41,871 bases of DNA from Cyclobacteriaceae bacterium (lineage in GTDB: Bacteria > Bacteroidota > Bacteroidia > Cytophagales > Cyclobacteriaceae): assembly GCA_947457095.1 (NCBI GenBank), contig CANGUK010000009.1:1-41871 (forward strand). Direction: 5' to 3'. Shown piece by piece: positions 1 through 41,871 of the stretch. Each line of letters starts with the position of its first letter. The stretch's first letter is position 1. A program made the translations under genes and the position numbers. The notes under the pieces are model-generated. The model had not been told where the DNA came from. It searched no databases and was given only the letters and a program-made list of their open reading frames with translations.

Positions 1-273
1 AGCATCTACATCAAATCGGTTCATTAAAGCAGCGCAGATCCCTACGGTTCCAGGACGCTTTTTGGTACTTATTTTCTCCAAAAGGCCATTGGGATGCTTC
101 TTGTAGATATACTCCTCTCGGTGGTAGGTTACATCCACAAATGGCGGGTTAAACTCCATCAAGGGAGCTATTCCTTCCAAAAGTTCCTTCAAACTCTGCC
201 CCTTCAAAGGCGGTAGAATCTCAAAGGAAAAAAGTGTTCCTTTTGCGTTGGCTAAATGTTCTGTGATTTTCAT
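1..273 (-). CDS. metF: Methylenetetrahydrofolate reductase, N-terminal part (cut by window edge)
   Basis: The first 91 residues are visible; the gene continues beyond position 1. The sequence opens [20 protein letters not shown], followed by PPLKG and PPFVDVTYH, the start of the TIM-barrel of MetF-type reductases (the SFEFFPP-like first strand and the VTY second strand). MetF reduces 5,10-methylene-THF to 5-methyl-THF, the methyl donor for the methionine synthase encoded just upstream. The ATG (271-273) overlaps the stop of the upstream metH gene in an ATGA arrangement, so the two are probably translationally coupled and both controlled by the SAM riboswitch ahead of the operon. The identity is inferred from the N-terminus plus operon context; the flavin- and NADH-binding regions lie outside the window. 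Confidence 0.88.
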
Positions 274-2966
274 AGGGTTGAATTCTCAAGAATGGGGGTT
301 GGGGAATAGGCCAAATTCGGGGACAATAGACGTTCCGCCTCTTGGAGGCTGATGCCTTTTCGAATAGCATAACTTGCCACTTGGTCTTCGCCGATCTTGC
401 CGAGACCGAAGTAACTGCTTTCAGGATGGGCAAAGAAAAATCCTGAAACCGAACTCGTAGGATACATGGCATAACTAGAAGTTAGCGTGATACCCACCGT
501 ATTTTCCAAATCTAGCAATTCAGAGATCGTCACCTTTTCGGAGTGCTCCGGACAGGCAGGATAGCCTGGTGCAGGACGAATACCCAAGTATTCTTCCTTG
601 ATCAAGGCCTCGTTATCCAACTTTTCGGTCGTAGAATGACCCCAATATTGCGTTCTTACCTGCTCGTGCACAAATTCGGTGGCCGCTTCTGCCAATCGAT
701 CGGCTAAGGCCTTGAATAAAATATCGTTGTAATCGTCTCCCGCCGCTTTAAATTCAGCAAGTTTGGTTTCCATACCCAAGCCAGCCGTCACGGCAAAGCA
801 ACCGAGGTAATCCACCTGATTGGGATGCAAGTAATCCGCCAATGATCGATTGGGCACGTCTTTTCCTTTCTTGCCTTGCTGCCTCAAAAAGTGGAAACTT
901 GCCACTCGATTTCCTTTTTCATCAAGTACGAATGCGTCATCCTCTTCCCGCTGAACAGGAAACAAGGAGAATACCGCCTTGGCAGAAAGCCATTTCTCTT
1001 TTATCAAAGTATCCAGCATGGTCTGCGCTTCGGCAAAAAGTTTAGTTGCCTCCTCGCCTACCACGGAGTCGCTTAGGATTTTAGGGTATTTCCCTGCCAG
1101 CATCCAAGTACTGAAGAACGGTGTCCAGTCGATGTATTTACGAAGGATGTTTAAGTCTAAGTCCTCAAGAACCGTTCTGCCCAGCACCTTCGGCACTACC
1201 GGCTGGAATCCCTCCCATTGGATGGAGACAGGATTTCGTTTTGCTTCGGTGTAGGAGATCAACTGCTTGACCGTTTGCTTCGCCTCATGCTCCTCACGCA
1301 GTTTTCGGTAGGTTTCCTTGAGTTGAACACGGAAGGAATCCTTGGTTTCTAGAGAAATCGATTCCCCAGCAATAGGTACTGACTTACTCGCATCACTCAC
1401 ATGCACCACTGCACCCGAATACACGGGATCAATTTTTACTGCGGTATGAATTCTCGAGGTAGTGGCTCCACCGATCAGCAAAGGAATGGTAAGTCCTTGA
1501 CGCTCCATTTCGGAGGCCACATTGACCATTTCATCCAGAGATGGGGTAATCAAACCACTTAATCCGATGATGTCCACCTTGTTTTTGATTGCTTCGTCAA
1601 TGATTTTTTGAGCATCCACCATCACCCCCAGGTCAATGATTTGGTAGCTATTGCAAGCCAAAACTACACCTACGATATTTTTACCGATATCGTGGACATC
1701 GCCTTTTACGGTAGCCAATAAGATCTTCTTCAAAGAAGAAGCCTCTTGCCCCTCTTCAGGAAGTGGCATGAATGGTTCGAGGTAGGCAACTGCCTTTTTC
1801 ATCACACGGGCAGACTTCACCACTTGAGGGAGAAACATTTTTCCTTCCCCAAACAGGTCACCCACCACATTCATCCCATCCATCAAAGGACCTTCGATCA
1901 CCTTCAATGGATTGACCAATTCAAGACGTGCTGCCTCGGTATCCTCGATGATAAAGTCCAAGATACCTTTTACCAAGGCATGTTCGATTCGCTTGGATAC
2001 AGGCGCTGATCTCCAGGCCTCGTTGACTACTTCTTTTTTATCTGCTGACTTTACCGTCTCCGCAAAGTCTAATAAGCGCTCAGTAGCATCCTCTTTGCGG
2101 TCAAACAGTACATCTTCTACCCGCTCAAGCAATTCCTTGTCGATATCATCATAAACTTCCAACAGGGTTGGGTTGACGATACCCATGTCCATCCCATGCT
2201 TGATGGCATGGTAGAGAAAAGCAGCGTGCATGGCTTCACGCACGGGATCATTTCCCCGGAAGGAAAAAGATACATTACTCACACCCCCACTGACCTTGGC
2301 TCCAGGTAGGTTTTCCTTGATCCAGCGTGTAGCATGGAAGAAATCGAGCGCATTCTTGCGATGCTCCTCCATACCCGTAGCCACTGGGAAGATGTTTGGG
2401 TCAAAAATGATGTCCTGTGGATTGAATTTTACCTGATCTACTAGGATTCGGTAACTACGTTCACAGATTTGGATGCGTCGCTCGTAGGTATCAGCCTGTC
2501 CTTGTTCATCGAAGGCCATGACCACTACTGCAGCTCCAAACTTTTTGATGGTTTTGGCTTGATGGATAAATTCTTCCTCTCCATTCTTTAGGGAAATGGA
2601 GTTGACAATACCTTTTCCTTGCACACACTTTAATCCTGCCAAAATGATGCTCCATTTGGAGCTATCAATCATAATTGGAATTCGGCTAATTTCAGGTTCG
2701 GAAGCGATAAGGTTGAGAAAGCGCACCATGGCAAATTCCCCATCCAACATCCCTTCGTCCATGCAGACGTCCAAGATCTGAGCACCTCCTCGGACTTGGT
2801 CCAAGGCAATATCGAGGGCATCGTCGTATTGTCCATTTAGGATCAGGCGAGCAAATTTTTTGGAACCGGTGATGTTGGTTCGCTCTCCCACATTCACAAA
2901 GTTGAGCGTAGGGGTAAACACCAAAGGCTCTAGCCCCGATAATTTCATGTAGGCTAACTTAGGCAT
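270..2966 (-). CDS. metH: Cobalamin-dependent methionine synthase, pterin/B12/activation half
   Basis: This 898-residue protein carries modules 2-4 of MetH. The methyl-THF (pterin) binding domain covers roughly residues 20-280, with [14 protein letters not shown] at its start. The B12 cap is at about 315-400. The cobalamin-binding Rossmann domain is at about 412-540, with the DxHxxG signature DVHDIGK (lower-axial-ligand His425) and the [13 protein letters not shown] segment. The SAM-binding reactivation domain occupies about 575-898, with the [15 protein letters not shown] motif. It transfers the methyl group from 5-methyl-THF through cob(I)alamin to homocysteine bound by the protein encoded immediately upstream. 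The two halves are separate genes here, with the reading frames overlapping by 8 nt. Split MetH is familiar in Bacteroidota, so this is probably not a frameshift: each half has its own ATG and is intact. Confidence 0.95.
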
Positions 2967-4017
2967 GTTGCTCCTCCTCTTCCGTTACTTGATCAATTTT
3001 TCGTGGGGAATATTCTGCTGCCATATTTGCTAGCGCGCGAATGTGATCCGGTGTGGTGCCGCAGCAGCCTCCCAAAATATTGAGCATTCCTTCTTTCAAA
3101 AAATCACGAACCTGGTCTGCCATTTCATTGGCCCCCTGGTCATAAGCACCAAATTCATTCGGCAGGCCTGCATTTGGATAGGCTGACACGTAAAAAGGTG
3201 CCTCTTGAGCCAATACCTTCAGGTATGGGCGTAGCTCCTTTGCTCCTAAGGCACAATTGAGGCCTACGGAGAATAAGGGTACGTGTGAAACTGAAATCAA
3301 AAATGCTTCGGTAGTCTGTCCAGAGAGGGTTCGACCAGAGGCATCCGTGATTGTGCCAGAGATCATGATTGGAATGCCACCTTCTTTGGGATCGAGTGGA
3401 ATATTTCGCTCCTCATACACTGCTTGGATTGCATATAGCGCTGCTTTGGCATTGAGGGTATCGAAGATGGTCTCCACAAGAATAATATCAGCACCCCCAT
3501 CCAATAACCCACGTACTTGTTCGGAGTAAGCTTCTGCCAACTGATCAAAGGTAATCGCCCGGTAGCCTGGATCGTTTACGTCTGGAGAGATGGATGCGGT
3601 ACGGTTGGTGGGACCCATGGCGCCTGCCACAAATCGAGGCTTGTCAGGAGTGGTTAATGAATAGGCATCGGCTACTTCCCGTGCAAGTTTGGCGGATTCA
3701 AAATTGATCGCATATGCCAAGTGAGGCAATCCATAATCCTCTTGGGCTATGGTTGTACCGGAAAAGGTATTGGTTTCAATGATATCTGATCCAGCCTTCA
3801 AATACTCCAAGTGAATGGCACGAATGATATCGGGTCTACTTAATGAAAGTAGGTCATTATTGCCTTTTAAAGCCTTGGGATGGTCTTTTAATGCAGGAGT
3901 TCGAAAATCTTCTTCTGTCAGCGTGTAACGCTGAATCATGGTACCCATGGCACCATCTAAAATTAAAACCCTAGAATTGACTGCCTGAAGCAGGAGTTCC
4001 GTTCTGTTTTGTCTCAT
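2959..4017 (-). CDS. metH: Homocysteine S-methyltransferase half of methionine synthase
   Basis: This 352-residue protein is the homocysteine-binding module of MetH. It begins with the strand-1 motif [14 protein letters not shown] and contains ETNTFSGT. It ends with the zinc-site pattern: a Cys in [14 protein letters not shown] and the Cys pair in [11 protein letters not shown]. These correspond to the three zinc-binding cysteines that activate homocysteine thiol in MetH/BHMT-type enzymes. It is the first gene of the operon, 66 nt downstream of a SAM-I riboswitch, and overlaps the second metH gene by 8 nt. The protein should form a complex with, or work in trans alongside, the B12-binding half. 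A free-standing BHMT-like methyltransferase is an alternative reading, but the neighbouring gene lacks exactly this module, so a split MetH is the better one. Confidence 0.93.
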
Positions 4018-4083
4018 TGTTGGTTAAGTTGAAAAAACTAATCGAGCAAAACACGGAGAAAAGTAGGTATTCGTACTAATCAT

Positions 4084-4180
4084 CTCATCTGTTCCTGGCT
4101 TAATCCAGGAGGGGAGTTAGCACCTTGGTTACAGGTTGCTAAGACGTCGTAGGGCCCTTCCCTCGGTCTTTCTCGATAAG
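4084..4180 (-). promoter_or_regulatory. SAM-I (S-box) riboswitch ahead of the metH-metF operon
   Basis: Read on the minus strand, the segment starts CTTATCGAGA, continues CGAGGGAAGGGCCCTACGA, then TAGCAACC, AAGGTGCTAACTCC and a final GATGAG. This follows the conserved order of SAM-I aptamers: the kink-turn region, the AGGGA/GCCC core, the CAACC strand, GGTGCTAA.TCC, and the closing GATGAG. P1 can form between CTTATC (4180-4175) and GATGAG (4089-4084), 6 bp including one G-U. SAM binding is expected to lower expression of methionine-synthesis genes. No compact GC-rich terminator lies between the aptamer and the ATG at 4017. A possible switching element is reported under findings. Confidence 0.92.
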
Positions 4181-4186
4181 TTGCTG

Positions 4187-4194
4187 CAAAAGTA
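4187..4194 (-). promoter_or_regulatory. Bacteroidota-type -7 promoter box for the metH operon
   Basis: The minus strand reads TACTTTTG, a full match to the Bacteroidota -7 element TAnnTTTG, about 7 nt before the first base of the riboswitch P1. The -33 TTG element is weak: the best candidate is CTG at 4217-4215 with 20 nt spacing. The position fits a transcript whose 5' end is essentially the riboswitch. Confidence 0.6.
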
Positions 4195-4274
4195 AGCCAA
4201 AAAATCAAATAAACCAGGGTTACGCTCCTTTTTTCCCGGAAAAAATTAGTTTCTACTAAAAAAACAGAAGAAAA

Positions 4275-5585
4275 TTAGGGGCGTATTCCCACCCCAAAAG
4301 TCACAAAGGGACCGGATTGGTAAGAATTCATTGAGACTCCCCCCAGCTTGAAGGCAGGAAATGCTTGTTCGTACCCGGCAGTGGTGGTGAATACTAAATC
4401 AAACATCTTCCGCTTGGTCATTGGCAATCCATATTCAACGAGGACCTCAGGTTTGAGAAAAATACCGGATTTTCGGAGGTAGCCATCGAAATTTCGCTGA
4501 TCGAGTAAGGCTGGGAAATCAGGTTTTTGATCTTGAAGTAAGGAGTAACGCAAGTTGCCATAGCCTAAGCCGCCTAGGGCACCTATACCCCAGTTTTTGT
4601 ATTGAAAGAATTTTTTACCCACGTTGGCATAGATGCGCAGGCTATTCAAACTGTGAGTTTGGGTAGTACTGGCACGTCCTTTTAAGGCCACATTAAACAC
4701 ATCCATGCCATACAGGAAACCGTCTGTTTCCCCCAGGATTCTGAATCCAAACTGAGCAGGTCTCCCCTCCAAGGTCTGGTAACCCTGCTCTTTCAAATAA
4801 GTATTGAACTTATCCGGTTTGGAAAAGTGCATACCTCTTATCAAGGAGATTCCAATGGTAGCATCCTTGTAGAAAAAATTCCGGTCGGGAAGGCTTATCC
4901 CTGTTCCTACCCGAAAAAAAGCTCCGGCTTGCGCATTATCAAAGGAGATTCCATTGAGGTTCCAACCTTTCTCAAAAGGACTAAAGGAATACCCTGCTTT
5001 GGCAATGATTTCCAAGGCTTCTTTTCGATTGGGAATGGGGAGATCATAGGAGATTTGAAAACCGATTTCTGTCAAGAAATTACCATAATTGAGGGTTCCG
5101 CGTTGGATGTCATTTTTTCGCAACACAAATCCTTGACCTGGGTCTTTAAGGAAAGAACTGAGGTCCTTAGATTGCTCTTGCGGAAGCAATTGCACATTCA
5201 TATAACCCAATCCCATGGATAGGTAATGGATCAATTGGAACTTCCCTTCTTCGGTAAGCGAGTAGCCAAGATTGACTAGGGCGCGGGAGGTTCGGTACTG
5301 GAAACGATGGGTGTCCAAATCCGCTGTTCGACTTTGGTGTTGGGACACCTCCAAACCAAAAATAAAATCATTTAACCTGGCTTGGTATCCCAGTCCAAAA
5401 GAATTGTACCGATTGGGAATGGGAAGTTGCCCCCTTTCAGTTAGTAAGGTGTTGAATTGACTCAAATTGGCCCCAGAGGTCCCTGTAAATGCATACAGCG
5501 AAGAACGGTTGGCCAAGAAACCTTGGGCATGAAGACTAGCTCCCGAAAGAAATAGCGAAACAAAAAGGATGAGTCGATGCACCAT
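4275..5585 (-). CDS. Outer-membrane barrel protein made of two tandem homologous domains
   Basis: I do not recognise a named family. The ATG at 5585 gives a 436-residue protein starting with a clear signal peptide (MVHRLILFVSLFLSGASLHA, then Q). An ATG at 5597 is possible; an in-frame ATG at 5660 lies upstream of the likely promoter and is rejected. The rest is rich in alternating hydrophobic and polar strands ending in aromatic residues, as in outer-membrane barrels. The mature protein contains two copies of one unit, residues about 44-233 and 260-436. FNTLLTERG matches FNTYLKEQG, MGLGYMNVQLL matches GGLGYGNLRYSLL, YDLPIPNRKE matches YGLPMTKRKM, and FFRVGTGISLP matches FVTFGVGIRP, all in the same order. 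It is monocistronic. Function unknown. Confidence 0.8.
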   Translation of the reverse strand: MVHRLILFVSLFLSGASLHAQGFLANRSSLYAFTGTSGANLSQFNTLLTERGQLPIPNRYNSFGLGYQARLNDFIFGLEVSQHQSRTADLDTHRFQYRTSRALVNLGYSLTEEGKFQLIHYLSMGLGYMNVQLLPQEQSKDLSSFLKDPGQGFVLRKNDIQRGTLNYGNFLTEIGFQISYDLPIPNRKEALEIIAKAGYSFSPFEKGWNLNGISFDNAQAGAFFRVGTGISLPDRNFFYKDATIGISLIRGMHFSKPDKFNTYLKEQGYQTLEGRPAQFGFRILGETDGFLYGMDVFNVALKGRASTTQTHSLNSLRIYANVGKKFFQYKNWGIGALGGLGYGNLRYSLLQDQKPDFPALLDQRNFDGYLRKSGIFLKPEVLVEYGLPMTKRKMFDLVFTTTAGYEQAFPAFKLGGVSMNSYQSGPFVTFGVGIRP

Positions 5586-5612
5586 AGGAAAAGGCATTGC
5601 CAGAAGGCTCCG

Positions 5613-5620
5613 CAAAATTA
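5613..5620 (-). promoter_or_regulatory. Candidate -7 box for the duplicated barrel gene
   Basis: The minus strand reads TAATTTTG, a full match to TAnnTTTG, 27 nt before the ATG at 5585. No good TTG is found at -33 (GTTAAA lies at about the right place). The box helps decide the start: the longer open frame beginning at 5660 would start upstream of the promoter. Confidence 0.45.
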
Positions 5621-5798
5621 ATGGGAATTGCCAATTTAACCGGTAAATCAGAAAAATCACCTGTTTATTTATTGAATACTAAAGGTAATATGGGAACACA
5701 AACAACCTATTTACTCAATTGGTGAACCCACCCTGAAAAACCTTAGATAAAATTTCTCGTATTTCGATTCAAACAATCAATCAAAGTAAATCACAAGT

Positions 5799-6119
5799 AT
5801 GATCCTATCCACAACTTCTACCCTTGAGGGCCATCACATTGAAAATTACCTCGGCATTGTTTCTGGGGAAACCATCATAGGTGCAAACATCTTCAAAGAT
5901 TTTTTTGCAAGTATCACCGACATTGTTGGCGGAAGATCTTCGGCATACGAACAAGTCTTGCGTGAAGCAAAAGCAACAGCCATGGCCGAAATGGAGATGC
6001 AAGCAAGGCAGCTAGGCGCCAATGCCATATTGGGTATCGACCTTGACTACGAAACCATACGAGAAGGCATGCTTATGGTGACCGTCAGCGGTACCGCAGT
6101 GAAAGTAAATAAGCTTTAA
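5799..6119 (+). CDS. YbjQ/UPF0145 family protein
   Basis: This 106-residue cytosolic protein belongs to the YbjQ (UPF0145, DUF74, 'heavy-metal-binding domain') family. It shows the usual order: an N-terminal [20 protein letters not shown], the [19 protein letters not shown] segment with SSAYE, then [19 protein letters not shown] and a C-terminal [10 protein letters not shown]. The length is that of the family, which forms pentameric rings in solved structures. The molecular role is not established; the metal-binding label is historical. The gene stands alone, convergent with the DUF819 gene (17 nt between the stops), and no strong promoter box is visible upstream. There is no sign of truncation. 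Confidence 0.92.
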
Positions 6120-6136
6120 GTGAGGTGCAGATTGAA

Positions 6137-7393
6137 TTACTGACTTGACATCCACTGCATAATCAAGCCGCTGATATACGCTCCATAGGTACCCAAGGCA
6201 TAGCCTAGTACGGCCAAAAGCACCCCCACGGAAGCTAAAGAGGCATCAAAAGCAGAAGCCACGATGGGTGCAGAGGCTGCACCGCCAACATTGGCTTGGG
6301 AACCGACTGCGACATAGAAGAAGGGAGCCCTGATCAGCCAAGCAACGAAAAGCATCAGCGAAACGTGGAACAGAATCCAAATTATTCCAATCAAAAATAG
6401 AATGGGGTTATCAAGAACAGCACCCAAGTCCATCTGCATGCCAATGGTGGCCACCATGACGTAGAGAAGAACTGAACCCAAACGGGAAGCACCCACCCCT
6501 TCCAAATGTCTGGCCTTTGTAAAGGATAAAACCAAACCCAGCGCAGTAGCAATGACCACAATCCAGAAGAAGGCTGAATTCAAGGAATACTGGTTCCATT
6601 CAGGGTGATTGGCCTCAAACCAAGGCGCAAGGAAATCTGCACAGTAATGCGATAGACCTGTAACCCCGAAACCAATACCGAGAATTAGTAAAATATCGGT
6701 TAGGCTAGGAATAGCAATACTAGCTTCCCTTGCCTTCGCAATTCGGTCCCTGAGCTCATAAATAGCCGATGTATCTGCTTTTAAAAATTTATCGATTTTT
6801 TCTGGTTTGGCAGCCCAATACAACAAGATGGCCATCCAAAAATTCGCTACCAAGACATCTACAGCAATCATCTGCCCAAACAAGACTGGACTGGCTCCAA
6901 AGACCTCCAACATGGCAGTTTGGTTGGCCCCTCCACCTATCCAACTCCCTGCAATCGTAGATAAGCCCCTCCACAATTCATCAGGGCCTGTTCCTGAATA
7001 CAAATCAGGCTGAATCCAGCCAACGATAAGCAAGGATACTGGACCACCGAAAATTATCCCTACAGTCCCGGTAAGGAATAGGATCAAGGCTTTGGGGCCC
7101 AAGCGAAGAATACCTTTCAGATCCACGCTGATGGTAAAAAGCACCAAGGAAGCAGGAAGTAAGTAACGGGAAGCAACTTTATACAAATTTGATGACTCCC
7201 CAGAAATCAAGCCCATGGAATTGTATACTGCAGGAATAAAATAGCAAAGCAAGACCGCAGGTACATATCTGTAAAACTTTACCCAAAACGGATGCTTGCT
7301 AGAAGAAGAGGTGAAAATAAAAGCCAGAGTGGCCATGAGCAGGCCAAAAACCACGGCATCATTCGTTAAAAAAGGGGCTGTACTTTCTTCCAT
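6137..7393 (-). CDS. DUF819 family integral membrane protein
   Basis: This 418-residue protein has about eleven to twelve hydrophobic segments. It shows features of the DUF819 (YjcL-like) family: TNDAVVFGLL near the N-terminus, the conserved SWIGGGANQTAM region around the middle, and a C-terminal half with VGSQANVGGAASAPIVA followed by LGYALGTYGAY. The two Gly/Asn-rich re-entrant-like segments, one in each half, suggest an inverted-repeat transporter fold. The substrate is unknown. It lies 54 nt downstream of the Nudix gene on the same strand with no clear terminator between them, so the two may be cotranscribed. This context does not reveal a substrate. Confidence 0.88.
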   Translation of the reverse strand: MEESTAPFLTNDAVVFGLLMATLAFIFTSSSSKHPFWVKFYRYVPAVLLCYFIPAVYNSMGLISGESSNLYKVASRYLLPASLVLFTISVDLKGILRLGPKALILFLTGTVGIIFGGPVSLLIVGWIQPDLYSGTGPDELWRGLSTIAGSWIGGGANQTAMLEVFGASPVLFGQMIAVDVLVANFWMAILLYWAAKPEKIDKFLKADTSAIYELRDRIAKAREASIAIPSLTDILLILGIGFGVTGLSHYCADFLAPWFEANHPEWNQYSLNSAFFWIVVIATALGLVLSFTKARHLEGVGASRLGSVLLYVMVATIGMQMDLGAVLDNPILFLIGIIWILFHVSLMLFVAWLIRAPFFYVAVGSQANVGGAASAPIVASAFDASLASVGVLLAVLGYALGTYGAYISGLIMQWMSSQ

Positions 7394-7447
7394 GTTCTAC
7401 TTTTTCTTGATTACAACAATACCCACAATTGTCAAAACGAACAACTC

Positions 7448-8086
7448 TTACCCTCCTTTTTGCTTCAACACCTGAATGAGCTCGCTTAATATCATGGCCG
7501 TCGCACCCCAAACGATCTCTCCAGCAATGTCAAAATACGGAGTTTCCAAGTACTTTCCACCTCCCAATGAAATAGGTGTCTGTTTGATAATTTCTGGTTG
7601 AATCAAGTAATTCAAGGCTGTAGGGATGATCCTGGCAACCTCCCGCTGCTCGGGAACGAAGGTGGGCTTATGATCTAGAAAGCCCACAATGGGCGTAACC
7701 AAAAAATTACTAACTGGAATGTATAACTCAGTCAGGCTACCGATCACCTCCACCTTGCCGGCATCAACTCCGATTTCCTCCTCTGCCTCCCGAAGTGCGG
7801 TAAATACCACATCTGGATCCCCCTCCTCTACCTTTCCTCCAGGCAATGCCACTTGACCGCTATGTGCACCTGGATACTGAGGACGCTTGATCAAGGGAAA
7901 ATAGATGTGGGAGGCATCTGGATAAAACAAAAGTAAAACCCCACTCTTCCGATGATCATCAGGGACCTTGGCAGCTATTCGCCGGGGATCAATGGGTTGC
8001 GGAGCCATACGTAGTTGCGCATCCTTACCTGGAAGTGCCCCTTGAAAGGCCAATTGCAATTGTGTCCTGAGTTTTTCAACTGGCAT
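7448..8086 (-). CDS. Nudix hydrolase, CoA pyrophosphatase type
   Basis: This 212-residue Nudix enzyme resembles the CoA diphosphatase group (NudL/YeaB, PCD1). The UPF0035-like segment HSGQVALPGGK precedes the Nudix box, which follows the pattern GGKVEEGD, then REAEEEIGV, giving the metal-binding REXXEE core. These enzymes typically cleave CoA or acyl-CoA to 3',5'-ADP and phosphopantetheine. The start is placed at the ATG at 8086. The frame stays open to 8221, but a TTG-N20-TAGGTTTG promoter inside that stretch (8191-8221) rules out the longer version. The first residues after the chosen Met (PVEKLRTQLQLAF) look like a normal family N-terminus. The leader of about 100 nt contains a hairpin at its extreme 5' end. 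Confidence 0.9.
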   Translation of the reverse strand: MPVEKLRTQLQLAFQGALPGKDAQLRMAPQPIDPRRIAAKVPDDHRKSGVLLLFYPDASHIYFPLIKRPQYPGAHSGQVALPGGKVEEGDPDVVFTALREAEEEIGVDAGKVEVIGSLTELYIPVSNFLVTPIVGFLDHKPTFVPEQREVARIIPTALNYLIQPEIIKQTPISLGGGKYLETPYFDIAGEIVWGATAMILSELIQVLKQKGG

Positions 8087-8149
8087 TAAGCGCGCGCATT
8101 TTTTAGGGTAAGCAGTGGATTTAAAACAAAGATTTCTCCACCAAATAAC

Positions 8150-8182
8150 AAAAAAAAGGCCGGAATATAATTCCGACCTTTT
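8150..8182 (-). terminator. Terminator-like hairpin at the very start of the Nudix leader
   Basis: A 13-position stem (8154-8166 with 8170-8182) closes on a 3-nt loop. On the minus strand all positions pair, one as U-G, and the 3' arm runs into eight T residues (8157-8150), the form of an intrinsic terminator. No minus-strand gene lies upstream. It therefore sits only a few nucleotides into the transcript from the 8191-8221 promoter, where it may act as an attenuator, a 5' protective stem, or the end of a very short RNA. Confidence 0.6.
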
Positions 8183-8190
8183 CCTGCTCT

Positions 8191-8221
8191 CAAACCTATT
8201 AAACCTATTGTAGATATTCAA
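8191..8221 (-). promoter_or_regulatory. Bacteroidota promoter for the Nudix gene
   Basis: On the minus strand TTG (8221-8219) is followed after exactly 20 nt by TAGGTTTG (8198-8191), a full match to the TTG-N(17-23)-TAnnTTTG consensus. Transcription is predicted to start near 8185. Confidence 0.75.
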
Positions 8222-8417
8222 TTCATGAATACCACCGAAAAATAGAAAATGTTTTTTTTACTTCAAACAATCGATTGCGAAAAATTTTCAAAATATTATT
8301 CGGTGGCACTTTAAACCCAAAAGAGCGCATTTTCATTGGAGTAATAACCCAGAAATTGAAGGGTTCATTTTTGCTAATAAGGGTAAAACCTCCCCTTTTT
8401 CCAGTTTTATTTTCTCC
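8222..8417. other. AT-rich non-coding spacer
   Basis: No convincing gene in either direction between the Nudix promoter and the promoter of the 8474 gene. It holds one separated 8-bp inverted repeat, CCACCGAA at 8232-8239 and TTCGGTGG at 8299-8306. An open frame of about 60 codons starting at 8275 is AT-rich and low in complexity, and I treat it as spurious. Confidence 0.5.
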
Positions 8418-8448
8418 TTGGAATCTTAACTGGAATAGACTAGATTTA
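8418..8448 (+). promoter_or_regulatory. Promoter for the 8474-11371 gene pair
   Basis: TTG (8418-8420), a 20-nt spacer, then TAGATTTA (8441-8448), seven of eight positions matching a Bacteroidota -7 element. It lies 25 nt before the ATG at 8474. Confidence 0.55.
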
Positions 8449-8473
8449 AGTATTACTTTTTAATCTATCTTTA

Positions 8474-9286
8474 ATGAAGTTTAGCCTGATTTTTTGCTTC
8501 TGGCTGATGTTGTCTTTACCTACATCTGCCCAAATTGACCTATCCACCCAAGCCTTTGGCGCAAAAAGTCAGGGTCTAGGAACTGTCAAATTATACCACC
8601 AAGATGCTTGGAGCCTATTTAACAATGTGGGAGCCCTGGATCGAATTGAAGATTCCGAAATAGGACTTGCCCTAGATCAACGGTATGGTATCCAGGAATT
8701 AAGTACCGCCGCTCTTTCACTGGTTTTCAAAAAACCAGTAGGGAGTTTAGGAATAGGGGTCTCTCGGTTTGGCGGAGAATTTTTTCAACAACACCGACTG
8801 GAACTTGGACTATCCACCACCCGAGGCATCCTGAGCTTCGGGGCAAAAGCAGCCTGGTTTCAAACCTATATCGAAGGCTTTGGAACCGGAAATGCCCTAT
8901 TACTATCCCTAGGAGGGCTCGCAGAATTAGGCCCTAGGTTTTTCTTTGGGGCTCAGCTATCCAATTTAAACCAAGCCAAGATTAGCAAACAGTCTTCCCA
9001 GCCTATACCTACCCTCCTCACGCTTGGTATCACCTACCTTCCCGCCAAAAACCTCGAAATCCATAGCGAACTGGAAAAGGATCTAAACCATCCTCCCCTT
9101 TTTAAACTTGGACTGAATTACCAACTTGAAAACTGGATATTCCTGCGAACTGGCATCCATTCCGCTCCTAATTCTCTCCATTTTGGCATTGGTCTTCGAA
9201 AGAAAAAATATGGACTAGACTATGCCCTAGGTCAAACTACCGCCCTAGGGAGTACACATCATCTTTCTCTTTTTTTAAAGCACTAA
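8474..9286 (+). CDS. Secreted barrel-like outer-membrane protein (PorV/PorQ-like in appearance)
   Basis: This 270-residue protein has a signal peptide (MKFSLIFCFWLMLSLPTSAQ). The rest is a run of short amphipathic strands typical of outer-membrane barrels: GLALDQRYG, LGIGVSRFG, LELGLST, LSFGAKAAW, FFFGAQLSNL and a C-terminal HHLSLFLKH. The early AFGAKSQGLGTVKLYHQDAWSLFNNVGAL region resembles the start of PorV/PorQ/FadL-like Bacteroidota proteins, in which a small Gly/Asn-rich segment precedes the first strands. The stop is only 3 nt from the next ATG, so it is almost certainly cotranscribed with the HhH-barrel gene. A named function cannot be assigned. Confidence 0.8.
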   Translation: MKFSLIFCFWLMLSLPTSAQIDLSTQAFGAKSQGLGTVKLYHQDAWSLFNNVGALDRIEDSEIGLALDQRYGIQELSTAALSLVFKKPVGSLGIGVSRFGGEFFQQHRLELGLSTTRGILSFGAKAAWFQTYIEGFGTGNALLLSLGGLAELGPRFFFGAQLSNLNQAKISKQSSQPIPTLLTLGITYLPAKNLEIHSELEKDLNHPPLFKLGLNYQLENWIFLRTGIHSAPNSLHFGIGLRKKKYGLDYALGQTTALGSTHHLSLFLKH

Positions 9287-9289
9287 GGC

Positions 9290-11371
9290 ATGAAACAAGT
9301 CTTTAGTTTGCTAATCCTACTTCTTTTTTCCCTACCCACTTTCAGTCAAGAAAGGCCTCCTCAACCCTTGGATATTCAACAGTTGATGGAACGGCTTTTC
9401 CCAATCCAGGAGGAGGATGTAGATTACGAGGCACTCTACGAATTACTTACAGAACTCTATCAAAACCCACTGGATATCAACCGTGTAAGCGGGGAGGAAC
9501 TGGCAGGAACATACCTACTCTCGCCACCACAAATTCAGGCATTCCTGGATCACCGCAATCAATCGGGTGAGTTTCTTTCCTTGTATGAACTCCAATCGCT
9601 CCCCCATTGGGACAGTACCACCTTGGACAACATCCTTCCTTTTCTCAGCCTAGAAACTGGTAAATCAAGCCCCAAATCATTTCTAGAACGCCTGCGAAGT
9701 GAGGAAAACAGCTTCCTTCTCCTCCGTCACCGCCACACCCTTGAGTTGCGAAGAGGATACAAAAATGATAGCACCGGCAATCCGAATAGTCGGTACCTTG
9801 GTGATCGGAATGATTTATTTCTTCGTTTTCGAATTCAACATCCCAAGGATTTCAGCGTTGGTTTTCTACTCAAAAAAGATGCCGGAGAAGCGCTAGCCTG
9901 GGATCCAAAAACTAGCCGCTATGGGTTTAACTTTGCTTCCTTTCACCACACCCGTTACAATTTAGGAAAATGGAAAACCCTAAGCATTGGGGATTTTCAG
10001 GCTAGTTTTGGTCAAGGGCTAGTCTTTGGGGCGGGATTCAGTTTGGGTAAAGGTGCGGAAACCGTTCCAACGGTGAGAAGAAGCACCTTGGGAATTCTAC
10101 CTTACACGGCAAGCCTAGAATCGGGCTTTTTTCGAGGGATTGGAATCACGAGGCAACTCGGATCCTGGCAGAGTTCCCTGCTTTTCTCCTCCATTGGAAA
10201 AGATGGACGGATAGCATCCCACTTAGACTCCATCGGAAATTCAAATCAGGAACTAACCAGTCTTTCGCAAACAGGATTACACCGCAGCCAAAGCGAACTC
10301 TCCACTAAAAACCAACTTCGAGAAACGAACCTTGGAACAAACATCCAGTACCAAGCCAGATCTGGCAAATGGTCGGCAGGAATCAATGCTTTGCATAGCC
10401 TGTTGAGCATTCCCTTGATTCGGATCCCAAATCGGTACAATCAATTTGAATTTTCAGGACGCAGCAATTCGGTAGGAAGTGTGTACTTTAATTTATCCTG
10501 GAAGAACTTCTCTTTCTTTGGAGAATCTGCTCGTTCCAGCAGCCAAGGCCAGGGAACCGTACTGGGATTTATCAGTAGCCTAAGCAGAACGATTGACTTC
10601 TCCCTACTATGGAGGCGCTATGACCGCCACTTTCATAGTTTTTATGCTACCGGATTTGCCGAAAACACCCGTCCCATCAACGAACAAGGCACCTACCTAG
10701 GCATACAAATCAAACCTTCCTCCAAAGTTAAACTCAACGCCTACGTAGATTTTTTCCGATTCCCGTGGCTAAAGTTTCGGGTGTACGCTCCTTCCCAAGG
10801 GCAGGAATGGTTGGCACGATTGAGTTACCAACCACAAAAAAATCTACTTGCCTCAGTTCAAGTGAAGCAAGAGAGGAAAATGAGAAATTCGGGAACCGAG
10901 GAGGCCACTTCACCAACCTACACCTTAGTACCGATCCTGAAAAACCAAGTACAGGCAAGCCTGGAACTAGCTGTCTCTCCAGAATTCTCATTCCAATCCC
11001 GTATTCTATGGAACCAAGTGATCCTTGAGCAAGCAAACACGCAAGGCTGGATGCTGCTTCAAGACATTTCCTTCAAACGAGAAAAATGGAAACTTACTGC
11101 GCGAATGGCACTAGTTGATACCGAAACCTTTGACAACAGGCTTTTTGCCTACGAACACAATGCCCTTGGGACCTTTGCTATTCCTGCATTTTCTGGAAGA
11201 GGAAGCCGACAATACCTCTTAGTTCAGTACAGAATCCATCCCAAGCTCACTGCCTACCTCCGAATCGCTCAGACCCGCTATGCAGATCGTGAAGTCATCA
11301 GTTCGGGCATGCAGGAGATTAAAGGTCCCAAACAAACCGATACCGTATTGGTGCTTCGGTATGCACTTTAG
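9290..11371 (+). CDS. Outer-membrane protein with N-terminal ComEA-like helix-hairpin-helix domain
   Basis: This 693-residue protein has three parts. There is a signal peptide (about 1-19, ending TFSQ). A helical region at about 25-120 contains NPLDINRVSGEEL, LSPPQIQAFLDHRNQSGEF and LYELQSLP, matching the double helix-hairpin-helix of ComEA-type DNA-binding proteins. A long region at about 135-693 consists of amphipathic strands with aromatic girdles (for example DLFLRFRIQH, FSVGFLLKKD, GDFQASFGQGLVFGAG) and ends VLVLRYAL, like an outer-membrane barrel. The HhH part would therefore face the periplasm. Annotators usually call such genes helix-hairpin-helix domain protein. A role in DNA uptake or handling is only an inference, because in some proteins HhH folds serve protein contacts. 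Confidence 0.85.
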   Translation: MKQVFSLLILLLFSLPTFSQERPPQPLDIQQLMERLFPIQEEDVDYEALYELLTELYQNPLDINRVSGEELAGTYLLSPPQIQAFLDHRNQSGEFLSLYELQSLPHWDSTTLDNILPFLSLETGKSSPKSFLERLRSEENSFLLLRHRHTLELRRGYKNDSTGNPNSRYLGDRNDLFLRFRIQHPKDFSVGFLLKKDAGEALAWDPKTSRYGFNFASFHHTRYNLGKWKTLSIGDFQASFGQGLVFGAGFSLGKGAETVPTVRRSTLGILPYTASLESGFFRGIGITRQLGSWQSSLLFSSIGKDGRIASHLDSIGNSNQELTSLSQTGLHRSQSELSTKNQLRETNLGTNIQYQARSGKWSAGINALHSLLSIPLIRIPNRYNQFEFSGRSNSVGSVYFNLSWKNFSFFGESARSSSQGQGTVLGFISSLSRTIDFSLLWRRYDRHFHSFYATGFAENTRPINEQGTYLGIQIKPSSKVKLNAYVDFFRFPWLKFRVYAPSQGQEWLARLSYQPQKNLLASVQVKQERKMRNSGTEEATSPTYTLVPILKNQVQASLELAVSPEFSFQSRILWNQVILEQANTQGWMLLQDISFKREKWKLTARMALVDTETFDNRLFAYEHNALGTFAIPAFSGRGSRQYLLVQYRIHPKLTAYLRIAQTRYADREVISSGMQEIKGPKQTDTVLVLRYAL

Positions 11372-11438
11372 TATTTTTTTCACGAGTGGTAGGATACGCG
11401 ACAAGCTTTTTGATAAATTGACAAAAAAATACACGCTC

Positions 11439-13844
11439 ATGAAAAAAATTGGTCTCCTCCTCCTTCTCCTGCTTCAGTTTGGTTGGCTCCATGCTCAGGA
11501 TTTTTCAAAAATGACTAAGAAAGAAGGATTTGTTCCCTTCTACTTAGACGAAGAAAAAGGAAAAATTTACTTGGAAATCAACAGCCTCAACCAGGAATTA
11601 CTGTATGTGAATACATTGACTTCAGGCATTGGATCCAATGATATTGGCCTTGATCGAGGTCAATTGGGTGAAACCCGAGTAGTAGAATTCCGAAAAGCAG
11701 GCAATAAAATCCTGATGGTTCATAAAAATTACGACTACCGAGCCTACACCAAAAACGCATACGAAGCCAAATCCATCCAAGATGCTTTCGCAGAATCTAC
11801 GCTTTGGGGATTTGAGGTGGTAAAAACAGAAGGTGCAACCTATTTGGTAGACGCTACCAATTTTTACCTGCAAGATGTGCATGGCGTGAGTGAAACACTT
11901 GCGAGGTCAAAGCAAGGGAGTTACAAGGTAGATGCTAGCCGCTCTGCATTGTATTATCCTATGACCAAGAATTTCCCTAAAAACACCGAAGTTGAAGCAA
12001 GCATCACCCTTACAGGAACAGGTGCGGGAGCAAATTTACGATCCGTAACCCCAAGTCCTGATGCAGTGACGGTGCGCATGCGGCATTCGTTTATTGAATT
12101 GCCTCCGCTGTATGCTACGCGCGAATTTGATCCACGAGCAGGTTATTTCTTTATTAGTTACCAGGATTACACTACTCCCATTGATCAGCCCTTGGTCAAG
12201 CGATTTATCTCCAGACACCGTCTGGAGAAAAAAGACCCCACAGCGGCAGTGTCTGAGGTGGTGGAACCCATCGTGTACTACTTAGATCGGGGTACTCCAG
12301 AACCCGTAGCTAGTGCGCTTATTGAAGGAGGAAATTGGTGGGCTCAGGCCTTTGAGGCCGCTGGCTTCAAAAACGCCTTCCGGGTAGAGCTTGCTCCTGA
12401 GGGGATGGACTTGAATGATGTACGCTACAATGTGATTCAATGGATTCATCGCTCCACAAGGGGCTGGTCATACGGTTCCAGCATTCAAGATCCTCGAACT
12501 GGAGAAATCCTGAAGGGCCAGGTATCCCTTGGTTCCCTACGCGTACGTCAAGATTACTTGATTGGTCAAGGCCTTTTGCAGCCCTTTGAAGAAGGAAATG
12601 AGGCAGATCCTAAGTTGATGGAATTTGCGTTGAATCGACTGAAGCAACTTTCTGCGCACGAGATTGGGCATACCATCGGCTTGGCACACAGCTATGCCAC
12701 CTCTGCTACGGGACGCTCCTCAGTGATGGACTATCCCCACCCCTTGATTAGCCTAGATGAAAATGGGAAGGTGGATTTTGGAGATGCATATGATCTAAAA
12801 ATTGGCGAATGGGACAAGTTGGCCATCACCTATGGCTATGGACAGCCCGCTGCGAACCAAAGTGAGGAAGAGTTTTTAGAAAAAACGCTTCAAGCGACCT
12901 ATGCAGCAGGTTATGAATTTATTACCGATTCAGATTCCAGAAACCCAAGTGGAGTACATCCTCGCTCCCACCTTTGGGACAATGGTGCTTCTGCTTCGGA
13001 AGAAATGAAGCGCCTCTTGGACTTGCGTCAAAAACGCATGAAGACCTTTGGTCTCAATGCCATCAAAGCCGGAGAGCCTCAAGCAATCCTTGAAGAAGTA
13101 TTTGTACCCCTATACCTGATGCACCGCTACCAGTTGGAAGCAACCAGCAAGTTGGTTGGTGGAATGGACTATACCTACAAAATCAAAGGTGATAACCAAA
13201 CTGCCCATCAATGGATCAACGCAAAGAGTCAAAAAGATGCCTTAGATGCACTCCTACTTTCCATCAGCACTGCACAATTGGAGATTCCTGCCTCGATTTT
13301 GGCCTTGATTCCCCCTCGACCTTATGGGTATGGAAAAAATCGAGAAACTTTCCCTTCACGCACCGGACCTGTCTTTGATCCAATCGCCCCTGCGGAAAAT
13401 GTAGTGGATGCCACATTCACCTTCCTTTTCGAGTCTGGAAGAGCCAACCGCATTTACTTGCAGCAACTTCAAGATAAATCTTTACCTGGCCTAGAAACGG
13501 TGTTGGAGAAAGTAAGTAATCAAGTATTTAGTAATTCCATGCCAAATGGACTTGGAGTGGAAATTAAGCTCATGACCGAAGCCAAATTGGTAGACCACTT
13601 GATTGCCTTGTCGAAAAATGCAGGAGCATCTCAAACTGTTCGTGCATTGGTACGAAATCAATTGCGCCAGCTAAGCAATTCCCCGGGTTCATATCCTACA
13701 CTATTGCAAGCACATCGGGATTACTTAAAGCAAAAGATTGATGCCTACCTGAGTCTTTCTGAAGAATTAACTCCTCAGCAAGTGCTCAGCATCCCAGATG
13801 GGGCTCCTATTGGCATGGAATCCATGACTTGTGACTTCCACTAA
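11439..13844 (+). CDS. Secreted zinc-dependent metalloprotease (DUF5117/DUF4953 type)
   Basis: This 801-residue protein starts with a signal peptide (MKKIGLLLLLLLQFGWLHAQ). The open frame extends upstream to 11280 inside the previous gene, but the signal peptide fixes the start at 11439. The metzincin-type zinc motif HEIGHTIGLAH begins at about residue 407 and supplies three His ligands and the catalytic Glu; a downstream SVMDYPHP supplies the Met-turn-like segment. The order (N-terminal domain with FVPFYLDEEKGKIYLEI, then protease, then a long helical C-terminal region) matches the large Bacteroidota family annotated as zinc-dependent metalloprotease. No type IX sorting domain is visible at the C-terminus (ends GMESMTCDFH), so it probably stays periplasmic. 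A strong terminator follows directly. Confidence 0.9.
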   Translation: MKKIGLLLLLLLQFGWLHAQDFSKMTKKEGFVPFYLDEEKGKIYLEINSLNQELLYVNTLTSGIGSNDIGLDRGQLGETRVVEFRKAGNKILMVHKNYDYRAYTKNAYEAKSIQDAFAESTLWGFEVVKTEGATYLVDATNFYLQDVHGVSETLARSKQGSYKVDASRSALYYPMTKNFPKNTEVEASITLTGTGAGANLRSVTPSPDAVTVRMRHSFIELPPLYATREFDPRAGYFFISYQDYTTPIDQPLVKRFISRHRLEKKDPTAAVSEVVEPIVYYLDRGTPEPVASALIEGGNWWAQAFEAAGFKNAFRVELAPEGMDLNDVRYNVIQWIHRSTRGWSYGSSIQDPRTGEILKGQVSLGSLRVRQDYLIGQGLLQPFEEGNEADPKLMEFALNRLKQLSAHEIGHTIGLAHSYATSATGRSSVMDYPHPLISLDENGKVDFGDAYDLKIGEWDKLAITYGYGQPAANQSEEEFLEKTLQATYAAGYEFITDSDSRNPSGVHPRSHLWDNGASASEEMKRLLDLRQKRMKTFGLNAIKAGEPQAILEEVFVPLYLMHRYQLEATSKLVGGMDYTYKIKGDNQTAHQWINAKSQKDALDALLLSISTAQLEIPASILALIPPRPYGYGKNRETFPSRTGPVFDPIAPAENVVDATFTFLFESGRANRIYLQQLQDKSLPGLETVLEKVSNQVFSNSMPNGLGVEIKLMTEAKLVDHLIALSKNAGASQTVRALVRNQLRQLSNSPGSYPTLLQAHRDYLKQKIDAYLSLSEELTPQQVLSIPDGAPIGMESMTCDFH

Positions 13845-13851
13845 TCGAATC

Positions 13852-13884
13852 AAAGGCCAGGGTTTTCCTGGCCTTTATTTTTTA
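13852..13884 (+). terminator. Intrinsic terminator after the metalloprotease gene
   Basis: AAAGGCCAGG (13852-13861) pairs perfectly with CCTGGCCTTT (13867-13876) around a short T-rich loop, followed by ATTTTTTT. It separates the metalloprotease from the dcp operon. Confidence 0.85.
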
Positions 13885-13939
13885 TAGGACAGTAACTAGA
13901 ATTTGAGGGAAGATTCAGGTTAAATCCCCTGCAAATCGG

Positions 13940-13947
13940 TAATTTTG
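13940..13947 (+). promoter_or_regulatory. Candidate -7 box for the dcp operon
   Basis: TAATTTTG matches TAnnTTTG fully and lies 45 nt before the dcp ATG, just after the terminator. The -33 region has only TTA (13920-13922, 17-nt spacer). Confidence 0.5.
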
Positions 13948-13991
13948 CAACAGTATTTTAGTAACCTGCAACGCATTACCCATTCGCTTTC

Positions 13992-16031
13992 ATGAGCAAC
14001 CCGCTACTTTCCTCGTTTACCGGACCTTTCAACACAGCACCTTTTCCAGAGATTTCGACGGCTCATTTTCAACCGGCTTTTCTCGCAGCGATAGAAGAAG
14101 CAAAAAAGGAGATTGAAGCCATCAAGACGGTGTCCCTTCCCAGTTTTGAAAATACCGTGGAAGCTTTGGAAAAAAGCGGGAAGCACTTAGGCATCCTATC
14201 TGCGCTATTTTTTAACCTCAATTCAGCAGAAACGAATGACGAATTACAAGGGCTTGCCCGCGTGATTTCTCCACTACTTACAGCGCATGCGAATGATGTC
14301 TTGTTGGATCAGGAACTATTTCAGCGCATCGCTCAGGTATATGAGCAGAAAGAATCTCTATCCTTTACAGCGGAACAATCCACTCTTTTAGAAAAAACAT
14401 ACAAGTCCTTTGTACGCAATGGAGCCCAATTGGGGGAAGCAGATGCTGAAACCCTTCGGGAAATAGACCAAGAACTTGCACAATTGAATCTACAATTTGG
14501 AGAACATGTGCTTGCAGAGACCAACCGATTTCTTCATTTGGTAAATCAAAAAAGTGAGTTGGAAGGCCTCCCACAAGGAGCGCTAGAAGCAGCGGCGCAA
14601 CTTGCGGAAGAAAAGGGGCATGCAGGCAATTGGGCATTTTCCTTGGATTATCCCTCCTACATTCCGGTGATGACCTACGCCAAAAACAGAGACTTGAGAA
14701 AGACCTTGTTTATGGCTTTCAATACCAAATGCGCCAAAGGAGACGAATTAGATAACCAGGACATCATCAAGCAATTGGTATCCCTGAGGCACCGTCGCGC
14801 AAAACTCTTGGGCTACGAAAGTCATTCACATTTCACCTTGGAAGAGCGAATGGCTAAAAGCCCAGGTACCGTTTTCGAGTTTTTGAATTCACTTTTGGAA
14901 AAAGCAAAGCCCAAAGCCAAACTTGATGTGCAAGAGGTAGCAGAATTAGCCAAGAAGTTGGATCAATTGGAAGTTTTAGAAAAATGGGATTTCGCATACT
15001 ATTCCGAACTGCTTAAAAAGGAAAAGTATGCATTTGACGAGGAGGAACTTCGCCCTTACTTCAGTTTGGAAAATGTGATTTCAGGAGTCTTTGCTACTGC
15101 CTCTCGCTTATTTGGACTTCGCTTTGTGCCCAATTCAGAAATTCCCGTCTACCATCCGGAAGTGACCGCATACGAAGTGTACGACCGCGAGAATCAGTTT
15201 TTATCGGTGTTTTATGCAGACTTCTTCCCCAGACCTGGTAAGCGAAATGGAGCTTGGATGACTTCCTATCGAGGTCAATACAAGGAAAGCGGAACCGATC
15301 ATCGGCCACATATATCTATTGTGTGCAACTTTACGAAGCCAACCAAGTCAAGCCCAAGTTTATTGACATTTAACGAGGTAACTACCCTATTCCATGAGTT
15401 TGGGCATGCCCTTCACGGAATGCTGGCTCGAGGGGTATATGAAAGCCTATCCGGCACAAGTGTGTTTTGGGATTTTGTGGAACTACCCTCTCAAATTTTT
15501 GAGAACTGGTGCTACGAGAAGGAATGCCTGGATTTATTTGCTCGTCATTACCAAACAGGAGAACCCATTCCCGCTGCGCTGGTGGAAAAAATCAAGAAGG
15601 CCGCCAATTTCCAGCAAGGTTACATGACCCTGCGCCAATTGAGTTTTGCTTTATTGGATATGGCCTACCATAGCCAAGATTCAAGTCAAATCGAGGACAT
15701 CAAAACTTTTGAAAAGGAGGTTCTTAAGGCTACCGAACTGCTGCCAAGCATTGAAACTACCCGCATCAGCACCAGTTTTTCACACATTTTCCAAGGGGGC
15801 TATGCTTCAGGGTATTACAGTTACAAATGGGCTGAAGTGCTCGATGCAGATGCCTTTGAATTGTTCCAAGAAAAAGGAGTATTTGATTCACATACCGCCA
15901 TTTCCTTTGAAAAAAACATACTTTCTGCTGGAGGAACTGAGCATCCATCCCTCTTGTATGCTCGTTTTCGCGGACGTGAACCAAAACCAGATGCCCTCTT
16001 GAAGCGTAGTGGCTTAGTAGTGGGTAATTAA
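13992..16031 (+). CDS. dcp: M3 family metallopeptidase (peptidyl-dipeptidase Dcp / oligopeptidase A type)
   Basis: This 679-residue zinc peptidase has the M3 signature FHEFGHALHGM, with the first zinc His at residue 468 and the catalytic Glu next to it. About 25 residues on is the FWDFVELPSQIFENW segment that carries the third ligand. The N-terminus (FNTAPFPEIS, HFQPAFLAAI) and RPGKRNGAWM before the active site are typical of the Dcp/OpdA group. There is no signal peptide, so the enzyme is cytosolic in this form and degrades short peptides left by other proteases. Dcp releases C-terminal dipeptides and OpdA cuts internally; the sequence alone does not separate these with certainty. The next gene starts 33 nt downstream, probably in the same operon. 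Confidence 0.92.
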   Translation: MSNPLLSSFTGPFNTAPFPEISTAHFQPAFLAAIEEAKKEIEAIKTVSLPSFENTVEALEKSGKHLGILSALFFNLNSAETNDELQGLARVISPLLTAHANDVLLDQELFQRIAQVYEQKESLSFTAEQSTLLEKTYKSFVRNGAQLGEADAETLREIDQELAQLNLQFGEHVLAETNRFLHLVNQKSELEGLPQGALEAAAQLAEEKGHAGNWAFSLDYPSYIPVMTYAKNRDLRKTLFMAFNTKCAKGDELDNQDIIKQLVSLRHRRAKLLGYESHSHFTLEERMAKSPGTVFEFLNSLLEKAKPKAKLDVQEVAELAKKLDQLEVLEKWDFAYYSELLKKEKYAFDEEELRPYFSLENVISGVFATASRLFGLRFVPNSEIPVYHPEVTAYEVYDRENQFLSVFYADFFPRPGKRNGAWMTSYRGQYKESGTDHRPHISIVCNFTKPTKSSPSLLTFNEVTTLFHEFGHALHGMLARGVYESLSGTSVFWDFVELPSQIFENWCYEKECLDLFARHYQTGEPIPAALVEKIKKAANFQQGYMTLRQLSFALLDMAYHSQDSSQIEDIKTFEKEVLKATELLPSIETTRISTSFSHIFQGGYASGYYSYKWAEVLDADAFELFQEKGVFDSHTAISFEKNILSAGGTEHPSLLYARFRGREPKPDALLKRSGLVVGN

Positions 16032-16064
16032 CGGCTATCATTAACACAACACCCAAAACCGCTG

Positions 16065-17165
16065 ATGACTCCAAAAACACTTCAACTCCCACCCTACCTC
16101 AAGGCTTTGGCAGTTTTGTCTTTGTTGATTGTGGTACTATTTATCCTAATTGTCGGAAAGTCCATTCTAATCCCATTGGCTTTGGGGGCATTTTTTGCGG
16201 TATTATTCACTCCATTAAGTCTTATTCTAGAAAAATACAGGTTTCCTCGCATCCTGTCTAGCATCATTTCTTTGGTGCTAATGATAGGTTTAGTGGTTGG
16301 ATTGCTGAGCTTTATTGTAAGTAATTTGATTAGTTTTTCTGCGGATTTTGCAGGTGTTTCAGCCCGAATTACCACACTTATCCAGCAAGTAGACCAGTTT
16401 ACAAGCACGCAACTCGGTTTTCAACAGAAATTAGCAGACCAATTGGACCCGGATGTCTTGCTCAGTTTACTCAATAAAAATAGCAGCAGTATTTCTGCAT
16501 TTGCAATCAATGCCATCGGATCCTTGAGTAGCCTTATTTTGATACCTTTATTCATGTTTTTCTTTTTACTGTATCGGGATCACTTAGTGAGCGTACTGAT
16601 CGCCATTTTTAGAGATGCTGATCCAGCAGAAGTCAAGTCACAATTAATCCGCTTGCGAAAAGTAGTACTAAACTACATCTCCGGGGTTGGCAAGGTAATG
16701 GTGATTCTTGCGATTCTGAATATCACCGCCTATTCCCTCATTGGAGTAGAACATGCCATATTTTTCGGGGTGATTGGGGCGATTTTAAATATCATCCCTT
16801 ACGTGGGGCCATTTATTGGTGCATTACTTCCCATGAGTTATGCCCTATTGACCATGGACAACCTGCTCTCCCCTCTGTTAATTCTCGGGGCATACCAGGC
16901 CATTCAACTCTTGGAAGGTAATTTTTTAACTCCAAAGATTGTGGGAAGTCAAGTCAATTTGAATGCATTCATGACCTTTCTTGGACTCCTTCTAGGCGCC
17001 TCCATTTGGGGCGTTGCTGGCATGATTTTGATTATCCCCATTTTAGCCATACTGCGTGAAATTTTTGATTTGTCTTCTTCCACCAAACCTTTTGCATTGC
17101 TACTGGGTGAAGAACCAAAGGCAGACCCACCCAAACCAACTCCCGATGAAATTTCGAATTCCTAA
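16065..17165 (+). CDS. AI-2E family transporter-like membrane protein (first copy)
   Basis: This 366-residue membrane protein of the AI-2E/PerM/TqsA family has about eight transmembrane segments. Two lie near the N-terminus (about residues 12-50) and one at about 60-85. A loop rich in Ser/Gln follows (about 90-140), and a C-terminal block carries the family signature IIPYVGPFIGALLP and the later LLLGASIWGVAGMILIIP. Family members include quorum-signal exporters, Na+/H+ antiporters and proteins of unknown transport role, so no substrate is assigned. It lies between dcp and a TPR lipoprotein whose start overlaps its last 20 nt, suggesting translational coupling. A second, divergent member of the family lies at 24043-25137. 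Confidence 0.9.
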   Translation: MTPKTLQLPPYLKALAVLSLLIVVLFILIVGKSILIPLALGAFFAVLFTPLSLILEKYRFPRILSSIISLVLMIGLVVGLLSFIVSNLISFSADFAGVSARITTLIQQVDQFTSTQLGFQQKLADQLDPDVLLSLLNKNSSSISAFAINAIGSLSSLILIPLFMFFFLLYRDHLVSVLIAIFRDADPAEVKSQLIRLRKVVLNYISGVGKVMVILAILNITAYSLIGVEHAIFFGVIGAILNIIPYVGPFIGALLPMSYALLTMDNLLSPLLILGAYQAIQLLEGNFLTPKIVGSQVNLNAFMTFLGLLLGASIWGVAGMILIIPILAILREIFDLSSSTKPFALLLGEEPKADPPKPTPDEISNS

Positions 17166-18081
17166 TCTACTCCTCATCGTAGCCCTTCTTTTTTGGATGG
17201 GATGCGATAGCATTGATGACAAAAAAGGCAGATTCTTGCTCAAGGGCAACAAGAAAATGGAAGAAAATGACCCCAAAACTGCTTTGGGGTTTTATGAAGA
17301 AGCCATTGCGCTGGATTCCAATTTTGTAGACGCCTACTACAACAAGGGGATGGCGCACATTCAATTAAACCAGTTGGAGGCTGCTATTCAAGATTTTAGT
17401 GATGCCATTCAAAAAAAACCAGACTATACGGATGCACTTTTCCAGCGGGGATTGGCTTATTTGGACTTAGGAGCCAATTACAATGCCAAGGAGGATGCTG
17501 CCCGAATGGTTACCCAAAATCCAACGGATTGGAGGTCCTATTTCTTGAAGGGACTTACTGAAGAGAAACTCAAATCCTATTCAGATGCACTACAATCCTT
17601 TCAAAAAGCAGCGGAATTAGATCCCAAAAATTCGGACCTCTTGGTCAACCAAGCAACCATTCATTTCTACCAAAAAGATTACGTATCCGCCATGTCACTA
17701 TTGGCAAAGGCAGAGGAGATAAATCCCTTGGAACCCAACCTTCACAACTTGCGGTCAATGATCTTGTTTGAGGAGAAAAATTACGAAGGAGCGCTTAAAT
17801 CCGTAGAGAAAGCCATCACGCTAGACAATCGACAGGCGTATTTTTACAACAACCAGGGATTGTACCATCTCTATTTGAATCAATTGGAAGAAGGTCTTAC
17901 GCTGATCAACCAAAGTTTGGCGATGGATGACAAAAATCCGTTTGCACTTCGAAATAAGGGCATCTATTACACCTTAGCGGGAAAAAAGATAGAAGCCTTG
18001 AGTTTCTTGGAAGAATTGGCAATCAGCCATCCCGAAATGGACTTGGTGCAGGAGTACCTTTCAAAAGCGAGAGCCTTGTAG
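17146..18081 (+). CDS. TPR-repeat lipoprotein
   Basis: This 311-residue protein has a lipoprotein signal: MKFRIPNLLLIVALLFWMGC, with Cys20 as the lipidated residue and Asp at +2 or nearby. It then consists of about eight tetratricopeptide repeats of roughly 34 residues, with recurrent A..Y...A and N.G....L patterns (for example ALGFYEEAIALD, AIQDFSDAIQKKPDY, ALQSFQKAAELDPKN, ALKSVEKAITLD). TPR arrays are protein-binding scaffolds, here anchored in a membrane facing the periplasm. The ATG at 17146 lies inside the end of the AI-2E gene (20-nt overlap). An in-frame upstream ATG at 17056 would bury the signal peptide and is rejected. Its partner is unknown; the AI-2E protein is a candidate by coupling. 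Confidence 0.85.
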   Translation: MKFRIPNLLLIVALLFWMGCDSIDDKKGRFLLKGNKKMEENDPKTALGFYEEAIALDSNFVDAYYNKGMAHIQLNQLEAAIQDFSDAIQKKPDYTDALFQRGLAYLDLGANYNAKEDAARMVTQNPTDWRSYFLKGLTEEKLKSYSDALQSFQKAAELDPKNSDLLVNQATIHFYQKDYVSAMSLLAKAEEINPLEPNLHNLRSMILFEEKNYEGALKSVEKAITLDNRQAYFYNNQGLYHLYLNQLEEGLTLINQSLAMDDKNPFALRNKGIYYTLAGKKIEALSFLEELAISHPEMDLVQEYLSKARAL

Positions 18082-18111
18082 AAATCAATTCCAAGGGAGA
18101 CAAGTCCCTGA

Positions 18112-19317
18112 TTAGATACCAAATTCAACCTGGAATAGCCCAAACCAATAGTTTGCCGTTTCAGATAGTAGAAATTGGTTATTGGCCCAGGAATATCCCA
18201 AATTTCCTTGCAACTTCACCCGGTGACCTCCTACATAATGGGTATAGCCAAGCGTGGTCTCCTCTCGCTGCATTTCCAAATTTCGGATCGATTGCTTAGG
18301 GGTGATTTGTGCATAGCGGATGGCAAGTTCTCCCTGCTTGGAAATCAGTTTACTTACTTGAAAATTTTGGCCTGAACCCACCCATACCGCTTGTCGGAGC
18401 CCAAGTGGATTGTAGGTGATGGGATTGGAAGCGTTTCTGGAAAAATACTCACCAAGGAGGGCCCATCCCTTATATTTCAACATCATATCTGCAATAAACA
18501 CACGCTGATCCCGCTTTTGATACAACTCCGGCCCCAACTGCCCTCGAGACCGTGAACCACTTTCGTTGTAATTGTAACTGGCACCTAAAGAAAGTTTGGG
18601 GCGAGCCTCCAACTCAAGGTCTCCTTCGGAATAATCCCCTCCGTTGGTGAATTTTCCAAAAGGCAAGACTTCCATTCTTCCCGTGTAACTCAAGCCTCGA
18701 TCTCCTACGGAAGGATTTCTTCCTTCGCCCGAGCTAATCGCTCCTTTGAATTGGTAAACAGCCTTACCCTGACTGGGAATAGTGTAATAGGCAAAAACAC
18801 CAAAATCTCGATCTAGGGTAAAAAAAGAATTGGCTATGGATCGCTCTGCAAACTGCAGATTTCCAGAACTAATGACACGCTCTCGGTTACCTGGGAGTTT
18901 GGCTTGTCCTAAACCAACATAAAAGTTCGGACTAAAATGATAATACAAAATGGCATCTCGAATAGGCTGGGCGACCTCTCCCCCATCCAAGTCCATGTCT
19001 GATTTGGAAAATCCGAGTTGGATGTAGTACTGAATACGTGGATTGAACACAAAACCATCCAATCGCACCCTTAATCTTCGAATACGAAAATCAGTCTGTT
19101 CAAAACTCAAATCCTCTCCGCTTTCCGTTCGAAAGCCAATGCGGTTTTGCAATCGAAAACGCATATTCAAACTGAATAAGGAGTCTTTGGTAAAACTTAT
19201 CCCCTTTTGAACTTGGAGCAAAGAACGTTCATCGGATTCATTTTGCGCCACCACGGTTTGGCTTAAAGCCAAACCCAAGCAGACCATAATTAACTGAAAC
19301 AAAAGAATCCTTTTCAT
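18112..19317 (-). CDS. Phosphate-selective porin O/P-like outer-membrane protein
   Basis: This 401-residue protein has a signal peptide (MKRILLFQLIMVCLGLALSQTVVAQ). The barrel contains the family hallmark FRIRRLRVRLDGFVFNPRI, followed by YYIQLGFSKSDMD and GLGQAKLPGNRERVISSGNLQF, as in OprP/OprO-like porins of Bacteroidota. A Phe near the C-terminus (VEFGI) fits insertion by the Bam machinery. The specificity for phosphate is not safe in this phylum, and other anions are possible. The ATG at 19317 follows the aconitase terminator by 13 nt. The gene therefore depends on read-through or on a promoter I cannot see. It converges with the TPR gene (30 nt between stops). Confidence 0.85.
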   Translation of the reverse strand: MKRILLFQLIMVCLGLALSQTVVAQNESDERSLLQVQKGISFTKDSLFSLNMRFRLQNRIGFRTESGEDLSFEQTDFRIRRLRVRLDGFVFNPRIQYYIQLGFSKSDMDLDGGEVAQPIRDAILYYHFSPNFYVGLGQAKLPGNRERVISSGNLQFAERSIANSFFTLDRDFGVFAYYTIPSQGKAVYQFKGAISSGEGRNPSVGDRGLSYTGRMEVLPFGKFTNGGDYSEGDLELEARPKLSLGASYNYNESGSRSRGQLGPELYQKRDQRVFIADMMLKYKGWALLGEYFSRNASNPITYNPLGLRQAVWVGSGQNFQVSKLISKQGELAIRYAQITPKQSIRNLEMQREETTLGYTHYVGGHRVKLQGNLGYSWANNQFLLSETANYWFGLFQVEFGI

Positions 19318-19330
19318 AGCGTTTGGATGT

Positions 19331-19365
19331 AAAAAAAGCCGTAACGAAGTAATCATTACGGCTTT
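19331..19365 (-). terminator. Terminator between aconitase and the porin gene
   Basis: A 10-bp stem (AAAGCCGTAA 19335-19344 with TTACGGCTTT 19356-19365) is followed on the minus strand by a run of seven T residues. It lies 18 nt after the aconitase stop and 13 nt before the porin ATG. Confidence 0.8.
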
Positions 19366-19382
19366 CTTAAATTAAAACTTGC

Positions 19383-21647
19383 TTAAGCTTTGGCTGCCTT
19401 GATCAGGTTCAAAGCACTACCTGCCTTAAACCATTCGATCTGTCCTTCATTGTAGGTGTGATTAGCCACCACAGTGTGGGAGGTACCATCTGCATGATGG
19501 AAGACCACTTCCAAGGACTTTCCTGGCGCAAACGTAGTCAAGCCATTGATGTCGATTACATCATTTTCTTGGATCAAGTCGTAATCCGACGGATTTGCAA
19601 AAGTCAATGCAAGCATGCCCTGCTTCTTTAAGTTGGTCTCGTGAATACGAGCAAATGACTTCACTAAGATCGCGCGAACACCTAGGAATCTAGGTTCCAT
19701 GGCCGCATGCTCTCTGGAAGATCCTTCACCATAGTTTTCATCTCCTACCACAATGGATCCAATTCCTGCTGCTTTGTAAGCACGTTGCGTTGCTGGAACT
19801 TCACCATAACCACCAGACAATTGATTTTTCACCGAGTTGGTGGCATCGTTGAAGGCATTTACCGCTCCGATGAGCATGTTGTTGGAGATATTGTCCAAAT
19901 GACCTCTGTATTTCAACCAAGGGCCTGCCATCGAGATGTGGTCCGTGGTACATTTTCCTTTGGCTTTGATCAATAACTTCAAACCTTTCAAGTCCACGCC
20001 TTCCCAAGCTGCGAATGAATCCAATAGTTGCAAACGATCAGAAGTTGGGGAAACGAGTACCTGAACCTTGGATCCGTCTTGTGCAGGAGCCTGGTATCCA
20101 GCATCTTCCACTGCAAAGCCTTTAGTAGGCAATTCCAATCCTCTTGGCTCATCCAAGCGAACTTGAACACCTTCAGAGTTGGTCAAGGTATCCGTAAGTG
20201 GGTTAAATGTTAGGTCGCCAGCGATTGCTAGTGCAGTCACGATCTCAGGAGAGGCTACGAACGCGTGTGTATTAGGATTTCCATCCGCACGCTTCGCAAA
20301 ATTTCGGTTAAATGAAGTAATGATGGAGTTCTTCTCTTGCTTTTCAGCGCCATGTCTGGCCCATTGTCCGATGCATGGACCGCAAGCATTGGCAAGCACC
20401 ACGCCTCCCATTTTGTCGAAGGTGTCCAAAAATCCATCTCGAGCCACAGTGAAACGAACTTGCTCAGAACCTGGGGTGATGGTATACTCCGACTTGGCAA
20501 CCAACTTTTTATCTACTGCCTGCTGCGCAAGAGAAGCCGCTCTAGAAATGTCCTCGTAGGAGGAGTTGGTACAAGAACCGATCAAGCCCACATCCAATTT
20601 CGCTGGCCATCCATTTTCTCTGACAGCGGCAGCGAATTTAGAGATTGGCCAAGCCAAATCTGGTGTAAATGGACCATTTACATGCGGCTCAAGTTCAGAA
20701 AGATTGATTTCAATTACCTGATCAAAGTACTGCTCTGGGTTAGCATACACTTCAGCGTCACCAGTCAAATGTTCTGCGATACCATTTGCGAGTGTCGCGA
20801 TATCGGAACGACCTGTTCCGGAAAGGTAGGCAGCAGATTTTTCATCGTAACCAAAAATGGAGGTAGTAGCACCAATCTCAGCACCCATGTTACAGATGGT
20901 TCCTTTACCAGTAGCGGATAGGGAGCGAGCTCCTTCTCCAAAATACTCAACGATCGCGCCAGTTCCACCTTTTACGGTCAGGATACCTGCAACCTTCAAA
21001 ATCACGTCTTTGGCAGAAGTCCAGCCCGACATTTTACCGGTCAACTTCACACCAATCAATTTTGGAAACTTCAATTCCCAAGGCAATCCAGCCATTACGT
21101 CACAGGCATCAGCACCACCTACACCAATCGCAATCATCCCAAGTCCTCCTGCATTGGGAGTATGGGAATCAGTACCGATCATCATTCCACCTGGAAAAGC
21201 ATAGTTTTCCAACACCACTTGGTGAATGATTCCTGCTCCCGGCTTCCAGAATCCGATGCCATACTTATTCGATACAGAGGCCAAAAAATCATATACCTCT
21301 TTGTTTTTATCTTTTGCTTTGCTCAAATCTTGATCTGCTCCAATTTCTGCTTGGATCAAGTGATCGCAGTGAACTGTAGAAGGAACAGCAACCTGAGAAC
21401 GACCTGCCTGCATAAATTGCAAAAGGGCCATCTGTGCAGTAGCATCTTGCATCGCAACGCGATCGGGTTGAAAATCAACGTAGGAGGTTCCTCTTTTAAA
21501 TGCCTGACTAGCAGCCCCTTCAGTTAAGTGAGCGTAAAGAATTTTTTCAGTCAATGTAAGCGGTTTGCCGACCACCTTTCTTGCCGCTGCAATACGACTA
21601 GGGATCTGTGCATACACCTCTTTGATCATTTCGATATCAAAAGCCAT
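19383..21647 (-). CDS. Aconitate hydratase (mitochondrial-type)
   Basis: This 754-residue [4Fe-4S] dehydratase of the TCA cycle interconverts citrate and isocitrate. Motifs appear in order: [19 protein letters not shown] (substrate loop), [10 protein letters not shown] with the first cluster Cys, and [11 protein letters not shown] with the other two cluster Cys. The C-terminal swivelling domain carries [19 protein letters not shown], with the catalytic Ser/Arg. Length and motifs match the mitochondrial-type aconitase usual in Bacteroidota rather than AcnB. The start is the ATG at 21647 ([12 protein letters not shown]); an upstream in-frame ATG at 21713 adds a hydrophobic stretch not expected for the family. 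A terminator follows. The acyl-CoA reductase gene lies 140 nt upstream on the same strand. Confidence 0.95.
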
Positions 21648-21787
21648 CGTTTTGTATAGTTTATGGAGTAAATGGTTCAAATTTCCGACTGCGAATATAG
21701 GAAAAAGCAACAAAAAAGGTAACGAACATTCCGCTTATCGGGTTGCCTAAATTGAAGTAAAAACCTGGAATCCTCCTGGAATTTTTC

Positions 21788-22822
21788 CTAAACTCCTAAC
21801 CCACTTAAAAATTGAAGGGTATCTACGCCATCTGCATAGTCCCATGGGGCTGGACACTGGGTTTGACCAAACGGAATTATTCCAGGAATACTTAAGCTTG
21901 AATGCCCCACCACGCATTGGATCTGGCTCGCTAAGGCTGAAAGTTTGGATTGCAAGGCTGCTTCGTCCTCGTAGACTTCGTAAAAAAGCACCCCTATGGG
22001 AGACACTAAGTCTGCAGATTCTTTTAGCAGGAGAAAACCATTGTCCAAGTGCGGAGTGCCATTGACCAAATAAATGGACTTGTTGTACTCGTAATTGTTG
22101 AAGTACTTGTGGTGATTGGCCACCCAATCAAAGGCTTGAATTGCATCTAGAAGTTGCGTCAACTGCGCTTGATTTTTGACAAATACTTTGGAAACGTTTC
22201 TACAACCCAAACCAAAGTAATCAAATATATCGTTCCCCAAGGCTTGCAAATCGGCAAGAGATTCATCCCCTTGAAGAATGGCCACAGAAGTCCGATTGGA
22301 ACGAATCAAGTGTGGATATTTCCCAAAGTAATAGTTGAAGTACCGGGCAGAATTGTCGCTCCCAGTGGCGATGTAGGCCTGTTTGTTTTTTAAGAGTTCT
22401 TCAATAAAAATTCGCTCTGAAAAACGGGGCTCAATGGCCTTCAATTGACGGAGTAACCAAAGTGGCAATGCAGTATCCTGAGAACTTAGTTTGATGCATG
22501 CAAAATGGCCAGCAATCAATACTGCCAAAATATCGTGAAAGCCTACCCCAGGGATATTCCCAGCAAGCATTAATCCGATTTGCTGCGGCTGATCCGTTTC
22601 TGAAAAAGAATAGTTGGCCACCCACTTTTCCAATGCCTCGGCATCTAAGAGCACCTGAATTCCTTTCAATGCCTGATCCAAGGATTGCGGGGTAAACCAA
22701 GCATTTTGATTTTGGGCTTGTTGAAAAAGTTCAAATTTTTCGTCGCCTTCCAAATCAGACAAAAGGTTTCCTAGGCGAATAAATGCCGAAATTCGATCAG
22801 AAAGCGGGAAATTAGCGTGCAT
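21788..22822 (-). CDS. LuxC-type acyl-CoA reductase
   Basis: This 344-residue protein of the LuxC/aldehyde-dehydrogenase-like acyl-CoA reductase group is common in Bacteroidota. Recognisable parts are GLMLAGNIPGVGFHDILAVLIAGH (dinucleotide-binding, interrupted here only by normal variation), YIATGSDNSARYFNYYFGKYP, and DYFGLGCRNVSKVFV with the likely nucleophilic Cys. These enzymes reduce fatty acyl-CoA or acyl-enzyme to aldehyde with NADPH. LuxD/LuxE partners are absent here, so this is not a lux operon. The gene is divergent from the ferredoxin gene (119 nt between starts), and both have good -7 boxes. The physiological substrate is unknown. Confidence 0.87.
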   Translation of the reverse strand: MHANFPLSDRISAFIRLGNLLSDLEGDEKFELFQQAQNQNAWFTPQSLDQALKGIQVLLDAEALEKWVANYSFSETDQPQQIGLMLAGNIPGVGFHDILAVLIAGHFACIKLSSQDTALPLWLLRQLKAIEPRFSERIFIEELLKNKQAYIATGSDNSARYFNYYFGKYPHLIRSNRTSVAILQGDESLADLQALGNDIFDYFGLGCRNVSKVFVKNQAQLTQLLDAIQAFDWVANHHKYFNNYEYNKSIYLVNGTPHLDNGFLLLKESADLVSPIGVLFYEVYEDEAALQSKLSALASQIQCVVGHSSLSIPGIIPFGQTQCPAPWDYADGVDTLQFLSGLGV

Positions 22823-22826
22823 GATG

Positions 22827-22834
22827 CAAAGGTA
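22827..22834 (-). promoter_or_regulatory. -7 box four nt before the acyl-CoA reductase ATG
   Basis: The minus strand reads TACCTTTG, a full TAnnTTTG match, followed by CATC and the ATG at 22822. TTC (22857-22855) is the best -33 candidate with a 20-nt spacer. If used, transcription would start at or near the ATG, giving a leaderless message. Confidence 0.45.
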
Positions 22835-22891
22835 CCCAAAAAGAAAACCCTATGGAATAAAATAAAATTAATTAGTGTGACAACTTTTTTA

Positions 22892-22922
22892 TTGCCTAGG
22901 TGTTTAGGAGGTTGTAACTTTG
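22892..22922 (+). promoter_or_regulatory. Promoter for the ferredoxin gene
   Basis: TTG (22892-22894), a 20-nt spacer, then TAACTTTG (22915-22922): both elements match the Bacteroidota consensus. It lies 19 nt before the ATG at 22942, consistent with strong expression. Confidence 0.78.
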
Positions 22923-22941
22923 AATTCAAATTTGACTACCT

Positions 22942-23289
22942 ATGGCAATAATGATTACAGACGAATGCATCAATTGTGGTGCATGCGAACCTGAATGCCC
23001 CAACACGGCAATCTATGAAGGTGGAGTAGAATGGACTTGGGCTGGAGGCACCAACTTGAAAGAAGTGACCCTTGAAGATGGAACAGTGGTGGTTGCTACT
23101 GCTAAGCAAACTCCTGTTTCAGATGAATTTTATTACATCGTATCGGATAAATGTACCGAATGCAACGGCTTCCATGAAGAGCCTCAATGTGCGGCTGTTT
23201 GTCCGGTAGATTGCTGCGTAGATGATCCTGATCACCGAGAAACTGAAGAAGCGCTTCTTTCCAAGAAAGCTTTCTTACACGGAGAATAA
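22942..23289 (+). CDS. 4Fe-4S dicluster ferredoxin
   Basis: This 115-residue electron carrier has two cluster-binding segments. The first is [12 protein letters not shown] near the N-terminus (CxxCxxCxxxCP). The second is [22 protein letters not shown], where an insertion separates the second and third Cys, as in YfhL/Alvin-type ferredoxins. An insertion between the two clusters (about residues 27-65) carries the strands [12 protein letters not shown] and [11 protein letters not shown]. It is a soluble cytosolic protein that probably passes electrons at low potential. It is divergent from the LuxC-type reductase, a pairing I recall as frequent in this phylum, though the reductase itself is expected to use NADPH. 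It ends in a strong terminator. Confidence 0.93.
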
Positions 23290-23310
23290 ATTTTTATGAC
23301 AACCGAATTA

Positions 23311-23343
23311 GGCTGTTTCTTATCAGAAACAGCCTTTTTTTTT
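23311..23343 (+). terminator. Terminator after the ferredoxin gene
   Basis: Perfect 10-bp stem GGCTGTTTCT/AGAAACAGCC (23311-23320, 23325-23334) with a TATC loop and nine T residues. Confidence 0.88.
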
Positions 23344-23560
23344 GCCGCTGACTTTAAAAATGCAGGCTTCATTTGTATGCACAAAGCATCTCTCTGTTAA
23401 CTTTTTTTACCTGGTTATTTACTTCATAACCAAGATTATAGGCTATATATTTCTTCGTTTTAACCTGTACTTCTTGTTTAACCAAATGGGGTTTGTGTCG
23501 GTTTTATATCCTCTTGTACTCTTTTTTTTACAGATTTTTAAAAAAAAGGAGGACTTCGTT
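23344..23560. other. AT-rich non-coding stretch
   Basis: No supported gene. An 87-codon open frame on the plus strand (23342-23605) begins in the terminator T-tract and encodes a low-complexity Phe/Leu-rich sequence; it looks like chance. A small inverted repeat GGTTAT/ATAACC (23413-23418, 23426-23431) is present. Confidence 0.5.
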
Positions 23561-23592
23561 TTGAATTCTACCTTGCTTTTCCCTTATCTTAG
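23561..23592 (+). promoter_or_regulatory. Candidate promoter for the DUF3276 gene
   Basis: TTG (23561-23563), a 21-nt spacer, then TATCTTAG (23585-23592), seven of eight positions in agreement with TAnnTTTG. It is 41 nt before the TTG start codon. Confidence 0.45.
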
Positions 23593-23633
23593 ACCCAATA
23601 ATTAAATCATTCCAACCAATAACCCCTACAACA

Positions 23634-23963
23634 TTGGAAGATCACCGAGGATACGATAGAGATGAAATTTTCTCTAAAAAAGTAAAGGCAGGAAAAAGAA
23701 CTTATTTTTTTGATATCAAATCAACCCGTGGAAACGATTATTACCTGACCATTACAGAGAGCAAGCGAAGAACAGATGGTGACAGCTTCAGTTATGAGAA
23801 GCACAAAATCTTCTTGTACAAAGAGGATTTTTTCAAATTCGTCAATGCACTGAATGAAGCAGTAGACCACGTGAAAAACGATTTGCTTCCTGACTTCGAT
23901 TTTGAACAGTTTGAGAACGAAGAATCTGAGAACGAAGTAAATAATGACCTACGCTGGGAATAA
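23634..23963 (+). CDS. DUF3276 / PUR-alpha-like nucleic-acid-binding protein, TTG start
   Basis: This 109-residue protein of the bacterial PUR family (DUF3276) has DEIFSKKVKAGKRTYFFDIK, DYYLTITESKRR, HKIFLYKEDFFKF and ALNEAVDHVK. This is the beta-beta-beta-beta-alpha layout of PUR repeats, which bind single-stranded nucleic acid; the Borrelia relative is BpuR. The C-terminus is acidic. Translation must begin at TTG (23634-23636): there is no in-frame ATG before the conserved region, and the resulting MEDHRGYDRDEIF matches the expected family N-terminus. It likely acts in the cytosol as a regulator or RNA chaperone, which is inferred from family. A hairpin terminator follows the gene. Confidence 0.88.
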   Translation: MEDHRGYDRDEIFSKKVKAGKRTYFFDIKSTRGNDYYLTITESKRRTDGDSFSYEKHKIFLYKEDFFKFVNALNEAVDHVKNDLLPDFDFEQFENEESENEVNNDLRWE

Positions 23964-24010
23964 ACCAGTAGTACTTCATTAGGGATACTATTCTTATTCC
24001 AATATATTTG

Positions 24011-24036
24011 AGGAGGCTTCTGCCTCCTTTTCTTTT
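24011..24036 (+). terminator. Terminator after the DUF3276 gene
   Basis: AGGAGGC/GCCTCCT stem (24011-24017, 24022-24028) with a TTCT loop followed by TTTCTTTT. It ends 6 nt before the next ATG. A -7-like TATATTTG (24003-24010) directly abuts it. Confidence 0.75.
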
Positions 24037-24042
24037 ACATCC

Positions 24043-25137
24043 ATGCAGCGGTTTTTCGTCTACCTGATCCTCTTCTTTCTCACCTTCCTGGTGTTTGGTT
24101 GGTATTTTTCTGCTATTTCACTGTATTTGGTCGTATCGTTGATTTTGGCTGCCTTGCTTCGCCCCTTGACCAATCGAATCAATGAAGTACATATTATTGG
24201 TCAGCATATTCCGAGAGGCATTGCCATTCTTGCCTCTTATGCCGTGGTAGTTTCCATTGTATTCTTATTGGGACTCCTCTTTTTCCCCCTAATCAATCGC
24301 CAAGTTATTCTTTTGAGCGAGTTGGATTTGGATAGCATCTACCTGCAAATGGAAGTTCCTTTAGAGAAGCTCGAGCGATTTTTGATGAAGTATCAACTGA
24401 TTGAAAATAAGAAAGGAATCCTTCTGGAAGAACTTCGCCTTTCGGTGCAAGAGGCATTGAAGAAATTTGACATCGGCGGTTTTATATCGGGAGTCATTTC
24501 GGTAACCAGCAATGTATTTATTGGCACCATGGCGATTGCCTTTATTACTTTTTTCCTACTTCTAGAGAATGGCCTGCTTCGCAGAAATCTCCTGAACCTA
24601 ATCCCTAATGCCTACTTTGAATTGTCTGTAGCAACCTTTACTAAAGTTGAAAAACTCCTATCCAATTACCTTTTTGGGCTTTTGCTTCAAGTATTGGCTA
24701 TTTTCTTACTCGCAGCATCGGGACTTACCTTAGCCGGTGTAGAATATGCGCTGACTATTGCCCTTTTTGCATCAATTGCCAACCTTATCCCCTACGCAGG
24801 TCCGATACTAGGAACGGTTTTTGGCATCGTTGTAGGCATTTCCACAGGGGATTTTACCGCAGACAGTGAATACAATTTCTTCCTCTTTAAAATTATTTCT
24901 GTATTTGCGGCAGTTCAGATTACTGACAATGTGCTCCTGCAGCCGCTTATTTTTTCCAAATCCGTAAAAGCACATCCCCTTGAAATATTTGTTATTATCT
25001 TTGCAGGTGCAAAAATCGCAGGAATCGTAGGGATGATCTTTGCCATACCCGTTTACACCATTTTCAGAGTATCGGTCTTGGAATTTTACAGTGGGTACAA
25101 GTCCTATAAAATATTTAAAATTAAAGCAACGAATTAA
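24043..25137 (+). CDS. AI-2E family transporter-like membrane protein (second copy)
   Basis: This 364-residue protein is of the same family as the one at 16065-17165. It has paired N-terminal transmembrane segments (about 5-45), a third at about 62-90, a cytoplasmic or periplasmic helical loop with [19 protein letters not shown], and the conserved C-terminal [19 protein letters not shown] and [15 protein letters not shown]. The two copies are clearly diverged at the protein level, so this is not a recent duplication. Its TAA overlaps the ATG of ychF by one base (TAATG), indicating coupled translation. The substrate is unknown. Confidence 0.9.
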
Positions 25138-26234
25138 TGGCATTACAATGTGGCATAGTAGGTCTCCCCAATGTGGGCAAATCTACCTTGTTTAATGCGC
25201 TCTCTAGCGCCAAAGCAGAAGCAGCAAATTTTCCTTTTTGTACCATCGAACCCAATGTGGGTGTAGTCTCAGTTCCTGATGTTCGCTTGCAGGAACTTGA
25301 AGCCTTGGTCAATCCGCAACGTGTGGTTCCCACCATCATCGAGTTTGTAGACATTGCAGGACTTGTAAAAGGTGCCTCCAAAGGCGAAGGATTGGGAAAT
25401 AAGTTCTTAGCCAACATTCGTGAAGTAGACGCCATCATTCACGTGATTCGCTGCTTTGAAGACAACAATATCGTTCACGTCGCTGGTGGCGTAGACCCGA
25501 TTTTTGACAAAGAAGTAATCGACACCGAATTGCAGTTGAAGGATTTGGAATCCGTAGAAAAAAAGATTCAGCGGATCGAAAAGATGGCTAAATCCGGAGA
25601 CGCCAAAGCCAAGCGTGAATTGGAAACCTTGCTCCGATTTAAAGATGGACTGACTTCAGGACTAAATGCACGTGGCATCGAAGTAGATAAGGAAGATTTA
25701 GAAGCCGTTCGTGACCTTCAACTTCTCACCATCAAGCCAGTACTCTATGTAGCCAACGTAGACGAGGCAAGCATTCACACAGGAAACGCTTTTGTAACCA
25801 AACTTCGTGAAAAAGTAAAAGAGGAAAATGCAGAAGTCATTATCCTTTGTGCAGCCATCGAATCCCAAATCGCCGAATTTGACGACCCAGAGGAAAAGGC
25901 ACTATTTCTAGGAGAGTATGGACTCAACGAAAGTGGGCTTAATCGTCTGATTTATGGTGCCTACACCCTACTCGACTTGATCACTTACTTTACCGCCGGT
26001 GTGCAAGAGGTTCGCGCTTGGACGATCCGTAAAGGATGGAAAGCGCCGCAAGCCGCCGGGGTGATTCACACCGACTTTGAACGAGGATTTATCAAAGCCG
26101 AAGTAATTCGACTTGCAGATTATAAACAATTTAAGAGCGAGGCAGTTTGTAGAGATAATGGTAAAATCTCAATCGAAGGCAAAGAATACGTTGTCCAAGA
26201 TGGGGATATTATGCATTTTAGATTTAATGTTTGA
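25137..26234 (+). CDS. ychF: Ribosome-associated ATPase/GTPase YchF (OLA1 family)
   Basis: This 365-residue Obg-family P-loop NTPase has GLPNVGKST (Walker A, residues about 8-16), [11 protein letters not shown] (switch I), [17 protein letters not shown] (switch II) and LYVANVDE in place of the NKxD guanine-specificity motif. That replacement is the YchF/OLA1 hallmark and lets it prefer ATP. The C-terminal TGS domain (about 280-365) includes [15 protein letters not shown] and ends [11 protein letters not shown]. It binds ribosomes and is linked to stress and iron responses in other bacteria. Start and stop are unambiguous: the ATG overlaps the previous stop. The cas6-like gene follows, with its own candidate promoter at the end of ychF. 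Confidence 0.96.
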
Positions 26235-26262
26235 GTTTTGATAAGAAATTAGTGTAATTTTA
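26231..26262 (+). promoter_or_regulatory. Candidate promoter for the cas6-like gene
   Basis: TTG (26231-26233, overlapping the ychF stop), a 21-nt spacer, then TAATTTTA (26255-26262), seven of eight positions of the -7 consensus. Predicted start near 26268, placing the 26280-26306 hairpin in the leader. Confidence 0.5.
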
Positions 26263-26279
26263 CATCAAGTAGTTAATTA

Positions 26280-26306
26280 CCAAGGCTTGGCGAAACCAAG
26301 GATTGG
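26280..26306 (+). promoter_or_regulatory. Symmetric imperfect hairpin in the cas6-like leader
   Basis: An outer 4-bp stem CCAA/TTGG (26280-26283, 26303-26306), a symmetric two-by-two internal loop GG/GA, an inner 5-bp stem CTTGG/CCAAG (26286-26290, 26296-26300) and a CGAAA loop. The same bases also form a second overlapping palindrome, CCAAG-G-CTTGG (26280-26290). It could act as an RNA structure or as a DNA operator with repeated CCAAG half-sites. No T-tract follows directly, so it is not a typical terminator. Confidence 0.5.
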
Positions 26307-26332
26307 ATTGTTTCATTTTATTTTTCACCACC

Positions 26333-27223
26333 GTGAGAGTACGTATTATATTTTCCTTAAAAAACAAAGGCTCCTTTTTGCCTTTCCACCACCAGTACAT
26401 TCTGGCTCAATTCCTCAAAGGAGTCATCGTCAAAGGAGGGAAAGAAGAATTCTTCAACTACAATTTCTTCAATTTCTCAGGATTGAAGGGACAAACCAAG
26501 GTGAGCCGTAGTGGATTGCACTACTACTCCAGTTTGGTCACGCTTGTCCTTTCCTCTCAGAGTGAAGAGTTTATCGATTACTTGCTAGAACAAGTATTCG
26601 CCACTCCAAAAATTGAGTTGGGCAACTTAATCCTTTCCCCTGAGTACACCGAACTAGAGACTGAACCTACCTTGGAGGTTTCCAATAAGTTTGTCTGCAT
26701 CTCTCCTTTGGTGCTCATCACACCAGCATTCAATGAAGAAGCGGGAAAGCGATTCATCAACCCAGACAGTGATGAATTCTCTGATTTATTGTATGAATCT
26801 ACCTTGACTCGTATGGAAAAATCAGGCTGGTACACCCCAGAACAAATGGAATCTTTCTTCAAGTTTCAGGTAGTGCCCGATATGGTCTATGTGAACAAGT
26901 TAAAAGAACAGCAGAAAAAGTTTGCTCGAATCTACGCGGTCTACGACCTAGACGTAAAATACGAGGTACGAGGATATACACTTCCATTCACCCTTTATGC
27001 CGCTCCTGAAGTACAGGATTTTGTATTCAAATGTGGATTGGGTGCCTTTACCCATAAGGGTTTTGGAATGATGGACTTGGCCACGCATCCTGCTGACAAT
27101 AAAACTACTCCTTACAAGTTTAAAAGAGAAGGTTTTGTGCCTTACAAAGCCACTGGCGAACGAGTTCGACAAAATGTAGCCCCTACGGAAGAAGAATCTG
27201 AAGCCTCTACTGAGGAATTTTAA
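26333..27223 (+). CDS. Stand-alone Cas6-like RAMP protein (CRISPR endoribonuclease family)
   Basis: This 296-residue protein has the family layout: N-terminal strand RVRIIFSLKN, then LPFHHQYILAQFLKGVI (the Cas6 helix 1 motif, normally LP..Y.Y.L), FFNYNFFNFSGL (the F.FS element), FVCISPLVLITP mid-protein, and the C-terminal glycine-rich loop GLGAFTHKGFGMMDL. This supports a double ferredoxin-like RNA-binding fold. GTG at 26333 places the first strand right at the N-terminus. An in-frame TTG at 26303 adds ten hydrophobic residues and falls in the hairpin. No cas gene or repeat array is in the window. The helix with HxxG that carries the usual catalytic His seems to be missing between KGVI and FFNFS. 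The C-terminus is acidic and low in complexity. Cleavage activity is unproven. Confidence 0.8.
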   Translation: MRVRIIFSLKNKGSFLPFHHQYILAQFLKGVIVKGGKEEFFNYNFFNFSGLKGQTKVSRSGLHYYSSLVTLVLSSQSEEFIDYLLEQVFATPKIELGNLILSPEYTELETEPTLEVSNKFVCISPLVLITPAFNEEAGKRFINPDSDEFSDLLYESTLTRMEKSGWYTPEQMESFFKFQVVPDMVYVNKLKEQQKKFARIYAVYDLDVKYEVRGYTLPFTLYAAPEVQDFVFKCGLGAFTHKGFGMMDLATHPADNKTTPYKFKREGFVPYKATGERVRQNVAPTEEESEASTEEF

Positions 27224-27245
27224 TTCCTTCGACTTACCTCTATAG

Positions 27246-27282
27246 ACCCCCAAAGAGTTTTTCTTTTTGGGGGTTATTTTTT
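27246..27282. terminator. Bidirectional terminator between cas6-like and T9SS plug genes
   Basis: ACCCCCAAA (27246-27254) pairs with TTTGGGGGT (27266-27274), with a run of Ts after it on the plus strand (ATTTTTT). The two genes converge here. Confidence 0.75.
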
Positions 27283-27295
27283 GGAAAAAAATGAA

Positions 27296-28564
27296 TTAGA
27301 GTCTCCGCTTATTTGGTTGCAGGTACACATACCCCACCAATTGATCGTAGCGAGAACCAAGCCCTCGGTAATACACAAATACCTCGTACTCATTCTCGGT
27401 TTGAAAATGACTTCCCTCCAAAGATTCAAAGTCAAAGGTCCCATCTCCATTTGCATAAGCAAACTGATAGTCATACCACCCTTGCTTCAATAAAATAGAA
27501 GTGGAATACAATCGCTTTTTGCTATCGTACACCATGGTCGCCTCAGGAGCCTTTCCCCATTGACTGAGTGCTCCCATCAACTTGATGTTTTTTCCAGGCG
27601 CATCATTGAGGTAAAAAGTGGTGTAAACGTATTCACTTTCTACTTCTGGATCTCCGCCTGGTCGATCATTCGTTTGCACCACATAGAACCCATTGAGATC
27701 CAAATACTGAGCATAGGCCCCACCTGGACGTGGTAAATCCACCCGTGCTTCTGCAGCCACCAGGGTTTCTTCCACCTTGACCGAAGCTACATTGACCCCT
27801 GTTGCGCGGATGAAGCGCAAGTCAATAAATCGAAACTCGTTTCCGGCTCGAAAGGTACTTTCCCCCTCAAAGGGTTCATACCGAAGAAGTTTGGAATTTT
27901 GATTCAAAAAGGTAGGCTTACTCAATACTTTTGCGTTGTCCCAACGCTGGTTCTGTCGAAAAACTACTTTGATTTGAACCTGAGGATCAACTACTTCCAG
28001 ATTGCTATAGTTGACCGAAGTATTGATTTGTTGCAAGGTTCTACGATCCTCGGTCTGTGCGGGGGGTACCACTTGAGCGGCTACTGCAGCCAAACTCTCC
28101 ACCACCATAAATCGCTTGGTGAAGATGAGTGCATTTTCATCACGATTTTTGTACACCTTCAGCAGGTAGTTTCCAGATTTACTTACCCGAGGAAGGGTAA
28201 AGGAATACCTAATGTAAGGCATCCGTGTATTGACTGAATAGGCATAGTCCGATAAGGTGAATTCATTGAATGCCAAGGAAAAATCAGTGTCCCGCAAAGC
28301 CGATTTTTTCCAGTCTGCGTCACAGTGAACCAGTTTGGCCGTGTACATCTCCGGGTCATAGGACACATCGTCAAACCATACCACCAAGGATTTGGAATCG
28401 GTCAAAGAAACCACAGGCGCATTCAATTGACTCTCTATATCTCCCCCTTGAGGGAACATTCGAACAGATAGGATGTGGTCTGCATACACCTTATCCTCAA
28501 GCACCTGTGCATTTCCCAAAAAAGAGAGGGTTAGAAAAAGAATGAACAATGCCTGAGTTTTCAT
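27296..28564 (-). CDS. Type IX secretion system plug protein (DUF5103)
   Basis: This 422-residue secreted protein has a signal peptide (MKTQALFILFLTLSFLGNAQ). The DUF5103 pattern is present: an N-terminal beta-rich domain (HILSVRMFPQGGDIESQLNAP, LVVWFDD, YTAKLVHCDADW, YSFTLPRVSKSGNYLLKVY) and a C-terminal Ig/carbohydrate-binding-like domain (GGDPEVESEYVYTTFYL, YDYQFAY, YEVFVYYRGLG). In Flavobacterium a member of this family plugs the periplasmic end of the SprA translocon when no PorV-bound client occupies it. The protein should act in the periplasm. It is 20 nt downstream of the ABC-F gene on the same strand, probably cotranscribed, which is otherwise unrelated in function. Confidence 0.88.
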   Translation of the reverse strand: MKTQALFILFLTLSFLGNAQVLEDKVYADHILSVRMFPQGGDIESQLNAPVVSLTDSKSLVVWFDDVSYDPEMYTAKLVHCDADWKKSALRDTDFSLAFNEFTLSDYAYSVNTRMPYIRYSFTLPRVSKSGNYLLKVYKNRDENALIFTKRFMVVESLAAVAAQVVPPAQTEDRRTLQQINTSVNYSNLEVVDPQVQIKVVFRQNQRWDNAKVLSKPTFLNQNSKLLRYEPFEGESTFRAGNEFRFIDLRFIRATGVNVASVKVEETLVAAEARVDLPRPGGAYAQYLDLNGFYVVQTNDRPGGDPEVESEYVYTTFYLNDAPGKNIKLMGALSQWGKAPEATMVYDSKKRLYSTSILLKQGWYDYQFAYANGDGTFDFESLEGSHFQTENEYEVFVYYRGLGSRYDQLVGYVYLQPNKRRL

Positions 28565-28584
28565 GTGCCTATTCTAAGTTAAAC

Positions 28585-30510
28585 CTAAGCTACTTGTTGT
28601 TGGAGTGTGGAGATTTGATCCACCAGCTGCTCCCAGGTGGCATTCACTTTTTCAAGTGAAGATTGAACCTGCTGATAACTGGTCTGAATTTTCTGGGCTT
28701 CCACTTCATTCAAGTATAAGGTAGGTTCCGCCAATTTGACTTCCAAATCCTGTTTTTGAACTTCCAATTGGTGGATTTCTTTTTCGACAACTTGCAATTG
28801 ATCCTCCAATTTTTTCAATTCCCGTTTGACTTGCTGCGTATCTTCTTTACTTTTTGAAGGCGTCTCTGCTACTGGTTTGACAGACTTTTGCACGGGTGCG
28901 GCGGCCTCCTGAGTTACCTGCTGGCTTCTCCAAAACTCATATTCCTCATAGGTGCCTGGGTATTCCTTGATTTCATGCTGTTCGATATACCAGATTTTGT
29001 TGGCCACCCCTTTGATAAAGTGTCGATCGTGAGAAACCGTGATAAAAGTACCCTCGTACTGCTGCAAGGCCTGAATCAATATATTTACGGATTGAAAATC
29101 CAGGTGGTTGGTCGGTTCATCTAGCAACAAAAAATTGGCCTCAGAAATCAGCGTTTTGGCCAAAGCCACACGCGACTTCTCCCCTCCTGACAGCACCTTG
29201 ATTTTTTTGTATACTTCTTCGTTGGAAAAAAGGAAACATCCCAACACGCCACGAAGCTCCATTTCTGTTTTTCCACTCCCCGCCTGAGACATTTCTTGAA
29301 TGATCTCATTATCTAGCGTCAGAGCTTCCAATTGGTGCTGCGCAAAAAAGGCCTTGATTACGTTGTGGCCTTCAGCTCGCTTTCCAGAAATTACCTCTGT
29401 TCCAGCAATGATACGAAGCAAGGTAGATTTTCCTTTTCCATTGGCTCCAATCAGGGCAATTTTATCCCCTCGCTCAATGCGGGCTGTGGTATTTTTCAAA
29501 ATTGTCAAGTCCCCATAAGCCTTGGATACCTGATCCAAAGTCACCACATCGCGACCTGATTTTTGTGAAAACTTGAATTTAAAATTCACGAAAGCCTCGT
29601 CATTCACCACCTCATGCACCCGCTCCATACGATCCAAAGCCTTAATTCGAGATTGAACCTGATTGGATTTGGTAGCTTTTGCTCGAAATCGTTCAATGAA
29701 GCGTTCAGTTTGTTTGATATGCTGCTGCTGGTTTTCGTAGGCATTCTGCTGCAACTCCATCCGCAACTTTTTTTCTTCCTTGTAAAAGGAATAATTGCCT
29801 GGATAGGAAGTTAAGGTCTGGTTAGCCACTTCCACCGTGGTACTGATGCAATTGTCTAGGAAAGTTTGGTCGTGAGAAACAACCACCACTGCACCTTCGT
29901 AATTTTTTAAGTAATTCTCCACCCATTGGATGGAAGGAAGATCCAGGTGGTTGGTAGGTTCATCGAGCATCAACAATGCTGGCTTTTCCAAAAGTAATTT
30001 GGCAAGCATTACCCGCATTCGCCATCCTCCGGAAAATTGGCGCAGCGGCTTCTGCAAGTCGTTGGTTTGAAATCCAATCCCCTCCAATACCTCCTCTGCT
30101 TTGGCTTTGATGGTATACCCCTCATTGGATTCAAATCGATCCTGCAGATAGGCTAATCGATTGATAACCTCCTCTGAATAGTCTGTTTCCATCAGCTTGA
30201 GCACCTGATCGATTTCATCTTGAATCGCCAAAGTCTCCTTAAATGCTGCCAATGCCACATCCAAAATAGAGTCATCCGACTGGTAGGAAAGTAAGTCCTG
30301 ATTCAAAAATCCAATGGTACAATCCTTTGCCTTTTGCACCTCTCCCGTTGTAGGTAGGTAATCGCCGTGGATGATTTTTAACAAAGTTGATTTTCCGGTA
30401 CCATTCTGACCAACTAGTCCAATTTTATCCTTGGGCTTGATGTGTAAGTTGGCATTTTCGTACAGCGCGCGGCCGCCAATAAAATAAGAGAGGTTACTAA
30501 TGGATAACAT
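28585..30510 (-). CDS. ABC-F family ATPase (translation factor type)
   Basis: This 641-residue soluble protein has two ABC domains and no membrane segments. Domain 1 has GQNGTGKSTLL (Walker A), FSGGWRMR (signature) and LLMLDEPTNHLD (Walker B). Domain 2 has GANGKGKSTLL, LSGGEKSR and LLLDEPTNHLD. The P-site tRNA-interaction motif linker (about 230-300) is rich in Lys, Gln and Arg. A Gln/Glu/Lys-rich coiled coil covers about 555-641. This fits the Uup/YheS-like ABC-F group that acts on ribosomal tRNA-binding sites. The genome context (upstream of the T9SS plug gene) gives no hint of antibiotic resistance. The ATG lies 5 nt after a -7 box. Confidence 0.93.
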   Translation of the reverse strand: MLSISNLSYFIGGRALYENANLHIKPKDKIGLVGQNGTGKSTLLKIIHGDYLPTTGEVQKAKDCTIGFLNQDLLSYQSDDSILDVALAAFKETLAIQDEIDQVLKLMETDYSEEVINRLAYLQDRFESNEGYTIKAKAEEVLEGIGFQTNDLQKPLRQFSGGWRMRVMLAKLLLEKPALLMLDEPTNHLDLPSIQWVENYLKNYEGAVVVVSHDQTFLDNCISTTVEVANQTLTSYPGNYSFYKEEKKLRMELQQNAYENQQQHIKQTERFIERFRAKATKSNQVQSRIKALDRMERVHEVVNDEAFVNFKFKFSQKSGRDVVTLDQVSKAYGDLTILKNTTARIERGDKIALIGANGKGKSTLLRIIAGTEVISGKRAEGHNVIKAFFAQHQLEALTLDNEIIQEMSQAGSGKTEMELRGVLGCFLFSNEEVYKKIKVLSGGEKSRVALAKTLISEANFLLLDEPTNHLDFQSVNILIQALQQYEGTFITVSHDRHFIKGVANKIWYIEQHEIKEYPGTYEEYEFWRSQQVTQEAAAPVQKSVKPVAETPSKSKEDTQQVKRELKKLEDQLQVVEKEIHQLEVQKQDLEVKLAEPTLYLNEVEAQKIQTSYQQVQSSLEKVNATWEQLVDQISTLQQQVA

Positions 30511-30514
30511 GCCG

Positions 30515-30522
30515 CAAAAATA
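30515..30522 (-). promoter_or_regulatory. -7 box four nt before the ABC-F ATG
   Basis: The minus strand reads TATTTTTG, a full TAnnTTTG match, then CGGC and the ATG at 30510. The best -33 candidate is TTC (30546-30544, 21-nt spacer). This is the same geometry as for the acyl-CoA reductase gene and would produce a leaderless or nearly leaderless message. Confidence 0.4.
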
Positions 30523-30591
30523 ACCAATACTCCAGTCTAATCTGAATCATTCTCAGAACTATTCGGTTAAATTTACCCAAAATTAAATCGC

Positions 30592-31779
30592 ATGATTCGA
30601 ACCCTTCGTCTCTTCCCTATTGTTGCTTCAATTCTTCTGCTAAGCCTATTCGCTTGCGGAGAAGAAAAATCAGCCAGTTCTACTACTCCTGTAGGAACAA
30701 AAATCTCGATTTCGGAAGCAAAAGCCGATGTGCAGTTGGCAAAACTAAAACTCCCAGAGGGATTTAGCATTGACGTATGGGCACCAGATGTCCCGAATGC
30801 ACGATCGATGGCCATTTCAGAAAGTGGGATTGTATTCGTGGGAAATCGGCAAGAAAAAAATGTTTATGCCCTAGTGGATGAAAATGGAGATGGAAAGGCT
30901 GATAGCAAATACATCCTAGCTAATGACCTCCGGATGCCTAATGGAGTGGCCATTAAAAATGGAGACCTGTATGTAGCGGAAGTTTCCCGTATCCTACGAT
31001 TCAAAGACATTGAAAAAAACCTTGAAAACCCAACCTACGAGGTGGTTTTTGATGGCTATCCTGACGAAGCCCATCACGGATGGAAGTTCATTGCATTTGG
31101 CCCAGATGGCTTACTATACATACCTGTAGGTGCTCCCTGCAATATCTGTGTGTCCGAGGATCCTATTTTTGCGAGCATCACTCGATTGGACGTGAGCAAA
31201 CCAGGTGCAAAACCTGAAATCTATGCCCATGGAGTCCGCAATTCAGTAGGTATGGATTGGCACCCTGTCAGCAAAGAACTTTGGTTTACAGACAATGGAC
31301 GCGATATGCTTGGCGACGATATGCCGGACTGTGAACTCAATAGAGCCACTAGCCTCGGTCAGCATTTTGGATATCCGTACTGGCATGCAGGTACTATTCA
31401 AGACCCAGAAGTAGGTACAGAAGGTAAAGAAGCCTCGTTCTACACCGAGCCAGCAGCCAAATTAGGTGCCCATACTGCCCCTTTGGGAATTCGCTTTTAC
31501 GAAGGGGATCAGTTCCCCCCCAACTACAAGCACCAACTTTTTATAGCTAAGCATGGCAGCTGGAATCGCAGTAAAAAGTCAGGCTACGAGGTGGTCTTGG
31601 CACGAATGGATTCTACTGGAACGGTTACGGACCAAGAAGTATTTGTAACGGGTTGGCTAGATGCAGAAAGCCAGGAAGCCTGGGGAAGACCAGTAGATGT
31701 TCAGGAATTGAAGGACGGAAGTCTGCTGATCTCAGATGATGTAGCCAACTGCATTTATCGGGTGACCTATTCCAAATAA
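30592..31779 (+). CDS. PQQ-dependent sugar (sorbosone-type) dehydrogenase-like lipoprotein
   Basis: This 395-residue protein has a lipoprotein signal (hydrophobic stretch then LSLFAC, Cys about residue 22). The six-bladed beta-propeller shows the sorbosone/soluble glucose dehydrogenase pattern: LPEGFSIDVWAPDVPNARSM, NGVAIKNGDLYVAE, FGPDGLLYIPVGAPCN, THE HGVRNSVGMDWHP blade, LWFTDNGRDMLGDDMP and DGSLLISDD. Such enzymes oxidise sugars or other alcohols in the periplasm using PQQ and a cytochrome acceptor. No PQQ biosynthesis genes or cytochrome are adjacent, and in this family some members do not bind PQQ, so the cofactor is inferred. It is divergent from the ABC-F gene and ends at a strong bidirectional terminator. 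Confidence 0.86.
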   Translation: MIRTLRLFPIVASILLLSLFACGEEKSASSTTPVGTKISISEAKADVQLAKLKLPEGFSIDVWAPDVPNARSMAISESGIVFVGNRQEKNVYALVDENGDGKADSKYILANDLRMPNGVAIKNGDLYVAEVSRILRFKDIEKNLENPTYEVVFDGYPDEAHHGWKFIAFGPDGLLYIPVGAPCNICVSEDPIFASITRLDVSKPGAKPEIYAHGVRNSVGMDWHPVSKELWFTDNGRDMLGDDMPDCELNRATSLGQHFGYPYWHAGTIQDPEVGTEGKEASFYTEPAAKLGAHTAPLGIRFYEGDQFPPNYKHQLFIAKHGSWNRSKKSGYEVVLARMDSTGTVTDQEVFVTGWLDAESQEAWGRPVDVQELKDGSLLISDDVANCIYRVTYSK

Positions 31780-31803
31780 TCCTTTCAATAAGTGGAAAAA
31801 AAC

Positions 31804-31835
31804 AAAGAGGCTGTCGAATTCGACAGCCTCTTTTT
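31804..31835. terminator. Perfect palindromic bidirectional terminator
   Basis: A 15-bp perfect palindrome centred on GAATTC (31804-31833), flanked by A-tracts and T-tracts, ending both the plus-strand dehydrogenase and the minus-strand AarF-like gene. Confidence 0.88.
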
Positions 31836-33153
31836 AGTTCAACCAATCTGGCTTGGTGGTATCCACCGTCGCTTCAAGTTGATTGAGCAAATTGTATAAG
31901 CCAAAGTAAGTTCGATTGATATACAAGCCATGTCGGGACCCTCGGGCTTGTCTGGAACTTTTGAACATTTTATCGTTTGAAATTCGATCTCCAAGCAAGA
32001 AGATTTGTTCAAAATAGGTATCGTCAGAAAAATCAAATCGATCGACGTGAAATGGTTTGCCAAGTAAGGAGATCATTTCAGTAAAGACCCCCTTGAAATA
32101 CGTTTTCTCCACTTCGGTATCCTTGTCTGAGATAAAGTCAAGGCCGTAGAAGATTTGATCCAATTCGGCTGGATTCATCACCAATTCCCGCTTGATTAAA
32201 GCGAAGTACCCTTGGTAAAAATCCTCTGGAATCACTTTTACACAACCAAAATCAATGATTCCCAAGGTTCCATCTTCTTGAATGATAAAATTTCCAGGAT
32301 GCGGATCCGCATGCACTTGCTTCAAATTATGCACTTGGTGGTGGTAAAAATCCCAAAGCGCTTGCCCTACCTGGTTTTTCAACTCTTGGCTAGGCTTCGT
32401 TGCCATCCATTCCTTGATGTGCTTACCCGCAATCCAATCCATTGTGATAATTCGCTCAGCGCTATATTCATCGTAATAACGCGGAAATCGAAGATTCGGA
32501 ATGTGCATGCAAGCTTCTGAGATTTCCCGAGAACGTGTGACTTCGAGTTGGTAATCCGTTTCCTCCAGTAGGCGCTCCTCCACTTCTCCCATGTAGTGAT
32601 CCAACTCCTTTTCATTCATGTTAAGTAGGCGAAGTGCAAAAGGACGTACCAGTCGTAGGTCCGAGCTTACTGAATCTGCCACTCCAGGATACTGAATTTT
32701 CACGGCCAAGGTTTTGTCTCCTTTGGTTGCCTGGTGCACCTGCCCGATGGATGCCGCATTAATAGCTGACCGGCTGAAGGTGTCAAAGAGTTGCTCCGGA
32801 GTCTTCTGAAAGTACTTCTGAAAAGTCTTCACCACCAAAGGATAAGACAAAGGGGGTGCAGTATACTGCGCCATGGAAAACTTATCCTGGTAGGCCCTTG
32901 GAAGTAGATTTTTATCCATGGACATCATTTGAGCCACCTTGAGGGCAGAACCCTTGAGTTCACTTAGAGAGTTGTAGATATCTGAAGCATTATTCTGGTG
33001 CAATTCCTCCCGATTGAGCGAGGGATTGACCATTTTTTTTGCATAATGTTTGACGTAATTCCCCCCTACCTTCGCTCCTGTAGAAATAAATTTGGCCGCA
33101 CGCTGAACCTTAGAAACAGGAATAGATCCCTGTTCTTTTACCTTGTCAGACAT
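31834..33153 (-). CDS. AarF/UbiB/ABC1 family atypical kinase
   Basis: This 439-residue protein of the ABC1 (ADCK/UbiB) kinase-like family has the invariant KxGQ-type segment (here LKGSALKVAQMMS), the Ala-rich-loop motif SIGQVHQAT followed by TLAVKIQYPG with the ATP-binding Lys, and the catalytic HADPHPGNF and IIDFGC. In proteobacteria UbiB supports ubiquinone synthesis. Bacteroidota use menaquinone, so the role here is probably a lipid- or quinone-related ATPase, by inference. There is no clear C-terminal transmembrane pair. It starts 3 nt after the stop of the TetR-like gene, which is a strict operon arrangement, and the regulator may therefore control it. Confidence 0.9.
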   Translation of the reverse strand: MSDKVKEQGSIPVSKVQRAAKFISTGAKVGGNYVKHYAKKMVNPSLNREELHQNNASDIYNSLSELKGSALKVAQMMSMDKNLLPRAYQDKFSMAQYTAPPLSYPLVVKTFQKYFQKTPEQLFDTFSRSAINAASIGQVHQATKGDKTLAVKIQYPGVADSVSSDLRLVRPFALRLLNMNEKELDHYMGEVEERLLEETDYQLEVTRSREISEACMHIPNLRFPRYYDEYSAERIITMDWIAGKHIKEWMATKPSQELKNQVGQALWDFYHHQVHNLKQVHADPHPGNFIIQEDGTLGIIDFGCVKVIPEDFYQGYFALIKRELVMNPAELDQIFYGLDFISDKDTEVEKTYFKGVFTEMISLLGKPFHVDRFDFSDDTYFEQIFLLGDRISNDKMFKSSRQARGSRHGLYINRTYFGLYNLLNQLEATVDTTKPDWLN

Positions 33154-33156
33154 TCC

Positions 33157-33822
33157 TTATTTGGTTTGGTAAAGAAACTTCGCTAAGTCTAAAAAAGAGT
33201 CTAAGGCACTTTTCCCCATCAAGTCGAAGGCAAAATTGACCGACTTTTCGATGGCAGCATCTGTTTTTTCAAATCGTGGGCTGTTATCATCTAACCAGTA
33301 ACGAAACACAAAGGCTACTTGTAACCACAGCGCCTCATCGTATTTTTCGGTGATCAAGGGACGCGTGGCAATTTCTTGTGTTTCTTTTCCCTCTAGGATC
33401 AGGTCTGATGCAAAATCGGTGAATCGTTCCTTGAAGTCTCGTGTATCGGCGGGTAAATTTTTGAACGTAGCAGCCTTGTCCTTGTAAAGTGACAATAAGT
33501 AGGATCTGTTTTTTTTGAGTTCCTCCACCCAAGTAAATAGGAAGGAAAGGAATTTCTCGCGTACTGCGTATTCCTTATACACCTCTTGCTCCTCCAATTG
33601 GCGATGAGTTTCTTCAAATAAGGCTACCCAGATCGCTGATTTTATGGCTTCAAAGGAGGTGTAATGATTGTAAAACTCGGCTTCTTTGATTTTTAAATCT
33701 TTGGCAAACTTGAAAATGGAAGCAGGTTCTTTGCCATGCTCAAGCACATGCGAAACAAACCCCTCTAAAATCAATTTTTGAAAATCTTTTTTCCCTGTCT
33801 TTTTTGCTGTTGCTGTGTCCAT
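33157..33822 (-). CDS. TetR-like transcriptional regulator
   Basis: This 221-residue protein has an N-terminal helix-turn-helix region at about 12-60. The parts FVSHVLEHGKEPASIFKFAKDLKIKEAEFYNHYTSFEAI show the TetR pattern, in which F.NHY or F.HF follows the recognition helix. The helical C-terminal region (about 70-221) is the ligand-binding and dimerisation part typical of TetR_C groups in Bacteroidota. It lies directly upstream of the AarF-like kinase (3 nt apart), suggesting the pair is one transcription unit under its own control. The ligand is unknown. Its leader contains two hairpins (33859-33871 and 33888-33909), of which the second is a terminator of hslV. Confidence 0.82.
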   Translation of the reverse strand: MDTATAKKTGKKDFQKLILEGFVSHVLEHGKEPASIFKFAKDLKIKEAEFYNHYTSFEAIKSAIWVALFEETHRQLEEQEVYKEYAVREKFLSFLFTWVEELKKNRSYLLSLYKDKAATFKNLPADTRDFKERFTDFASDLILEGKETQEIATRPLITEKYDEALWLQVAFVFRYWLDDNSPRFEKTDAAIEKSVNFAFDLMGKSALDSFLDLAKFLYQTK

Positions 33823-33881
33823 CTGAAATCGTGAAGTATAGGGTTATAACATCAAAACAACCCTTCGGGTTTGCTAGAAAT

Positions 33882-33909
33882 AAAAAAAAGTCGGAATTCT
33901 TTCCGACTT
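33882..33909 (-). terminator. Terminator after hslV
   Basis: 9-bp stem AAGTCGGAA/TTCCGACTT (33888-33896, 33901-33909), TTCT loop, T-tract on the minus strand (33889-33882). It resembles the hairpin at 8154-8182 in its core (GTCGGAA..TTCCG). It lies between hslV (stop 33932) and the TetR-like ATG (33822). A second small stem AACCC/GGGTT (33859-33871) follows downstream. Confidence 0.85.
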
Positions 33910-33931
33910 CATCCGTAATGGGTGGGGAAGA

Positions 33932-34474
33932 TTAAGAAGTTACCTTTTCGACCACCAAATTGTGATTGGTGTAGATGCAGACATCTGCTGCGATATGGAG
34001 ACTTTCACGCACCATTTCTTCGGCAGAAAGTTGGGGTGCAAACTTCTTCATCGCCCGTGCGGCAGACTGGGCATACACGCTGCCCGAACCGATGGTAGCA
34101 ATTTCCATATCGGGCTCGATTACATCGCCATTTCCAGAGATAATCAAAATATCGTCCTTATCTGCCACAATCATCATGGCTTCCAAGCGGCTGAGCATGC
34201 GATCCATGCGCCATTCTTTGGCAAGTTCTACGGCAGCACGCTTCATGTTATTGCCAAAGGCTCCAAGTTTCTCTTCAAACTTATCTAAAAGCGTAAAGGC
34301 ATCGGCTGTAGATCCTGCAAAACCAGTTACAATCTTTCCCCCTTGGAGAACTCTGATTTTCTTCACTGTACTTTTTGCTACTGTATTGCCTAAGGTGGCC
34401 TGTCCATCTGCGCCTATGACTACTTCACCCTTGTGGCGGATCGCTACGACGGTGGTTGATTTTATTTTTTCCAT
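33932..34474 (-). CDS. hslV: HslV (ClpQ) proteasome-like peptidase subunit
   Basis: This 180-residue threonine peptidase forms two stacked hexamers. The catalytic Thr is at residue 7 in STTVVAIRHKG, so a six-residue propeptide (MEKIKS) must be cleaved before activity, unlike the enterobacterial protein where Thr follows Met1. Further family parts are GADGQATLGNTVAKSTVKK, GFAGSTADAFTLLDKFE, ELAKEWRMDRM, IISGNGDV, IGSGSVYAQSAARA and the C-terminal CIYTNHNLVVEK. Length and residues match HslV. The partner unfoldase gene hslU is not adjacent. The gene is preceded by the pdhC terminator and followed by its own. TATACTTG upstream is a weak promoter candidate. Confidence 0.95.
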   Translation of the reverse strand: MEKIKSTTVVAIRHKGEVVIGADGQATLGNTVAKSTVKKIRVLQGGKIVTGFAGSTADAFTLLDKFEEKLGAFGNNMKRAAVELAKEWRMDRMLSRLEAMMIVADKDDILIISGNGDVIEPDMEIATIGSGSVYAQSAARAMKKFAPQLSAEEMVRESLHIAADVCIYTNHNLVVEKVTS

Positions 34475-34540
34475 GGAAAGTTAAGTCTCAAGTATACCAG
34501 GAAAATACCCTAGTTTGAGAAGCAGTTCAAAAACCGTACA

Positions 34541-34574
34541 AAAGCAAAAAGTCCTTTTTGACTAGGACTTTTTG
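34541..34574 (-). terminator. Terminator after the pyruvate dehydrogenase E2 gene
   Basis: 10-bp stem CAAAAAGTCC/GGACTTTTTG (34545-34554, 34565-34574), 10-nt loop, then CTTTTG on the minus strand. Moderate strength; located 11 nt after the E2 stop. Confidence 0.7.
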
Positions 34575-34585
34575 ACAGGTAGTGT

Positions 34586-36226
34586 TTAGATTAAGATACG
34601 CACTGGATCTTCGAGCAAGCCCTTCAGCGTCTGAAGGAATGCCGATCCCACGGCTCCATCCACGACACGGTGGTCGCAAGAAAGGGTCACCTTCATGACG
34701 TTGCCTACTTTCATTTGGCCGTCCTTCACAATGACAGTTTCCTTAATGCCCCCTACTGCCAAGATACAGGCATCTGGTGGATTGATGATGGCGGTAAATT
34801 CATCGATGCCAAACATTCCCAAATTGGAGATGGTGAAGGTATTGCCTTCCCAATCCTTAGGTTGCAACTCCTTGTTTTTGGCACGCTGACCCAAGGATTT
34901 GGCTTGATTTGAAATCTGAGTGAGGGAAAGTTGATCTGCAAAGCGGATCACTGGAACTAAGAGTCCCTCCTCTACTGCTACCGCCATTCCAATGTGAATG
35001 TGGTCGTTGTAGCGGATCTTATCTCCCAGCCAGCTGGAGTTTACTTTTGGATTTTGACGCAATGCCGCGGCTGATGCTTTAATGACCAAATCATTGAATG
35101 AAATTTTTGCGGTTGCAAACTCATTCATACTCTTTCTTGCCTCAATTGCCTTGTCCATGTTGATTTCCATGGTCAAGTAGAAGTGAGGTGCTGAATATTT
35201 ACTTTCAGCCAATCGCTTGGCAATTGTTTTACGCATCTGAGAAACCTTCTCTTCTGTGAAGCTTTCTTGACCCAATGCAGGACTTGCCATTGCCTGGGTG
35301 GAAGATGCCTGTGGACTAGCAGTTGCAGCTGCAGGCACAAAGGTTTCAATATCTCTTTTGACAATACGACCACCTTCACCGCTTCCGGCTACTTGACGAA
35401 TGTCTACCCCTTTTTCAGAGGCTATTTTCTTGGCTAGTGGAGATGCCTTAACACGCTCATTTCCTGTTGAACTAGTAGCTGGTACTGCAACTGGTACTTG
35501 AGCCACTTCTGGAGCAGAGGCTGCTACAGCCGCAGGTGCTTGAGAACTGGCTACTTCAACAGGTGCTGCGGTAGTTCCTCCAGCCTGGTGGGCAGCCAAA
35601 AGGCTTTGGTAATCGGCTCCTTTTTCACCAATCACGGCAATGACCCCATCTACGGGAACACTTCCTCCGGCTTCAACTCCAATGTACAACAAGACACCAT
35701 CTTCGTAAGACTCCAATTCCATGGTAGCCTTATCGGTCTCCACTTCTGCTATAATTTCACCAGACTTGACAGTGTCACCTACCTTTTTCAACCAAGTAGC
35801 GATGGTTCCTTCCTGCATCGTATCGCTCATTTTGGGCATTGTCACCACAATGGCAGGTATGGAAGCAGTGGATGCAGCTGGAGCTTTTACTTCTGCCACA
35901 GCAGGTGCTGGTGTAGGAGCTGGGCTTGCTACTTCTGCTTTTACAACTTCGGCAGGTGCACCAGACAACAAATGTTGAAATGCTTCTCCCTTCTCTCCGA
36001 TTATTGCGATGATTCCATTGACAGGAACCGAATCTTTCTCTTTTACTCCTACATAAAGCAAAACCCCCTCTTCGTAAGATTCCAACTCCATGGTAGCTTT
36101 ATCCGTCTCGACCTCTGCAAGAATGTCTCCAGGCTTGACAGTGTCACCTACTTTTTTCAACCAGGATGCGATCACACCTTCTTCCATGGTGTCACTCATT
36201 TTTGGCATTCTAATAATTTCGGCCAT
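34586..36226 (-). CDS. pdhC: Pyruvate dehydrogenase E2 (dihydrolipoamide acetyltransferase), two lipoyl domains
   Basis: This 546-residue protein has two N-terminal lipoyl domains of about 75 residues, at 2-77 and 125-203. Both carry the lipoylation motif ETDKATMELESYE (Lys43 and Lys166). Ala/Pro/Val-rich linkers follow each. The peripheral subunit-binding domain is at about 257-293 (VKASPLAKKIASEKGV, GSGEGGRIVKRDI). The catalytic acetyltransferase domain covers about 318-546, ending with the DHRVVDGAVGSAFL active-site motif. It forms the core of the pyruvate dehydrogenase complex, transferring acetyl to CoA. The branched-chain E2 is an alternative, but two lipoyl domains and the PDH-type catalytic segment favour PDH. 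E1 and E3 genes are not adjacent. The promoter is excellent and the gene stands alone. Confidence 0.92.
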   Translation of the reverse strand: MAEIIRMPKMSDTMEEGVIASWLKKVGDTVKPGDILAEVETDKATMELESYEEGVLLYVGVKEKDSVPVNGIIAIIGEKGEAFQHLLSGAPAEVVKAEVASPAPTPAPAVAEVKAPAASTASIPAIVVTMPKMSDTMQEGTIATWLKKVGDTVKSGEIIAEVETDKATMELESYEDGVLLYIGVEAGGSVPVDGVIAVIGEKGADYQSLLAAHQAGGTTAAPVEVASSQAPAAVAASAPEVAQVPVAVPATSSTGNERVKASPLAKKIASEKGVDIRQVAGSGEGGRIVKRDIETFVPAAATASPQASSTQAMASPALGQESFTEEKVSQMRKTIAKRLAESKYSAPHFYLTMEINMDKAIEARKSMNEFATAKISFNDLVIKASAAALRQNPKVNSSWLGDKIRYNDHIHIGMAVAVEEGLLVPVIRFADQLSLTQISNQAKSLGQRAKNKELQPKDWEGNTFTISNLGMFGIDEFTAIINPPDACILAVGGIKETVIVKDGQMKVGNVMKVTLSCDHRVVDGAVGSAFLQTLKGLLEDPVRILI

Positions 36227-36258
36227 GTTCTATTCGCGCTTGTAGTTTTTAAAGAGCC

Positions 36259-36289
36259 CAAAAATAGTTTTTAAAAACGCTTTATTCAA
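36259..36289 (-). promoter_or_regulatory. Promoter for the pdhC gene
   Basis: On the minus strand TTG (36289-36287), 20 nt, then TATTTTTG (36266-36259). Both elements match the Bacteroidota consensus; the -7 box ends 32 nt upstream of the ATG at 36226. Confidence 0.78.
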
Positions 36290-36334
36290 ATTTATATGCT
36301 GTATTTTCCAATCAGTTTTTGACCGATTGCCTCC

Positions 36335-37294
36335 ATGCCCTTACTTCAATCCAGTTCCTACCAAAGGCCTAATTACCTCTTTAACGGACACTTAGAAACA
36401 GTTTATCCAGCAATTTTTCGCCAAGTAGAACTATCTCCCACCTCTAAAGAACGGGTAGAAACCCATGATGGGGATTTTTTAGAAATTGATTGGCACCAGC
36501 AGGGCAACTCAAAATTGGTGGTAATTAGTCATGGATTAGAGGGAAATAGTAGCAGGGCATACATTTTGGGAATGGCCAAAGAAGCTTTGCGCAATGAATT
36601 CGATGTATTGGCCTGGAATTACCGAGGCTGTGGCGAGGAACTCAATCGAAAGGCAGTTTTTTACCACAGTGGTGCTACCTACGATTTAGACACAATCATT
36701 CAACATGCCTCTCCAAAGTATGAGGAAATTTTTCTAATAGGCTTTAGTTTGGGTGGAAATCTGACCCTAAAATACCTCGGCGAAAAGCGTACGCGAATTC
36801 CAAAAATCAAAAAAGGAGTAGCCATCTCAGTACCTCTGGACTTGGGTAGTTCTTGCGATCAAATTTCAAAGACTGCATTTGGCATGTATACCAAACGATT
36901 TCTAAAGACACTCCGGCAAAAAGTTGAAAAAAAGGCAAAACTATTTCCAGCAGAGTTTGACTTGACTAAGTTTTCTACAATTCAGACGCTGCGCGATTTT
37001 GACGATACATTTACTGGGCCTTTGCATGGGTTTTTTGACGCAGAAGAATACTACCAAACCAACTCCTCCCTGCAGTTTTTGCCAGACATTTCTGTTCCCA
37101 CGCTCGTAATTAATGCCCAAAATGATCCCTTTTTGAGTAAAACTTGCTTTCCTTCAGACTTGGCAAAAAAGTTGGATCAAGTGAATTTTGAATTTCCAAA
37201 GCATGGAGGCCATGTAGGATTTATGTGTGCTGATTCGAATAAAACATTTTACTCCGAAACTCGAGCAGTTGAATTTATTTGCCAGGATCCCTAA
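36335..37294 (+). CDS. YheT-type alpha/beta hydrolase
   Basis: This 319-residue protein has the YheT (AB hydrolase 4) pattern: NYLFNGHLETVYPAIFR at the N-terminus, the oxyanion region VVISHGLEGNSSRAY, FDVLAWNYRGCGEELNR, the nucleophile elbow GFSLGGNLTLKYLGE with catalytic Ser, and the C-terminal PTLVINAQNDPFLS (Asp) and KHGGHVGFM (His). This gives a complete Ser-Asp-His triad and a cytosolic enzyme. Family substrates are poorly known; some members act as lipases or esterases. The SRAP gene begins 30 nt downstream in the same direction, likely cotranscribed. There is no signal peptide. Confidence 0.92.
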   Translation: MPLLQSSSYQRPNYLFNGHLETVYPAIFRQVELSPTSKERVETHDGDFLEIDWHQQGNSKLVVISHGLEGNSSRAYILGMAKEALRNEFDVLAWNYRGCGEELNRKAVFYHSGATYDLDTIIQHASPKYEEIFLIGFSLGGNLTLKYLGEKRTRIPKIKKGVAISVPLDLGSSCDQISKTAFGMYTKRFLKTLRQKVEKKAKLFPAEFDLTKFSTIQTLRDFDDTFTGPLHGFFDAEEYYQTNSSLQFLPDISVPTLVINAQNDPFLSKTCFPSDLAKKLDQVNFEFPKHGGHVGFMCADSNKTFYSETRAVEFICQDP

Positions 37295-37324
37295 CTTCGA
37301 ACAAATTAGTTGACTACTGCAATC

Positions 37325-38023
37325 ATGTGTGGAAGATATTCACTTGCCAAAAGTAAAATTGAACTCGAAGAACGCTTCCAAGCAGAAATGCTGGTAGATT
37401 TTTCACCTCGGTACAACGTTGCTCCCACCCAACTAGTGCCTGTCATCACTTCGGATAGTCCCAAAGGATTCTCCTTTTTTTATTGGGGAATTACACCTGA
37501 CTTTGGACAAAACAAGCCCGTATCGGCAAAGTTGATCAATGCAAGAGCAGAATCTGTCCATGAAAAAGTTTCCTTTAAAACTTCCTTCCAAAAAAGAAGG
37601 TGCCTGATTCCGGCAGATGGGTTTTACGAATGGAAAAAGGTGGGAAAGAAAACCAAAATACCCCATCGCTTTACCCTTAGAGATGAGGAAACTTTTGCTT
37701 TTGCAGGGATTTGGGAAGAATACGAAACCGTTTCTGGGGAATCTCAGCATACCTTCTTGATTTTAACGACTAGCCCCAACGATGTTGTTTCCGAAGTTCA
37801 CGACCGGATGCCGGTAATTTTGAAACGGGAGCATGAAAAAAAATGGTTGGATAGTTACAGTTCCGAGTCTGAACTGTTGGAACTATTGCAACCCTATCCA
37901 AACGAATTGATGCTTGGCTTTACTGTATCTCCCCTAGTCAATTCGGTACAAAATGATTCTCAGTCGGTCCTTCGAAAAACTTCACCCATGGACCAATTTG
38001 GAAATTATACCTTGTTTGGTTGA
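37325..38023 (+). CDS. SOS response-associated peptidase (SRAP/YedK/HMCES family)
   Basis: This 232-residue protein starts MCGRYSL, so that removal of Met exposes Cys2, the residue that forms a thiazolidine crosslink with abasic sites in single-stranded DNA. Other active-site parts are NARAES, RRCLIPADGFYEW (catalytic Glu) and HDRMPVIL (His). An in-frame ATG at 37310 would put five residues before the Cys and is rejected. The enzyme shields abasic sites during replication and self-reverses. Its name comes from frequent neighbourhood with SOS genes; here it instead follows a hydrolase by 30 nt, with no LexA-type box evident. Confidence 0.95.
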   Translation: MCGRYSLAKSKIELEERFQAEMLVDFSPRYNVAPTQLVPVITSDSPKGFSFFYWGITPDFGQNKPVSAKLINARAESVHEKVSFKTSFQKRRCLIPADGFYEWKKVGKKTKIPHRFTLRDEETFAFAGIWEEYETVSGESQHTFLILTTSPNDVVSEVHDRMPVILKREHEKKWLDSYSSESELLELLQPYPNELMLGFTVSPLVNSVQNDSQSVLRKTSPMDQFGNYTLFG

Positions 38024-38114
38024 AAAGTCGAGCCCTTTGCTTTAGTTGTTGAAATAAATTCCAGTCCCGATATTGCGGGGATTTTAGTTCGCCATCACCC
38101 CATCCTACCTACCC

Positions 38115-39113
38115 ATGTATAACTCACGCATTCTCGCTGCCGGACATTATGTTCCTGAACGAATTGTTACGAATGATGAACTTTCCCAGATGATGAATAC
38201 CTCCAACGAATGGATCGTGGAGCGTACGGGAATTCAAGAAAGACGTTGGTATACTCCAGGAATTGACACGGTGACGAACATGGCTGCCAAAGCAAGCAAA
38301 ATGGCCATGGATCGTGCTGGTGTGCAGCAGGATGACATTGACTTTATCATTTTTGCAACCATCACTCCGGATTATTTTCTACCTGGAAATGGGGTACTCC
38401 TTCAGCGGGAAATGGGCTTTAAAACCATCGGTGCCCTAGATATTCGAAATGCATGTTCTGGTTTCATCTACGCACTATCAGTAGCGGATCAGTTTATCAA
38501 AACAGGCATGTATCAAAAAATATTGGTAGTAGGTGCTGAAATACAATCTTCCGCCTTGGACAAAAGCGATGATGGCAGATCCAGTGCAGTGATCTTTGCA
38601 GATGGTGCGGGCGCCGTGGTGGTGGGTAGAGCTGAAGCTGGACAGACCGGAATCATCAGCACCCACTTGCACTCCGAAGGATCCCATGCCGAAGAACTCT
38701 ATTGCATCGCACCTAGCTCCAGTGGGAAAGAACGAATTTCCAAAGAGTTGATTGAGCGAGGAGACTTTTTCCTGAAAATGAATGGAAATGCAGTGTTCAA
38801 GCATGCCGTGGTTCGATTTATGGAAGTGATTCAAGAAGCCTTAGCTTTCAATCAGATGACCAAGGACGATATCGATCTTCTCGTTCCGCACCAGGCCAAT
38901 TTGCGCATCTCCCAATACATTCAGCAAAAATTGGAGTTGCCCGATCAGAAGGTATTTAACAACATCATGCACCTGGGCAATACCACAGCAGGTACGATTC
39001 CGATCGCACTTTCTCAAGCCTGGGAACAGGGTCGCCTAAAGGAAAATGACTTGATTTGTTTGGCTGCTTTTGGTTCAGGCTTTTCTTGGGCTTCGGCAAT
39101 GCTGCGTTGGTAA
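38115..39113 (+). CDS. fabH: 3-oxoacyl-ACP synthase III
   Basis: This 332-residue thiolase-fold enzyme condenses acetyl- or branched acyl-CoA with malonyl-ACP to begin fatty-acid synthesis. The catalytic triad is complete: Cys114 in IRNACSGFIYAL, His259 in LLVPHQANLRI and Asn289 in MHLGNTTAGTIPIAL. Also present are ERTGIQERRW near the N-terminus and the C-terminal GSGFSWASAMLRW. The segment DQFIKTGMYQKILVVGAE is the usual dimer-interface region. Bacteroidota make much iso-branched fatty acid, so branched starters are likely, by inference. It is not in a fab cluster. The unknown gene at 39118 begins 4 nt after the stop. Confidence 0.94.
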   Translation: MYNSRILAAGHYVPERIVTNDELSQMMNTSNEWIVERTGIQERRWYTPGIDTVTNMAAKASKMAMDRAGVQQDDIDFIIFATITPDYFLPGNGVLLQREMGFKTIGALDIRNACSGFIYALSVADQFIKTGMYQKILVVGAEIQSSALDKSDDGRSSAVIFADGAGAVVVGRAEAGQTGIISTHLHSEGSHAEELYCIAPSSSGKERISKELIERGDFFLKMNGNAVFKHAVVRFMEVIQEALAFNQMTKDDIDLLVPHQANLRISQYIQQKLELPDQKVFNNIMHLGNTTAGTIPIALSQAWEQGRLKENDLICLAAFGSGFSWASAMLRW

Positions 39114-39117
39114 CACC

Positions 39118-39669
39118 ATGCAAGAGACTCTTGACTTAGATCTTTGGTTGGACCAATCGCTGATTTTGCGGCAAAATCAATTGAAGGCTGATTTTCTGGA
39201 TCTTTTTGAGCAACTCGGCAACTCGGTCACCAATGAGGAATTGACTAATTTTTTCTTCAATTCGAAGGGCAAAAAAATCTCCAAAGGAAACCAATTACAG
39301 GGCTTCCCCTATTTCGTCCTTGATCTAATTCGAGATTTTGAGTTGGACACAGGCTGCAACATTCGCTTCGTCAGCTGGTTCGGTCATGGTCTTTTTTGCT
39401 GTGTATTTCTCGGGAAAGATTTATCCTTCCCTACTAAACCATTTTTGAATGCTGGATTCAAATTGGGCAATGCGCATAGCCCATGGGATCTGCCTGCTCA
39501 ACTAGAATATCTCGAAAAACCCGAGTCTATCCCAACTGAGTCGCTAGGAGCTAAACTTTGGATCAAGGAAATTAGCTTGCCAGCAAACAAAGACTTAGGA
39601 CTCAAACTTTTGAAAGAAGAAGTGAATAAAATTCTTCAGGTTAAACCCGTTTCGGGAATTAAAATCTAA
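39118..39669 (+). CDS. Hypothetical protein cotranscribed with fabH
   Basis: I do not recognise this 183-residue protein. It has no signal peptide or membrane segment. It begins MQETLDLDLWLDQSLILR, has an early helical part (about 1-60), an aromatic core around FPYFVLDLIRDFELDTGCNIRF and WFGHGLFCCVFLGKD, a middle PWDLPAQLEYLEKP and a helical end GLKLLKEEVNKILQ. It could be a small cytosolic enzyme accessory or binding protein. The open frame begins inside fabH at 39070, but the ATG at 39118, 4 nt after the fabH stop, is the natural start for a coupled pair. A role near acyl chain initiation is a guess from position only. Confidence 0.65.
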   Translation: MQETLDLDLWLDQSLILRQNQLKADFLDLFEQLGNSVTNEELTNFFFNSKGKKISKGNQLQGFPYFVLDLIRDFELDTGCNIRFVSWFGHGLFCCVFLGKDLSFPTKPFLNAGFKLGNAHSPWDLPAQLEYLEKPESIPTESLGAKLWIKEISLPANKDLGLKLLKEEVNKILQVKPVSGIKI

Positions 39670-39781
39670 GGATTTGATGTATTTTTAAACAGGAAATGAT
39701 TTTTTACGTAGGTATAAAAAAATCATCCAATTCTGAGTACTGAAAACTCTTGCCAACCTATCTTAAGATCCCCGATTCGCT

Positions 39782-41347
39782 ATGAAGTATGTGCTGATTG
39801 TACTCTTATCCCTTCTTCATTTTTCGCTTGCTGCTCAAACTTCAAAAGTTGCCGTACGCTATTCCAGTGATTCAGCGATTGTAGGTACAGGGTTGGTAGA
39901 GAAAAATCTTCCCAATGGCCTTTGGAAGTTCTACACCACCAAAACCAACACCCTTGTAACGGAGGGCTTCTTTAAAAATGGTCGACGAGATGGGCAATGG
40001 GCTAGTTATCATTCAAATGGCAAGCGAAAGGAACTCGCAGATTACCGAGAAGGAAAGCTCTTTGGGCCAGCACAATTTTTTGATTCCAATGGATTTCTAG
40101 TCAAAGAGATGATCTTCCAAGATAGTATTCTGGTTGGCAAGTACAGTGAGTATTTCGGAAGTGAAGCTAGCGATTACTACATCGATCCTAGTCAGCTCAA
40201 GTTGGAGGGAAACTACAAAGAGGGAAAGAAGGAAGGGCAATGGCTGACATATTTCCCTGGAGGGGAACTTGCGGTACGGGAATTCTACGTAGATGGATTA
40301 CGGGAAGGTCCTTATTTCGAATTTGACCCCGAAGGAAACGTCCTGGCAGAAGCTACTGCCAAAAAAGGGCAATTCGATGGAGTTTTTAAATCTTTCTCCC
40401 TGCCAAATGTTCCCCTACAAACAGGCAATTATAAAAATGGAGTGAAGATAGGCCCTTGGAAAAGCTTTTTTCCAGGAACCAAAATTCCCGAAGCTGAAGA
40501 ACTGTATGATGATTTTGGAAATCGAATTGGGGAATGGAGTTACTATTACGAGACAGGCCGACTTGCACGAAAGGAACGGTACGAAAACAATGTAGCGGTA
40601 GGTGTATGGGAGGAATACTTTCCCAACAAGGAGGTCTCGAAACGCAAAACATACATTCTTGGCGTTCCTGAAGGCGACTATGTAGAAAATCATAGTTCGG
40701 GCAAACCTTCTGTACAAGGCCAATACGAAGGAGGAGCTAAAGTTGGCATCTGGAAAAACTTTTATCCAGATGGGCAGCTTTATGCACTTGGGGAGTACAA
40801 GAATGACCTCAAAACTGGTCTGTGGAAGTATTTCAATAAAATCGGAATACTTGTGGCCGAAGGAGAATACCTTCTGGGCATGGAAAATGGACAATGGGTT
40901 TACTACTACGATGGAGGTCAACTCAAGTCTGTAGGTCGGTTTAATCTAGGTTTTGAAGATGGGATATGGGGACTTTTTTATGACAACAGGCAATTGACTC
41001 AAGAAGAATTCTGGGACAATGGAAGGTTATTGAATGTAGGCCCCTACAATTCCTATGATGGAAAAGAATCCAGAGATGCCGGTACTTTAAAAGATGGTAA
41101 TGGAACTCGTATCACCTACTATGTAACTGGTCAAAAAGAATCGGAAGGAAAATACCTATCTGGCAAAGCAGATGGCCTTTGGATTTACTACCATGAATCT
41201 GGGCGGAAAGCCTCTGAAGGAATCATGAAGGATGGCAAAAAACAAGGTGCTTGGAAGTTTTACAATTCTGCAGGAAGACTGGAAGACCTCATCCAATTCA
41301 AAGACGATGAGATCCAGTATCCAAGCGAAAGCACCGTCCTTCGTTAA
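39782..41347 (+). CDS. Secreted MORN/YwqK-type repeat protein
   Basis: This 521-residue protein has a signal peptide (MKYVLIVLLSLLHFSLAAQ) and is filled by about twenty repeats of roughly 23 residues of the MORN_2/YwqK pattern, recognisable by G.W..Y...G....EG.Y..G...G.W (for example NGLWKFY, DGQWASYHSNGK, GQWLTYFPGGE, IGPWKSFFPGT, GEWSYYYETGR, GIWKNFYPDGQ, GQWVYYYDGGQ, DGLWIYYHESGR, GAWKFYNSAGR). Repeats form an extended beta-sheet surface for binding. Proteins of this sort are often called antitoxin YwqK family, but the name gives no function here: there is no toxin gene next to it. The destination is periplasm or surface. Confidence 0.85.
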   Translation: MKYVLIVLLSLLHFSLAAQTSKVAVRYSSDSAIVGTGLVEKNLPNGLWKFYTTKTNTLVTEGFFKNGRRDGQWASYHSNGKRKELADYREGKLFGPAQFFDSNGFLVKEMIFQDSILVGKYSEYFGSEASDYYIDPSQLKLEGNYKEGKKEGQWLTYFPGGELAVREFYVDGLREGPYFEFDPEGNVLAEATAKKGQFDGVFKSFSLPNVPLQTGNYKNGVKIGPWKSFFPGTKIPEAEELYDDFGNRIGEWSYYYETGRLARKERYENNVAVGVWEEYFPNKEVSKRKTYILGVPEGDYVENHSSGKPSVQGQYEGGAKVGIWKNFYPDGQLYALGEYKNDLKTGLWKYFNKIGILVAEGEYLLGMENGQWVYYYDGGQLKSVGRFNLGFEDGIWGLFYDNRQLTQEEFWDNGRLLNVGPYNSYDGKESRDAGTLKDGNGTRITYYVTGQKESEGKYLSGKADGLWIYYHESGRKASEGIMKDGKKQGAWKFYNSAGRLEDLIQFKDDEIQYPSESTVLR

Positions 41348-41389
41348 ACAATCCTTGGTTGACTCGGTTATTCTCTAAAACCGAAACTC

Positions 41390-41560
41390 ATGTTTGGATT
41401 ATTCAAAAAGAAAAGCGAAAAGGAAAAGCTTCAGGAAACTTATGCCAAAATGATGGCAGATGCGCACAAACTGTCGCATAGCAACCGAACCGCCGCAGAC
41501 AAATTAATGGCTGAAGCAGAAGAAGTTGCTAAGAAAATTGATGCGCTAAATAAGGGGTAA
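41390..41560 (+). CDS. Small Lacal_2735-type protein
   Basis: This 56-residue protein runs MFGLFKKKSEKEKLQ, TYAKMMADAHKLSHSNRTAA and KLMAEAEEVAKKIDAL. It is a short amphipathic, highly charged helical protein found widely in Bacteroidota and annotated as the Lacal_2735 family, of unknown function. The N-terminal FGLFKKK resembles that of many small proteins with a membrane-touching end. It begins 42 nt after the MORN-repeat gene stop and may be cotranscribed. It stops directly before the stop of the convergent partial gene. Confidence 0.8.
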   Translation: MFGLFKKKSEKEKLQETYAKMMADAHKLSHSNRTAADKLMAEAEEVAKKIDALNKG

Positions 41561-41562
41561 TC

Positions 41563-41871
41563 CTACTTTCTTGCGTAGTCGTCCTGCAAACGAACGATAT
41601 CTTCTTCATCAGAAGGCTGACTCGCATCCGAATGCATCCAAATCTCGGCGACAATCCCCCAATCTCCTGTACCGATCAATCGGTGACGTTCACCTTTCTG
41701 TAAGGAAATCACCTCTCCTGCAACCATAGGAAATACTGGACCTTGGTTATCATCCATGCTTCTACTAATTGCAGCATCTCCAGCTACCAAAGTCCATAAC
41801 TCTGCACGTCGGAAATGATATTGCCAAGATAGTCGGGCATCGGGAGCAACCAATAGAAACTTAGGGCTCAA
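41563..41871 (-). CDS. Cupin domain of mannose-6-phosphate isomerase-like protein (partial)
   Basis: The C-terminal 102 residues are visible; the coding frame is open to the window edge and the start lies outside. LSWQYHFRRAELWTLVAGD and QKGERHRLIGTGDWGIVAEIW show the two cupin motifs (motif 1 with HFRRAE, here Gln/His/Glu; motif 2 with HRL) of type II phosphomannose isomerase domains found in mannose-1-phosphate guanylyltransferase/isomerase. The acidic tail DEEDIVRLQDDYAR is characteristic of that domain. It could be a free-standing cupin or the end of a two-domain enzyme. The upstream part decides this. Confidence 0.8.
   Translation of the reverse strand: MSPKFLLVAPDARLSWQYHFRRAELWTLVAGDAAISRSMDDNQGPVFPMVAGEVISLQKGERHRLIGTGDWGIVAEIWMHSDASQPSDEEDIVRLQDDYARK

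Follow-up and report, generated by a model that had tools for sequence, protein, structure and literature searches.

A conserved Cas6-superfamily protein of Cytophagales that lacks the usual catalytic histidine segment and may act on RNA independently of CRISPR

A solitary gene of the Cas6 family, located at positions 26333 to 27223 on the forward strand of a 41,871-nucleotide stretch of Cyclobacteriaceae DNA (hereafter, the window), encodes a protein of 296 amino acids from a GTG start codon and has orthologues across the order Cytophagales. It is somewhat more likely than not, in our judgement, that this protein is a vertically inherited, CRISPR-independent RAMP of the Cas6 superfamily with a double-RRM architecture, which binds RNA without Cas6-type cleavage and limits its own synthesis. 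In the mechanism that we propose, a Cas6-superfamily RAMP protein would have become a chromosomal gene of Cytophagales. Its product would bind a specific cellular RNA in vivo through residues R2, R4, K52, K195/K196/R199 and R213, together with the glycine-rich loop and two predicted RRM domains. The bound RNA would be left uncut, the protein serving as a regulator or chaperone, and its synthesis would be held in check by a start codon that is only near-cognate and by an unstructured leader, rich in U and specific to this gene.

Membership in the Cas6 superfamily is indicated by profile matches as well as by the modelled fold. The open reading frame that a preliminary description of the window had singled out was recovered at exactly the same coordinates, and its proposed Cas6-likeness, for which HMM searches had been suggested as a check, was borne out. 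In the profile search, the protein scored 68.1 bits against TIGR01877 (curated cut-off 58.65) and, with Pfam, 76.4 bits against PF01881 (curated cut-off 23; E 4.5e-21); it also matched the PADLOC Cas6b model (2.2e-26). The score against PF21350 stayed below the cut-off (15.5 and 27 bits, respectively). Among solved structures, 3ufc, 3qjj/3qjp and 5yi6 were matched by sequence using phmmer and the family profile, and PfCas6 (3pkm/3i4h) was also matched by the family profile, at a weaker score. An AlphaFold2 model computed with 46 orthologues reached a pTM of 0.85 and a pLDDT of 89, which rises to about 96 within the core and drops below 50 for the C-terminal residues 275–296. When this model was compared with the PDB by Foldseek, 3qjj, 5yi6, 3ufc and 3i4h came out on top, with target-normalised TM scores of 0.80–0.83. 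A double-RRM Cas6 fold is thereby predicted with high confidence.

The query protein matched 117 of 145 genomes of relatives, one of which (G131) gave weak matches only, leaving 116 true carriers. Within the window's genus, 71 of 72 genomes have an orthologue; in the survey of Cytophagales that the preliminary description had proposed, 22 families of the order were sampled and 13 of them contain the gene. A draw of 390 genomes from the order contained 183 that match the family profile, 176 of them at E ≤ 1e-78; the remaining seven, at E 5.6e-12 or worse, are probably other Cas6s. From the phylum, a draw of 395 genomes that included few from the order Cytophagales yielded nine matches of 395 bits or more, all from the window's own family, and otherwise nothing above 91 bits; the restriction to Cytophagales is thus one within Bacteroidota and by sampling. 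Contigs of GTDB supplied 116 related loci, the best 80 of which come from Algoriphagus, Belliella, Aquiflexum and their kin, including some MAGs labelled otherwise, such as Spirosoma fluviale.

This solitary family departs from other Cas6 proteins by a deletion. Codons 22–47 (26396..26473, forward strand) encode helix 1 and a shortened loop, from which the LHxxG/His46 segment of Cas6 has been lost. In the alignment columns of 46 diverse orthologues, Q21 and F48 are separated by 19–28 residues, with a mode of 26, as opposed to 38 residues, counted by hand, over the equivalent stretch of a canonical Cas6 (L158). The gap coincides with the ...AEFLHQQGYRANG... segment of Cytophagales Cas6s and, in the alignment with PDB sequences, with the stretch that ends in the catalytic histidine of PfCas6. 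LHxxG occurs in none of the 155 solitary-family rows, a number that includes duplicates of the same genomes from two sources, whereas among 31 other Cas6s of Bacteroidota 27 have it, the exceptions being L156, L157, L164 (which fits a looser form of the pattern) and an N-terminally truncated L181. The shortened segment and the loss of the AxxLHxxG helix, both of which the preliminary description had claimed from its own alignment, are therefore real features of the family.

The distribution of conserved residues, assessed at 90% in the diverse alignment, is equally uneven. None of the 26 positions in residues 22–47 is conserved, against 10 of 21 in residues 1–21 and 55 of 203 in residues 48–250; outside the deleted region, residues 1–250 thus contribute 65 conserved positions of 224. 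Given the complete lack of conserved positions in residues 22–47, the helix-1 half of the old active site is under no visible selection, while the glycine-rich loop and a set of basic residues do show it. Thirty-two residues are invariant over the 46 diverse orthologues, with R2, R4, K52, K195, K196, R199 and R213 unchanged in all of them. K195, K196 and R199 fall within the element KKFAR (codons 195–199; 26915..26929, forward strand), and R213 begins an R213-G214-Y215 triplet that is invariant throughout the solitary family. The C-terminal glycine-rich loop GLGAFTHKGFG (codons 235–245; 27035..27067, forward strand) has invariant glycines at 235, 237, 243 and 245, as do other Cas6s. Other residues are invariant in the family yet not in other Cas6s, namely His20-Gln21 (codons 20–21; 26390..26395, forward strand), K52-G53-Q54 (codons 52–54; 26486..26494, forward strand), which is part of a family-specific FSGLKGQTK element, E109 and D248.

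Because the helix-1/loop half of the old active site is both deleted and drifting, cleavage of the Cas6 type is unlikely. A missing histidine does not in itself imply an inactive protein, since the His-less Cas6 Sso1437 is an active RNA-cleaving enzyme to whose activity several basic residues contribute (PMC3652601). The main rival to our reading is accordingly framed around the invariant His20, a candidate alternative catalytic or RNA-contacting residue: the protein would be an active, sequence-specific endoribonuclease with a displaced active site, in which His20 replaces the lost His46-type residue, basic residues such as K52 or R199 stabilise the transition state, and the substrate is a cellular RNA as opposed to pre-crRNA. 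This is possible, though on the unlikely side. It is kept as the main rival because the histidine of RAMP proteins often follows strand 1 (PMC3150331) and because the catalytic histidines of TtCas6e and PaCas6f lie within helix 1 (PMC3652601). The first of these sources, a survey from 2011, locates the histidine motif immediately behind the first β-strand in many RAMP families, although one of its reviewers contested the conservation of that histidine; according to the second, Cas6 activity tolerates shifts of the active site. His20 is invariant in 60 of 60 family rows, and only three of 31 other Cas6s have a histidine there. The preliminary description had noticed the histidine pair of the N-terminal HHQY motif, which is indeed present, and had assigned it to helix 1, which does not hold: by DSSP, the helix of the model spans residues 21–35, and His20 sits just before it and just after β-strand 1. 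As for a histidine in the normal active site, the usual His-bearing segment is gone as judged by sequence, and His20 might reach the active-site cleft. His20-Gln21 may merely cap helix 1, and the rest of the helix and loop is unconserved, unlike the conserved lysines described for the crenarchaeal His-less Cas6 (PMC3652601). A loss of nuclease activity is a candidate reading, and the protein may, as the preliminary description suggested, bind or regulate other RNA.

Further evidence for our preferred reading, that of an RNA-binding and self-limiting RAMP, comes from the start codon and leader. The solitary gene starts with GTG in all 80 genus/family loci and, among the 45 order loci, with GTG or TTG in 35 and ATG in 10, if one takes whichever start codon is closest to the first residue of the alignment. 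A strict reading again gives GTG in 80 of 80 and divides the 45 into 33 GTG/TTG, 10 ATG and two TTA, the two TTA loci being rows with one extra residue. By comparison, all 10 other Cas6 genes and all 101 ychF loci with a readable start begin with ATG. A non-ATG start is not unique to the solitary gene, however, since the nearby DUF3276 gene (window 23634-23963, forward strand), unlike the adjoining ychF and Fer4 genes, starts with GTG or TTG in 92 of 92 loci; a U-run precedes it in one of the 92.

Just 5′ of the GTG start lies a U-rich leader element (26308..26327, forward strand), whose sole match with at most one mismatch was at the solitary gene in each of the seven genomes searched. More broadly, a run of at least five U residues between −35 and −8 precedes the gene in 55 of the 80 loci from the genus or family and in 26 of the 45 from the order (19 lack it), versus 31 of 183 background open reading frames; in the genus/family loci, such a run precedes the neighbouring AI-2E gene in 18 of 76 cases and the LuxC gene in 10 of 26. 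The heptamer ATTTTTT is present in 20 of 45 order leaders versus 16 of 183 background sequences (p 1.2e-7, uncorrected for phylogeny or for the number of k-mers). No conserved structure or covariation was found in 41 leaders (40 of the 80 loci plus the window). An autoregulatory hairpin in which UCUCA pairs with the start region was considered and set aside when the consensus fold picked another weak helix, in which none of the 41 sequences varies on both strands at once, and a structured leader RNA was likewise discarded, the window's leader folding no better than its shuffles (z 0.23). The leader is plausibly a gene-specific, unstructured and autoregulatory cis element, and self-limited synthesis is probable because a near-cognate start codon and a gene-specific U-rich leader have been kept together. 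As a separate observation, many Algoriphagus leaders (loci between L043 and L094) conserve a GCTTATYCACCC motif about 60 nt 5′ of the start codon, which is not found in the leader of the window and which resembles a DnaA box.

A broader role would make this domesticated Cas6 a global RNA-binding regulator that binds U-rich single-stranded leaders, its own first, controls the translation or decay of many mRNAs, and is autoregulated via its GUG/UUG start and U-tract. We consider this quite unlikely. None of the 145 genomes sampled has an Hfq match above the cut-off, and a different general RNA binder could fill that place. The same uniformity means that Hfq separates nothing, and it was dropped as a discriminating partner. 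Within the seven genomes searched, no regulon sharing the leader element was seen; the six matches elsewhere carry two mismatches, and a reversed control pattern matched once.

The genomic surroundings of the gene are of an ordinary kind. The Pfam scan of the nine open reading frames adjoining it in the window identified LuxC-like, Fer4, DUF3276, AI-2E transporter and YchF proteins on its 5′ side, and a T9SS plug protein, an ABC ATPase, GSDH and an ABC1 kinase on its 3′ side. A SAM riboswitch lies farther away, at window positions 4082-4182 of the reverse strand (RF00162, 77.1 bits, cut-off 44.4). The ychF gene (25137..26234) is the 5′ neighbour on the same strand, an arrangement shared by all 80 genus/family loci and 22 of 45 order loci, or 102 of the 125 loci examined. 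The housekeeping neighbourhood after ychF that had been described for the window is thus a recurrent setting. The distance between the two genes is 92-109 bases in genus/family loci and 53-465 bases in order loci, so that they need not share an operon. In the other 23 order loci, ychF falls outside the fetched flank of about 3 kb, and the neighbours there are varied.

This association invites an alternative in which the protein is a structural subunit that needs a partner, for instance in a non-CRISPR ribonucleoprotein or a ribosome-associated complex linked with YchF. The recurrence of ychF directly upstream on the same strand speaks for it, as does the behaviour of some type I Cas6 proteins, which stay on the processed RNA and scaffold a complex (PMC8616872). 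The order loci in which ychF does not lie in the flank, the variable gap after it and the lack of any single recurring partner gene among the 24 loci listed speak against it, and we hold such a subunit to be decidedly improbable.

The window contains no CRISPR-like array, and its nine scanned neighbours are ordinary genes, in keeping with the earlier remark that no cas gene or array lies nearby. Among all loci examined, arrays were found only in L165, L210 and L211, never in the locus fetched around a family gene. Arrays were sought in the window and the fetched loci, including L212 and L214-L217 (from G121, G047, G015, G100 and G108), and the CRISPR status of whole genomes was judged from cas genes, so that orphan arrays are possible. 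For INDEPENDENCE from CRISPR, the Cas1 test gave a PF01867 match in 57 of 145 genomes (56 over the cut-off). In the window's own genome, an Algoriphagus-like MAG of 2.47 Mb that is 84% complete, neither Cas1 nor Cas10 is matched and Cas3 does not exceed its cut-off; the suggested check for CRISPR elsewhere in that genome was made through these cas genes and, for arrays, covered the window and the fetched loci.

Across the sampled genomes, Cas1 was matched in 50 of 116 carriers versus seven of 29 non-carriers, a weak trend toward association (odds ratio 2.4, Fisher p 0.09). Cas10 (PF22335) was matched in 14 of 145 genomes, 13 of them over the cut-off; the model also fired in the control genome, E. 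coli, and may over-call, which does not weaken its absences. Among the 66 carriers without Cas1, one (G047) has Cas10 and another (G013) has Cas3 (TIGR01587) over the cut-off, and all 66 have helicase matches to TIGR01587 below it. Once these two are set aside, 64 of the 116 carriers lack a Cas1 match and have neither Cas10 nor Cas3 over the cut-off; the number falls to 63 if a sub-cut-off Cas10 in G017 is counted. Since over half of the carriers are without matching CRISPR genes, a non-CRISPR job on RNA is probable.

The same data bear on the notion of a crRNA-processing Cas6 that serves, in trans, arrays located in other parts of the genome, in the manner of type III systems, which often rely on a Cas6 supplied by another CRISPR locus (PMC12669027). 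The Cas1 trend noted above leans in its favour, and in several CRISPR-bearing carriers the solitary protein is the only TIGR01877 match. In one genome (G121), the solitary gene is some 11 kb away from a 21-repeat array (L211:7237-8762, contig C1), the nearest that an array was seen to a family gene, and some 9 kb away from a Cas1 gene; a scan of 10 proteins of this array locus identified Cas1 and did not turn up a Cas6. Against it stand the 64 carriers without such genes, the loss of the His segment, and three type III loci, from G045, G089 and G123, in which 10, 14 and 6 proteins, respectively, were scanned. Each of these loci carries its own, different Cas6 of the PADLOC PDLC01381 type (L209:4739-5401, L210:19317-19850 and L213:5434-6132), which TIGR01877 misses; the argument from sole TIGR01877 matches was rejected on this ground. 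Another Cas6 model, PF10040, gave no match in 31 genomes, though it fired in only two of its 14 control genomes. Surveys of Cas6 by TIGR01877 would consequently miss the PDLC01381 type and yet count the solitary family. By its PADLOC names, the locus of G045 resembles III-D, a subtype for which, according to PMC8616872, no cas6 homologue had been described. Processing of crRNA in trans is, on this evidence, very improbable.

The inheritance of the solitary gene follows that of its neighbour. Over the 101 loci that have both, pairwise protein distances of the solitary protein and YchF correlate closely (Pearson 0.91, Spearman 0.87). Published Spearman coefficients against 16S, a different measure from the ychF correlation, are 0.15-0.22 for CRISPR-linked cas4/cas1 and 0.47-0.53 for their solo forms (PMC5704561). 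The median dN/dS is 0.018, a rough value from 15 usable pairs of 150 sampled, the remainder being lost to saturated dS. In a tree of 29 family and 31 other rows, the family forms one side of a branch with support of 97/98, on a long stem. The gene thus looks vertically inherited and strongly constrained rather than a local relic. That it is the decaying remnant of a lost CRISPR-Cas locus, as the missing His segment and the absence of recognised cas genes nearby might suggest, is hardly credible and was rejected in view of the low, if rough, dN/dS, the 32 invariant residues in 46 orthologues, the order-wide presence and the gene's own conserved leader. A mobile or phage gene was also considered and rejected: searches for relatives gave 13 pattern hits in IMG/VR, none of them confirmed, nothing in phage records, and a single match in the plasmid collection, on a 602-kb Bernardetia replicon.

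Other Cas6-like proteins came to light in the course of these comparisons. A second, distant one without LHxxG (L156; G133:C1:2165550-2166329), from a genome with no Cas1 match and with Cas10 and Cas3 not above the cut-off, is possibly a second solitary Cas6 lineage, and family f19 comprises further second matches to the profile. A CRISPR-linked short Cas6b (L157; G125:C2:357461-358123), with Cas1 about 6 kb away, also lacks LHxxG, and in the tree its branch, a very long one, adjoins the solitary family.

Set against known systems, the solitary family shares with Cas6 proper (TIGR01877, PF01881; PfCas6 3i4h/3pkm) the double RRM fold, the C-terminal glycine-rich loop with four invariant glycines and an N-terminal P..HQ..L element. 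It differs in the missing LHxxG/His46 segment, in having no array or cas genes seen nearby, in its vertical inheritance and in its own set of invariant residues. The nearest known proteins are the archaeal Cas6 paralogues 3ufc and PH0350 (3qjj/3qjp), which rank at or close to the top in both the sequence-profile and the fold comparisons and which likewise have a Cas6 fold without the catalytic His segment. The locus name of 3ufc is PF0393. Compared by sequence and fold, these paralogues are archaeal (Pyrococcus), whereas the solitary family is bacterial, order-wide and, by the count given above, unaccompanied by Cas1, Cas10 or Cas3 in 64 of 116 carriers; 3ufc has been named a non-catalytic PfuCas6nc (PMC3652601). 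SsoCas6 (Sso1437) also combines a Cas6 fold with the lack of a catalytic histidine but is a CRISPR enzyme that relies on Lys25/28/51 and Arg231 (PMC3652601); compared by position, the solitary family has no conserved lysine cluster in helix 1 and its loop. The nearest known parallels are solo-Cas4 and solo-Cas1. These belong to different protein families and are not known to be RNA-binding RAMPs. They resemble the solitary family as cas-family genes outside CRISPR loci that are mainly vertically inherited and often reside in CRISPR-less genomes (PMC5704561), much as the solitary gene tracks ychF in its evolution and occurs without Cas1 in 66 of 116 carriers.

A search of titles and abstracts, which lay outside most subscription papers and bioRxiv, brought up no paper describing a CRISPR-independent Cas6 that is conserved in Cytophagales, nor was a solo-Cas6 of this kind found in the literature searched. 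Cas6 is generally taken as a marker of CRISPR, and a Bernardetia orthologue stands in RefSeq (WP_338790973.1) as a 'CRISPR-associated endoribonuclease Cas6'; for this reason, CRISPR components may have been overcounted in Cytophagales. If our reading is true, a widespread CRISPR-independent protein of the Cas6 superfamily would parallel, on the side of RNA, solo-Cas4 and solo-Cas1, and would show either how a maker of crRNA entered the RNA biology of the cell, or what a RAMP protein looked like before CRISPR.
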